DNA of 35,847 nucleotides, taken from the IMG/VR virus record IMGVR_UViG_3300036766_001264, positions 1 through 35,847 of that record. One strand, written 5' to 3'. Every line of letters begins with the position of its first letter. Within the stretch, counting starts at the first letter, position 1. Both the position numbers and the translations under genes were made by a program. This stretch comes from a virus. A model generated the notes under the pieces. The model searched no databases. It was not told the DNA's origin and saw only the letters and a program-made list of their open reading frames with translations. Positions 1-35,847 of the stretch are shown in pieces.

Positions 1-566
1 TTGGCCTTAAAAATTTTGCTGTCCTATCTAATGGACAGGAAATTCCAAATCCCAGATTTTTCCAAAAAGGACAAAAGAGTCTTGCCAAAGCGCAAAGAAA
101 CCTTGCCAAGACAGAAAAAGGATCGCCGGTACGTAAAAAAAAGGGTAAAATAGCGGCAAAGATCCATGAAAAAATAGCTAATCAGCGAAGGGATTTTTGT
201 CATAAAGAGTCTAAGAAAATCGTTGATCAGTACCAATACATTTGCATAGAAGACCTGAATATTCGGAAGATGATGGAAGGGTCTTACTTAGCAAAAAGCA
301 TTACAGATGTGAGTTGGAATCAGTTTCGTCAGTTCCTCACCTACAAAGCGGTAGAAGCTGGTAGGAAGTTAGGAGTGGTGAACCCTGCCTATACAACACA
401 GACATGCAACAGATGTCAGAATCGAGCTGTAAAAACGCTCTCGGAAAGAGAACATTGTTGCTGTAAATGTGGCTACCAAGTTAGCAGGGATCTCAACGCA
501 GCGCAGAATATTTTGGCTCTCGGATTAGATAGCCTGGGAGAAATCCCTAGAAGCCTCCGCCTTTAG
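1..566 (+). CDS. tnpB: TnpB RNA-guided nuclease, C-terminal part (5' truncated by window)
   Basis: The frame is open from position 3 to the TAG at 564-566 and gives about 187 residues, roughly the last 45% of a usual TnpB of about 400 residues. It begins at GLKNFA, the end of the RuvC-I motif whose catalytic Asp lies just outside the window. The RuvC-II Glu is visible in EDLNIRK (about nt 247-267). A CNRC...CCKC zinc ribbon (about nt 406-477) and the RuvC-III Asp in RDLNAAQN (about nt 486-510) follow. All visible catalytic and zinc-binding residues are intact. TnpB cuts DNA next to a short target motif using an RNA made from the element's right end and flank, which helps the element persist. 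The first internal ATG (270) lies inside the RuvC fold and is not the real start. Confidence 0.93.
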   Translation, partial: GLKNFAVLSNGQEIPNPRFFQKGQKSLAKAQRNLAKTEKGSPVRKKKGKIAAKIHEKIANQRRDFCHKESKKIVDQYQYICIEDLNIRKMMEGSYLAKSITDVSWNQFRQFLTYKAVEAGRKLGVVNPAYTTQTCNRCQNRAVKTLSEREHCCCKCGYQVSRDLNAAQNILALGLDSLGEIPRSLRL

Positions 567-573
567 GCGGGGG
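554..573 (+). repeat. IS605 right-end hairpin
   Basis: Eight base pairs join CCTCCGCC (554-561) and GGCGGGGG (566-573), with one T-G wobble, around a TTTA loop. The tnpB stop codon lies within the hairpin. Subterminal hairpins of this kind are the TnpA recognition structure of IS200/IS605 elements, and in TnpB systems the same region forms the scaffold of the guide RNA, with the flank from about 583 as guide. The guide role here is inferred. Confidence 0.7.
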
Positions 574-578
574 AGTAA

Positions 579-785
579 TCACTTTTTCCCGGACGGATGT
601 TCATTGATCAGATCGATGAATTCAAATACATCGCCATTGGTGATTTTCCTGACTCGATTTAGCATATGCTGCGAGGGTTTCTGACCAGCCATCCAATGCT
701 GAATATACGTACGATTGGTTTCTACCAATTTTGCAAAAGAAGTAATCGTCATGTTCTTCTCGAATAACCATCGTCTAAGATTCAT
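579..785 (-). CDS. Cro-like XRE-family helix-turn-helix repressor
   Basis: A 68-residue protein made almost entirely of a Cro/C1-type helix-turn-helix domain: residues 12-33 (MTITSFAKLVETNRTYIQHW) carry the turn and recognition helix, followed by two predicted helices. It has the size of a phage Cro. The start at 785 is preceded by AAAGGAG five bases upstream. The gene is divergent from recT and shares its promoter region (803-831), so repression of that promoter is likely. It is the leading candidate for binding the CACATGTG/ACATATGT palindromes found in many promoters here, although the ribbon-helix-helix protein at 13849 is an alternative. Its stop codon overlaps the right end of the IS605 element, see findings. 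DNA-binding class is clear; target and role are inferred. Confidence 0.8.
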   Translation of the reverse strand: MNLRRWLFEKNMTITSFAKLVETNRTYIQHWMAGQKPSQHMLNRVRKITNGDVFEFIDLINEHPSGKK

Positions 786-802
786 TAATGCTCCTTTAAA
801 TA

Positions 803-831
803 TTGACTAGAACTGACACATATGTTATCAT
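803..831 (+). promoter_or_regulatory. Early promoter of the recT operon with palindromic site
   Basis: TTGACT (803-808), 17-nt spacer, TATCAT (826-831). The spacer contains ACATATGT, a one-step variant of the CACATGTG palindrome seen in five other promoter spacers. It points at recT (start 902, leader about 65 nt). An apparent coding start at 803 is the -35 box itself. Confidence 0.75.
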
Positions 832-901
832 ACGACATGTTGAAGGGAAAAGCAATGAAACTCCCTCAGGCCTCGCAAATATAAGAAATAAATTGGAGAA
901 A

Positions 902-1720
902 ATGAACACATTAACTTTACAAAATCAACAATCATTCATCCCGAAACAGAGCGAAATGGAACAGTTCATTAGCATTGCTACTGTATTAGCTACTTGCCCG
1001 TTCTATGCAAAAATGGGAGCTGGAGGAGTGCTAGCAATTTATCTAGCGGCCCGAGAGTTGGGACTCCCTCCAATGATGTGCCTCAACAAAGGTATGCATG
1101 TCATCGAAGGAGCTGTGACGCTTTCTGCTCAGCTCATGAATATGCTGATCGTGAATAAGGGTCATCGAGCGGATGTGCTCTATTTAACGGCGGAAGGTTG
1201 CAAGATCCGATTTGTTAGATGCGATCGCCAGGAAGGGAAGGGGGATGCTTTTGAATATGAATTTACACTAGCAGACGCACAAAGAGCTGGCTATATGTCA
1301 AAAGATAATTGGAAAAAATCTCCGAGAGATATGTTTTACAGTCGTTGTCTAAGTGGAGGAGCAAGGAAGTTCATGCCCGACGCTTTGATGAACTGCTACG
1401 TGCTTGGAGAGATGCCAGGAGACGAAAAAATACAGGACAACGTAGAAACACCTTCGCCAGTGAATGACGCGATCTTAGAGTCTCCTAAGTCCATTTCAGA
1501 GCCTCTAGCCGTGATAACGGAAATGCAAATGGGACAACTCATCGATGCTATTGGCCAAAATGATGAGTACAAAGCTAGACTGCTAACGCATTACAAAATC
1601 CCAGATCTATCGAAGCTTGAGGCTCGAAGATTCAAGGCAGCTCTGGATTCAGCTACTCGCAATGCACAGAAAAATAAAATTATGATACAGACAGAAATAG
1701 ATATGTCATCGGAGCTGTGA
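902..1720 (+). CDS. recT: RecT-family single-strand annealing protein
   Basis: A 272-residue protein that matches the RecT family in length and pattern: an N-terminal stretch with KMGAGGVLAIYLAARELGLP, a core with EGAVTLSAQLMNMLI and a basic segment ending in YSRCLSGGARKFMPD. RecT proteins anneal complementary single strands during phage recombination and usually work with a 5'-3' exonuclease. The start at 902 was preferred over the upstream TTG at 803 because TTGGAG lies just before the ATG, the region 803-901 is promoter and leader, and the extra 33 residues look random. The last third (after about residue 170) is a variable linker and C-terminal helix region. It is the first gene of a tightly packed rightward operon (902-2973). 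A classic partner exonuclease is not encoded in the window. Confidence 0.9.
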   Translation: MNTLTLQNQQSFIPKQSEMEQFISIATVLATCPFYAKMGAGGVLAIYLAARELGLPPMMCLNKGMHVIEGAVTLSAQLMNMLIVNKGHRADVLYLTAEGCKIRFVRCDRQEGKGDAFEYEFTLADAQRAGYMSKDNWKKSPRDMFYSRCLSGGARKFMPDALMNCYVLGEMPGDEKIQDNVETPSPVNDAILESPKSISEPLAVITEMQMGQLIDAIGQNDEYKARLLTHYKIPDLSKLEARRFKAALDSATRNAQKNKIMIQTEIDMSSEL

Positions 1721-1721
1721 A

Positions 1722-1952
1722 ATGTTTCAAAAAGATGCAGAAAGAAATCTGAAACTTTTGTCAGATTTATTTTCTTTTAATAATATTAGCATTTCCAATT
1801 CGATCAAAATTTGTCAGACTTATGTGCTCGTATCATTTATATATCACGAAATAAAGTACGATGCCTTTCTAAACTTTCTGGAAGGTATGAAGAGAGATTT
1901 TAAAATGTTGGCTAAGGAAAAAGAAAATGCAATGGATCAAGAAAATAATTAA
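1722..1952 (+). CDS. Small hypothetical protein downstream of recT
   Basis: 76 residues, starting one base after the recT stop codon, so translation is likely coupled. It is predicted to be largely helical with alternating charged and hydrophobic residues and a lysine-rich C-terminus. I recognise no motif. The 3' end overlaps the next gene (1927) in another frame. Its place in the recombination operon suggests an early phage function, but nothing in the protein shows which. Confidence 0.65.
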   Translation: MFQKDAERNLKLLSDLFSFNNISISNSIKICQTYVLVSFIYHEIKYDAFLNFLEGMKRDFKMLAKEKENAMDQENN

Positions 1953-2181
1953 GGAAGCTCTGCAAGAGTTTTTCTACAAACAGAACATCATTAAGTCGAA
2001 TCGTCCCCCCTCAATTTTTGATCATCGAGTGGAGGTGGGATCCTCTTGGATTAATAAAATAGAAAATGATGTCTACGTCCTGAAAGGCAAAAATGCTATC
2101 TGGGAAAAAGATGAGGATCTTACGGAACAATTTAAACATGAAACATTTATAATCAAGCAAAAAGTTTATGGTCACGATTAA
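1927..2181 (+). CDS. Small hypothetical protein of the recombination operon
   Basis: 84 residues; overlaps the preceding gene by 26 bases and the following one by 14. The N-terminus is a basic amphipathic helix (WIKKIIKEALQEFFYKQ), the rest a mixed stretch with several aromatic residues (SSWINKIENDVYVLKGKNAI). No family recognised. The overlaps on both sides and the lack of another open frame in this stretch support that it is translated. Confidence 0.6.
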   Translation: MQWIKKIIKEALQEFFYKQNIIKSNRPPSIFDHRVEVGSSWINKIENDVYVLKGKNAIWEKDEDLTEQFKHETFIIKQKVYGHD

Positions 2182-2551
2182 CTCAAATGAATTAAGGGAA
2201 GCAACATGCGCAGAACTCGAGCTGTTTAGCTCTATAGCTTCTGAACGAGCTCTAAGGAGGATAGATCCTGCCGAAGTGACGATAAACGATCCTGAGGCCA
2301 ATGAGTTGGCAAAACAATATGAATTCATCTGCTCAGAAATTGAGATGCTAGAGGCCCAAAAGGAGTCGCTGAAACAGGAGCTGATTAAATTGACTACTTC
2401 TCCTAAAACACGAATAGGAAATGTATCAGTTTTTAAAACTTTTAGAAAAGGATCTGTCGATTATTCTTTGATAGAACAGCTAAAAGATATCGATTTAGAA
2501 AAATACAGAAAAAAAGATGTTGGAATATGGCAATTAAGAATCACAAATTAA
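2168..2551 (+). CDS. Protein resembling the C-terminal part of YqaJ-type phage exonucleases
   Basis: 127 residues. The middle (about 45-80) is a coiled-coil-like helix (EIEMLEAQKESLKQELIKL). The end carries a pattern I associate with the region after the nuclease domain of YqaJ/lambda-type exonucleases: GNVSVF, then KGSVDY, then LEKYRK, then a Trp near the C-terminus. The catalytic nuclease domain itself is absent. It sits three genes after recT, where an exonuclease is expected. It may be an accessory subunit, or a remnant left after loss of the nuclease domain. The start ATG at 2168 overlaps the end of the previous gene, and the end overlaps the next start (2527). Confidence 0.6.
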   Translation: MVTINSNELREATCAELELFSSIASERALRRIDPAEVTINDPEANELAKQYEFICSEIEMLEAQKESLKQELIKLTTSPKTRIGNVSVFKTFRKGSVDYSLIEQLKDIDLEKYRKKDVGIWQLRITN

Positions 2552-2973
2552 TCGATGAAGAAATAAAAAATGGGCCCGAAGTGTTAACCGTAAAACAAAT
2601 TGCAAAGGTTACAAAAGTTAACGTAGCTTCCGTATATGCACTCCTATCCAAAGGGCTATTAAAAAGTATCCGAGATCCAATTACAGAGCAACATGCAATC
2701 CGAAAAGAGGATTTGCTGAAATTCCGCTCTCGTAGATATCGTCGCGATTTTAGCAAAAAAAATGGGAAACCCCTCTATACGGAAACTGAAATTTCTATTG
2801 GAAATGCAGCAAGAATGTTAGGTAAAACATACAATCATTTATATTTTAAAATAATGGAAGGCGATATCAAATCTTCTAGAAAGGGATGCGCTTGGATCAT
2901 AAAAATGAAAGAATTGGAGATTTTCGCTAAAAAAAATAAGATTAAATTAGACTTGAGTAAATATTATATTTAA
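2527..2973 (+). CDS. Tandem helix-turn-helix DNA-binding protein
   Basis: 148 residues with two similar excisionase/MerR-like helix-turn-helix units. The first is at about residues 18-65 (LTVKQIAKVTKVNVASVYAL, then a wing and IRKEDLLKF). The second is at about 87-135 (ISIGNAARMLGKTYNHLYFK, then a wing and MKELEIFAKK). Such repeats suggest binding to two half-sites. It could be a phage regulator or an excisionase-like architectural protein; no integrase is present, so a regulatory role is favoured. It is the last gene of the recT operon and is followed by a perfect terminator-like hairpin at 2982. Confidence 0.7.
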   Translation: MAIKNHKLIDEEIKNGPEVLTVKQIAKVTKVNVASVYALLSKGLLKSIRDPITEQHAIRKEDLLKFRSRRYRRDFSKKNGKPLYTETEISIGNAARMLGKTYNHLYFKIMEGDIKSSRKGCAWIIKMKELEIFAKKNKIKLDLSKYYI

Positions 2974-2981
2974 ATATTAAT

Positions 2982-3012
2982 GGAGCCTACATTTAAAATC
3001 CTTGTAGGCTCC
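2982..3012. terminator. Bidirectional hairpin between convergent operons
   Basis: Perfect 10-bp inverted repeat GGAGCCTACA / TGTAGGCTCC with an 11-nt loop, lying nine bases past the recT operon and nine bases before the end of the leftward fibre operon. Flanks are AT-rich but without a long T tract on either strand, so it may serve both directions as a moderate terminator. Confidence 0.7.
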
Positions 3013-3021
3013 TGTATTCAA

Positions 3022-3216
3022 TTACTTTACTTCGGTGACTTCTTCAGAAGAACAACTCTCAGAACATTTTGGCTCCGAGCATTGCACCGCTGATTTTCTA
3101 ATCTCCTCAATAAGAAGAGAAACTTCAGAATATGATTTACCGGCCAGGTAATTAAGAATTTTATTTATAGTATCTGTAGGAAGAATATGTTTCATGAACT
3201 CCTTGTGGTTAGACAT
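3022..3216 (-). CDS. Small hypothetical protein, last gene of the fibre operon
   Basis: 64 residues. The N-terminal two thirds is predicted helical (HILPTDTINKILNYL, then SEVSLLIEEIRK). The C-terminus is rich in Cys, Ser and Glu, with four cysteines in 12 residues (CSEPKCSESCSS preceded by QC). The cysteines might bind metal or form disulfides. No family recognised. It is encoded just downstream of a small lipoprotein gene, separated by 18 bases. Confidence 0.6.
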   Translation of the reverse strand: MSNHKEFMKHILPTDTINKILNYLAGKSYSEVSLLIEEIRKSAVQCSEPKCSESCSSEEVTEVK

Positions 3217-3234
3217 CTAAAAATATCAGAATGA

Positions 3235-3390
3235 TTATTTTTTGTCTTTTTCCGGCTTGTCGACAGGCATGATTGTGATTTGGAGGCCAGATTTTGCCTT
3301 AAGGCAATCCTCACCCATGGCTTCCAATTCGTTGGACGGCTTGGGCTCGCAGGAGACTAGGAGTAGGGAAAATAGCAAGATGGTTTTCAA
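3235..3390 (-). CDS. Small predicted lipoprotein
   Basis: 51 residues starting at a TTG that overlaps the TGA of the upstream fibre gene, so it is probably translated by coupling. The N-terminus MKTILLFSLLLVSC is a textbook lipoprotein signal with lipobox LVSC and predicted acylation at Cys14. The mature peptide is about 38 residues, hydrophilic and Lys/Pro-rich at the end (PVDKPEKDKK). Phages encode small lipoproteins as outer-membrane spanins (Rz1-like) or as superinfection-exclusion factors. There is no overlapping Rz-like partner here, so the role is open. No ATG or GTG start is available in this frame. Confidence 0.7.
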   Translation of the reverse strand: MKTILLFSLLLVSCEPKPSNELEAMGEDCLKAKSGLQITIMPVDKPEKDKK

Positions 3391-4520
3391 ATGAATTCCG
3401 TTATGATTATCACACCTGCTGCGCCGGCACCGCCGGTTGCCGAAGCCTCGGTAGCGCCACTTACTGCGCCACTACCGCCCGCACCATAAACTGTGGCCGA
3501 ATTACCGTTAATGGGGCCACTTGTGATAAATTTCCCTGGCGCTCCATCCCCAAAAAAACTAGAGGCGCCGGCACCAGTCATTTTAGGACTCGTCGGAATC
3601 GCTTCTGCAGAACCCGCGGTCATAGATAAAACTCCCGAGGTACCTACTCCGCCCGTTCCTCCAGCAATCGACGAAGTGGAATTGCCATTCGCTCCGCCAG
3701 TACCTCCCGTGCATGATATTAGAGCGCCTAATGAGGTCGTACCTCCAGTACCGCCAGAATTATTACCGATTCCCCCCGCGCCAACCGCACCAATCGTTAC
3801 TGTTTGACTGGCGCCAATCGTTGCTGCACTAAATTTATTGAAGTCATATCCCCCCGCGCCGCCACCAGCTCCCACCTTTTGATTCGCTCCATCACCATCT
3901 CCACCACCCCCACCGCCTCCAGGTGCTTGACAATAGACTATACAATATTTCATCGAAGCGGTAGGCGTATACGTCCCTGAAGCAGTAAACGACTGTATAT
4001 TTACTACTGTGAACCCAGAAGCGCCCGCATTAACCTGGAAAGAAGGAAGAGCACTGCCGCCATTGCTGGTTAAGATATACCCACTAGTCGTTAGTCCTGT
4101 ACTCGCCACTTGCAGAGCACCTGTCGCGGTAGTCCCCGCGCATACCGGCGCATAGGCCGTCGTCATAGTCGCTACACCAGTACCACCGCCGGCGACGACT
4201 GCTGTTCCGAAGGCCGGCTGCGCTGATGAACCTTGTGATATAATGGGAACTCCTGATGTTGCCGAAGGAGCTATAGAGGATAATGCGGTGGTTGTCGTCG
4301 CTCCGGCAAGTACAGGCCCATAGGCTGTAAAGGATGTTGAGCCCGTGCCGCCGCCGGCGACGACTGCCGTACCAAACGTAGGATCGCTAGAAGAGCCTTG
4401 GGAGATTAAGGGAACACCACTCGTCGCGCTCGGAGCCAAGGAAGTGATACCTCCGCTAGCTGCTCCTAGGATAACATCATGTTGAACCGGAACATAGTCC
4501 GTTGCGTTGTTGGTGGCCAT
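3387..4520 (-). CDS. Tail-fibre/adhesin-like protein with repeats and glycine-rich C-terminus
   Basis: 377 residues. The N-terminus (NNATDYVPVQHDVILGAASG) is the module shared by the paralogues at 5502, 6335 and 7168. Residues about 28-145 hold two and a part copies of a ~50-residue repeat (SATSGVPLISQGSS, FGTAVVAGGGTG, AYGPVLAGATT). Then comes FTASGTYTPTASMKYCIVY, a long Gly/Ser/Ala-rich stretch and the C-terminal signature GVIIITEF shared with the same paralogues. Glycine-rich ends of this sort form the receptor-binding tips of some phage adhesins, so host recognition is the likely job. It has a good ribosome binding site (AGGAGATAA before ATG). No catalytic motif is seen. Confidence 0.75.
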   Translation of the reverse strand: MATNNATDYVPVQHDVILGAASGGITSLAPSATSGVPLISQGSSSDPTFGTAVVAGGGTGSTSFTAYGPVLAGATTTTALSSIAPSATSGVPIISQGSSAQPAFGTAVVAGGGTGVATMTTAYAPVCAGTTATGALQVASTGLTTSGYILTSNGGSALPSFQVNAGASGFTVVNIQSFTASGTYTPTASMKYCIVYCQAPGGGGGGGDGDGANQKVGAGGGAGGYDFNKFSAATIGASQTVTIGAVGAGGIGNNSGGTGGTTSLGALISCTGGTGGANGNSTSSIAGGTGGVGTSGVLSMTAGSAEAIPTSPKMTGAGASSFFGDGAPGKFITSGPINGNSATVYGAGGSGAVSGATEASATGGAGAAGVIIITEFI

Positions 4521-4537
4521 TTATCTCCTGTTTATCT

Positions 4538-5329
4538 TCAAGCGATCGTCCAGTTCCCCTGAACCCCTCTGGCTATCCAGACGGTATTTGTCGCACTGTA
4601 GGTCAAAGTAAGGGCATTCCCGATCGCTGTGTTAGTCACTGTACCACCAGCCGAAGAGGCGGAGCCTCCGATTCGGATGATCTGGGTACCAGCAGCGGTA
4701 ATCACAACCGCACTCGCCGTGTTGCATTGGAAAACAATGGTGGTTCCAGTGCTGGGAGAGGCGGGAAGCGTTGCGGTGGAAGCGCCAATGAGTGAATATC
4801 CATTTGCTGTAACTGCCGTAAATACGCCGCTAGTCTCTGACCAAGTTAATCCTTCTCCACTAACAGCGATTGTAATCGAGCCTGCGCCATTAGTTATACT
4901 GATTCCAGCGCCTTCGGTAATCGTTGCAAGTACTGGTGTTGTGCCAGTGCTACCAATAACGATCTGTCCATTTGTTGCTACTCCAAGGGAAGCAACAGCA
5001 TTGGCAGCCCCGCCTATCAATGTTCCATACTGCGTTACCGCATTAGCGGTAATTGCCGAAGTGCCATTTCCTGTAAGAATGCCTGTTAGTGTAACTGCTC
5101 CAGTACCACCGCCGGCGACGACTGCTGTACCAAACGTAGGATTTAGACTAACGCCCTGGCTAATTACTGGAATTCCGCTAGTTGATGAAGGACTTACCGA
5201 CGCAACAGCATTTGCAGCATCTCCAATGAGCAGTGCGTATCGAGTCACTGGACTACCAGTCCATACGCCAACACTTGAAAGCGTCTGTATCCCTGCACTA
5301 GTAGCATTTAGGCTATTATCAAATGGCAT
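4538..5329 (-). CDS. Tail-fibre-like protein with repeat module and beta-sandwich-like C-terminus
   Basis: 263 residues. Residues about 25-85 contain the same ISQG...FGTAVVAGGGTG repeat found in the genes at 3387 and 8016. The C-terminal 100 residues (from LTWSETSGVFTAVTANG to QGNWTIA) resemble the C-terminus of the 8016 protein (from LTWSTTSSTTIAL to VGNWTVV), with the shared motif ATLPASP in the middle. This is the second C-terminal module type in the array, distinct from the glycine-rich one. The start ATG overlaps the stop of the 58-residue gene upstream (TAATG). Confidence 0.72.
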   Translation of the reverse strand: MPFDNSLNATSAGIQTLSSVGVWTGSPVTRYALLIGDAANAVASVSPSSTSGIPVISQGVSLNPTFGTAVVAGGGTGAVTLTGILTGNGTSAITANAVTQYGTLIGGAANAVASLGVATNGQIVIGSTGTTPVLATITEGAGISITNGAGSITIAVSGEGLTWSETSGVFTAVTANGYSLIGASTATLPASPSTGTTIVFQCNTASAVVITAAGTQIIRIGGSASSAGGTVTNTAIGNALTLTYSATNTVWIARGVQGNWTIA

Positions 5330-5505
5330 TATTCTTCCTTAGCAGGTGTAAAACTTCCGTCACTTGGGTTGTAGAACCATCCTATACCCGATGCATCAGA
5401 TTGTATTGCAAAAGTTCCTTTTGGAGGAGACCACAAAGATTTACCATCCCAAAGAGCTACATTCACCACGATGTTTGTGTTTTCGTCGATTACCGCATAA
5501 TTCAT
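5329..5505 (-). CDS. Small tail-fibre-associated protein
   Basis: 58 residues, ATG at 5505 overlapping the end of the upstream fibre gene and TAATG overlap with the downstream one. The pattern MNYAVIDENTNIVVNVALWD ... GIGWFYNPSDGSFTP is typical of a short domain common in phage fibre or fibre-assembly proteins (an 'ID.NG.VVN...W.G' start and a 'GW.Y....G.F' end). It probably is a fibre-bound accessory or assembly protein. Its position between two fibre genes supports this. Confidence 0.75.
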   Translation of the reverse strand: MNYAVIDENTNIVVNVALWDGKSLWSPPKGTFAIQSDASGIGWFYNPSDGSFTPAKEE

Positions 5506-6335
5506 GACTTTAAATACTCCGTAATAATTATCAATCCAGCAGAGCCAGCACCACCTACTTGAGCGCTACCACTAGGGGTGCTATATGCTCCGCTGCCACC
5601 AGCTGCATAGGATGTTCCAGTTTGGCCCGTGCTACTTGCGCTCGTCACTGCACTACCCATAGTTATGGGCGCTCCCCCATAAAACCCATGTGCTCCAGAA
5701 CCGGCAATGGCGATCTGTGCAGGAGGCCCATAACAATATCCCCAACCCGATCCGCCGGGATCGCCTGTTGTATTGAAATCGCCGCTAGCACCGGCACCGC
5801 CCGCGCCTCCTGAATTAGCAATCGCTACTGCACCTGCTGTCGTTGTGCCTCCGACGCCTCCTGTAGCACTTACAATGCTCCCTACTGAGGTCGTGCCGCC
5901 TGTCCCGCCTGTACCACTGTTTGTCGCAGCTCCTGCAGCCCCAGCCGCTCCTATGGTCACTGTCTGAGAAGATCCGATCGTTGCTGCTGATACCAATTTA
6001 CGTGCATAACCGCCCGCGCCTCCGCCGCCCCCAGCCGATATTACGGAACTAGATGATGCTGCAACGCCAGCTCCGCCCCCTCCTGCACCCCATACTTCAA
6101 TATCGGCATAGATCATGCCGGTGGTAGGAGTATATGTGCCCGAACCGGTAAAAACTTGTTCTATATAAGCGAACCCAACGGGGATGATCTGGAAACTAGG
6201 ATTTGTAGCTGTCCCATTGGAAGCCAATGCTAGGCCGGAAGTACTTGGAGTAATCGAAGTAATTTGATTACTAGCGCCTCCGATTAGCACGTCGTATTGA
6301 GTGATTGCATAATTATCAGAATTGTTTAATACCAT
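5502..6335 (-). CDS. Tail-fibre/adhesin-like protein, glycine-rich type
   Basis: 277 residues with the shared N-terminal module (NNSDNYAITQYDVLIGGASN), a short linker, then FTGSGTYTPTTGMIYADIEV and about 170 residues of Gly/Ala/Ser-rich sequence with repeated GGAGG and GGTGG runs, ending in GLIIITEY. It is a paralogue of the proteins at 3387, 6335 and 7168 but lacks the ~50-residue repeat. Likely a receptor-binding adhesin or fibre tip. Start and stop overlap the neighbouring genes, which shows a single translationally coupled operon. Confidence 0.75.
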   Translation of the reverse strand: MVLNNSDNYAITQYDVLIGGASNQITSITPSTSGLALASNGTATNPSFQIIPVGFAYIEQVFTGSGTYTPTTGMIYADIEVWGAGGGGAGVAASSSSVISAGGGGGAGGYARKLVSAATIGSSQTVTIGAAGAAGAATNSGTGGTGGTTSVGSIVSATGGVGGTTTAGAVAIANSGGAGGAGASGDFNTTGDPGGSGWGYCYGPPAQIAIAGSGAHGFYGGAPITMGSAVTSASSTGQTGTSYAAGGSGAYSTPSGSAQVGGAGSAGLIIITEYLKS

Positions 6336-7171
6336 TATGTTACAAACTCCGTAATAATTATAATCCCCGCTAATCCAGCTCCACCAGTAGCCGCTGTTCC
6401 TCCGAAAGAATTCGCCCCGCCAGAACCGCCCCCACCATATGAAGTGCCCACGTTTCCATTGCTTGTAAACGCTCCTGTAGTCACATTAAGAATTGCTCCG
6501 GCTCCTCCACCATAAAAAGTGCTTCCACCTCTTCCTGACTGCAAAACAGGGACGGCTGTCGGACTAACTGCTCGAATACAAAGAGAAGGAATGCCCGCAG
6601 CCCCCTGGAATAAAAATGCTCCACCACTACCGGTACTGCCTCCAGCTCCGCCAGAAATCGCAAAGGCATTCCCGCCTCCTGCCGTAGTAGGCGCTCCTTT
6701 GCCTCCGGCTGCTGTTATCACAGCGCCTATAGAGGTCGTGCCTCCATCACTTACAGCCGCTCCCCCCGCGCCTATAGTAGCGACCTGAGAAACTCCGATG
6801 GTAGCCGCAGAATAGACGCCTCTAGAATACGCGGCTCCTCCTCCGCCTCCGCCAGCACATACGGCATTAGCACCTTGAGTTGCTGTCGAAGAACCGCCTC
6901 CTCCTCCACCACCAATGCATTCAATGACACAATATTTCATGCCAGAAGTAGGGGTATAGGTTCCTGAACCGGTAAATACTTGTCTAACCATGGTGTATGA
7001 AACGGTAGGTGCATTAGCGAAAGAAGGGTTCGATGAGGAACCCGCAGAGGTAACAACCGTGCGTAGGCCTGCAACAGAAGTAGGGGCTATTGAAGTGATC
7101 CCATTATTGGATGCTCCGACTAAAACGTTGTACTGAGTCGGTGCATAGTTGGTTATGTTATTTTTTGTCAT
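6335..7171 (-). CDS. Tail-fibre/adhesin-like protein, glycine-rich type
   Basis: 278 residues from the ATG at 7171, which forms an ATGA overlap with the stop of the gene before it and gives an N-terminus (MTKNNITNYAPTQYNVLVG) that lines up with its paralogues. An in-frame ATG at 7183 would add four residues but lacks a ribosome binding site. After the N-terminal module come FTGSGTYTPTSGMKYCVIEC, the glycine-rich domain and GIIIITEF at the C-terminus. Likely an alternative or additional receptor-binding protein. Confidence 0.75.
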   Translation of the reverse strand: MTKNNITNYAPTQYNVLVGASNNGITSIAPTSVAGLRTVVTSAGSSSNPSFANAPTVSYTMVRQVFTGSGTYTPTSGMKYCVIECIGGGGGGGSSTATQGANAVCAGGGGGGAAYSRGVYSAATIGVSQVATIGAGGAAVSDGGTTSIGAVITAAGGKGAPTTAGGGNAFAISGGAGGSTGSGGAFLFQGAAGIPSLCIRAVSPTAVPVLQSGRGGSTFYGGGAGAILNVTTGAFTSNGNVGTSYGGGGSGGANSFGGTAATGGAGLAGIIIITEFVT

Positions 7172-8016
7172 GCAAACACCCATTCAGTAATGACGACAAA
7201 TCCAGCGGCTCCCGCACCACCCGCATTGGTTCCTCCGCCCACACCAATGGAAGCACAACCACTACCGCCGCCCCCATAGTTGCCTGCTGCTACAGATGTA
7301 ATTGCTGCGGATGCAGTAAAGAGGGCGCCTCCGAGTGCTCCAGAACCAAAACCCAAAAAACCACCGCTTCCAGTTCGAAGAATACCGTTGCCAAGTTGCA
7401 GGTTCGTTGGAGTTGCTCCTAATGTGAATCCAGAAGCAGACCCAGAAACTTGCACATCTCCGCCCGTTCCTGTCCCGCCAGCTATTCCAGACTGTATGGT
7501 AATTGCACTAACAATCCCCGAATTTACGCCTCCTCCTCCACCAGTAGCACTGATCAAAGCACCCACACTAGTCGTGCCGCCGGCATTCCCGTTATTATTT
7601 CCGGCAGAAGGAGCAGCTCCAGCAGCACCGATAGTTACCGCTTGACTGGTCCCAATTGAGGTCGCGTAGAAGAATCCTCTTGCGTAACCGCCCGCGCCTC
7701 CTCCAGATGAAATAGCGAGTGTATTGGCATCAGTAGTCGCAGAGCCGCCGCCAGAGCCACCACCCCCAAATACTTCTATTTTGCAGTATCTCATTCCAGT
7801 AGTAGGGGTGTAAGTTCCTGTACCAGTGAAGGTTTGTATTACGATTGATGGTGTATAACTAGGATAGTTTTGATAGGAAGGATTTGTACTAACTCCAGCA
7901 GATGTTAAGATCTGAGCCGCTGTGCCAGGACTCACGTTGGCGACAATGTTACTTGCACCACCTACAAGCGTATCGTATTGCGTCACAGACCAATTGATAG
8001 AGTTGTTTAGTGGCAT
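7168..8016 (-). CDS. Tail-fibre/adhesin-like protein, glycine-rich type
   Basis: 282 residues; N-terminal module NNSINWSVTQYDTLVGGASN, then FTGTGTYTPTTGMRYCKIEV, a Gly/Ala/Ser-rich domain and the C-terminus GFVVITEWV. It is closest in plan to the genes at 6335 and 5502. Its TAATG junction with the upstream gene and ATGA junction with the downstream one place it in the middle of the coupled fibre operon. Confidence 0.75.
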   Translation of the reverse strand: MPLNNSINWSVTQYDTLVGGASNIVANVSPGTAAQILTSAGVSTNPSYQNYPSYTPSIVIQTFTGTGTYTPTTGMRYCKIEVFGGGGSGGGSATTDANTLAISSGGGAGGYARGFFYATSIGTSQAVTIGAAGAAPSAGNNNGNAGGTTSVGALISATGGGGGVNSGIVSAITIQSGIAGGTGTGGDVQVSGSASGFTLGATPTNLQLGNGILRTGSGGFLGFGSGALGGALFTASAAITSVAAGNYGGGGSGCASIGVGGGTNAGGAGAAGFVVITEWVFA

Positions 8017-9149
8017 TAAACCACCGTCCAGTTACCTACGGCTTTCTCCATAATCCAAAATGCAGATGCTCCAGCAGTTGTACAGCGCAGAGTGATCACA
8101 TCCCCTTGTGCTGTATTGGCTAAAGAGCCAGTGGTAACAGTCGTAGTGACATTCCCAAAACGCATCTGTTGACCGCTATTTTCCCCAATAGTAACCACAC
8201 CAGCTCCGTTCACAATAATCGTGATGGTATCATAGAGAGCAGGAGAGGCTGGAAGTGTTGCAGCAACAGCACTGCCCGCGGTTGTTACATAGGCGTTGTT
8301 GGACAAGAGGGCAATCGTAGTCGATGAAGTTGTACTCCATGTCAATCCCCCAAAGTTTTGAAGGAAGGAAGGTACCGCGCTAGAACCGCCGCTAGTTAAA
8401 ATGTACCCACTTGTCGGAAGCCCTGTAGAGGCGCTTTGAAAGGCCCCTGTTGTGGTCGTGCCAGCAATGATAGGTGCATAGGCGGTAAATGTAGCCGCCC
8501 CAGTCCCACCGCCTGCGACCACTGCTGTTCCGAATGTTGGGTTTGCCGATGAACCTTGGGAGATGAATGGAATACCACTTGTAGCAGAAGGAATCACAGA
8601 TATAAGCGGACTAGTTGTAGTTGAGTTCGCCACTACAGGGCCATAAATATTAAAATTGGTAGATCCAGTCCCACCCCCCGCTATCACCGCTGTGCCGAAC
8701 GCTGGATTAGCTAAAGAGCCTTGTGAGATAAATGGGATACCTATTGTTCCCGATGGAGCTATTGACGTAAGCGCACCTGTGGTCGTAGAGGCTGCGACCA
8801 CTGGCCCATAAATAGTAAATGATGTTGATGAAGTGCCACCCCCTGCTATTAAGGCAGTACCATAAATCGGATCCGAAGAGGCTCCTTGCGAAATCAAAGG
8901 TACGCCGATAGTCGATGAGGGAGCTAAAGTAGAAATAGTCGTAGTCCCAGCTCCAAGAAGCAAATCATGATTTGTAAGTCCTGTCAATTCAACCGTTAAA
9001 GTTGAACCCGACCCCGCAGTAACAATGCTTCCCGCTCCTAAAATATTTACATTATTACTCGTTGGAGTGACTACACCAGAATTACCAGTAATTTTACCGA
9101 TAATCGTTGTGCCTTCCGCTGCAATTGAAATTATTCCACCCTGGCTCAA
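8016..9149 (-). CDS. Tail-fibre-like protein with four ~50-residue repeats
   Basis: 377 residues. The start is a TTG at 9149 with AGAGGAAAA just upstream. The first residues (MSQGGIISI) resemble those of the next paralogue upstream (MSQAGTIDV). Residues about 60-255 contain four copies of the SIAPS-SGIPFISQGS-NPTFGTAVVAGGGTG-AYGPVVA repeat, the highest number in the array. The end (LTWSTTSSTTIAL ... ATLPASP ... VGNWTVV) is the second C-terminal module, shared with the 4538 protein. Repeats of this kind probably build a fibrous shaft. Confidence 0.73.
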   Translation of the reverse strand: MSQGGIISIAAEGTTIIGKITGNSGVVTPTSNNVNILGAGSIVTAGSGSTLTVELTGLTNHDLLLGAGTTTISTLAPSSTIGVPLISQGASSDPIYGTALIAGGGTSSTSFTIYGPVVAASTTTGALTSIAPSGTIGIPFISQGSLANPAFGTAVIAGGGTGSTNFNIYGPVVANSTTTSPLISVIPSATSGIPFISQGSSANPTFGTAVVAGGGTGAATFTAYAPIIAGTTTTGAFQSASTGLPTSGYILTSGGSSAVPSFLQNFGGLTWSTTSSTTIALLSNNAYVTTAGSAVAATLPASPALYDTITIIVNGAGVVTIGENSGQQMRFGNVTTTVTTGSLANTAQGDVITLRCTTAGASAFWIMEKAVGNWTVV

Positions 9150-9158
9150 GTTTTCCTC

Positions 9159-9770
9159 TTAAACATAATTTGGATTCCCCAAGACATCGATTACCTTGAA
9201 GACAGTATCTGCCACAATACAAGAAACGAATATTACATTGCTGGCAATTCCCGAATAAATCGATCCTCCTACACCTACTGTAGTAGATCCAGCGCCAAAT
9301 GCAATTGATTGACCCGCATTTTGGGTAATGATCCATCCGCCAGCGCCATAACCAACGATACCGAATGTAAATCCAAAAACTGCTGTGGTAGGAAGAATAA
9401 ATGTTACCAGAGCTGCATTGTGAGCAACATATATATTGCTAGAGACAACAGTGGTAGGGGAGGCAACACTAGTCACATCATTCCATGTATATCCCCCATG
9501 CCCAATAGATTGCACAAATCCACTCGTAACCGTAAATGAGGCGCTATCAAAAGATGCAATACCTTTATTGGCTAATTCGGAAGATGCTGCCGCTGTAGCA
9601 TCTTCTCCGGTAATAGTTACGGAGTTCCCAGATCCGCTCGTATCTATACCTTCTCCACCAAGTATTTCAAGAGTGTTGGTAATCGGAATGGCATTTCCTG
9701 AATCCGTCTCGAATAGAGTCGGGATTTGAGGATTTGCAGCTTCGACGTCAATGGTTCCCGCTTGAGACAT
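9159..9770 (-). CDS. Tail-fibre-like protein
   Basis: 203 residues. The N-terminus MSQAGTIDV resembles that of the 8016 protein, and the segment LEILGGEGIDTSGSGNSVTI matches its NNVNILGAGSIVTAGSGSTL part. The C-terminal half is a beta-rich module (YTWNDVTS to LGNPNYV) related in plan to the second C-terminal type. It lacks the ~50-residue repeat. It is preceded by the HNH endonuclease gene, whose last codons hold the AGGAG ribosome binding site for this gene. Confidence 0.68.
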   Translation of the reverse strand: MSQAGTIDVEAANPQIPTLFETDSGNAIPITNTLEILGGEGIDTSGSGNSVTITGEDATAAASSELANKGIASFDSASFTVTSGFVQSIGHGGYTWNDVTSVASPTTVVSSNIYVAHNAALVTFILPTTAVFGFTFGIVGYGAGGWIITQNAGQSIAFGAGSTTVGVGGSIYSGIASNVIFVSCIVADTVFKVIDVLGNPNYV

Positions 9771-9773
9771 TAA

Positions 9774-10298
9774 CTAACTGCTCCTTAGGTATTTATGTGA
9801 TTTATGCGTGTTTATCATACTAATGGATGACTGAGATACTGCAAATTTTTTAGCTAACTTTTTCTGTGATAATCCATTTTTCATAACATCTTTTTTTGAA
9901 ATACCTTTTCTTTTCTCTAACTCTTTTGTAATTTCCTCTATTTGACGGTCTGTTAACTTAGACATGTGATTTTTAGAGCCAATTTTTCCCATTGTAGGAT
10001 GAAGGCTTTTCTTTATGGCATCTAGATTATTTTCCTTGCATGTACCCAAAAATAAATGCTCTGGATTTGAGCAACGTTTGTTGTCGCAATGATGACAAAC
10101 GAACATCTCTTTTGGGATTTCACCAAAATGAATTATCCATGAAGCTCTATGTGCGCGCTCTCTTTTTAGATTAAATCCAAATTGCCCATATCCAGGATTT
10201 TTTGGACAACATCCACTCCAATCCCAACATCCAGTAGGATTTCGAATGACAAATTTTTCAAATCCTTCTTCCAATGTCTGTTTAGCGCCCCAACTCAT
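9774..10298 (-). CDS. HNH endonuclease with C-terminal helix-turn-helix, homing type
   Basis: 174 residues. The middle carries the HNH signature of the HNH_3 type: [13 protein letters not shown], then [20 protein letters not shown], then ENNLDA. The paired His residues, the Asn and the cysteines of the zinc site are all present. The C-terminal third has [14 protein letters not shown] and [19 protein letters not shown], a helix-turn-helix that would give sequence specificity. Free-standing HNH genes of this kind spread among phages by cutting copies that lack them. It sits inside the fibre operon in the same orientation with only 3 and 5 bases to its neighbours, which suggests insertion into an existing operon. 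Confidence 0.85.
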
Positions 10299-10303
10299 AA
10301 TTC

Positions 10304-10963
10304 CTAATCCGTTTTTCTTGAAATAATGGTGTATATATTTTCCATGTTCTTTTCAATTACGAAACATCGCTTCTTACAGATTTCTAGCTCTCTCTGATAG
10401 CCAGCAAAATTGACAGCAACAGCATTTAGGCTATTTTCGAATGTTTTCCGGCTTTCGGATTCTTCTGAAATTTCTTCATGAAGATCGTTCTTCACATCCT
10501 CAACGCTAGTGCATAGTTTATTATATACTTGATATATAGAATTTCTCAATTCCTCTATTTTTATATCGAATGAATTCTTGATTTCTATGTAGGATTTATC
10601 GATCTTTTTATGTAAATTATTAAAATCACTAATAGGAGTGAAATTAATTTCCCTATCCTCGACTTTCTTAACAATACTTTTCAGATCTAGCTCATTCAAA
10701 GCGCATTTATCATTCACATCACTAGAGTATTTTTTGATGGTCTTGTCGAATTGATCCTTCAACATAATGATCTCCGCTCGATATGTGCATAAATCGCTGT
10801 GCATTTTAGCTATTTTTTCATCAAATTTCTTGTAAACTTGAACAATTTGCTTGCGCAAATCTTCAATAGCTACATTCGTTGCTAAAACAGCATCGTTGTG
10901 ATTCCTTATTTCTTGCTGAACTACATAACTAAACTCTTCAGCTAGTTCTTTTTTGTTCAACAT
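10304..10963 (-). CDS. Coiled-coil structural or accessory protein
   Basis: 219 residues, highly charged and almost entirely predicted coiled coil, without glycine-rich or repeat modules. Its first residues ([20 protein letters not shown]) and the rest show heptad-like spacing of Ile, Leu and Val. It overlaps the stop of the upstream gene by one base (TAATG). It may be a rod segment or trimerisation piece of the tail fibre; no sequence motif confirms this. Confidence 0.6.
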
Positions 10964-11289
10964 TAATAAATCACCTCAACATATACGTTCCCACTAACAG
11001 GTGCTGTGATCTGTTTTACATAAAATTGCGTACCAATCGGAAACACAAATTTGTCATCGAATTGCGAATTCATATTCGCTTGCACGTCATACAATCGAAA
11101 ACTTCCCGCCGCCAAAAACATTGAATCTTGCGTATTATCAACGGTAAAATACATGTCTCCTTGCGTATTATTTGAAATGCAAAATGCTTTCACTGTATGC
11201 GTCGTAGGACTGCCAACAGCTGCATACGAAGCGGAAATAGATCCGAATGCTAATGTTTTTATAGACTCGAAAAATGCTCTAGCTACCAC
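10963..11289 (-). CDS. Small beta-rich virion-like protein
   Basis: 108 residues, predicted all-beta: FGSISASYAAVGSPTTHTVK, ISNNTQGDMYFTVDNTQDS, FPIGTQFYVKQI, GNVYVEVIY. The pattern of an alternating hydrophobic protein with a conserved SNNTQGDMYFTVD core is typical of small phage head or tail surface proteins. The 202-residue protein at 21864 contains comparable lines (YGQVYLFTDTDTQDMTF), so both may belong to the same broad class. No function can be assigned. Confidence 0.62.
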   Translation of the reverse strand: MVARAFFESIKTLAFGSISASYAAVGSPTTHTVKAFCISNNTQGDMYFTVDNTQDSMFLAAGSFRLYDVQANMNSQFDDKFVFPIGTQFYVKQITAPVSGNVYVEVIY

Positions 11290-11317
11290 TTTTTACCTCT
11301 GTTACGTGTTTCCAATC

Positions 11318-13744
11318 TTAGGTAGGACGAACCACAAAGTAAGCATACGTGGAGACATCTCCAGTTTGTGTACTTCCCGGGGTCCCCAGAATCAAGCTAG
11401 TCACTGTAAAGCTTACTCCGTTACTAATAGTGTAACTCAATACGCCCAAAGTGGTTGAAGCAGCTGCAGCCAATCTAGAAAGGATAATCACATCACCCGT
11501 TGCAATGTTTGTGTTAGCGATAGTCTGTGTACCAGCAGTGAGAACGCCAGTTCCAATGAAATCCGTGACTGCCCCACCATTAACCAGCAATGTCTTAGCA
11601 ACAGTAGAGATAGCCAAGTGACCACCAGTTACGTTGATATTTCCACTACCAGCATTCAGTGTAAGAGCCGATGTTGTTGTAGTTGATCCGATAGTAATTG
11701 TTTTGACTCCAGCACCCGTCGCCATTGCGATCGTTTGAGTGCCACTTCCGTCAAATATCCGCACTGCACCTGCACCAACACCAGTAGAGCCAATCGTGAA
11801 TGTTCCTGAGGTTTGAGCATCTCCGATTACGATATTACCAGTTGTCATGGCATGAGCTAGAGCTAGCGAGCCACCTGTCTGAGTATTGGCGATAGCAAAA
11901 ACGTTTGCTCCAGTACCGCCGATAGTGACATCCGTTTGAGCTGAACCGGTTCCGATTGAAACGGTTTGAGTTGTTCCAGTGGAAGCCCCCGTCAAGATAT
12001 TGACTGCATATGTACCAGCAGAGCCAACCCCTGTCATTAGGTTGAAGGTTTGACTCGCAGCAGGCGTTGCACCCGCAAGGATGGATACTACGTTAGTCCC
12101 TGCAATGGATGCGCCGCTATTAATAGAGACCGTTTGACCTGTCGCATTAGTAGCTCCGCCGACCGTAATTTGTCCAGTTCCTGCAGTGCCTCCTAGAGAG
12201 ATTGTTCCACTTGTGAGCGCGTTCCCTAGAGCAATAGATCCGGTTGTTTGTGTGTTTCCGAGGGTAATCACGTTAGCTGCGGTGCCACCAATAGCAATGG
12301 TCTTGACACCTGTCGTTCCTGTTCCAATATTGATAGCTACGGCATTCGTTCCGGTAGCTAGGTTATAGGTCTGAGTGCCTCCAGAGGCATTTCCTGTGAA
12401 GATATTGACTGCATGAGTGCCAGCAGTTACAGCACCAGATAAAATATTTACAGTTGAATTAACTCCAGTAGTGCCATTGTTTATGCTCGTAGTATTTGCA
12501 CCAGCCGTTCCGCCACCAATTAAGGTGGTCGATGCTCCAGCACCACCTTGTATAGTGACGGTTGACGTTGCTGAGGATGATCCTAAAGTAATCGTAGCGC
12601 CGGCTTGAGCTGTACCTCCAATCACGATCGTCCCCGAAGTGGTTGATGCACCAATTGCATAAGTAGATGCCGCTACTCCGTCTAGGACATAATTACCGCT
12701 TCCTACATATTGCGCCGTTCCAGAAATGCCAGTTGTATTTCCGATTGTCACGACTTTCGCGATAGTTGTACCAATATTGATAGCGCCTGTTCCTGAGTCG
12801 ATGACTACAGCACTAGCGCCAGTCTGATTACCGATAGTGACTGTTTGAGCAACCGAATTAGTACCAATATTGATACCTTGCGTGCCTGAATTAATAACAA
12901 CTTGAGTAGCGGAAGTTCCGTTACCGATCGTCAGAACTCGTTGAGCGGCGCCCGTACCAATATTAATATTTTGAGCGTCTGCGTCATTACCGATGCCGAT
13001 TACGCCAGCAGAAGAATTCAATTCAAGAACGCCATCAGCATCTAAAAGCATGGTATCATCAGAATTTAGGATGATATCTCCTGTGCCGGTAGTATTTACT
13101 GTGAAATGGCCTGTTCCTGTATTTACTGTAACTCCTGTAGATGTCGTTACGTTCCCGATGGTGATCGCGCGAGCTCCGGCCCCTGTTCCCAGATTAACTG
13201 CCCCCGTGGAAGCGTCTGAGGCTAAATTAAGGGTGGTAGCTCCTGTGGTGATGGTAGCGCTTGCGGATAAAGAGGCTAAACCAGAAACCCCTAGAGTGGA
13301 ACTTGCTAATAGCGTAGTAAACGCACCAGCAGCAGGAGTTGCGGAACCTAGAGAAAAAGGAGCTGCAAAAACATCAGCAACCTTAAGGGGTGTCATGGCA
13401 GTAGTATCATTAGTACCTGCAACGGCTTCCGCGGCAGTGCTGAGTTGACCAATACCAGAAATGCTTTCTGACCAAGCGGGAGCTCCTGCAATGGCAAGCG
13501 CGTCCGCATATGCCTTAGTTGCTACAGGACTGCTGTTGTCAGTGATCAATACCACGCCTTCCACAACGGTGGTAGCTGATGGGACTAGATCTCCAACCGC
13601 CGAAGCTAGAGTTGATGGGGATATATAAAGCTGTGTGCTTTCTCCCGCTGCTGCTTCTACTGAATTGGCGGCACGAGTGTCACCCGTCCATGCTTGGGTT
13701 GACTGTTTACCTGTGTAAGAATTTGGTCTGCTAAATTTGGGCAC
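11318..13744 (-). CDS. Long repetitive tail-fibre protein
   Basis: 808 residues from a GTG start (13744) with AGGAG seven bases upstream. Residues 1-170 form a distinct head (FSRPNSYTGKQSTQAW, TKAYADALAI). From about 180 to 700 there are many short beta-repeats of the type INIGT, VTIGN, VVINSGT, each about 18-25 residues, as in beta-helical or fibrous shafts. The last ~100 residues (TLLVNGGAVTDFIG to AYFVVRPT) are a non-repetitive end. It is the first and longest gene of the fibre operon and probably the main shaft to which the smaller adhesins relate. Ser, Thr, Gly, Ala and Val dominate, with very few charged residues in the repeats. Confidence 0.78.
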   Translation of the reverse strand: MPKFSRPNSYTGKQSTQAWTGDTRAANSVEAAAGESTQLYISPSTLASAVGDLVPSATTVVEGVVLITDNSSPVATKAYADALAIAGAPAWSESISGIGQLSTAAEAVAGTNDTTAMTPLKVADVFAAPFSLGSATPAAGAFTTLLASSTLGVSGLASLSASATITTGATTLNLASDASTGAVNLGTGAGARAITIGNVTTSTGVTVNTGTGHFTVNTTGTGDIILNSDDTMLLDADGVLELNSSAGVIGIGNDADAQNINIGTGAAQRVLTIGNGTSATQVVINSGTQGINIGTNSVAQTVTIGNQTGASAVVIDSGTGAINIGTTIAKVVTIGNTTGISGTAQYVGSGNYVLDGVAASTYAIGASTTSGTIVIGGTAQAGATITLGSSSATSTVTIQGGAGASTTLIGGGTAGANTTSINNGTTGVNSTVNILSGAVTAGTHAVNIFTGNASGGTQTYNLATGTNAVAINIGTGTTGVKTIAIGGTAANVITLGNTQTTGSIALGNALTSGTISLGGTAGTGQITVGGATNATGQTVSINSGASIAGTNVVSILAGATPAASQTFNLMTGVGSAGTYAVNILTGASTGTTQTVSIGTGSAQTDVTIGGTGANVFAIANTQTGGSLALAHAMTTGNIVIGDAQTSGTFTIGSTGVGAGAVRIFDGSGTQTIAMATGAGVKTITIGSTTTTSALTLNAGSGNINVTGGHLAISTVAKTLLVNGGAVTDFIGTGVLTAGTQTIANTNIATGDVIILSRLAAAASTTLGVLSYTISNGVSFTVTSLILGTPGSTQTGDVSTYAYFVVRPT

Positions 13745-13811
13745 TTGATACTCCTATAAAAGTTGAATTGACCTAAAGATATGCCAATGCGCATAAAAAT
13801 GTTCATTTTTA

Positions 13812-13840
13812 TTGAATACAACAAAAAATACTGACATAAT
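13812..13840 (+). promoter_or_regulatory. Promoter of the RHH/winged-helix mini-operon
   Basis: TTGAAT (13812-13817), 17-nt spacer, CATAAT (13835-13840, five of six consensus bases). The first coding ATG is at 13849, only eight bases after the -10 box, and there is no ribosome binding site, so the transcript is probably leaderless or nearly so. No CACATGTG palindrome is present in this spacer. Confidence 0.65.
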
Positions 13841-13848
13841 GATGATGA

Positions 13849-14013
13849 ATGCAAAAAGACGATCGAAAGGAATGCATCCGCACGACTATTTATTTACCTA
13901 GACATCTGCATGAGCAGGCTAAGATTATGGCTATATTGACACGTACTAATTTGTCTCGTCTTATGCGAATTGCGCTGATAGATAAAATCAAACAGCTCAA
14001 GGAATCCCAATGA
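13849..14013 (+). CDS. Ribbon-helix-helix (Arc/CopG-like) repressor
   Basis: 54 residues. RTTIYLPRHLHEQAKIMAIL gives the beta strand and first helix, TRTNLSRLMRIALIDKIKQL the turn and second helix. This is the ribbon-helix-helix fold of Arc, Mnt and CopG, at the size of Arc. Such dimers bind short palindromes with paired strands. The gene opens a rightward mini-operon between the leftward fibre genes and the leftward lysis-like cassette, with ATGA overlaps to the next gene. In P22 the Arc-like repressor tunes the lysogeny switch; here a similar regulatory role is likely, target unknown. An upstream in-frame TGA fixes the start at 13849. Confidence 0.82.
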   Translation: MQKDDRKECIRTTIYLPRHLHEQAKIMAILTRTNLSRLMRIALIDKIKQLKESQ

Positions 14014-14078
14014 AAAAATTTTTAGCATTTATAAAAAACGTACCAATTCGTGCACAAAAAGAGGGAAAAATTCCATGA
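14010..14078 (+). CDS. Micro-ORF between RHH repressor and winged-helix gene
   Basis: 22 codons (MKKFLAFIKN...), ATGA overlap with the gene before and the gene after it. The peptide is basic with a hydrophobic start. The double overlap suggests it is translated, perhaps only to couple translation of the next gene, which has GAGGG inside this ORF as its ribosome binding site. Confidence 0.4.
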   Translation: MKKFLAFIKNVPIRAQKEGKIP

Positions 14079-14335
14079 GTTTCGTCGCTAGAATCCTGCA
14101 TGACAAAAATATTTCCCCTCCATGCCGCTGGCTTGTAGGATACCTGCTATCTAAAAATCCACATGAAGAAATCGTGATCCATGAGATTGCACAAACCGCC
14201 CCTCAATTTACGGATAAAGAAATGAGTTCAATTTTTCAGGAAGCTGTAAAATCTGGATACATATCTTTTACAGAAGAAAACGACAGTGGATATATATATA
14301 GAAAGTACAAGCTTACTGTATTTGAAAATCTGTAA
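14075..14335 (+). CDS. Small winged-helix DNA-binding protein
   Basis: 86 residues. The plan ARILHDKNISPPCRWLVGYL, then IVIHEIAQTAPQFTDKEMSS, then FQEAVKSGYI, then a wing with Tyr residues matches the winged helix-turn-helix found in the N-termini of phage replication and DnaD-like proteins, where a first helix of the type 'SPKARGLLGYLL' is typical. It is the whole protein here. It may act as a regulator or help replication initiation. It is the last gene of the RHH mini-operon and ends convergently with the next leftward cassette, with 5 bases between. Confidence 0.65.
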   Translation: MSFVARILHDKNISPPCRWLVGYLLSKNPHEEIVIHEIAQTAPQFTDKEMSSIFQEAVKSGYISFTEENDSGYIYRKYKLTVFENL

Positions 14336-14340
14336 TAATA

Positions 14341-14553
14341 TCAACTTTCTTTTAACATATTGTATGCTAAAAAAACACCTACGCATGGCCATACCAATGG
14401 GCCCATTCCTACCGCATAGATAGCCACCAGCAGTTTGATGATAGAGAATAGGAGCACAGCCACGGCGATCACCTTGATCATTGTTTCAATTCGGCGGCTT
14501 TTTTGTTGAACTTCCTCGTATACCTGCGCGGCATTGTGGATTGCACTTATCAT
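14341..14553 (-). CDS. Small membrane protein, possible holin
   Basis: 70 residues: a charged amphipathic N-terminus (residues 1-24), then a hydrophobic stretch of two adjacent predicted membrane segments (MIKVIAVAVLLFSIIKLLVA and MGPLVWPCVGVFLAYNML). It has an ATGA overlap with the upstream gene, also a membrane protein. Size and topology fit a phage holin or antiholin, but holins have no diagnostic motif. Confidence 0.6.
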   Translation of the reverse strand: MISAIHNAAQVYEEVQQKSRRIETMIKVIAVAVLLFSIIKLLVAIYAVGMGPLVWPCVGVFLAYNMLKES

Positions 14554-14720
14554 TTGTTACGCTCTCTTTCTTGTAAAATAGCCTTAATCACAGCTACCTC
14601 TTTCTCTAATTCCGTAGTCTTACGATCGACACCCCGTATCCAAGACACGAGCCAGCCGATCAGTCCTGAAAATAGGGTAGCTCCTGCTGCTGCGATCATG
14701 AGTACCTGGTATAGCTCCAT
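14550..14720 (-). CDS. Small membrane-anchored protein with charged tail, possible spanin/holin partner
   Basis: 56 residues: a hydrophobic segment (YQVLMIAAAGATLFSGLIGW) followed by a highly charged helix (DRKTTELEKEVAVIKAILQ). One N-terminal membrane anchor plus a coiled-coil tail is the layout of inner-membrane spanins and of some holin-associated proteins, though the protein is short for a spanin. It starts five bases after the stop of the 120-residue gene and overlaps the next gene by ATGA. Confidence 0.6.
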   Translation of the reverse strand: MELYQVLMIAAAGATLFSGLIGWLVSWIRGVDRKTTELEKEVAVIKAILQERERNK

Positions 14721-14724
14721 ATTT

Positions 14725-15087
14725 TCAACCCTCCGATGAAAGCACCCGACTAATCACTTCATTGATCTTCTCAATATGCCTTACCGTAACATAATGCTCG
14801 CCAGACAAACGAATATCCTCATCAGCCAGGAATGCAGAGATTTGCTCTAGCATGACCTGATTGTTCTCTACAATCTGCTCAATTCGTCTCAGGATATTGG
14901 AATGACTCCTCTTGATCGTCCAGCGCATGCGAGTCATGTACATGCTTTCTAAAAGACTCACCTCTCCATTTTTATTGACGTACACAGGTGAATCGGACTT
15001 GTGCGGTTCATCATTGTAACAACACATGCAGTTGCAGGACTCTTTAAAGACGAAAGGCAGTTTGAGTGTTGGTGATAAAGGGATCAT
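14725..15087 (-). CDS. Hypothetical protein with Cys cluster, lysis-like cassette
   Basis: 120 residues, very strong ribosome binding site (AAAGGAGG four bases before ATG). An N-terminal CNCMCC cluster (about residues 18-23) is followed by a mainly helical region (NILRRIEQIVENNQVMLEQI) and a C-terminal helix. No enzyme motif is seen, so it is not an evident endolysin. The Cys cluster might bind metal. It lies in a four-gene leftward block with two membrane proteins. Confidence 0.62.
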   Translation of the reverse strand: MIPLSPTLKLPFVFKESCNCMCCYNDEPHKSDSPVYVNKNGEVSLLESMYMTRMRWTIKRSHSNILRRIEQIVENNQVMLEQISAFLADEDIRLSGEHYVTVRHIEKINEVISRVLSSEG

Positions 15088-15153
15088 ACGGCCTCCTTTA
15101 CTCTACGCTACTCCCAAGGGGGATTTTAGGCATTAAACCACTTCTTCTAATGA

Positions 15154-15381
15154 TCAAGCTCCCCACCAGAAGTTACGCAAAATATTAACTTGCTGCTCTA
15201 AATTCCAATTGCGTTTTCTAGCGTAATTTTGCGGGTTCACAATGGCATCCAGTTGTCTCCTCAAGCGCTCCACTTTCGCCGCGGTATCCCGATAATCCTT
15301 GGTGCCGGTCTCTCCCATAGCATACAGAGCATTTAGCTTGTATTGCAGGGCGCGTATCTCTTCGTAGACAGTCGGAATCAT
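15154..15381 (-). CDS. Small helical hypothetical protein
   Basis: 75 residues, predicted to be two long helices (YEEIRALQYKLNALYAMGET and DTAAKVERLRRQLDAIV) followed by an aromatic C-terminus (NFWWGA). First gene of the 15381-14341 leftward block, transcribed from the promoter at 15400-15428. No family recognised. Confidence 0.6.
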   Translation of the reverse strand: MIPTVYEEIRALQYKLNALYAMGETGTKDYRDTAAKVERLRRQLDAIVNPQNYARKRNWNLEQQVNILRNFWWGA

Positions 15382-15399
15382 TTTGTTTTTCCTGAGCCA

Positions 15400-15441
15400 A
15401 CCATATCATCATTGATACATATGTGCAAGAGATGTTACGCT
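15400..15441. promoter_or_regulatory. Divergent overlapping promoters around an ACATATGT palindrome
   Basis: Leftward: TTGCAC (complement of 15423-15428), 17-nt spacer, TATGGT (complement of 15400-15405), driving the 15381-14341 block. Rightward: TTGATA (15412-15417), 18-nt spacer, TACGCT (15436-15441), driving the 15466 gene. The palindrome ACATATGT (15417-15424) lies at the centre of both, so one bound repressor could block both directions. The boxes were picked by eye. Confidence 0.55.
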
Positions 15442-15465
15442 GTACAGAGCAGATAGGATGGAAAA

Positions 15466-15804
15466 ATGCTTAAATATAAGTGGAAGTGCAAAATTGATAT
15501 TAAAAATACAATTTTATTTTCGAATAGATTGCGTAAGAGAAATATTCAATTAGAAGATTACATTTTTGAACATATTGATTTTCCTTCAAGTCGCATTTTA
15601 AAATATCTAGAAGCTAAAAAAATAAAAACAGTATATGAATTTCTTACAGTTCCAGAAATGGTATGGAGAAATATACCAAAATTAGGCATAAGAACTTTTA
15701 AGAAAATTTCAGAAATGAGAGAGGAATTGATAGACTGCATTATTCAAAATAATGGTTTAATGACATGGCTAAATGATAAAGAAATTAGAAAATACACATC
15801 CTAA
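15466..15804 (+). CDS. RNA polymerase alpha-CTD-like / helix-hairpin-helix protein
   Basis: 112 residues. Residues about 40-95 follow the pattern of the C-terminal domain of the RNA polymerase alpha subunit: IDFPSSRILKYLEAKKIKTV, then YEFL-EMVWRNIPKLG, then RTFKKISEMREEL. In alpha-CTD the same positions hold the LSVRAxNxLKxxxIxTV, DLLxxxExxLLxIxNxG and KSLxEIxxxL lines that bind the DNA minor groove and activators. A phage protein of this type could act as a transcription modulator, or may only share the helix-hairpin-helix fold. It is transcribed rightward from 15412 and followed three bases later by a zinc-ribbon gene. Confidence 0.65.
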   Translation: MLKYKWKCKIDIKNTILFSNRLRKRNIQLEDYIFEHIDFPSSRILKYLEAKKIKTVYEFLTVPEMVWRNIPKLGIRTFKKISEMREELIDCIIQNNGLMTWLNDKEIRKYTS

Positions 15805-15807
15805 AAT

Positions 15808-15990
15808 ATGAAAACCTGCTTTAAACGCCATAGGATCGACTATGATGCCGAATTCGATTCGAAGTACTGCCCTATCTGCAATGAATGGACTGAGGGCCTG
15901 TGTGACGATCGGTTTTGCGAGTTTTGTCAGAAAAGGCCTGAGAAGCCTTGCCGCGAAAAGGTGCACCACCGTGCGCGCATGTCAATATGA
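15808..15990 (+). CDS. Small zinc-ribbon protein
   Basis: 60 residues with two Cys pairs: CPIC (about residues 21-24) and CEFC (about 37-40), plus an intervening Cys in GLCDDRFC, then the KRPEKPC tail. The line CPICNEWTEGLCDDRFCEFC is a common small phage zinc-finger pattern, also similar to the zinc knuckle of methionyl-tRNA synthetase. The function is unknown, probably binding nucleic acid or a protein partner. It begins three bases after the alpha-CTD-like gene without its own ribosome binding site, so coupling is likely. Confidence 0.7.
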   Translation: MKTCFKRHRIDYDAEFDSKYCPICNEWTEGLCDDRFCEFCQKRPEKPCREKVHHRARMSI

Positions 15991-16049
15991 AAAAAGCCGA
16001 TTGGGACACCTCTTTGTTAATGTACAAAAACTAAATTAAAGATTACCAA

Positions 16050-16078
16050 TTGACTAAAATAGCACATGTGTGTAACAT
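16050..16078 (+). promoter_or_regulatory. Promoter with CACATGTG operator
   Basis: TTGACT (16050-16055), 17-nt spacer, TAACAT (16073-16078). The spacer ends in GCACATGTGTG (16062-16072). It is nearly identical to the promoter at 31753, with the same TTGACTAAA and TAGCACATGTGTG parts. It drives the small membrane protein gene at 16103, after a leader with AAAGGAG. Confidence 0.8.
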
Positions 16079-16102
16079 TTAAAATTAAAGGAGAAAGTTA
16101 AA

Positions 16103-16255
16103 ATGAAAGTGCTTATATATGGAATAATCCTTACAGCTATCTATTTTATCGATTACACATGGTTTGCTTGGATTTTATGCAGCTGGGGCGTGATAACATT
16201 TGTGTTACCTGTAGTCGTTGCAATTATTAAACAAGAGATCAAAAACCAAAGCTAA
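16103..16255 (+). CDS. Small two-segment membrane protein
   Basis: 50 residues: two predicted membrane helices (LIYGIILTAIYFIDYTWFAW and WGVITFVLPVVVAIIK) and a charged C-terminus. It has its own promoter with a CACATGTG operator and AAAGGAG before the ATG. It ends convergently with, and overlaps by 4 bases, the last virion gene. Expression under the shared operator suggests a lysogeny or early function such as superinfection exclusion; a holin role is also possible. No motif decides. Confidence 0.65.
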   Translation: MKVLIYGIILTAIYFIDYTWFAWILCSWGVITFVLPVVVAIIKQEIKNQS

Positions 16256-18264
16256 GTTTTTTTCTTGTCTGAAACTTCTCCTGACGCACGCAAAGTTGTT
16301 TTAGCTGTTTCAAGAAGCCTATCAGCTGCATGCTTCATTATAGTTGGATTATTTGTGTTTGAAGCCAAAATTGCCTCTTCCACCATTTTTAGAAACTCTG
16401 GATTGGAAATTAACTTTGCCGTTTGTCTAGATACAGCCAGCCCGCCAGCTGTTAATGCGAATGGCCATGGATTCCCAGCTAATGCATATCCTGCCTCTGT
16501 GAGTAAAGTTCCTGCTAATCCCATATCAAAAAGAGTAGATGCTGTCTTGCTGGTATTTAGAAATTTATTTGCAGATTCAGAGATCCTATGAGAAGTTTTC
16601 ATTAACCTATCTAAACTTTCAAATCCTTGCTTTCCAAGTAATTCCCTTACTAACTCTCGATTTTGTCCTTTTGTCAGGGTGTTGCCAAATTTTCCAAACT
16701 GGATTTGATTACTTGCGCCTTGCTCTAAACTTTTTTCAATGAGCTGCTCAAGTTTAAATCGAGATATATCTTTGAAAAGCTCTCTTCCTTCAGCTGATCC
16801 GTGCAAAGCCTTTTTAATCTCACGGATTCCTTGGGTGGTATTCATCTTTGATAGGATCTGCCTAGGATCTTGGGTTTTCAAAGATGCTGCAATGTTTTTA
16901 TTTCTGAATGTGCGCGAATGCTCACCAAACTTCTTATCAGCCAACTTATAATCTTTGGCAAATTGCGCATCGATACGTCCATATTGTTGTATTGTTTCGT
17001 CAATCTCTTTCGCCAAAGTTATAAGAAGTTTCTTAGTTCCTCCTTCTATCTCATAGTCTACGATATCATGTATGGCAACTTTGTCATTGATCAGATCCTT
17101 AACCTTGGCTCCCTTCAATTGGCCTTCGGCAGTCATAACATCTTTCTTGAGATCTTCAATGAATTGCAAGACAGCTTTTTGCTCGGTTCCCTTCAGACTT
17201 CCAGGCTTCAACTCGGATTCGAGGCGGTTGATCGTGGCGATAACCTTATCCGGATAGACGACGGAGGCGTCACTCAAGCGTTTTTTAGAACCGTTATAGA
17301 TATCGCGATATTGACGCTGGCTTACATCCCTTTCCGCTTTTAAAGCATTCTGTAGCACTTCTCCGGCATCATGTACCGTCTCGAATTGAGCTTTCCCGAG
17401 ATTATCAGCCAATTTTTTGTATTGTGCTACTACTTGATTCGAAAGAGTTTTCTTAAATTCTTCCAGTGCATTTCCGGTCAGGCTAGAAGAGGCCAATTTT
17501 GTTTGAAGGCCTTCTATAAAATGATTCTTTGTCATAGTTCCAATATCTAATTGGATTCCAGCTTCCCTAGCGTCGTTGATGATTTGCTTTTGAAGTTCAA
17601 TGGTTTCTTGGGGGGTAAATTTAGCAACTGCTTTGGCTAAATTCTTTTTTGGCGATATAACTGCCTTGAATAATCTACCGACACCTGCGGGAGTAGCGGC
17701 TCCAATTGCTCCGGTTACTAACTGTCCAATAGGCCCAAGATTACTTTCTTCACCTATCTGAATTCCTGCGGCTAGACCGCCAAGGGAAAGAAGCCCTTTA
17801 ACCCCCCCAACACCTCCCAAAGATGGCGCTTCTCCCACAAATCTACCGAATTTTTCCAATCCTTTTTCGAAGGATCCTTCAGGCTGAGCAATCTTTTTCC
17901 CACTCAAGGTTTTTAGATCTTTTTGTTTTTCTCTCACTTCTTCATATGTAGGAAAAGCTTCGGAAGCTGATTTTTTCAACCATTCAGGAGCATTTTTTTC
18001 GAACTCTTCTTGCTTGGATAAATTACCTCCAAGAGCGCCTACTAATGTTTTTGTAAGATCATACGCTGTCCTTGGCAATGCTCTAAATCCTGCTGCGACC
18101 GCTTGACCCATAATTTGCCCAGGACGTTCAATAAATTCTTCATATAAGCCGCCATCTTCCCGTTTAGGTTTTCTTAAAAACTGAGAAAATTCAGTATTAG
18201 AATTCTTGGATTGATTGGCTGGAGCTTTTCGAAGGAATTGTGAAAAATCCTGATTAGCATTCAT
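16252..18264 (-). CDS. Large internal virion / DNA-ejection protein
   Basis: 670 residues, last gene of the virion operon, where P22 encodes its largest ejection protein (gp16, 609 residues). The N-terminus holds a duplicated motif, DFSQFLRK (6-13) and EFSQFLRK (25-32), of a kind seen at the start of phage internal proteins. Residues ~140-205 are glycine-rich and hydrophobic (VGGVKGLLSLGGLAAGIQIG, IGQLVTGAIGAATPAGVG) and could insert into membranes. The middle (220-560) is mostly helical. A second hydrophobic stretch is near 585-630. No transglycosylase motif was recognised. Function is inferred from position, length and composition. Confidence 0.65.
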   Translation of the reverse strand: MNANQDFSQFLRKAPANQSKNSNTEFSQFLRKPKREDGGLYEEFIERPGQIMGQAVAAGFRALPRTAYDLTKTLVGALGGNLSKQEEFEKNAPEWLKKSASEAFPTYEEVREKQKDLKTLSGKKIAQPEGSFEKGLEKFGRFVGEAPSLGGVGGVKGLLSLGGLAAGIQIGEESNLGPIGQLVTGAIGAATPAGVGRLFKAVISPKKNLAKAVAKFTPQETIELQKQIINDAREAGIQLDIGTMTKNHFIEGLQTKLASSSLTGNALEEFKKTLSNQVVAQYKKLADNLGKAQFETVHDAGEVLQNALKAERDVSQRQYRDIYNGSKKRLSDASVVYPDKVIATINRLESELKPGSLKGTEQKAVLQFIEDLKKDVMTAEGQLKGAKVKDLINDKVAIHDIVDYEIEGGTKKLLITLAKEIDETIQQYGRIDAQFAKDYKLADKKFGEHSRTFRNKNIAASLKTQDPRQILSKMNTTQGIREIKKALHGSAEGRELFKDISRFKLEQLIEKSLEQGASNQIQFGKFGNTLTKGQNRELVRELLGKQGFESLDRLMKTSHRISESANKFLNTSKTASTLFDMGLAGTLLTEAGYALAGNPWPFALTAGGLAVSRQTAKLISNPEFLKMVEEAILASNTNNPTIMKHAADRLLETAKTTLRASGEVSDKKKT

Positions 18265-19004
18265 TATTTTAGACCTTGTGACAGAGCTTTTTCATAGAGA
18301 TCGGATGGAATGTCATACACATTTCCCTGAGCATCTCGCATTTCACGGGTTGCTTCATTTGCCCCCTGTTGACCCGAATTTTGCCCAAGCAGCTGTCTCA
18401 ATCCTTTAATCTTACCTTTCTGCGTTTCATTTGTATCACTGACCTGAGGAATGTAATTTTCATTGATGAATTTAAATTCCTTCTCGGTCATTCCTCTAGG
18501 GAACATGCTTTTAAAAAGAGGAAGCACTGCAGCTTGAAGAGATTGGAATTGACCACGATTAAATCTAGCTTCGCTTGATGGATTCCATCCCCCACTCAGA
18601 CCAATCCCTTCTTTTCCTATCAAATCTTCTATAGAATCCAGTGTTTTACCTACCGAATCTAGATTGGATTTAACACCTGCTTGACCTTTTGTTTTGAGGA
18701 TCTCCTTATTGAGCCCTTCAGGAAGATTAGGATTCAATCCTTGTTCTTGATAAGCCTGCTGCTGTCTTTGCTGAGTCTGCTCTTGAACTTTGCTTTGTAA
18801 TATCTGCAATGCCTGTGGCTGCCTATCAGGAGAGACATTTTGTAGGATCGATTGAAAGGCTGTCTGCATGGCTTGAGGATCTTCGGAAGCGCTAGCCTTC
18901 CCTAGGATTTCGTCTATTGCACTTTTATCACGCGCTCCCTGTATGCCTCTACTCACATTTCCAGAGATTTTACCTCCTAATTCGAATGAACTTGGCATGC
19001 TCAT
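18264..19004 (-). CDS. Putative ejection protein (middle of three)
   Basis: 246 residues, Gln-rich and predicted helical (AFQSILQNVSPDRQPQALQI, KVQEQTQQRQQQAYQEQ), with a C-terminal globular-looking part (RGMTEKEFKFINENYIPQ). It shares one base with the start of the 670-residue gene and overlaps the preceding gene by ATGA. In P22-like order this is the place of gp20. Gln/Ala-rich helical proteins are typical of phage ejection machinery, but sequence alone does not prove it. Confidence 0.6.
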   Translation of the reverse strand: MSMPSSFELGGKISGNVSRGIQGARDKSAIDEILGKASASEDPQAMQTAFQSILQNVSPDRQPQALQILQSKVQEQTQQRQQQAYQEQGLNPNLPEGLNKEILKTKGQAGVKSNLDSVGKTLDSIEDLIGKEGIGLSGGWNPSSEARFNRGQFQSLQAAVLPLFKSMFPRGMTEKEFKFINENYIPQVSDTNETQKGKIKGLRQLLGQNSGQQGANEATREMRDAQGNVYDIPSDLYEKALSQGLK

Positions 19005-19723
19005 TGCATCACTCCGGTATATGGGTTATATGATTGTTCATCATTTTCGAATCCTTTACGAGGAGGGCGATATGTATCATTTAATGAATGTCCAGGTGCA
19101 TTTTGATTATCAAATTGACCATTAGCATTTTTTTTGAATGTTCCTAGAATTCCCTCGATATCTCCACCAAATCGATCTCCTGATAGATAACCACCTAATC
19201 CTTGCAACGCAGCATCACCCCAGGACTGATCGGCCCCTACTCCTGGCCCTGCGCTTAGGATGCCATTAAGAGCCCCTGCCTTGCGGTTCTGTGCCTGCTG
19301 TTGATAATTGGCATAATGTTCATTTAAAAGCTGATCCATATCAACGCCAGCACGGGTTAGCTCATCCTGTAGCCCTGTACTATATTGCTGGCCCTGGCCT
19401 ATATAGGATTGCTGAATTCCAGGAGCGGTCTGGTTCTTAAACCTAGCTCTTGCAGGTTCTGCGAATGATTTATTGAAATCAGCTTCATTAGCCTGAAAAA
19501 GATCTGCATAAGGGCCGTTACCATTTAGAGATCCCATTAACTGATCGATTAACTCTTTCTGCTTTTTCTGAGTATCGGTCTGCTCATTTTTCTTACGACC
19601 AAGCAATCCGCCGCCTATACCCCCGATCAAGCCGCCTGCTAATGTTCCCCAAGGGCCAAATGCTGAACCGATGGTTGCTCCTGTTCCTGCTCCTCCTGCT
19701 GCTCCTCCGAAATCAAATGACAT
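19001..19723 (-). CDS. Putative ejection protein (first of three)
   Basis: 240 residues from the ATG at 19723, chosen over 19750 because AAGGG lies before it and the first nine residues of the longer form look unnatural. The N-terminus is a glycine/alanine-rich hydrophobic block (GGAAGGAGTGATIGSAFGPW, LAGGLIGGIGGGLLG) followed by a basic RKK and a hydrophilic helical region. Small phage ejection proteins (P22 gp7) share this build. It is the first of three consecutive genes with the sizes small, small, large at the end of the virion operon. Confidence 0.62.
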   Translation of the reverse strand: MSFDFGGAAGGAGTGATIGSAFGPWGTLAGGLIGGIGGGLLGRKKNEQTDTQKKQKELIDQLMGSLNGNGPYADLFQANEADFNKSFAEPARARFKNQTAPGIQQSYIGQGQQYSTGLQDELTRAGVDMDQLLNEHYANYQQQAQNRKAGALNGILSAGPGVGADQSWGDAALQGLGGYLSGDRFGGDIEGILGTFKKNANGQFDNQNAPGHSLNDTYRPPRKGFENDEQSYNPYTGVMQ

Positions 19724-19731
19724 ATTTTCCC

Positions 19732-19998
19732 TTAGGACAACGAAGTCCACGTAACCGCACTAGAAGATTGATGCTTAGTTAGCATTTCCACCTTCATAGT
19801 GCTAGTATTTATATTGATATCTCCATTATTCAAAAATGTATCAGTAGTCAGACCATTGGTATTTCGTTGATACACATCTGGCTTCTTATTTAGCTGAATG
19901 GCTATATCTCGATACATCTGTTCAACGATGACAAGCAGATCCTCTACTGTCATCTGCGATCTGTCGCCCACTTCGTAATATTCTGCAATTTTAGCCAT
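19732..19998 (-). CDS. Small virion-operon protein
   Basis: 88 residues with AGGATTTT before the ATG. The N-terminal half is helical (MTVEDLLVIVEQMYRDIAIQ), the C-terminal half beta-rich with ININTSTMKVEMLTK. It lies between the large hub-like protein and the ejection genes, where P22 has small tail or assembly proteins. No family recognised. Confidence 0.6.
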   Translation of the reverse strand: MAKIAEYYEVGDRSQMTVEDLLVIVEQMYRDIAIQLNKKPDVYQRNTNGLTTDTFLNNGDININTSTMKVEMLTKHQSSSAVTWTSLS

Positions 19999-20004
19999 AA
20001 AATC

Positions 20005-21864
20005 CTACGAGCTCGTGAGAGCTCCCGCGCTACAATGTATACGAATTGAGGTTATAATTGTCTGTGTTCCTACGCTGCTATTTCGCAAGACAAATGTTAG
20101 AAAATTGGATTCCTGATCAACGATCATCTCTAGCCATTGTTGAGCCTTTGTAGTTGTATCGCTAGGAACCATTAACGCCGTCTTAAATGGAGACTCTTCC
20201 TCATCGTCGTATACATCCACATAAAGTGGAGAAGATGCCGTATTCAATAGACATTCGACATGGGATACATACACCTTCCTTCCAACTGAACGATAAGGAT
20301 TAAATGGACTCATTTGTGCTTCAAAATCAATAGGTTTTGAGACAGTTCCTCCAGAAGTATACGCCGTAAATCCTATGCTATTCACGTTTACCGTTATGCT
20401 ATTCGTTGTAATAGCGGTTACTGTTAGAGTTAGATCATTGATTTCTGTCATACCCAGTACATTCTCAAAAGTTACTAAATCTCCCACCTGAAATGGGGAA
20501 TCCGTGATTCCCACAACTGCGCTTGAAGCTTGAGAAATGCTAGAGATATTCAAGAAATAATCATTGAACCCTTGATTAATCTGGTAGACAAATCCTAGAT
20601 TGTCTCCCGCAAGCGTCTTTTGTGTAGAGGCATTCAACCCAATTCTGTTCCAGATCTCCTCTGTTTCATCCATACGAGCCCATTCAGGATTATTAATTTC
20701 GTCAATATCGTTCCAGACGAAATTTTCTCCTAGATCTGTTTGTCCAAATACACTGAATCTCTGATCATTAATAGAGAATGAATTTTCTTCATAATTATAT
20801 GCCAGCACCGCATCTTGAGTGGTTGCAGTAAGATTAGAACCAACTGACCGATATGAAAAGATAAATTGAGCATTTATTCGATCAAATCCCCCATAGGAAA
20901 GCCCAAAATTATCCTGATCCACAAAATCTGCTGTGAAATAAGGAATCTTATCATCGAATCGAACAGATTTCCTACCATCCGTAGTAACAAACCCTGTCTT
21001 TCCCATGGACTTCACTTCATAGGCCCATGAGACAGCCGAAAAACCCGCGTCTGTTCCAAGTACCGATGGGATTTTTCTAGTGAAAACTGGGTTAAAAGCG
21101 TCTCTAGTCTTTTCCAGCACCCAGTTAGAGCGCGAGAAATTCATGATCATGACATCGCCTAGAGATATGGCGCCCTGCATGACTTCATAAGTATCGCATT
21201 GAGCAAGCCCAGACCCAGGAACATTAAATTTATCGCCATTGCCGGCAGTATCCCGAATGCCTGAAAACAGGATTCCTTGCAAGTATGTTCCTAAAGAAGT
21301 CGTGGGAACAAAGAAATTGAGTCTTTCATTGAACCAAACTACATTTACCGCTCTCACTAGATTTCCTATAGAAGCCGCAGGTTGCTCAAAATTTGTGTTA
21401 TCTACTGCATTGGTAAAAACTTTTACATCAGTGCCATCATAAAAATAGATGGCAGACATGCCAGATCCAGTAAATACGAATCTGCTAGTTCCGGAAGCAG
21501 TGGGGTAACTTGTGCCAGAAACGTACGCTTCAGGACTAGCTATGCCAAATCCAAGTGCTGGGGCAGCTCCAGCCATAGGAATTTGATCGAAGACGTTCGT
21601 TCCGCTGTTGTATGAATACAAAAAATCCTGACTGCACACAAGAAGTTGCGTATCCCCATCAACCTCAACATTCTCAAAAATACCCATTATGCGAGACTTA
21701 TCGGAAACTTGATCTGCAAATTGGATGAATCCCTTACGCGATTGGAGCACTTGGCGATAGATGTAGCCATTCTTCATATTCTCAAATGCGTCGGATGGGT
21801 CTAGGAAGGAAACGCCGGCCCGATCCATCCCTGTGCGATACCCAGTAATCTCGACGATATCCAT
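20005..21864 (-). CDS. Large tail-hub / stabilisation-like protein
   Basis: 619 residues, almost all beta. Runs such as TQLLVCSQDFLYSYN, SRFVFTGSGMSAIYFYDGTD, VVWFNERLNFFVPTT, KTGFVTTDGRKSVRFDD and DAVLAYNYEENSFSINDQRF look like blades of a beta-propeller, as in the gp10-type stabilisation and tail-hub proteins of short-tailed phages. Residues about 440-515 carry a separate small beta domain (SSAVVGITDSPFQVGDLVTF ... TVTAITTNSITVN) also found in two other virion proteins here. Start overlaps the stop of the preceding gene (TAATG). Position after the connector genes supports a tail-tube closure role. Homology to gp10 is not proven. Confidence 0.6.
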   Translation of the reverse strand: MDIVEITGYRTGMDRAGVSFLDPSDAFENMKNGYIYRQVLQSRKGFIQFADQVSDKSRIMGIFENVEVDGDTQLLVCSQDFLYSYNSGTNVFDQIPMAGAAPALGFGIASPEAYVSGTSYPTASGTSRFVFTGSGMSAIYFYDGTDVKVFTNAVDNTNFEQPAASIGNLVRAVNVVWFNERLNFFVPTTSLGTYLQGILFSGIRDTAGNGDKFNVPGSGLAQCDTYEVMQGAISLGDVMIMNFSRSNWVLEKTRDAFNPVFTRKIPSVLGTDAGFSAVSWAYEVKSMGKTGFVTTDGRKSVRFDDKIPYFTADFVDQDNFGLSYGGFDRINAQFIFSYRSVGSNLTATTQDAVLAYNYEENSFSINDQRFSVFGQTDLGENFVWNDIDEINNPEWARMDETEEIWNRIGLNASTQKTLAGDNLGFVYQINQGFNDYFLNISSISQASSAVVGITDSPFQVGDLVTFENVLGMTEINDLTLTVTAITTNSITVNVNSIGFTAYTSGGTVSKPIDFEAQMSPFNPYRSVGRKVYVSHVECLLNTASSPLYVDVYDDEEESPFKTALMVPSDTTTKAQQWLEMIVDQESNFLTFVLRNSSVGTQTIITSIRIHCSAGALTSS

Positions 21865-22472
21865 TAAGTTGCCCAGTACATGATACGGTATTGGTACGTA
21901 GCGCTAGCCCCATAATATAGACGCGCTTTTAAATTTAGATCGCTAGCCTGGTCACCATTTGCTAACCGAACATTAAAACTATATGTAGATTGCGAATTAC
22001 CAGCCAACGTGATAGACGAATATCCTTCAGTCAACGTAGCCGAAGATTTGAAGTACCCGAAAGTCATGTCTTGCGTATCCGTATCCGTGAATAGATAGAC
22101 CTGCCCGTAGGAATGCGCTGGGATCGCTACAATCGTCGTATATGTGCTAGTTGAAGTAATACTGATCGTGCCTGTCAGAAACGTAGGGATGAACTGATAA
22201 GCAGTTCCTGTAGCATTCTTCCAGAATCCTTGAATAGCTGTATTGGTTGCAGACGGCGCCTTAGCATAAATGACCCCACCCAGAGCCGGTGTTAGGTCGC
22301 TTGTCTGCGTCTGCAAATTCACCTGATCATGATAGCCGTCGGTACCATCTCCAATGTTCCAGAAGTGATCTAGATTCATTGTGGTTTCAATATAGGCGGT
22401 ATTCTGCAGACCAGGTGTTGTGTTAGCTGCGACGGATTTAGAACCGTCGGGCCATAATGACGACCAGACCAT
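21864..22472 (-). CDS. Beta-rich virion protein
   Basis: 202 residues, rich in Thr, Ser, Tyr and Gln, with beta patterning throughout and very few charges (YIETTMNLDHFWNIGDGTDG; FLTGTISITSTSTYTTIVAI; YGQVYLFTDTDTQDMTFGYF). It is likely a surface or tail structural protein. It overlaps both neighbours by one to four bases. No family recognised with certainty. Confidence 0.62.
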   Translation of the reverse strand: MVWSSLWPDGSKSVAANTTPGLQNTAYIETTMNLDHFWNIGDGTDGYHDQVNLQTQTSDLTPALGGVIYAKAPSATNTAIQGFWKNATGTAYQFIPTFLTGTISITSTSTYTTIVAIPAHSYGQVYLFTDTDTQDMTFGYFKSSATLTEGYSSITLAGNSQSTYSFNVRLANGDQASDLNLKARLYYGASATYQYRIMYWAT

Positions 22473-22720
22473 TATCTTCCCTTGCCCTTCATTTTATCAG
22501 GTTTGACACGTTTCTTTTTAGAATATCCTTCTTTTGCTCTACCCAATGCTTGAGCGATATCAGCAGGTTTAGCACGGGGGCGATTATCCGAATCAGCATC
22601 TTCATAATCTTCTTCCTCTATATCTTCAGCATATTTACGGCCAGCTACTTGCTTGCCGCCTTTCTTATTTACTTTTTTTGCAGGAGGCATTTTCTCTTTG
22701 AATTTACTTAGCTTTGACAT
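22472..22720 (-). CDS. Small highly charged virion-operon protein
   Basis: 82 residues, basic ends (KEKMPPAKKVNKKGGKQ and KKKRVKPDKMKGKGR) around an acidic core (DIEEEDYEDADSDN). Compositionally suited to bind DNA or capsid interior. It ends at the start of the 202-residue gene (one-base overlap) and its start lies inside the 35-residue gene upstream. No family recognised. Confidence 0.55.
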   Translation of the reverse strand: MSKLSKFKEKMPPAKKVNKKGGKQVAGRKYAEDIEEEDYEDADSDNRPRAKPADIAQALGRAKEGYSKKKRVKPDKMKGKGR

Positions 22721-22811
22721 TTTTCACCTTTGGTTTTTGCGATCCCTTTTTCATGTCGTCCATCATCTTTTTTTTCATCATCACTGATGCGTCTTTCTTC
22801 ATGTCTTTCAT
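22704..22811 (-). CDS. Micro-protein rich in Lys, Met and Asp
   Basis: 35 residues (MKDMKKDASVMMKKKMMDDM...), extremely Lys- and Met-rich. A GTG at 22817 in the same frame would add two residues and overlap the previous stop. The 3' end overlaps the next gene by 17 bases. The packed arrangement with small basic proteins on both sides suggests it is translated, perhaps as a capsid-internal peptide. Confidence 0.45.
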   Translation of the reverse strand: MKDMKKDASVMMKKKMMDDMKKGSQKPKVKNVKAK

Positions 22812-22816
22812 TTTCA

Positions 22817-22972
22817 CTATCGACCTCTGGCTTGTTTTTTCTTCCCGCGTCTAGCTTCGCTATAAGCGATTGCTATGGCTTGTTTTTGCGGTTTTCCTGC
22901 ATTAATTTCAGCTCGAATATTTGAAGAAAAACCTTCTTTAGTTCTGGCTTTTTTGCCTTTTTTTAGCGGCAT
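22817..22972 (-). CDS. Small basic phage protein (DUF6496-like)
   Basis: 51 residues beginning MPLKKGKKARTKEGFSSNIR and containing AGKPQKQAIAIAYSEARR. The pattern 'small basic start, N-I/M-R-x-E, AGKP-x-KQA-x-AIAY' is that of a short protein family widespread in phages (I associate it with DUF6496). It is found among virion genes of many podovirus-like phages; the function is unknown. The length is usual for the family. Confidence 0.75.
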   Translation of the reverse strand: MPLKKGKKARTKEGFSSNIRAEINAGKPQKQAIAIAYSEARRGKKKQARGR

Positions 22973-23006
22973 TTTTTCATCCTATTTATATTCATAAGTC
23001 CTTAAG

Positions 23007-23696
23007 TTAGAATCTCGGATATGCGCGACTTACCTTGCGTTGGTTATGTGTCCTAGTTAATAATTGTTTCCTCTCATGCTGAAAATCAGAAGCTAACATA
23101 GATCTCTTCTCCCCCTCAAAACGATAATCCCGAGCATAATTCATTGCAGCACCATACGCTAGGTATCTCATCCAATAATCGAAAGGTAACGCATCATCAG
23201 TAGCAGAAAATTCGGGTACGATCTTGTAGCCATATATCTGGACTAAATAGCTAGTGTTAGGAATCGTCCTAAACACCATTTCTGTCCCATAATAGAGCAT
23301 TTCAGTAGGGTACCCCGAGATCAGGACATCAGTATTGTTAATGCCCCACTGCGAGTAAAAGATACCAGGATCTTGAACGATAAGAAGCTGATTCCAGGAA
23401 ATAGATTCATTAGGAGGATCCGTCAGTGAGATGAATGCCTCTTGAGAAATGTTCGTAAAAGATGAAGATGCACCTACATCATTAAATGTGTAAACTCCCG
23501 TGGTATTCTCTTCATCAATAGTAAATGATAATGTTCCGAATTGCTCAAATACTTTCACATCATCGGACATAGTCAGATTAATGAAATCATTCAGATACTG
23601 GAATAGCGTAGCATCGCTGGAATCAGGATCATTCGTATTCCTACGCCCTATCGCTAGCCTCATCGTTCTGAGGCAATCCGAGACAAATTGTGCCAT
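23007..23696 (-). CDS. Head-tail connector / adaptor protein
   Basis: 229 residues. An N-terminal helical part (LRTMRLAIGRRNTNDPDSSD, LFQYLNDFINLTMSDD) is followed by a beta core (FGTLSFTIDEENTTGVYTFN; TSYLVQIYGYKIVPEF) and a C-terminal helical region (DYWMRYLAYGAAMNYARDYR; ASDFQHERKQLLTRTHN). This plan, with an Asp-rich early loop and a final helix of basic residues, fits adaptor or tail-tubular-A-like proteins that bind under the portal. It lies between capsid and hub genes as expected. AAGGA lies before the ATG, within the end of the upstream gene. Confidence 0.6.
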   Translation of the reverse strand: MAQFVSDCLRTMRLAIGRRNTNDPDSSDATLFQYLNDFINLTMSDDVKVFEQFGTLSFTIDEENTTGVYTFNDVGASSSFTNISQEAFISLTDPPNESISWNQLLIVQDPGIFYSQWGINNTDVLISGYPTEMLYYGTEMVFRTIPNTSYLVQIYGYKIVPEFSATDDALPFDYWMRYLAYGAAMNYARDYRFEGEKRSMLASDFQHERKQLLTRTHNQRKVSRAYPRF

Positions 23697-23700
23697 TTAC

Positions 23701-24174
23701 TCAATCCTTGTAAATGGTTCTTATCGCAAATCTAGGATTCGTAGCGGTCTTACGAGTTTCTCTAGAACCATCAGGATTATCAAACCAAGCCCAAATAGGA
23801 GTGCCTTTAGTAGCTAGATATTCCACGACGCATCTAGGCAAATCGTATGTGCGCCCAGGGTAGAGTTTGATGCTAAATTCGATCATTTCATTTGATAGAT
23901 AGACGGGTAGAGGATTGTTAGGCTGATCATTGCGTCCAAAAACAATACGTTCCATGGGATGCAGTTCCGCAGGACATTGCTTAATCGGATATCTGAGAAT
24001 GCGCAATTTTTTATTCATTCTACGCGCTTCTTTATTATATCTTAAATAGTCACCCAACGAAGTGAGAGGCATATCTTCAATCCTGATTTCCTGCTCGACT
24101 TTAGGAATCATGGAAGCAACCAAGTCATTAGTCGCTTTAGGTGTTTCTTCTATAATTTTTCTGTGTCTGCCCAT
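23701..24174 (-). CDS. Conserved-looking virion-operon protein
   Basis: 157 residues. Basic N-terminus (MGRHRKIIEETP), a helical KEARRMNKKLRILRYPIKQC and a C-terminal beta-like part (SIKLYPGRTYDLPRCVVEYL, GTPIWAWFDNPDGSRE). The second half resembles lines seen in phage head-associated proteins that cap the capsid or connector. Overlaps the preceding stop by one base (TAATG). No family assigned. Confidence 0.58.
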   Translation of the reverse strand: MGRHRKIIEETPKATNDLVASMIPKVEQEIRIEDMPLTSLGDYLRYNKEARRMNKKLRILRYPIKQCPAELHPMERIVFGRNDQPNNPLPVYLSNEMIEFSIKLYPGRTYDLPRCVVEYLATKGTPIWAWFDNPDGSRETRKTATNPRFAIRTIYKD

Positions 24175-24500
24175 TACGCTTCTCCATAAAAGTAGAATGT
24201 ATCTTCTACCAGGTTTACATCGCCCCCTTCAACATATGGGGGGAAATTTGTTGAATCAATATATTTGAATGTTATCGCATTTTGCAGCTTAAAACTATAG
24301 TCGTCTACAGTGACGATGCGATATTTATTGTTGTTTAGAGGGTCTTCTCCCCTAGGAGTAGGAATGAACCCATTCAATCCGGTGATTCGAATGAAATCGT
24401 TGGTTGAATAGCCATTTACTTCATTTGTCGTGATTACACACGGATAGGCATTCGTAACATTAGCGATCGTTGCCCTATGCGGAAGTTGCCCTATAGCCAT
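24174..24500 (-). CDS. Small virion protein with E1-FCCH-like beta domain
   Basis: 108 residues consisting mainly of one domain: ATIANVTNAYPCVITTNEVN, GYSTNDFIRITGLNG, LNNNKYRIVTVDDYSFKLQ. This pattern (P-C-V-V-T, then G-x-x-x-x-D-x-V, then M/L-x-x-L-N-N-x-x-Y-x-V, then F-x-L) matches the small beta domain that databases label ubiquitin-activating E1 FCCH and that recurs in phage virion proteins. The same domain is in the proteins at 24550 and 20005. It follows a terminator-like hairpin and has no clear ribosome binding site. Confidence 0.65.
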   Translation of the reverse strand: MAIGQLPHRATIANVTNAYPCVITTNEVNGYSTNDFIRITGLNGFIPTPRGEDPLNNNKYRIVTVDDYSFKLQNAITFKYIDSTNFPPYVEGGDVNLVEDTFYFYGEA

Positions 24501-24516
24501 AGCTTTTTCAAAAGAA

Positions 24517-24541
24517 TTAGGCGCCCTTTGAGAGCGCCTAA
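24517..24541 (-). terminator. Hairpin between capsid block and connector genes
   Basis: Perfect 8-bp stem TTAGGCGC / GCGCCTAA with a 9-nt loop; in the leftward direction it is followed by a T-rich TTCTTTT. It lies between the capsid-associated gene (24550) and the next virion gene (24500). Probably a partial terminator that lets capsid genes be made in excess of tail genes. Confidence 0.7.
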
Positions 24542-24549
24542 TATTTATA

Positions 24550-25317
24550 CTAAGCTAGATCACCCAGAGCTGTGATTTCGCCATATTTTATTACCTCGAT
24601 GAGGAACAGATCATTATCTGTTCCCATAACAGCAGTACCCGCAGTAAGCGAATAAGTTGGTGCATCATATTGGAACGGATTTGGTGAATATGGTGTCGTT
24701 TGATAAGGATATTGTTGTGGGTTGTTGAGCGAAATTACTCGACTCTCAACATCCACACGACCACCAGAAACGTAAGTCACAAATCCGGTAGAGTCAATAT
24801 CTTCATCAGTGATAGCATCTTGCAAAGAAAATGTGGTCGATGTCAGAACGGTGATCAAATAACGGTTGTTATTCAAATCAGACATTCCTCGATCGGTTAC
24901 TCCTACATCTCCAAGATCTGTAAAGCGCACCATTTGATTTGTCTGAAAACCATGAGCTGACGAGGTTGTAACTACGCATGGATCCGCTTGAGAAATAGCA
25001 GAAACCAGAGAGCGATAAGCAGGTGCTCCGCCGGCATCGCTAGCATCTGTGAATCCGTTTGTGGTCGCTTGCAAAAAGTTGAAAGCGTTATTGCTCGCGC
25101 TATCCTCAATGACTTTTTCTTGGTATGCATAGGCTGTAGTAGTTTGATCCCTAAACCAGATAGAAATAGGAATTTTACCAGCTGTAGCAGTCCAAGCGGT
25201 CAGGTTATAAAATGTAACCTTATCCGGCTGGAAATTGAAAGTGAACGTATGCTCAGCAGCAGCTGATTGAAATGTATACGCTTCTGTGCAAGTTTGGCCT
25301 AAAAATAGATCTGACAT
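24550..25317 (-). CDS. Capsid-associated protein with E1-FCCH-like domain
   Basis: 255 residues directly after the major capsid gene, AAGGAG before the ATG. Residues ~1-90 are beta-rich (HTFTFNFQPDKVTFYNLTAW). Residues ~105-190 are the E1-FCCH-like domain (DPCVVTTSSAHGFQTNQMVR, then GMSDLNNNRYLITVLTSTTF). The last 60 residues hold a Pro/Tyr/Gln-rich stretch (PQQYPYQTTPYSPNPFQYD). Likely a head decoration or head-fibre protein, from position and all-beta build. Confidence 0.6.
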   Translation of the reverse strand: MSDLFLGQTCTEAYTFQSAAAEHTFTFNFQPDKVTFYNLTAWTATAGKIPISIWFRDQTTTAYAYQEKVIEDSASNNAFNFLQATTNGFTDASDAGGAPAYRSLVSAISQADPCVVTTSSAHGFQTNQMVRFTDLGDVGVTDRGMSDLNNNRYLITVLTSTTFSLQDAITDEDIDSTGFVTYVSGGRVDVESRVISLNNPQQYPYQTTPYSPNPFQYDAPTYSLTAGTAVMGTDNDLFLIEVIKYGEITALGDLA

Positions 25318-25326
25318 ATGAACTCC

Positions 25327-26265
25327 TTAAGCTGACGCTTGGGTTGATAGCAGTGTGCAGATATGGGAATCGTCCAGGATCGCAGCATTGAACCAAGCTG
25401 TGAAGCCCATTGATTGGAATCTGTTGAGGTAATCATTGAACCCAAGTGGTTTAAGGATCATCTCTGTTGATACTTCATCGAGTCCTACATATCCATAAGC
25501 GTTAGCGCCGATGAATGTGTTGTAGTACACAGGAGGGTTGTCATCAGTTACGTAGGTGAGGGTGGATACTACCCAGCGAGCTTCATCAGTTGCCCCGAAC
25601 TCCGCTTGAAGCACAGGATCTTGTGAACCGTACTGAGAGGTAGGAACGAATGAATCAAGAGCACGAATATTGCTTTTCAATTTTACGTTACTAGTTACCC
25701 AATATGCCGGTTCCACAGGGCCGGTACCAAAACGCATAGTTCCGTCGACTGTAGGAGTCATTTTTTCTGTATCATTTTGATCAAGATATAGAATTGCTCT
25801 ATTAACATCGACTTGAGTTAGTTCGGTAATCGCATTTCCGTTAACACCATTTAAACAAGAAATTTGCGGCACAGAACTAGCGAAAACATCGCGTGTAACC
25901 TTGTCCAGCATTGTATGCATGCACTGAGAAAGGTTGTCGGCTGTTTCGTTAGCGGTGTCATCTTCAACAGTCAAAATAACTTTTCTAGAAAGGAGGACGA
26001 CTTGGCCAAATTCCTGTATGGTTACGTTGATATCGAATTTGTTTACTTGTACAGGTGCTGGATCAGCATCTTGAGTGAGGACGACTGGATCATTCGGCAA
26101 GTTCTCTTGACGTCTGAAAGCCATTGTATCTGTGTTCTTTTGGGGAAGCGTAAATGCTCGACCAAAAAGATTGTGGACGCAGCGAGGCTTACTACGTTGT
26201 AGTAGCGCTCTGTGTGCCCAGCGATCGCTCATTGAGCCATAACTGGCGGTGGTTGTGACGGACAT
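25327..26265 (-). CDS. Major capsid protein, N4-gp56 family
   Basis: 312 residues. The pattern fits N4-gp56-type HK97-fold capsids: an early GRAFTLPQKNTDTMAFRR segment (strand before the E-loop), VQVNKFDINVTIQEFGQVVL then SRKVILTVEDD, the spine helix ADNLSQCMHTMLDKVTRDVF, and the line DVNRAILYLDQNDTEKMTPT. The latter half has FGTGPVEPAYWVTSN and LQAEFGATDEARWV, which match the 'AY...H' and 'E.G..D..R' lines of the family. It follows a 206-residue scaffold gene and has GGAG before the ATG. Confidence 0.85.
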   Translation of the reverse strand: MSVTTTASYGSMSDRWAHRALLQRSKPRCVHNLFGRAFTLPQKNTDTMAFRRQENLPNDPVVLTQDADPAPVQVNKFDINVTIQEFGQVVLLSRKVILTVEDDTANETADNLSQCMHTMLDKVTRDVFASSVPQISCLNGVNGNAITELTQVDVNRAILYLDQNDTEKMTPTVDGTMRFGTGPVEPAYWVTSNVKLKSNIRALDSFVPTSQYGSQDPVLQAEFGATDEARWVVSTLTYVTDDNPPVYYNTFIGANAYGYVGLDEVSTEMILKPLGFNDYLNRFQSMGFTAWFNAAILDDSHICTLLSTQASA

Positions 26266-26282
26266 GTTTTATCTCCATGACC

Positions 26283-26903
26283 CTACCTACGCTTAACTTG
26301 CGACTTCCTCCACGCTATAAAGTCTGAATCGGACATCTGCATCACATCAACAGCTTGATTGAGCGCCGCTGCTTTAGGAGAGCCCGCAGGATTACCTGGG
26401 GTGTCCTTCTTCATCGGTGCTGGCCTCAATGCCGCTTTCTGTTTAGGGGTTAATTTATCTATTAACTCCCATGCTTCTTCATACCTGTTTTGCGCGCCTT
26501 CGATCGCCGAAGCTAGGTTGGGTCTTTGTTTTAAAAACTCAGCTAGTTTCTCGTTTACTTCTTCGGCCTTCTCAGGATTCTGTTTAATCCACAGTCTCTC
26601 TTCAACGGATCTCACGATCTGCTGTTGAGATTTTCCTAAGTCAGCTTTTGTAGCGGCTTCGAATTGGCTCTCATCAGGCTCAGGAGGCGCTTGCTTAGCT
26701 TGCGCTTGTTCCTTATGCCATTTCAGCTCTTGCTCTACTTCCTGTCGTTTTCGTCGCTCTTTTTGCAGTGCCGAAAGTGGAACGCGCTCTTCTTTAGCTT
26801 GTTCCTCAACAGGAGCGTCAACCTGTTCAGGTTGCTCTAATGGCTGCTCGATTGCCTTTTCTTGCGCTACTTCTTCTTGCACGTCAACAGTATCCGTACT
26901 CAT
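26283..26903 (-). CDS. Scaffolding protein
   Basis: 206 residues, highly charged, Glu/Gln/Ala/Pro-rich and mostly helical, with a coiled-coil region (VPLSALQKERRKRQEVEQEL) and a basic C-terminus (SDSDFIAWRKSQVKRR). Scaffolding proteins of this type bind capsid via their C-terminal helix during assembly. It lies between portal and capsid genes, the usual place. The N-terminal 50 residues are acidic and Pro/Gln-rich, perhaps disordered. Confidence 0.78.
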   Translation of the reverse strand: MSTDTVDVQEEVAQEKAIEQPLEQPEQVDAPVEEQAKEERVPLSALQKERRKRQEVEQELKWHKEQAQAKQAPPEPDESQFEAATKADLGKSQQQIVRSVEERLWIKQNPEKAEEVNEKLAEFLKQRPNLASAIEGAQNRYEEAWELIDKLTPKQKAALRPAPMKKDTPGNPAGSPKAAALNQAVDVMQMSDSDFIAWRKSQVKRR

Positions 26904-26933
26904 TTATACCTGTTTATAGCGTGATATAGCCTA

Positions 26934-27305
26934 TCACGATGGCATTGCGCCCTTTGCTTGCAGGTAGGCGACACCCGTAGTATTAAACTCAACTCTTAAC
27001 TTTCCATTCTCTTTAGGAGGAACCGTCCATAACCATTCACAAATACCGGAAGAATTATTTACCCAGAAAACGATCTGGTTGGTTACAAATCCTGGTAAAC
27101 TGTTTTCAATTCGTATCTTCTGCCTAGAGTTGATAGCATCGGACATCTCATGAAAAACTATGAAATATGGCTCTGTTTTATTTTGATTCCTATTTACAAT
27201 CAGATCCACAGCCTTGCCTAAAAACGATTTCAATTTATCTTTTTCGTCAATAAAATCTTCATGAAGAAGTAAATCCGAATCCGCCTTCAGGAGCTGTGTC
27301 GTCAT
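26934..27305 (-). CDS. Hypothetical protein between portal and scaffold genes
   Basis: 123 residues. An N-terminal helix (DEKDKLKSFLGKAVDLIV) is followed by a beta-rich region (TEPYFIVFHEMSD; SLPGFVTNQIVFWVNNS; EWLWTVPPKENGKLRVEFNT). No family recognised. The stop codon is within a 7-bp inverted repeat that lies just before the scaffold gene. Position suggests a head-assembly role. Confidence 0.6.
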   Translation of the reverse strand: MTTQLLKADSDLLLHEDFIDEKDKLKSFLGKAVDLIVNRNQNKTEPYFIVFHEMSDAINSRQKIRIENSLPGFVTNQIVFWVNNSSGICEWLWTVPPKENGKLRVEFNTTGVAYLQAKGAMPS

Positions 27306-27309
27306 GAGT

Positions 27310-27522
27310 TTACATACCGCTTACGCCACGAAGGCTTTCGTTCTTCGCATGTGCTTTTTGTAACAAGCCATTTGCTTTCTTCTGATCGGGGTTAGACCCA
27401 GGGCCTGCTTGAGACGATGTTCTTGAAGCGGCTTTCATTGGATTGCTGGAATAGCTGCACAAGCCCTTTCCATTGTCCATAAATTTAGATCCGCCGGACA
27501 TTTTACCTTTATCGTATCCCAT
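27310..27522 (-). CDS. Small Gly/Ser/Lys-rich protein
   Basis: 70 residues, AGGAG before the ATG. Composition is Ser/Gly/Lys/Asn-rich without hydrophobic core (KGKMSGGSKFMDNGKG; SSQAGPGSNPDQKKANGL), so probably disordered. It follows the portal gene with 62 bases between and overlaps nothing. Perhaps a minor capsid-internal protein. Confidence 0.6.
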   Translation of the reverse strand: MGYDKGKMSGGSKFMDNGKGLCSYSSNPMKAASRTSSQAGPGSNPDQKKANGLLQKAHAKNESLRGVSGM

Positions 27523-27584
27523 TTTTTCTCCTATTTTGGGTTATTCCTACACATTACGACTAATTTTGATTATTAACAAAACTT

Positions 27585-29729
27585 TTACCCCTGTTCAGGC
27601 TGTGAAGCCTGTTGAACCATCTTGGATTCTGCTGAACCTTGAGTTTCTGTGTTAATATTGTGCGCTTCTTGGCCCACTTGCGCTTTCAGCTCTTCCCGCT
27701 GAGCCACTTCCTGTTGCTCTAGCTGATTTACAAATTGCAATACCTGTAAAATACGGTCGTCATGCAACTTGGAAATTTCTGTGATAGCACGCGCTCTTTC
27801 CAGCGCTGCCATAGCTAAATTTTCTACCGATTCTGATTCGCGCTCATCTTTGAGAGAAATATTTGCGATGACCCGTGACTTCCTTTCTTGCGCTAAACCG
27901 ATGTCTGCCTCTTTTTTAGCGTTTAGCGCCTCCATCTGCATAGCTTGCGCCTGCTGAGCCATCTTACGTTCATCAGCCATTTGCTCACTTTGTCTCTTTA
28001 TAGCTTCCTGGAGATCGCTAAGGCCCGTCATTTGTAGAGCACGGACGATCTCTTCTTGAGGTACGTCTACGATGCCATCGCGCTTGAGGTTAATCAGTTC
28101 ATAATAATATGCGTCTCGCTGAGATTGAGAGCGGACGCCCTCTTTGATAACCGCATCGTATTGTTCGAATTCCTGGTTGTAAAATTGCTCAGTCGGCTCC
28201 TCGCCCATGATTCGGCGCACCTTGCCAGCGGGATAATGATTCTGGATAACTTTTAGGACTATGCTCCCAAGCGTCTTTTGCGATTCCTCAATGCCATCGA
28301 ACACTTTGCGATTAGAGCGCAATCCTTGAGCAATCCTGACTTGAGCCAGCCTTCCAGAAACTTGAGTGTTACCTTTTTCGTCGATTCCTAAAACCGACTC
28401 GTTTACGTTCGCTAGGGTCAACGATAACTTATCTAGGATACTCTGATACTCTAGAAGCGCTGGATTCGCTCCACCGCCTCGCAATTGCTCGACAGCGCCC
28501 ATGCCATGTGCTCCGGCTCCTTCAGGGTCAATTCCGATGATCTTATTTTGTCCTGATTGTTGTAAATCTTCAGGATCGGCTACAGCCCCGATCATATATT
28601 TGTATCCAGTAGAGATATCACTATCCATCATGTCTACGATTTTCATATGGCGCTTGTTGAAATTGCGCTGATTCGACCACTGAGCTGCGGCCATGCCTTG
28701 AATGCGCTGCGAAGGCATCCAGATCGATGGCTCCATGTAACAGATAAGGGGAACGAATGGGTACGTTTCAACGACTCCGGTTTTGTCCTCTCCGTTGTAG
28801 ACTTCCTGGCCATTTAACATGATATGCAACTCTACATATGGTCTATTCTCTTCACGGATTTCCACTTGAGGAGGTAATTTATTCTCATCCATGGAGAGAT
28901 CAGCAGCTTCGTCGCGGAGCTTGCGCAGTCGATAGATGCCTTTCTTAAGCTTGGCCAGCTCTTCTCCGTCTACGTCCGTTATATCTCTGTAGTATGCTGA
29001 ATCTAGATCGACCAGGAACTTTCTACGGCGCGTGGTACGTTTGTAATACTGATCATATGCCATGAGATTGCGATTGCGACTGAGAGTAGTAAAATTTGGA
29101 TGATAGCTAAGAAATTTCTCATCGCGAAATCCATTCTGGATATCCTCTATCAATTTAGGATCAACGAAAGGTAATAATTGCTTAATGAGATTCCGATCTA
29201 GCAAATCACGCGTGATCGCAAATGCGCAGTCTCTGAGATTTAAACTTTCAAATGTCGGATCCAGGTAAAATTGATTGAACGTGCGCTTGAAAAAACAAAT
29301 GTCCCCATTGATGAAATCCCGACTATAATCCATCTGCACTCCGCATAGACTCATGCCGCTCTTCAGCATCTCATCAGCTGCATCCAGGAACGTGTTATAA
29401 CCTGTGCCTTTGTCCCATACATAGTCGGAAATCATCGTTAATTGATCAGCGGTTTTTTGATCACTATTTTCTACCGGACCGATGACAATAGAATTAAGAT
29501 TGTCCCGTAAATATCCAGAGAAAAACTCTAGCGGGCGCCGCATGATATTCAACTCTAAAGGCTCTCGCCCTTCTTTTTGAAGTTGCTGTCGCTCTTTCTG
29601 TGACCATGTATAACCCGAAGCGCCCAAAGTAAATACCTGGGCGTTGCTAACGAAAGGACTCCAATAATCATGCGCATAACGATAGTTTTCTTGAAATTCT
29701 GACCAGATCTCAGCGCGTGTTAATGGCAA
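27585..29729 (-). CDS. Portal protein, P22-like
   Basis: 714 residues, close to the 725 of P22 portal. TTG start at 29729 one base past the terminase stop codon, with AAGGA upstream. Typical portal lines: RPLEFFSGYLRDNLNSIVIG (wing), DAADEMLKSGMSLCGVQMDY, FKRTFNQFYLDPTFESLNLR (conserved D/P-T-F-x-x-x-D segment), MEPSIWMPSQRIQGMAAAQW, NVNESVLGIDEKG...SGRLAQVRIAQG (stem helix region), and a C-terminal ~130-residue Gln/Glu-rich coiled coil (ERKMAQQAQAMQMEALNAKK) as in the barrel of P22 portal. It is the DNA gate of the capsid and the motor docking site. Confidence 0.88.
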   Translation of the reverse strand: MPLTRAEIWSEFQENYRYAHDYWSPFVSNAQVFTLGASGYTWSQKERQQLQKEGREPLELNIMRRPLEFFSGYLRDNLNSIVIGPVENSDQKTADQLTMISDYVWDKGTGYNTFLDAADEMLKSGMSLCGVQMDYSRDFINGDICFFKRTFNQFYLDPTFESLNLRDCAFAITRDLLDRNLIKQLLPFVDPKLIEDIQNGFRDEKFLSYHPNFTTLSRNRNLMAYDQYYKRTTRRRKFLVDLDSAYYRDITDVDGEELAKLKKGIYRLRKLRDEAADLSMDENKLPPQVEIREENRPYVELHIMLNGQEVYNGEDKTGVVETYPFVPLICYMEPSIWMPSQRIQGMAAAQWSNQRNFNKRHMKIVDMMDSDISTGYKYMIGAVADPEDLQQSGQNKIIGIDPEGAGAHGMGAVEQLRGGGANPALLEYQSILDKLSLTLANVNESVLGIDEKGNTQVSGRLAQVRIAQGLRSNRKVFDGIEESQKTLGSIVLKVIQNHYPAGKVRRIMGEEPTEQFYNQEFEQYDAVIKEGVRSQSQRDAYYYELINLKRDGIVDVPQEEIVRALQMTGLSDLQEAIKRQSEQMADERKMAQQAQAMQMEALNAKKEADIGLAQERKSRVIANISLKDERESESVENLAMAALERARAITEISKLHDDRILQVLQFVNQLEQQEVAQREELKAQVGQEAHNINTETQGSAESKMVQQASQPEQG

Positions 29730-29730
29730 A

Positions 29731-31266
29731 TCAAATCCTTGTTCGTCTCGACTCTACCGCAACCTTGTGTTTCTCCATAGAACCTTTTAGATTTCCTACA
29801 GTTTCTATGTGCGAAACGCCTGAACAACAATATTGAAAACAGTCGGCAAAATTGCTCGACGTATCATGATAAGGTTCGTCTAGATATTTTCCATATTGCT
29901 CGCTCCACTTTTTTCGATATTTACTAATCTGATCGAGAAAAGGCTTCACACGAGATAAGTTAAAAACGCAACGTTCAAATTTGAGTTTTGCATTAGAAAT
30001 GCTGAGGTTCTTGTCAGTGCGCTTGAGTACCACAAATTTTGTATTTGTCTGCGCGAAAAGCCGCCGGAAATCCTTTTCATACGTATTTTCGACGACAATA
30101 CCGTCTCTGTGTGCAGCATCATGGGGTAAAAATATTGTGTGGTACAGATATTTTTTATCTTGCTGTAGGTATCTCGCATAGAAATCCACCCCCTTGTTTT
30201 TGTCCTCATAGTAGTCAACAACCCGTATCTCCCCGTGAATCACCTGAAAAAATGCCATAACGGTTAGATCATTTACACCTATATCCATAGCTACATAGAG
30301 ATGATCGATGGGATCATATGGGTTCGTGGAGAGACAACGGCCAGATTGATATGCCGCTTCGATGCATTGCTGAAAGTAATAGGCATCAGAAGAACTCAGG
30401 AACGCCTCTGAAACAGTGGATGGGTATTCCTGTTTCATCTTTTCTTGCAGCAGAGATCTCTGATGAGCGTACCATTGGCGCTGCATCCTATTAATGGTAT
30501 GCCCTGTTTCCTTCTGGATTTTGTCGAAATAATCCGTCAGAGTGGTATCAATGGTTACAGGCTGGGTCATTGTAAACGCAGGTTCTAGCATCCATGGATA
30601 AAATAGTAAATGGTAATCCAGCGGCGATAGGTCTGTATTTCCTCTTTGTGCGGCCTGGTTAACCATATCCACAAAAAAGCCATCATTCCCTTCACCCGTA
30701 CTTTCTATGGTTATCTTGCCTGTGAGAGGGACTGTTTGAATGGTACCAGTGATGACCTCCTCAGCTTTGAGGGGCGAACGCGCACATGTTTTCCCAAACT
30801 CGCTGACTAGAATGTTATGATACGTTCCTCCTCGCAGGCTAGTATCGACTCGAAGAAAAGATCCATTATTCAAGGTAAGCTCTTTCGCTGACCGTTGCAC
30901 GATGCCCATTCTCTGCGTAATAGCTGGATGCAAATTGTCGATCGCATGGCCGATGATACGCTTGAAAATGTGCTGAGCATGTTCTAGAGAATAGCTAACG
31001 ATGCCTCCTGCCATGTTACTGGTAAAAATGATGTCATCGAGCAAGTCAAGAACTGCAAATGTACTCATACCCATGCGACGAGCCTTTAGGATCAGCTTAC
31101 GAGGATGTGAACATTGATATACCAGTTTCTGAACACGATTCATCCGAAATTGTACGGAATTCCCATTGGTGTCGACAACATGATAGATATTGTTGAGACG
31201 CCAAGATTTATCGCAAAAGAGTTCTAGAGGATCAGGTAGGTTTTTGGATGTTGTATTTTTTCTGAT
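29731..31266 (-). CDS. terL: Terminase large subunit
   Basis: The ATPase part begins LILKARRMGMSTF (Walker A-like), with ILVSEFGKTCARSP as Walker B region. The nuclease part has MDIGVNDLTVMAF (first Asp), then TIFLPHDAAHRDGI (second), then SNFADCFQYCC (third). The first ATG, at 31143, gives 470 residues, but the frame is open upstream to 31284 and the stretch from about 31245 (LPDPLELFCDKSWRLNN, then YHVVDTNGNSVQF) looks like the normal terminase N-terminus. No ATG, GTG or TTG exists there; ATC at 31266 is the only near-start. The end given (31266) is therefore tentative. The gene packages phage DNA using ATP. Confidence 0.88.
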   Translation of the reverse strand: MRKNTTSKNLPDPLELFCDKSWRLNNIYHVVDTNGNSVQFRMNRVQKLVYQCSHPRKLILKARRMGMSTFAVLDLLDDIIFTSNMAGGIVSYSLEHAQHIFKRIIGHAIDNLHPAITQRMGIVQRSAKELTLNNGSFLRVDTSLRGGTYHNILVSEFGKTCARSPLKAEEVITGTIQTVPLTGKITIESTGEGNDGFFVDMVNQAAQRGNTDLSPLDYHLLFYPWMLEPAFTMTQPVTIDTTLTDYFDKIQKETGHTINRMQRQWYAHQRSLLQEKMKQEYPSTVSEAFLSSSDAYYFQQCIEAAYQSGRCLSTNPYDPIDHLYVAMDIGVNDLTVMAFFQVIHGEIRVVDYYEDKNKGVDFYARYLQQDKKYLYHTIFLPHDAAHRDGIVVENTYEKDFRRLFAQTNTKFVVLKRTDKNLSISNAKLKFERCVFNLSRVKPFLDQISKYRKKWSEQYGKYLDEPYHDTSSNFADCFQYCCSGVSHIETVGNLKGSMEKHKVAVESRRTRI

Positions 31267-31729
31267 ACTCGACCACCATTTCTGCTAGGTTTTGCTGTTG
31301 TTCAATTTCCTGTTTAGTGCGTCGGGCAGCTTCGCGGTCGGCGATTGCCTCCTCATGTTCGAGCAGGGTTGAATCATACATGGAGAGATATCTACTCCCA
31401 TAAACGCTCGGAAAAGCTTTGTTTTGCACTATGCGTTTGTGCATCCACGCCTTGCCGCGAGCGTATATGCTCAAGAAGCTCTCACGTAGAGTTATGATTG
31501 CCCATTGTTTTGGACATAATCCTTTTATTTCTGAATAAAACTGAGAGAAATTAGCAATAATGAAACTAGGATCCTTGTCACATTCTTTCATCCACTCCAA
31601 AAAATCCTGACCGATTTCGAGGATATATTCCTCAGAAAATTGCATAGGGGGACGTCCGGATCCGGCCGCGAATTTATTCCCTTTAGGAGCTGTGAAAATT
31701 TTTCCTTTAAGGTTATCTATTTGAGCCAT
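31232..31729 (-). CDS. terS: Terminase small subunit
   Basis: 165 residues, first gene of the virion operon. The N-terminus is basic and flexible (GKIFTAPKGNKFAAGSGRPP); then comes a helical DNA-binding core (EYILEIGQDFLEWMKECDKD; YSEIKGLCPKQWAIITLRES) and a charged C-terminal helix (AARRTKQEIEQQQNLAEMVV). Identity rests on location before terL and helical pattern. AGAGGG before ATG. The 3' end overlaps the terL N-terminal region in another frame. Confidence 0.75.
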   Translation of the reverse strand: MAQIDNLKGKIFTAPKGNKFAAGSGRPPMQFSEEYILEIGQDFLEWMKECDKDPSFIIANFSQFYSEIKGLCPKQWAIITLRESFLSIYARGKAWMHKRIVQNKAFPSVYGSRYLSMYDSTLLEHEEAIADREAARRTKQEIEQQQNLAEMVVEYQKKYNIQKPT

Positions 31730-31748
31730 TTTCCCTCTACTTGGTTTA

Positions 31749-31781
31749 ATTATTGACTAAATAGCACATGTGTGCAATGAT
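31749..31781. promoter_or_regulatory. Divergent promoters sharing a CACATGTG operator (late switch)
   Basis: Rightward: TTGACT (31753-31758), 17 nt, AATGAT (31776-31781). Leftward: TTGCAC (complement of 31772-31777), 17 nt, AATAAT (complement of 31749-31754), only about 20 bases before the terS start. The palindrome CACATGTG (31764-31771 region) is in the centre of both. One bound protein would silence both the virion operon and the small rightward genes. Confidence 0.7.
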
Positions 31782-31893
31782 ATAGCTATCTGAGAGAAAA
31801 GCTCCCAAGCAGGCTAAGCGCCTCAAGGTTGTAGCGACTCTCACGGATATTTTTAACAAAAAGAAACATTTAAATACAAGAAGAGAGGATGAA

Positions 31894-32046
31894 ATGAAAA
31901 GATTACATGAAATGTTGAGGATTCTAAAAATTAAGAATGAAATGACAGAGTAAGAAAAAGACGCGCTATTGAATGATTTAATGGGCGCATATGCGGGGAA
32001 AAGATCTTGTCATCAAAAGCAATTTAGATTCACCATAAAATTGTAA
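31894..32046 (+). pseudogene. Small ORF interrupted by a TAA codon
   Basis: From ATG 31894 (AGAGAGGATGAA upstream) the frame encodes MKRLHEMLRILKIKNEMTE, stops at TAA (31951-31953), then continues as EKDALLNDLMGAYAGKR and on to TAA at 32044. The second part looks like real coding sequence, and the stop would be a single C-to-T change from Gln (E-Q-E-K). Either a nonsense mutation has broken a ~50-residue gene or only the first 19 codons are used. It lies under the divergent operator at 31753. No family recognised. Confidence 0.45.
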
Positions 32047-32059
32047 TGGAGTAAAAATT

Positions 32060-32320
32060 ATGAATACAGAAGAAAAAATGAGACATACATTAGATAGAAT
32101 GGCTAGACATGAGGGTTACGCGATAGCCCTCGACGAAGTCCTAGATTATTTAGGAACGCTAGATTTCTCTTTATTTTCCCACAATATATTTACGTCTACT
32201 GGTGCACTTCCTTTATGCCTAGAGAAGTGGAAACATCTTCTCATTGCCTTAGATCGCGAAGAGGAGTATGAACAGTTTTTGAAAGAGATTAAAAAAAGTG
32301 GTGTGGATGTCTACGAATAA
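32060..32320 (+). CDS. Small hypothetical protein
   Basis: 86 residues, ATG at 32060 with GGAG upstream. Mostly helical with alternating charges (EEKMRHTLDRMARHEGYAIA; CLEKWKHLLIALDREEEYEQ). No family recognised. It is in the rightward group under the operator promoter at 31753, overlaps the next small gene by 14 bases and is followed by a small membrane protein. Confidence 0.6.
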   Translation: MNTEEKMRHTLDRMARHEGYAIALDEVLDYLGTLDFSLFSHNIFTSTGALPLCLEKWKHLLIALDREEEYEQFLKEIKKSGVDVYE

Positions 32321-32477
32321 GAAAATATTAAAAAAAGACATTCGAGCATTGAAGAGTGAATATCAATTAATAGAGCGAATGATTGTGAAAGGCTCTACAT
32401 TGAGCTTAGATGCGATTAAATCTTTGGAATATCAGAGATCTCTCATAAAAGCTTTGAGGAGTTTGTATGCCGAATGA
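32307..32477 (+). CDS. Small basic helical protein
   Basis: 56 residues starting at ATG 32307 within the end of the previous gene (GTGGATG). The sequence is Lys/Leu/Ser-rich and predicted as two helices (NKKILKKDIRALKSEYQLIE; SLDAIKSLEYQRSLIKALRS). The chain of overlaps with both neighbours supports translation. Function unknown. Confidence 0.52.
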   Translation: MSTNKKILKKDIRALKSEYQLIERMIVKGSTLSLDAIKSLEYQRSLIKALRSLYAE

Positions 32478-32598
32478 ATGGCCATTTACGTTAAGTTACG
32501 TGTTATGGTTGGTATTGACTTCAATTTTCATGGCGGTTGGCGTGCTTGCCGTCATTGATTTTATCAAATGGGTTTTGAAGACATGCAAGAAAGATTAG
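32467..32598 (+). CDS. Small single-span membrane protein
   Basis: 43 residues, overlapping the previous gene by 11 bases. One long hydrophobic stretch (YVLWLVLTSIFMAVGVLAVI) is followed by a basic tail (KWVLKTCKKD). Last of the small rightward genes under the operator at 31753. Possible roles are superinfection exclusion or lysis control; nothing in the sequence decides. Confidence 0.52.
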   Translation: MPNEWPFTLSYVLWLVLTSIFMAVGVLAVIDFIKWVLKTCKKD

Positions 32599-32665
32599 CT
32601 CTCCATGAGCTCCCGATTTGTCAGCGGGATTCGTTCCCTAGCGCCTGCTGGGGGAGATTTTAAGT

Positions 32666-32680
32666 GCCCCTTACGGGGGC
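32666..32680. terminator. Hairpin between convergent small operons
   Basis: GCCCC / GGGGC stem of 5 bp with a TTACG loop, in the 141-base gap between the end of the rightward group (32598) and the end of the leftward early genes (32740). The rest of the gap shows no gene. There is no T tract, so it may be a rho-dependent or weak terminator. Confidence 0.4.
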
Positions 32681-32739
32681 TAGTCGACTGATGGGATTCA
32701 CTCGATATCACTGCTCTTCCCTCTCGCTCTCAGTTAGCA

Positions 32740-33102
32740 TTAAAACGGTAATGATTCTTCGATCGGCCTGAGAGGAGGCATATCCTGCAACGAGAAGGAG
32801 GGGGCGGCGTAGGGCTGTCCTTGCACGATCTGAGGCTGACTGAGGATACGATGGACGTTGCTGAGAATGGTTTCATGAACTTTTTCTTTTAGCATATTGC
32901 TTTCGATGATCCATGCCGGCATATATGAGTCGGTGCCATATTCAGTAATTTTGTAAGAGGCGATGTTGGGGTAATGGCCTCCCTGTTTACCTGTCATGAT
33001 TTTGTAGCGCAAAAAGATGATGTTATTGATTAGCACGGTAGCGATACCTAGGTGTTTTTCTCCAGGAGTAGCTTTGTAGTCAGTAAATTTTACGTCATTC
33101 AT
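32740..33102 (-). CDS. Possible SpoVG/SSB-like small protein
   Basis: 120 residues. The line VKFTDYKATPGEKHLGIATV, then INNIIFLRYKIMTGKQGGHY, then PNIASYKI is like the core of SpoVG-type nucleic-acid-binding proteins ('A...V.L...F.V..I.V..G..G.F..MPS'), but weaker than a clear match. The C-terminal 40 residues are Pro/Gln-rich (QPQIVQGQPYAAPSF) as in many phage single-strand binding proteins with an acidic tip (PIEESLPF). A role in DNA replication is plausible from the neighbours. Overlaps the upstream gene by 4 bases. Confidence 0.45.
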   Translation of the reverse strand: MNDVKFTDYKATPGEKHLGIATVLINNIIFLRYKIMTGKQGGHYPNIASYKITEYGTDSYMPAWIIESNMLKEKVHETILSNVHRILSQPQIVQGQPYAAPSFSLQDMPPLRPIEESLPF

Positions 33103-33350
33103 TGATTTCCTATATTTTCATTTTCTTCGATAATTTCTTTATCTGGTTCTATATGATAACTATGTTTAATGAAAGCGACATCGCTAGCATTAATGAGCCA
33201 ATCCGCGTCAGGCATGTTGAATTCCATAGGTTTATCATCCTTAGCAGCTTGTTTAAATTTACCTTTGACGGTTCCGAAATCGCATTTGACATCAGGTAGT
33301 ACGATCATACCACCATTTTTGATTTGAATATGTAGTTCGAATATTTTCAT
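33099..33350 (-). CDS. Small hypothetical protein, early region
   Basis: 83 residues: a beta hairpin-like start (KIFELHIQIKNGGMIVLPDV), a basic middle (GTVKGKFKQAAKDDKPM) and a C-terminal acidic stretch (EPDKEIIEENENIG). ATGA overlaps link it to the genes on both sides (33350 and 33102). No family recognised. Confidence 0.6.
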   Translation of the reverse strand: MKIFELHIQIKNGGMIVLPDVKCDFGTVKGKFKQAAKDDKPMEFNMPDADWLINASDVAFIKHSYHIEPDKEIIEENENIGNQ

Positions 33351-33520
33351 TCATACCACCAAATTTCTGGATCTTCAGGTTGTGCTTTATAGAATAGAAC
33401 TTCCTCTAGATCGCGCGGCTCTTGAGGAATATAGGCCCTCAAGAGAATGAGGATTTCTGCGGCATTTGCAGTGACGGTATCTAATTTTACCCAAGTGGTT
33501 GAATTTATTTTTCTTCGCAT
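33347..33520 (-). CDS. Small hypothetical protein, early region
   Basis: 57 residues from ATG 33520. A longer frame from 33550 would begin inside the CACATGTG operator and upstream of the transcription start, so 33520 with AGGAAGACAT before it is favoured. The sequence is helical in the middle (VTANAAEILILLRAYI), with an acidic and aromatic C-terminus (PEDPEIWWYE). Function unknown. Confidence 0.6.
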   Translation of the reverse strand: MRRKINSTTWVKLDTVTANAAEILILLRAYIPQEPRDLEEVLFYKAQPEDPEIWWYE

Positions 33521-33538
33521 ATGTCTTCCTATGAGATG

Positions 33539-33566
33539 AGTGTAGCACATGTGTGATATTATTCAA
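33539..33566 (-). promoter_or_regulatory. Promoter with CACATGTG operator, early leftward genes
   Basis: Leftward TTGAAT (complement of 33561-33566), 16-nt spacer holding TCACACATGTGC, TACACT (complement of 33539-33544). It leads to the 33520 gene with a leader of about 15 bases including AGGA. Confidence 0.72.
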
Positions 33567-33567
33567 A

Positions 33568-33925
33568 TCATTTAATGAATGATCTATGAATTCGTGCTAG
33601 AGAGGCCTTTTGCAGATCGGATAGAGAGCTATATTTCTCAAATTGCTCAGCGAGAGAATTGATGAAATCCATGTTGAATTTTGGATTTGTTTTGGCATAT
33701 TTATTCAGATTTGAAAACATGGTCCTGATCTTCTGGTGATCTTTGGGTAAATTTCCGGTGCGAGGAAGCGGGCCTCGAGGAGCGAAGCGTCGCAAGCCTA
33801 ATTTCATGCGCTCCTTGAAGCAGTTGCATGAGTTCGCCGCTACCGCCCTGATCTGGATGCAACCTGAGTGCAAGCTTGCGGAATAGCTTTTTGCATTCTT
33901 CTTCGGACTGACATAAGTAAAACAT
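33568..33925 (-). pseudogene. J-domain-like (DnaJ) protein gene with a frameshift
   Basis: The first frame, from ATG 33925, gives CKKLFRKLALRLHPDQGGSG, the second helix and HPD loop of a J-domain, followed by ELMQLLQ; then the sense is lost. The continuation is in the +1 frame: FKERMKLGLRRFAPRGPLPR to DLQKASLARIHRSFIK, ending at 33568. The switch lies at about 33800-33822. Together they would make about 120 residues. HPD motifs stimulate Hsp70-type ATPases. The J-domain's first helix is short or missing. Either the gene is broken, or the frameshift is programmed or a base-calling error. The -10 box of its promoter ends two bases before the ATG, which is also odd. Confidence 0.6.
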
Positions 33926-33927
33926 GA

Positions 33928-33955
33928 CTTATACTAGCACATGTGTGACATTCAA
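33928..33955 (-). promoter_or_regulatory. Promoter with CACATGTG operator before the J-domain-like gene
   Basis: Leftward TTGAAT (complement of 33950-33955), 16-nt spacer with TCACACATGTGC, TATAAG (complement of 33928-33933). It overlaps the 3' end of the replication gene (stop at 33952). The expected start of RNA lies just inside the apparent ATG of the next gene. Confidence 0.72.
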
Positions 33956-34998
33956 GGAAATCGCCTGTTTATACCATCTAAATTGTGTAAAGCTCTGATA
34001 AATTCGTCTAGATTTGGCATGTTGAGCGGGAGATCTTTTTTTGTCTTAGGACATTGGACATATTTTTCATGCAATTCAAGAGCTGACTTTCGGATTTCTA
34101 TGAAAATCTTAGCTTCTTGGCGATTACGAACTGTATTTTCGTCCACGAGGACTTGAGAGTCTTTCAGAGCGTTGCGGAAAAATGCAATTTTGGAATTCTT
34201 GAAGGTTCCTCCTTTGGCAATATGATTTTCCAGGTGTACTAGACAGTCTTTCAATTTCTTTTCAGTGTTCTCACGAATGATGATAGTCAAAGTCTCTTCG
34301 GTAGCCCCTAGATTGGCCTCAGTTAACTTATCTAGCAGTGGTCTCTGTGACGGCATGAGTGGGTACTTCTGTTTGCTTGGAGAGCCTGCCAGGGGCCTTT
34401 GCGAGGGTTTCTGCTGAGGAGGCGAGAGGGTTTCCTTCGATCCTGCAGGCTGCTTTGCGCGTTTCGTGCCAGCGACTGCCTCCTCTCGCGCCGTGTGCGA
34501 AGGCAATGACCCCAGCGACTGCCCTGGCGCCTCGCCCGAGTCACTGGAGTCATTGCTCTTGCAATCTCTGCAAGAGTCGATGACTCCAGTGACTATATGG
34601 GATTTATTATCTGGTATTGGTGTGGCAATTTTGCCTTTCGTATGGCAATTTTGCCTTTCGTAAGATTTAATTGAATTCTCATCTACCTGGAAGGCTTCTT
34701 CGTCGGCAAACGCATACCACAAAGTTTTGTCGATCGGATTCTTATTAAATTTTCCGGTGATCAGGACTTTTAGCTTTACAAGATTTTCACAAATACGCCT
34801 TACTTTTTCGAAATTCCAGTAAGGAAAATGCGCTTGTATTTCTCGTCTCGTTTGATAAGTCCAGCATCTTCCCTCTCGAATATTCCTCTTAAGTCTTCGA
34901 TTAAAAGTGATCCAAAATTGAAAATGGTGAATAAGTATGGCTTCATTTACTCCATATAGAGCCGCGAAATCCGTTGAAAATGAATGATGTACGCTCAT
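33952..34998 (-). CDS. Phage replication initiator (winged-helix N-terminus)
   Basis: 348 residues. The N-terminal domain (1-100) has the plan of phage replication organisers and related plasmid proteins: YGVNEAILIHHFQFWITFNR, then RCWTYQTRREIQAHFPYW, then FEKVRRICENLVKLKVLITG (winged helix and recognition helix). Residues ~125-225 form a Ser/Pro/Gln/Lys-rich linker of higher GC content (SPPQQKPSQRPLAGSPSK). The C-terminus (240-348) is helical (ENTEKKLKDCLVHLENHIAK) and may bind a helicase. The linker DNA carries the origin-like repeats (34539-34594, 34623-34662), as lambda gene O does. AGGAG before ATG. Helicase and polymerase are absent, so host enzymes would be used. Confidence 0.72.
   Translation of the reverse strand: MSVHHSFSTDFAALYGVNEAILIHHFQFWITFNRRLKRNIREGRCWTYQTRREIQAHFPYWNFEKVRRICENLVKLKVLITGKFNKNPIDKTLWYAFADEEAFQVDENSIKSYERQNCHTKGKIATPIPDNKSHIVTGVIDSCRDCKSNDSSDSGEAPGQSLGSLPSHTAREEAVAGTKRAKQPAGSKETLSPPQQKPSQRPLAGSPSKQKYPLMPSQRPLLDKLTEANLGATEETLTIIIRENTEKKLKDCLVHLENHIAKGGTFKNSKIAFFRNALKDSQVLVDENTVRNRQEAKIFIEIRKSALELHEKYVQCPKTKKDLPLNMPNLDEFIRALHNLDGINRRFP
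34539..34594. repeat. Nested inverted repeat within replication gene (origin-like)
   Basis: AGTCACTGGAGTCAT (34539-34553) and its exact complement ATGACTCCAGTGACT (34580-34594) form 15 bp. Inside, CTCTTGCA (34556-34563) and TGCAAGAG (34569-34576) form 8 bp around ATCTC, with a 2/3-nt internal loop between the stems. It could extrude as a cruciform or fold in RNA. Confidence 0.8.
34623..34662. repeat. Perfect 2 x 20-bp tandem repeat within replication gene (iteron-like)
   Basis: Two identical 20-bp units starting TGGCAATTTTGCCTTTCGTA lie back to back. Each contains the inverted pair GGCAA / TTGCC with a 2-nt gap. Because 20 is not a multiple of three, the two copies encode different residues, so the identity is kept at the DNA level rather than for the protein. 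Confidence 0.82.
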
Positions 34999-35014
34999 AT
35001 TCTACTCCTATTGG

Positions 35015-35043
35015 TTGACAGAAGTCACACACATGTGATAAGC
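35015..35043 (+). promoter_or_regulatory. Strong promoter with CACATGTG operator, upstream of structured RNA
   Basis: TTGACA (35015-35020, consensus), 16-nt spacer with TCACACACATGTG, GATAAG (35037-35042), or with 17-nt spacing ATAAGC. The palindrome CACATGTG is at 35030-35037. It points right, towards the RNA at about 35049-35219. The same region must also hold the leftward promoter of the replication gene, which I could not define. Confidence 0.75.
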
Positions 35044-35048
35044 TCTTG

Positions 35049-35219
35049 CTCCTGCCTGTTTATGCTTTTGTTGTTTTTGTGAGGTGCTGTTACTCCTAAT
35101 AGGTAACGATCACTTGCATTTTCACAAAAACAATGCTAGCATTGCAGTCTAGAGAAGGGGTTTAGACTTCTCGGTGTTTTAGTCGAGCCTTAGGGGTTAT
35201 TTACCTAGGGCTTTTTTTT
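35049..35219 (+). ncRNA. Structured small RNA with own promoter and terminator
   Basis: An approximately 170-nt transcript is predicted between the promoter at 35015 and the terminator at 35186-35219. No convincing ORF is inside. A perfect 12-bp stem joins TTGTTTTTGTGA (35071-35082) and TCACAAAAACAA (35122-35133). The loop between holds a smaller hairpin (GTTAC / GTAAC, about 35089-35106). Then come the palindrome AATGCTAGCATT (35132-35143), a 6-bp stem GAGAAG / CTTCTC (35152-35157, 35167-35172) and the terminator. It matches no RNA class I recognise. The 5' end is inferred. Confidence 0.65.
35186..35219 (+). terminator. Intrinsic terminator of the structured RNA
   Basis: Stem AGCCTTAGG (35186-35194) with CCTAGGGCT (35204-35212), nine pairs with one wobble, followed by eight T residues (35212-35219). 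Confidence 0.9.
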
Positions 35220-35433
35220 ACACTCTAATAAAATCTCCATTAAATAGTAAAATCTTTCACATTCTCATAGGGAAATGCCGATCCTGAGAATTGCACTCAG
35301 TCATCAAAAAATGGATTTTTAGGTCATTAAGAAGGGCCGCTTGAGGAGACTCCGTTCAAAAAGTAGCGGCACTGCTAGCGTCTATAGCTAACTTAGATCG
35401 GCAGATTCATTGTGATTCTTAAAAATATCTTAC
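35220..35433. other. Non-coding spacer before the IS605 element
   Basis: No convincing gene. Only weak inverted repeats are seen: CTGAG / CTCAG at about 35284-35300 and GCCGCT (35336-35341) with AGCGGC (35365-35370). The spacer ends in TTAC (35430-35433), a plausible IS605-type insertion target just left of the proposed element end. Confidence 0.6.
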
Positions 35434-35460
35434 GTCAACAGGAATGTTTTTATCCCTGGA

Positions 35461-35500
35461 CGCGAGAAAACTCGGCCGTTCAGGGCCGAGATGAATCGCG
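35461..35500. repeat. IS605 left-end hairpin
   Basis: A perfect 7-bp stem CTCGGCC (35471-35477) / GGCCGAG (35484-35490) with a 6-nt loop, flanked by outer CGCGA (35461-35465) / TCGCG (35496-35500) across an internal loop. It lies directly 3' of tnpA, as the left subterminal hairpin of IS605 elements does. Confidence 0.7.
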
Positions 35501-35504
35501 CCTT

Positions 35505-35847
35505 TTAGACCCGAGGAGATTCTTGCTGTTCGATATACTGCCGAATTACAGCAAGCGGAGCTCCTCCACATGCTCCTGCAAAATAGCTTGGGGACCAGAG
35601 GCTGCCTCCCCATAAAGCATTCTGGATGGTCGGATGTCCTTTTTTTCGAACCAATCTTGAGGAAACCCCTTTCAGGCTGTTCACCAATTTTGAAACAGAT
35701 ACCTTTGGCGGATATTCGACTAGAAGATGGACGTGATCTCCTTCTCCTTCAACTTCGATCAGCTTGGCTTCGAAGTCAGTACAGATTCCGGTAAAAATGT
35801 CTCTCAACTCATTTAGGGCTCGTAAGGGAATAAATATGCCATTTGGA
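35505..35847 (-). CDS. tnpA: TnpA HUH transposase of IS200/IS605 family (5' truncated by window)
   Basis: The frame stays open to the right window edge, giving 113 residues of a protein that usually has about 130-150. The HUH motif is in GEGDHVHLLVEYPPK, followed by VSKLVNSLKGVSSRLVRKKG, LWSPSYFAGACGGAP and the catalytic Tyr in LAVIRQYIEQQ. These are the standard Y1 transposase lines, all intact. It moves single-stranded DNA of the element by cutting at left and right tetranucleotides. Upstream of the TTG at 35807 the frame continues with IFIPLRALNELRDIF, which fits the family, so that TTG is not the start. Confidence 0.93.
   Translation of the reverse strand, partial: PNGIFIPLRALNELRDIFTGICTDFEAKLIEVEGEGDHVHLLVEYPPKVSVSKLVNSLKGVSSRLVRKKGHPTIQNALWGGSLWSPSYFAGACGGAPLAVIRQYIEQQESPRV

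Follow-up and report, generated by a model that had tools for sequence, protein, structure and literature searches.

A predicted structured RNA divergent from a phage replication gene, with a layout resembling the lambda pO/OOP unit

Plasmid rep genes have counter-transcribed RNAs, such as CopA of R1 and RNAIII of pIP501, and among phages the closest described system is the pO/OOP unit of lambda, whose role in replication has been disputed from the time when a primer function was first suggested for it. The pO and pR promoters of lambda are convergent, and loss of pO raises pR-driven expression and lowers replication (PMC3985674). The OOP RNA is antisense to cII, a role as primer was not upheld, and polymerase interference is favoured by the authors of that work, as OOP leaves the stability of the O-P mRNA unchanged (PMC3985674). 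Lambdoid phages share a 33-bp oop/pO sequence block (PMC3349717). Small phage RNAs that serve phage replication in trans, together with Hfq, are PreS of lambda and VpdS of VP882 (PMC12197685).

Here, we analysed a stretch of viral DNA of 35,847 nucleotides (positions 1 to 35,847 of IMG/VR virus record IMGVR_UViG_3300036766_001264), which is called the window throughout, and in which an earlier note had proposed a structured RNA beside the replication gene. At the level of sequence, the locus shares with lambda a promoter beside the initiator start codon that fires away from the gene, to an intrinsic terminator. Further shared features are a hairpin-bearing short RNA, which in the window is predicted and would lie between the initiator gene and a regulator gene if the contig ends belong to one IS copy, and iterons inside the initiator gene (at 348 in lambda O and about 350 nt into most genes of the clade described below). 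The layout is that of the classical unit, from which the locus differs by its unrelated sequence, its unrelated initiator and its different control. The predicted RNA is about 170 nt long, whereas OOP has 77 nt, and OOP overlaps cII by 55 nt, whereas the window RNA does not overlap the upstream regulator gene. Moreover, the window promoter differs from pO in overlapping the phage's own operator, and an IS insertion separates the regulator from the RNA in the window. No DNA match to lambdoid phages was found in phage records, nor any sequence similarity to pO/OOP, and the window initiator has no detectable homology to lambda O (hhalign probability 0.1%). Since the initiators are not detectably homologous, what is shared is a layout, and common descent is not implied.

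Anatomy of the predicted RNA and its promoter

The predicted small RNA extends from 35049 to 35222 on the plus strand, with an approximate 5' end. The perfect 12-bp stem, the further stems and the terminator that had been described within about 180 bases were all found in this region. The 12-bp stem (35071-35082 with 35122-35133) is the core of a long main hairpin (35062-35142, plus strand) whose arms, 35062-35082 and 35122-35142, are 81% complementary, and which encloses an inner hairpin, GTTAC/GTAAC, at 35089-35107. A small hairpin, GAGAAG/CTTCTC (35152-35172, plus strand), follows, and then the intrinsic terminator (35185-35219, plus strand) with its stem at 35185-35213, a T8 tract at 35212-35219 and a dG of -15.1. 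The fold of 35046-35222 reaches -57.1 kcal/mol (z = -4.36), and none of 200 dinucleotide shuffles was as good; without the terminator, the z value is -3.2. The value of -57.1 belongs to the divergent strand, compared with -40.2 on the opposite strand. The region had also been said to hold no convincing ORF, and indeed the longest ORF in the RNA has 22 amino acids and a GTG start, without a recognisable Shine-Dalgarno sequence. A short peptide gene was ruled out, as no ORF with a ribosome site lies within the RNA.

The statement that no RNA family matches holds for Rfam, in which neither gathering nor relaxed thresholds gave a family for the window RNA (the top sub-threshold matches, to microRNA families, are not meaningful), but the analogy with lambda OOP had been missed. 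No DNA homologue was found in phages, plasmids, E. coli genomes or 14 related records, one of these comparisons being without a positive control. When viral contigs were scanned with an 18-mer, the sole match was an unrelated sequence, apparently coding. The inner loop carries a CUAA motif of the YUNR type; motifs of this type are short and frequently present by chance.

The promoter of the RNA (35015-35044, plus strand) has TTGACA at 35015-35020 and two options for the -10 element, GATAAG at 35037-35042 (spacer 16) and TAAGCT at 35039-35044 (spacer 18). The pair TTGACA and GATAAG was already given in the earlier note, and both were found, but they are not the best promoter in the window, as had been claimed there. 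By position weight matrix (PWM) the promoter ranks 7 of 71,632 window positions with the better -10 and 37 as GATAAG, and the top rank belongs to TTGACT-17-TATCAT at 803-831 (plus strand), before a RecT-like gene. Consensus promoter scans showed no excess in the region of the RNA.

The operator TATCACATGTGTG (35028-35040, minus strand) lies inside the spacer and -10 element of the RNA promoter. Its core, CACATGTG, occurs in five exact copies in the window against 0.26 expected under a third-order model. All five copies extend to TANCACATGTGTG, the other extended sites being at 16063, 31765, 33546 and 33938, and each site overlaps promoter-like sequence. A variant, CACATATG (814-830), is found inside the best promoter, between the Cro-like and RecT-like genes. 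The suggestion that the RNA promoter has its operator in common with other promoters is thus borne out at the level of sequence by the five extended sites. Because these sites recur in promoter-like sequences, the RNA promoter probably belongs to the set controlled by the phage repressor, and the Cro-like protein may be the binder of the putative operator.

Another operator-bearing promoter, TTGACT-17-AATGAT at 31753-31781 (plus strand), points rightward and is divergent from the gene at 31232-31729; the 280 nt that follow it hold very short ORFs only.

The replication gene and its flanks

The replication initiation gene (33952-34998, minus strand; phrog_11233, DnaD-like helicase loader phrog_6493) is divergent from the RNA. 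Its Shine-Dalgarno sequence, AGGAG, is at 35005-35009, and the predicted RNA starts about 50 nt from its start codon. A candidate replication origin (34539-34656) lies inside the gene and consists of a perfect 15-bp inverted repeat (34539-34553/34580-34594) and two 20-bp palindromic iterons (34617-34656). Directly downstream of the gene, a small J-domain (DnaJ-like) protein is encoded at 33701-33925 (minus strand); its gene has an operator-bearing promoter of its own, and its Pfam DnaJ match (E = 1.2e-4) is just under the curated cut-off.

The record is classed as linear, and no end repeats were found. Both of its ends fall in an IS200/IS605 element, which encodes its Y1 transposase at the right end of the record and its TnpB at the left. 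The left part of the element, with tnpA on the minus strand (35434-35847), is now placed between the RNA and the Cro-like gene, and the right part, with tnpB, takes up positions 1-582. The gene of the Cro-like HTH repressor (583-785 or 579-785, minus strand), which lies beside the RecT-like gene (803-1720, plus strand), probably preceded the replication gene until the IS inserted. When TTAC at 35430-35433 is joined to base 583, an in-frame stop of the Cro-like gene appears by eye at the junction, which fits the insertion of a single IS copy at TTAC immediately behind this gene. The record lacks the middle of the IS, and we therefore infer the ancestral order of Cro-like gene, RNA region on the opposite strand and replication gene, an order that holds if the contig ends belong to one IS copy. 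In a related locus, L028, the Cro-like gene, the RNA and the replication gene stand intact in this order. The predicted end of the RNA (about 35222) and the restored Cro-like stop (about 35430) leave a gap of about 210 nt, with no overlap. A guide RNA of TnpB was considered and set aside: such RNAs are located at the 3' end of tnpB, not at 35015-35219.

Divergent units beside related replication genes

Relatives were collected by alignment of the N-terminal domain of the replication protein (80 viral and 17 genome loci), and the 300 nt upstream of the replication gene were scanned on the divergent strand, a terminator being counted when its dG was -12 kcal/mol or lower and a T tract was present. 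Among the 27 distinct members of the clade, a terminator is present on the divergent strand in 20 and on the sense strand in 2, with control rates of 3.7% in shuffles and 7.4% elsewhere in the same loci. In 13 of 27 the terminator is accompanied by a suitably spaced promoter (sense strand 0 of 27, shuffles 1.0%, other places 0.7%). Over all 59 loci the numbers are 33 with a terminator and 18 with promoter and terminator, compared with about 7% and 1%. The significance of the clade enrichment (Fisher p = 8e-7, binomial p about 1e-19) is optimistic, the loci being related. The scan thresholds were chosen after the sequences had been inspected, which favours the result; the controls were scored with the same thresholds. 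Seven of the 27 members are without a strong divergent terminator, and folding strength across the clade has no strand bias (9 of 17). Given the divergent orientation, a terminator in this place can only stop transcripts that start beside the replication gene or run antisense to it. As a positive control, the same scan was applied to lambda and recovered pO/OOP in its place, with the promoter start at -11 and the terminator end at -84 relative to the start codon of O.

The RNAs of this sequence-diverse clade are unrelated to one another, while the replication proteins are 60-67% identical in their N-terminal domain, and similar units occur in phages of many unrelated hosts. The unit is also present in Vibrio phage 1.213.O, where the promoter starts at -16 and the terminator is at -65, and in Bacillus phage BhaS-171; the same scan found it absent in Pseudoalteromonas virus H6/1. 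Many relatives have an upstream gene that is codirectional with the replication gene (the Cro-like gene in L028), an arrangement that the window also has if the IS is disregarded, and in some (e.g., L013, L020, L022) the upstream gene is divergent. Of the 22 clade genes listed, 16 have iterons, taken as direct repeats of 13-22 nt at a spacing of 15-43 nt, at 325-425 nt from the gene start; such repeats were seen at rates of 0-15% each when the clade genes were codon-shuffled. The recurrent divergent units beside homologous genes, together with the layout of lambda pO/OOP, support the proposal of a stand-alone, replication-linked control RNA, and the copy-number control that had been suggested along with it may be the role of the predicted RNA.

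A subgroup of Flavonifractor phages and relatives (A4, 12 distinct sequences) has a 65-nt RNA of two hairpins, carried by L072, L079, L081-L084, L094, L095, L099, L100, L102, L108 and L109, in which the GGUUUUCAUGCACGAAACC hairpin is almost invariant. In the alignment of these RNAs, 99.6% of cells pair and 11 cells are changed on both sides. None of 500 shuffles came up to the RNAs in covariation score, in the percentage of paired cells or in the count of double-change cells; the number of pairs with double changes is unexceptional (67 of 500 shuffles). The covariation sits in the terminator helix, the 5' hairpin and its loop being almost invariant. Of 240 cells, 239 pair when the divergent strand is folded, 37 of them as G-U, compared with 203 for the rep-sense strand, and from this strand-specific pairing it can be concluded that the divergent strand is the RNA in this subgroup. 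Covariation of stems, which had been named as a check on the RNA, is thus seen in the Flavonifractor subgroup only, the window RNA being without a sequence homologue. Rfam gave no gathering-level match at the site of this RNA in L102, the sole member scanned. Elsewhere in the L102 locus, a Eubacteriales contig, a match to the Rfam skipping-rope RNA lies at 2088-2157 (minus strand; 58.6 bits).

Possible mechanism and competing readings

By analogy with lambda, we lean towards reading the window locus as a pO/OOP-like countertranscript unit. The promoter, under repressor control and immediately before the replication gene as the analogue of lambda O, would fire away from that gene, and the short, highly structured RNA would end at its own terminator. 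Leftward transcription from the Cro-like gene to the replication gene would cross the RNA unit, and since a leftward transcript must do so, promoter and RNA would oppose it, by polymerase interference and/or by duplex formation with RNase III processing. The effect would be less synthesis of the initiator and a tuned transcription across the origin within the gene. The leftward rep promoter is the weakest link of this mechanism: it was not located among the candidates in the window, where those in the rep-sense direction are weak (the best scores 9.0 at -403), and the candidates are varied in relatives. Because the predicted RNA stops short of the regulator gene, a target of the OOP-cII type is unlikely, and a more probable partner is the intercistronic leader in front of the replication gene.

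Antisense RNAs of the CopA/RNAIII kind offer a different reading, in which the rep mRNA starts upstream of the RNA, so that its leader is fully complementary to the RNA, and the action is post-transcriptional, on initiator translation or attenuation, and not promoter interference. The predicted RNA is like these plasmid RNAs in running opposite to rep, starting near its start codon, forming strong stem-loops and having its own terminator, and the CUAA motif of the inner loop, common by chance as it is, and a fast sequence drift that suits a cis partner changing with its target are also in keeping with such a role. However, the window gene is a phage initiator with internal origin iterons, in the window no strong rep promoter was seen upstream of the terminator, and OOP in lambda has no effect on the stability of the O-P mRNA (PMC3985674), so we regard this reading as rather unlikely. 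A replication primer was rejected as first choice, since the replication gene contains the iterons and the RNA is directed away from them; the failure to uphold the primer role of OOP in lambda counts further against it (PMC3985674).

It seems improbable that the RNA is a phage sRNA acting in trans on host or other phage mRNAs and merely placed beside the replication gene. Phage sRNAs of this type exist (PMC12197685), the free-standing unit with its putative phage-repressor operator would suit one, and the 5' hairpin and loop are nearly invariant in the Flavonifractor phages. By analogy, the window RNA would also share with PreS and VpdS the service to phage replication, but those RNAs act in trans with Hfq, whereas the window unit keeps its position and not its sequence; sequences that are unrelated at a kept position, despite the similar N-terminal domains, point to a cis role. 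Alternatively, the inverted repeats could be mainly DNA or rep-leader elements (for initiator binding, a cruciform or an mRNA attenuator), with the divergent promoter and terminator incidental. The unbiased folding energies of the clade and the repeat arms that by eye flank the promoter in some relatives (e.g., L013, L027) are consistent with this, but the strand bias of the terminators, the G-U pairs of A4, which fit the divergent strand only, the stronger fold of the window RNA on that strand and the position of the iterons inside the replication gene, not at the RNA, make it quite improbable. That promoter-like and hairpin sequences came together by chance, without a transcript, would agree with the lack of a promoter excess in consensus scans; the fold z value, the operator in the spacer and the recurrence in relatives leave very little room for it.

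The broad recurrence is the interesting part of the finding. We suggest tentatively, and with more doubt than for the pO/OOP-like reading of the window locus itself, that divergent units of this kind could be a widespread control device, conserved in position and free in sequence, of phages with the origin inside the initiator gene. It would reach far beyond the lambdoids, into phages whose hosts are Firmicutes, Gammaproteobacteria or uncultured, and would be either ancestral or repeatedly invented. If such units recur beside non-homologous initiators, convergent transcription next to an origin-bearing initiator gene would be a general design, and its numerous natural variants, unrelated in sequence, would allow a test of whether the RNA sequence matters or the opposing promoter alone. 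In the open literature, to which the search was largely confined, the recurrence of pO/OOP-like units is apparently unreported, which is weak evidence of novelty.

The IS left end and the target site (35433-35438, minus strand) together form an outward promoter-like sequence, TTGACG-18-CACAAT, directed towards the replication gene, and the IS insertion may be a promoter supply for this gene. In an otherwise different viral contig, L006, the same iteron stretch as that at 34611-34656 of the window is found at 5001-5184, where an IS200/IS605 element closely resembling that of the window directly adjoins it with its right end.
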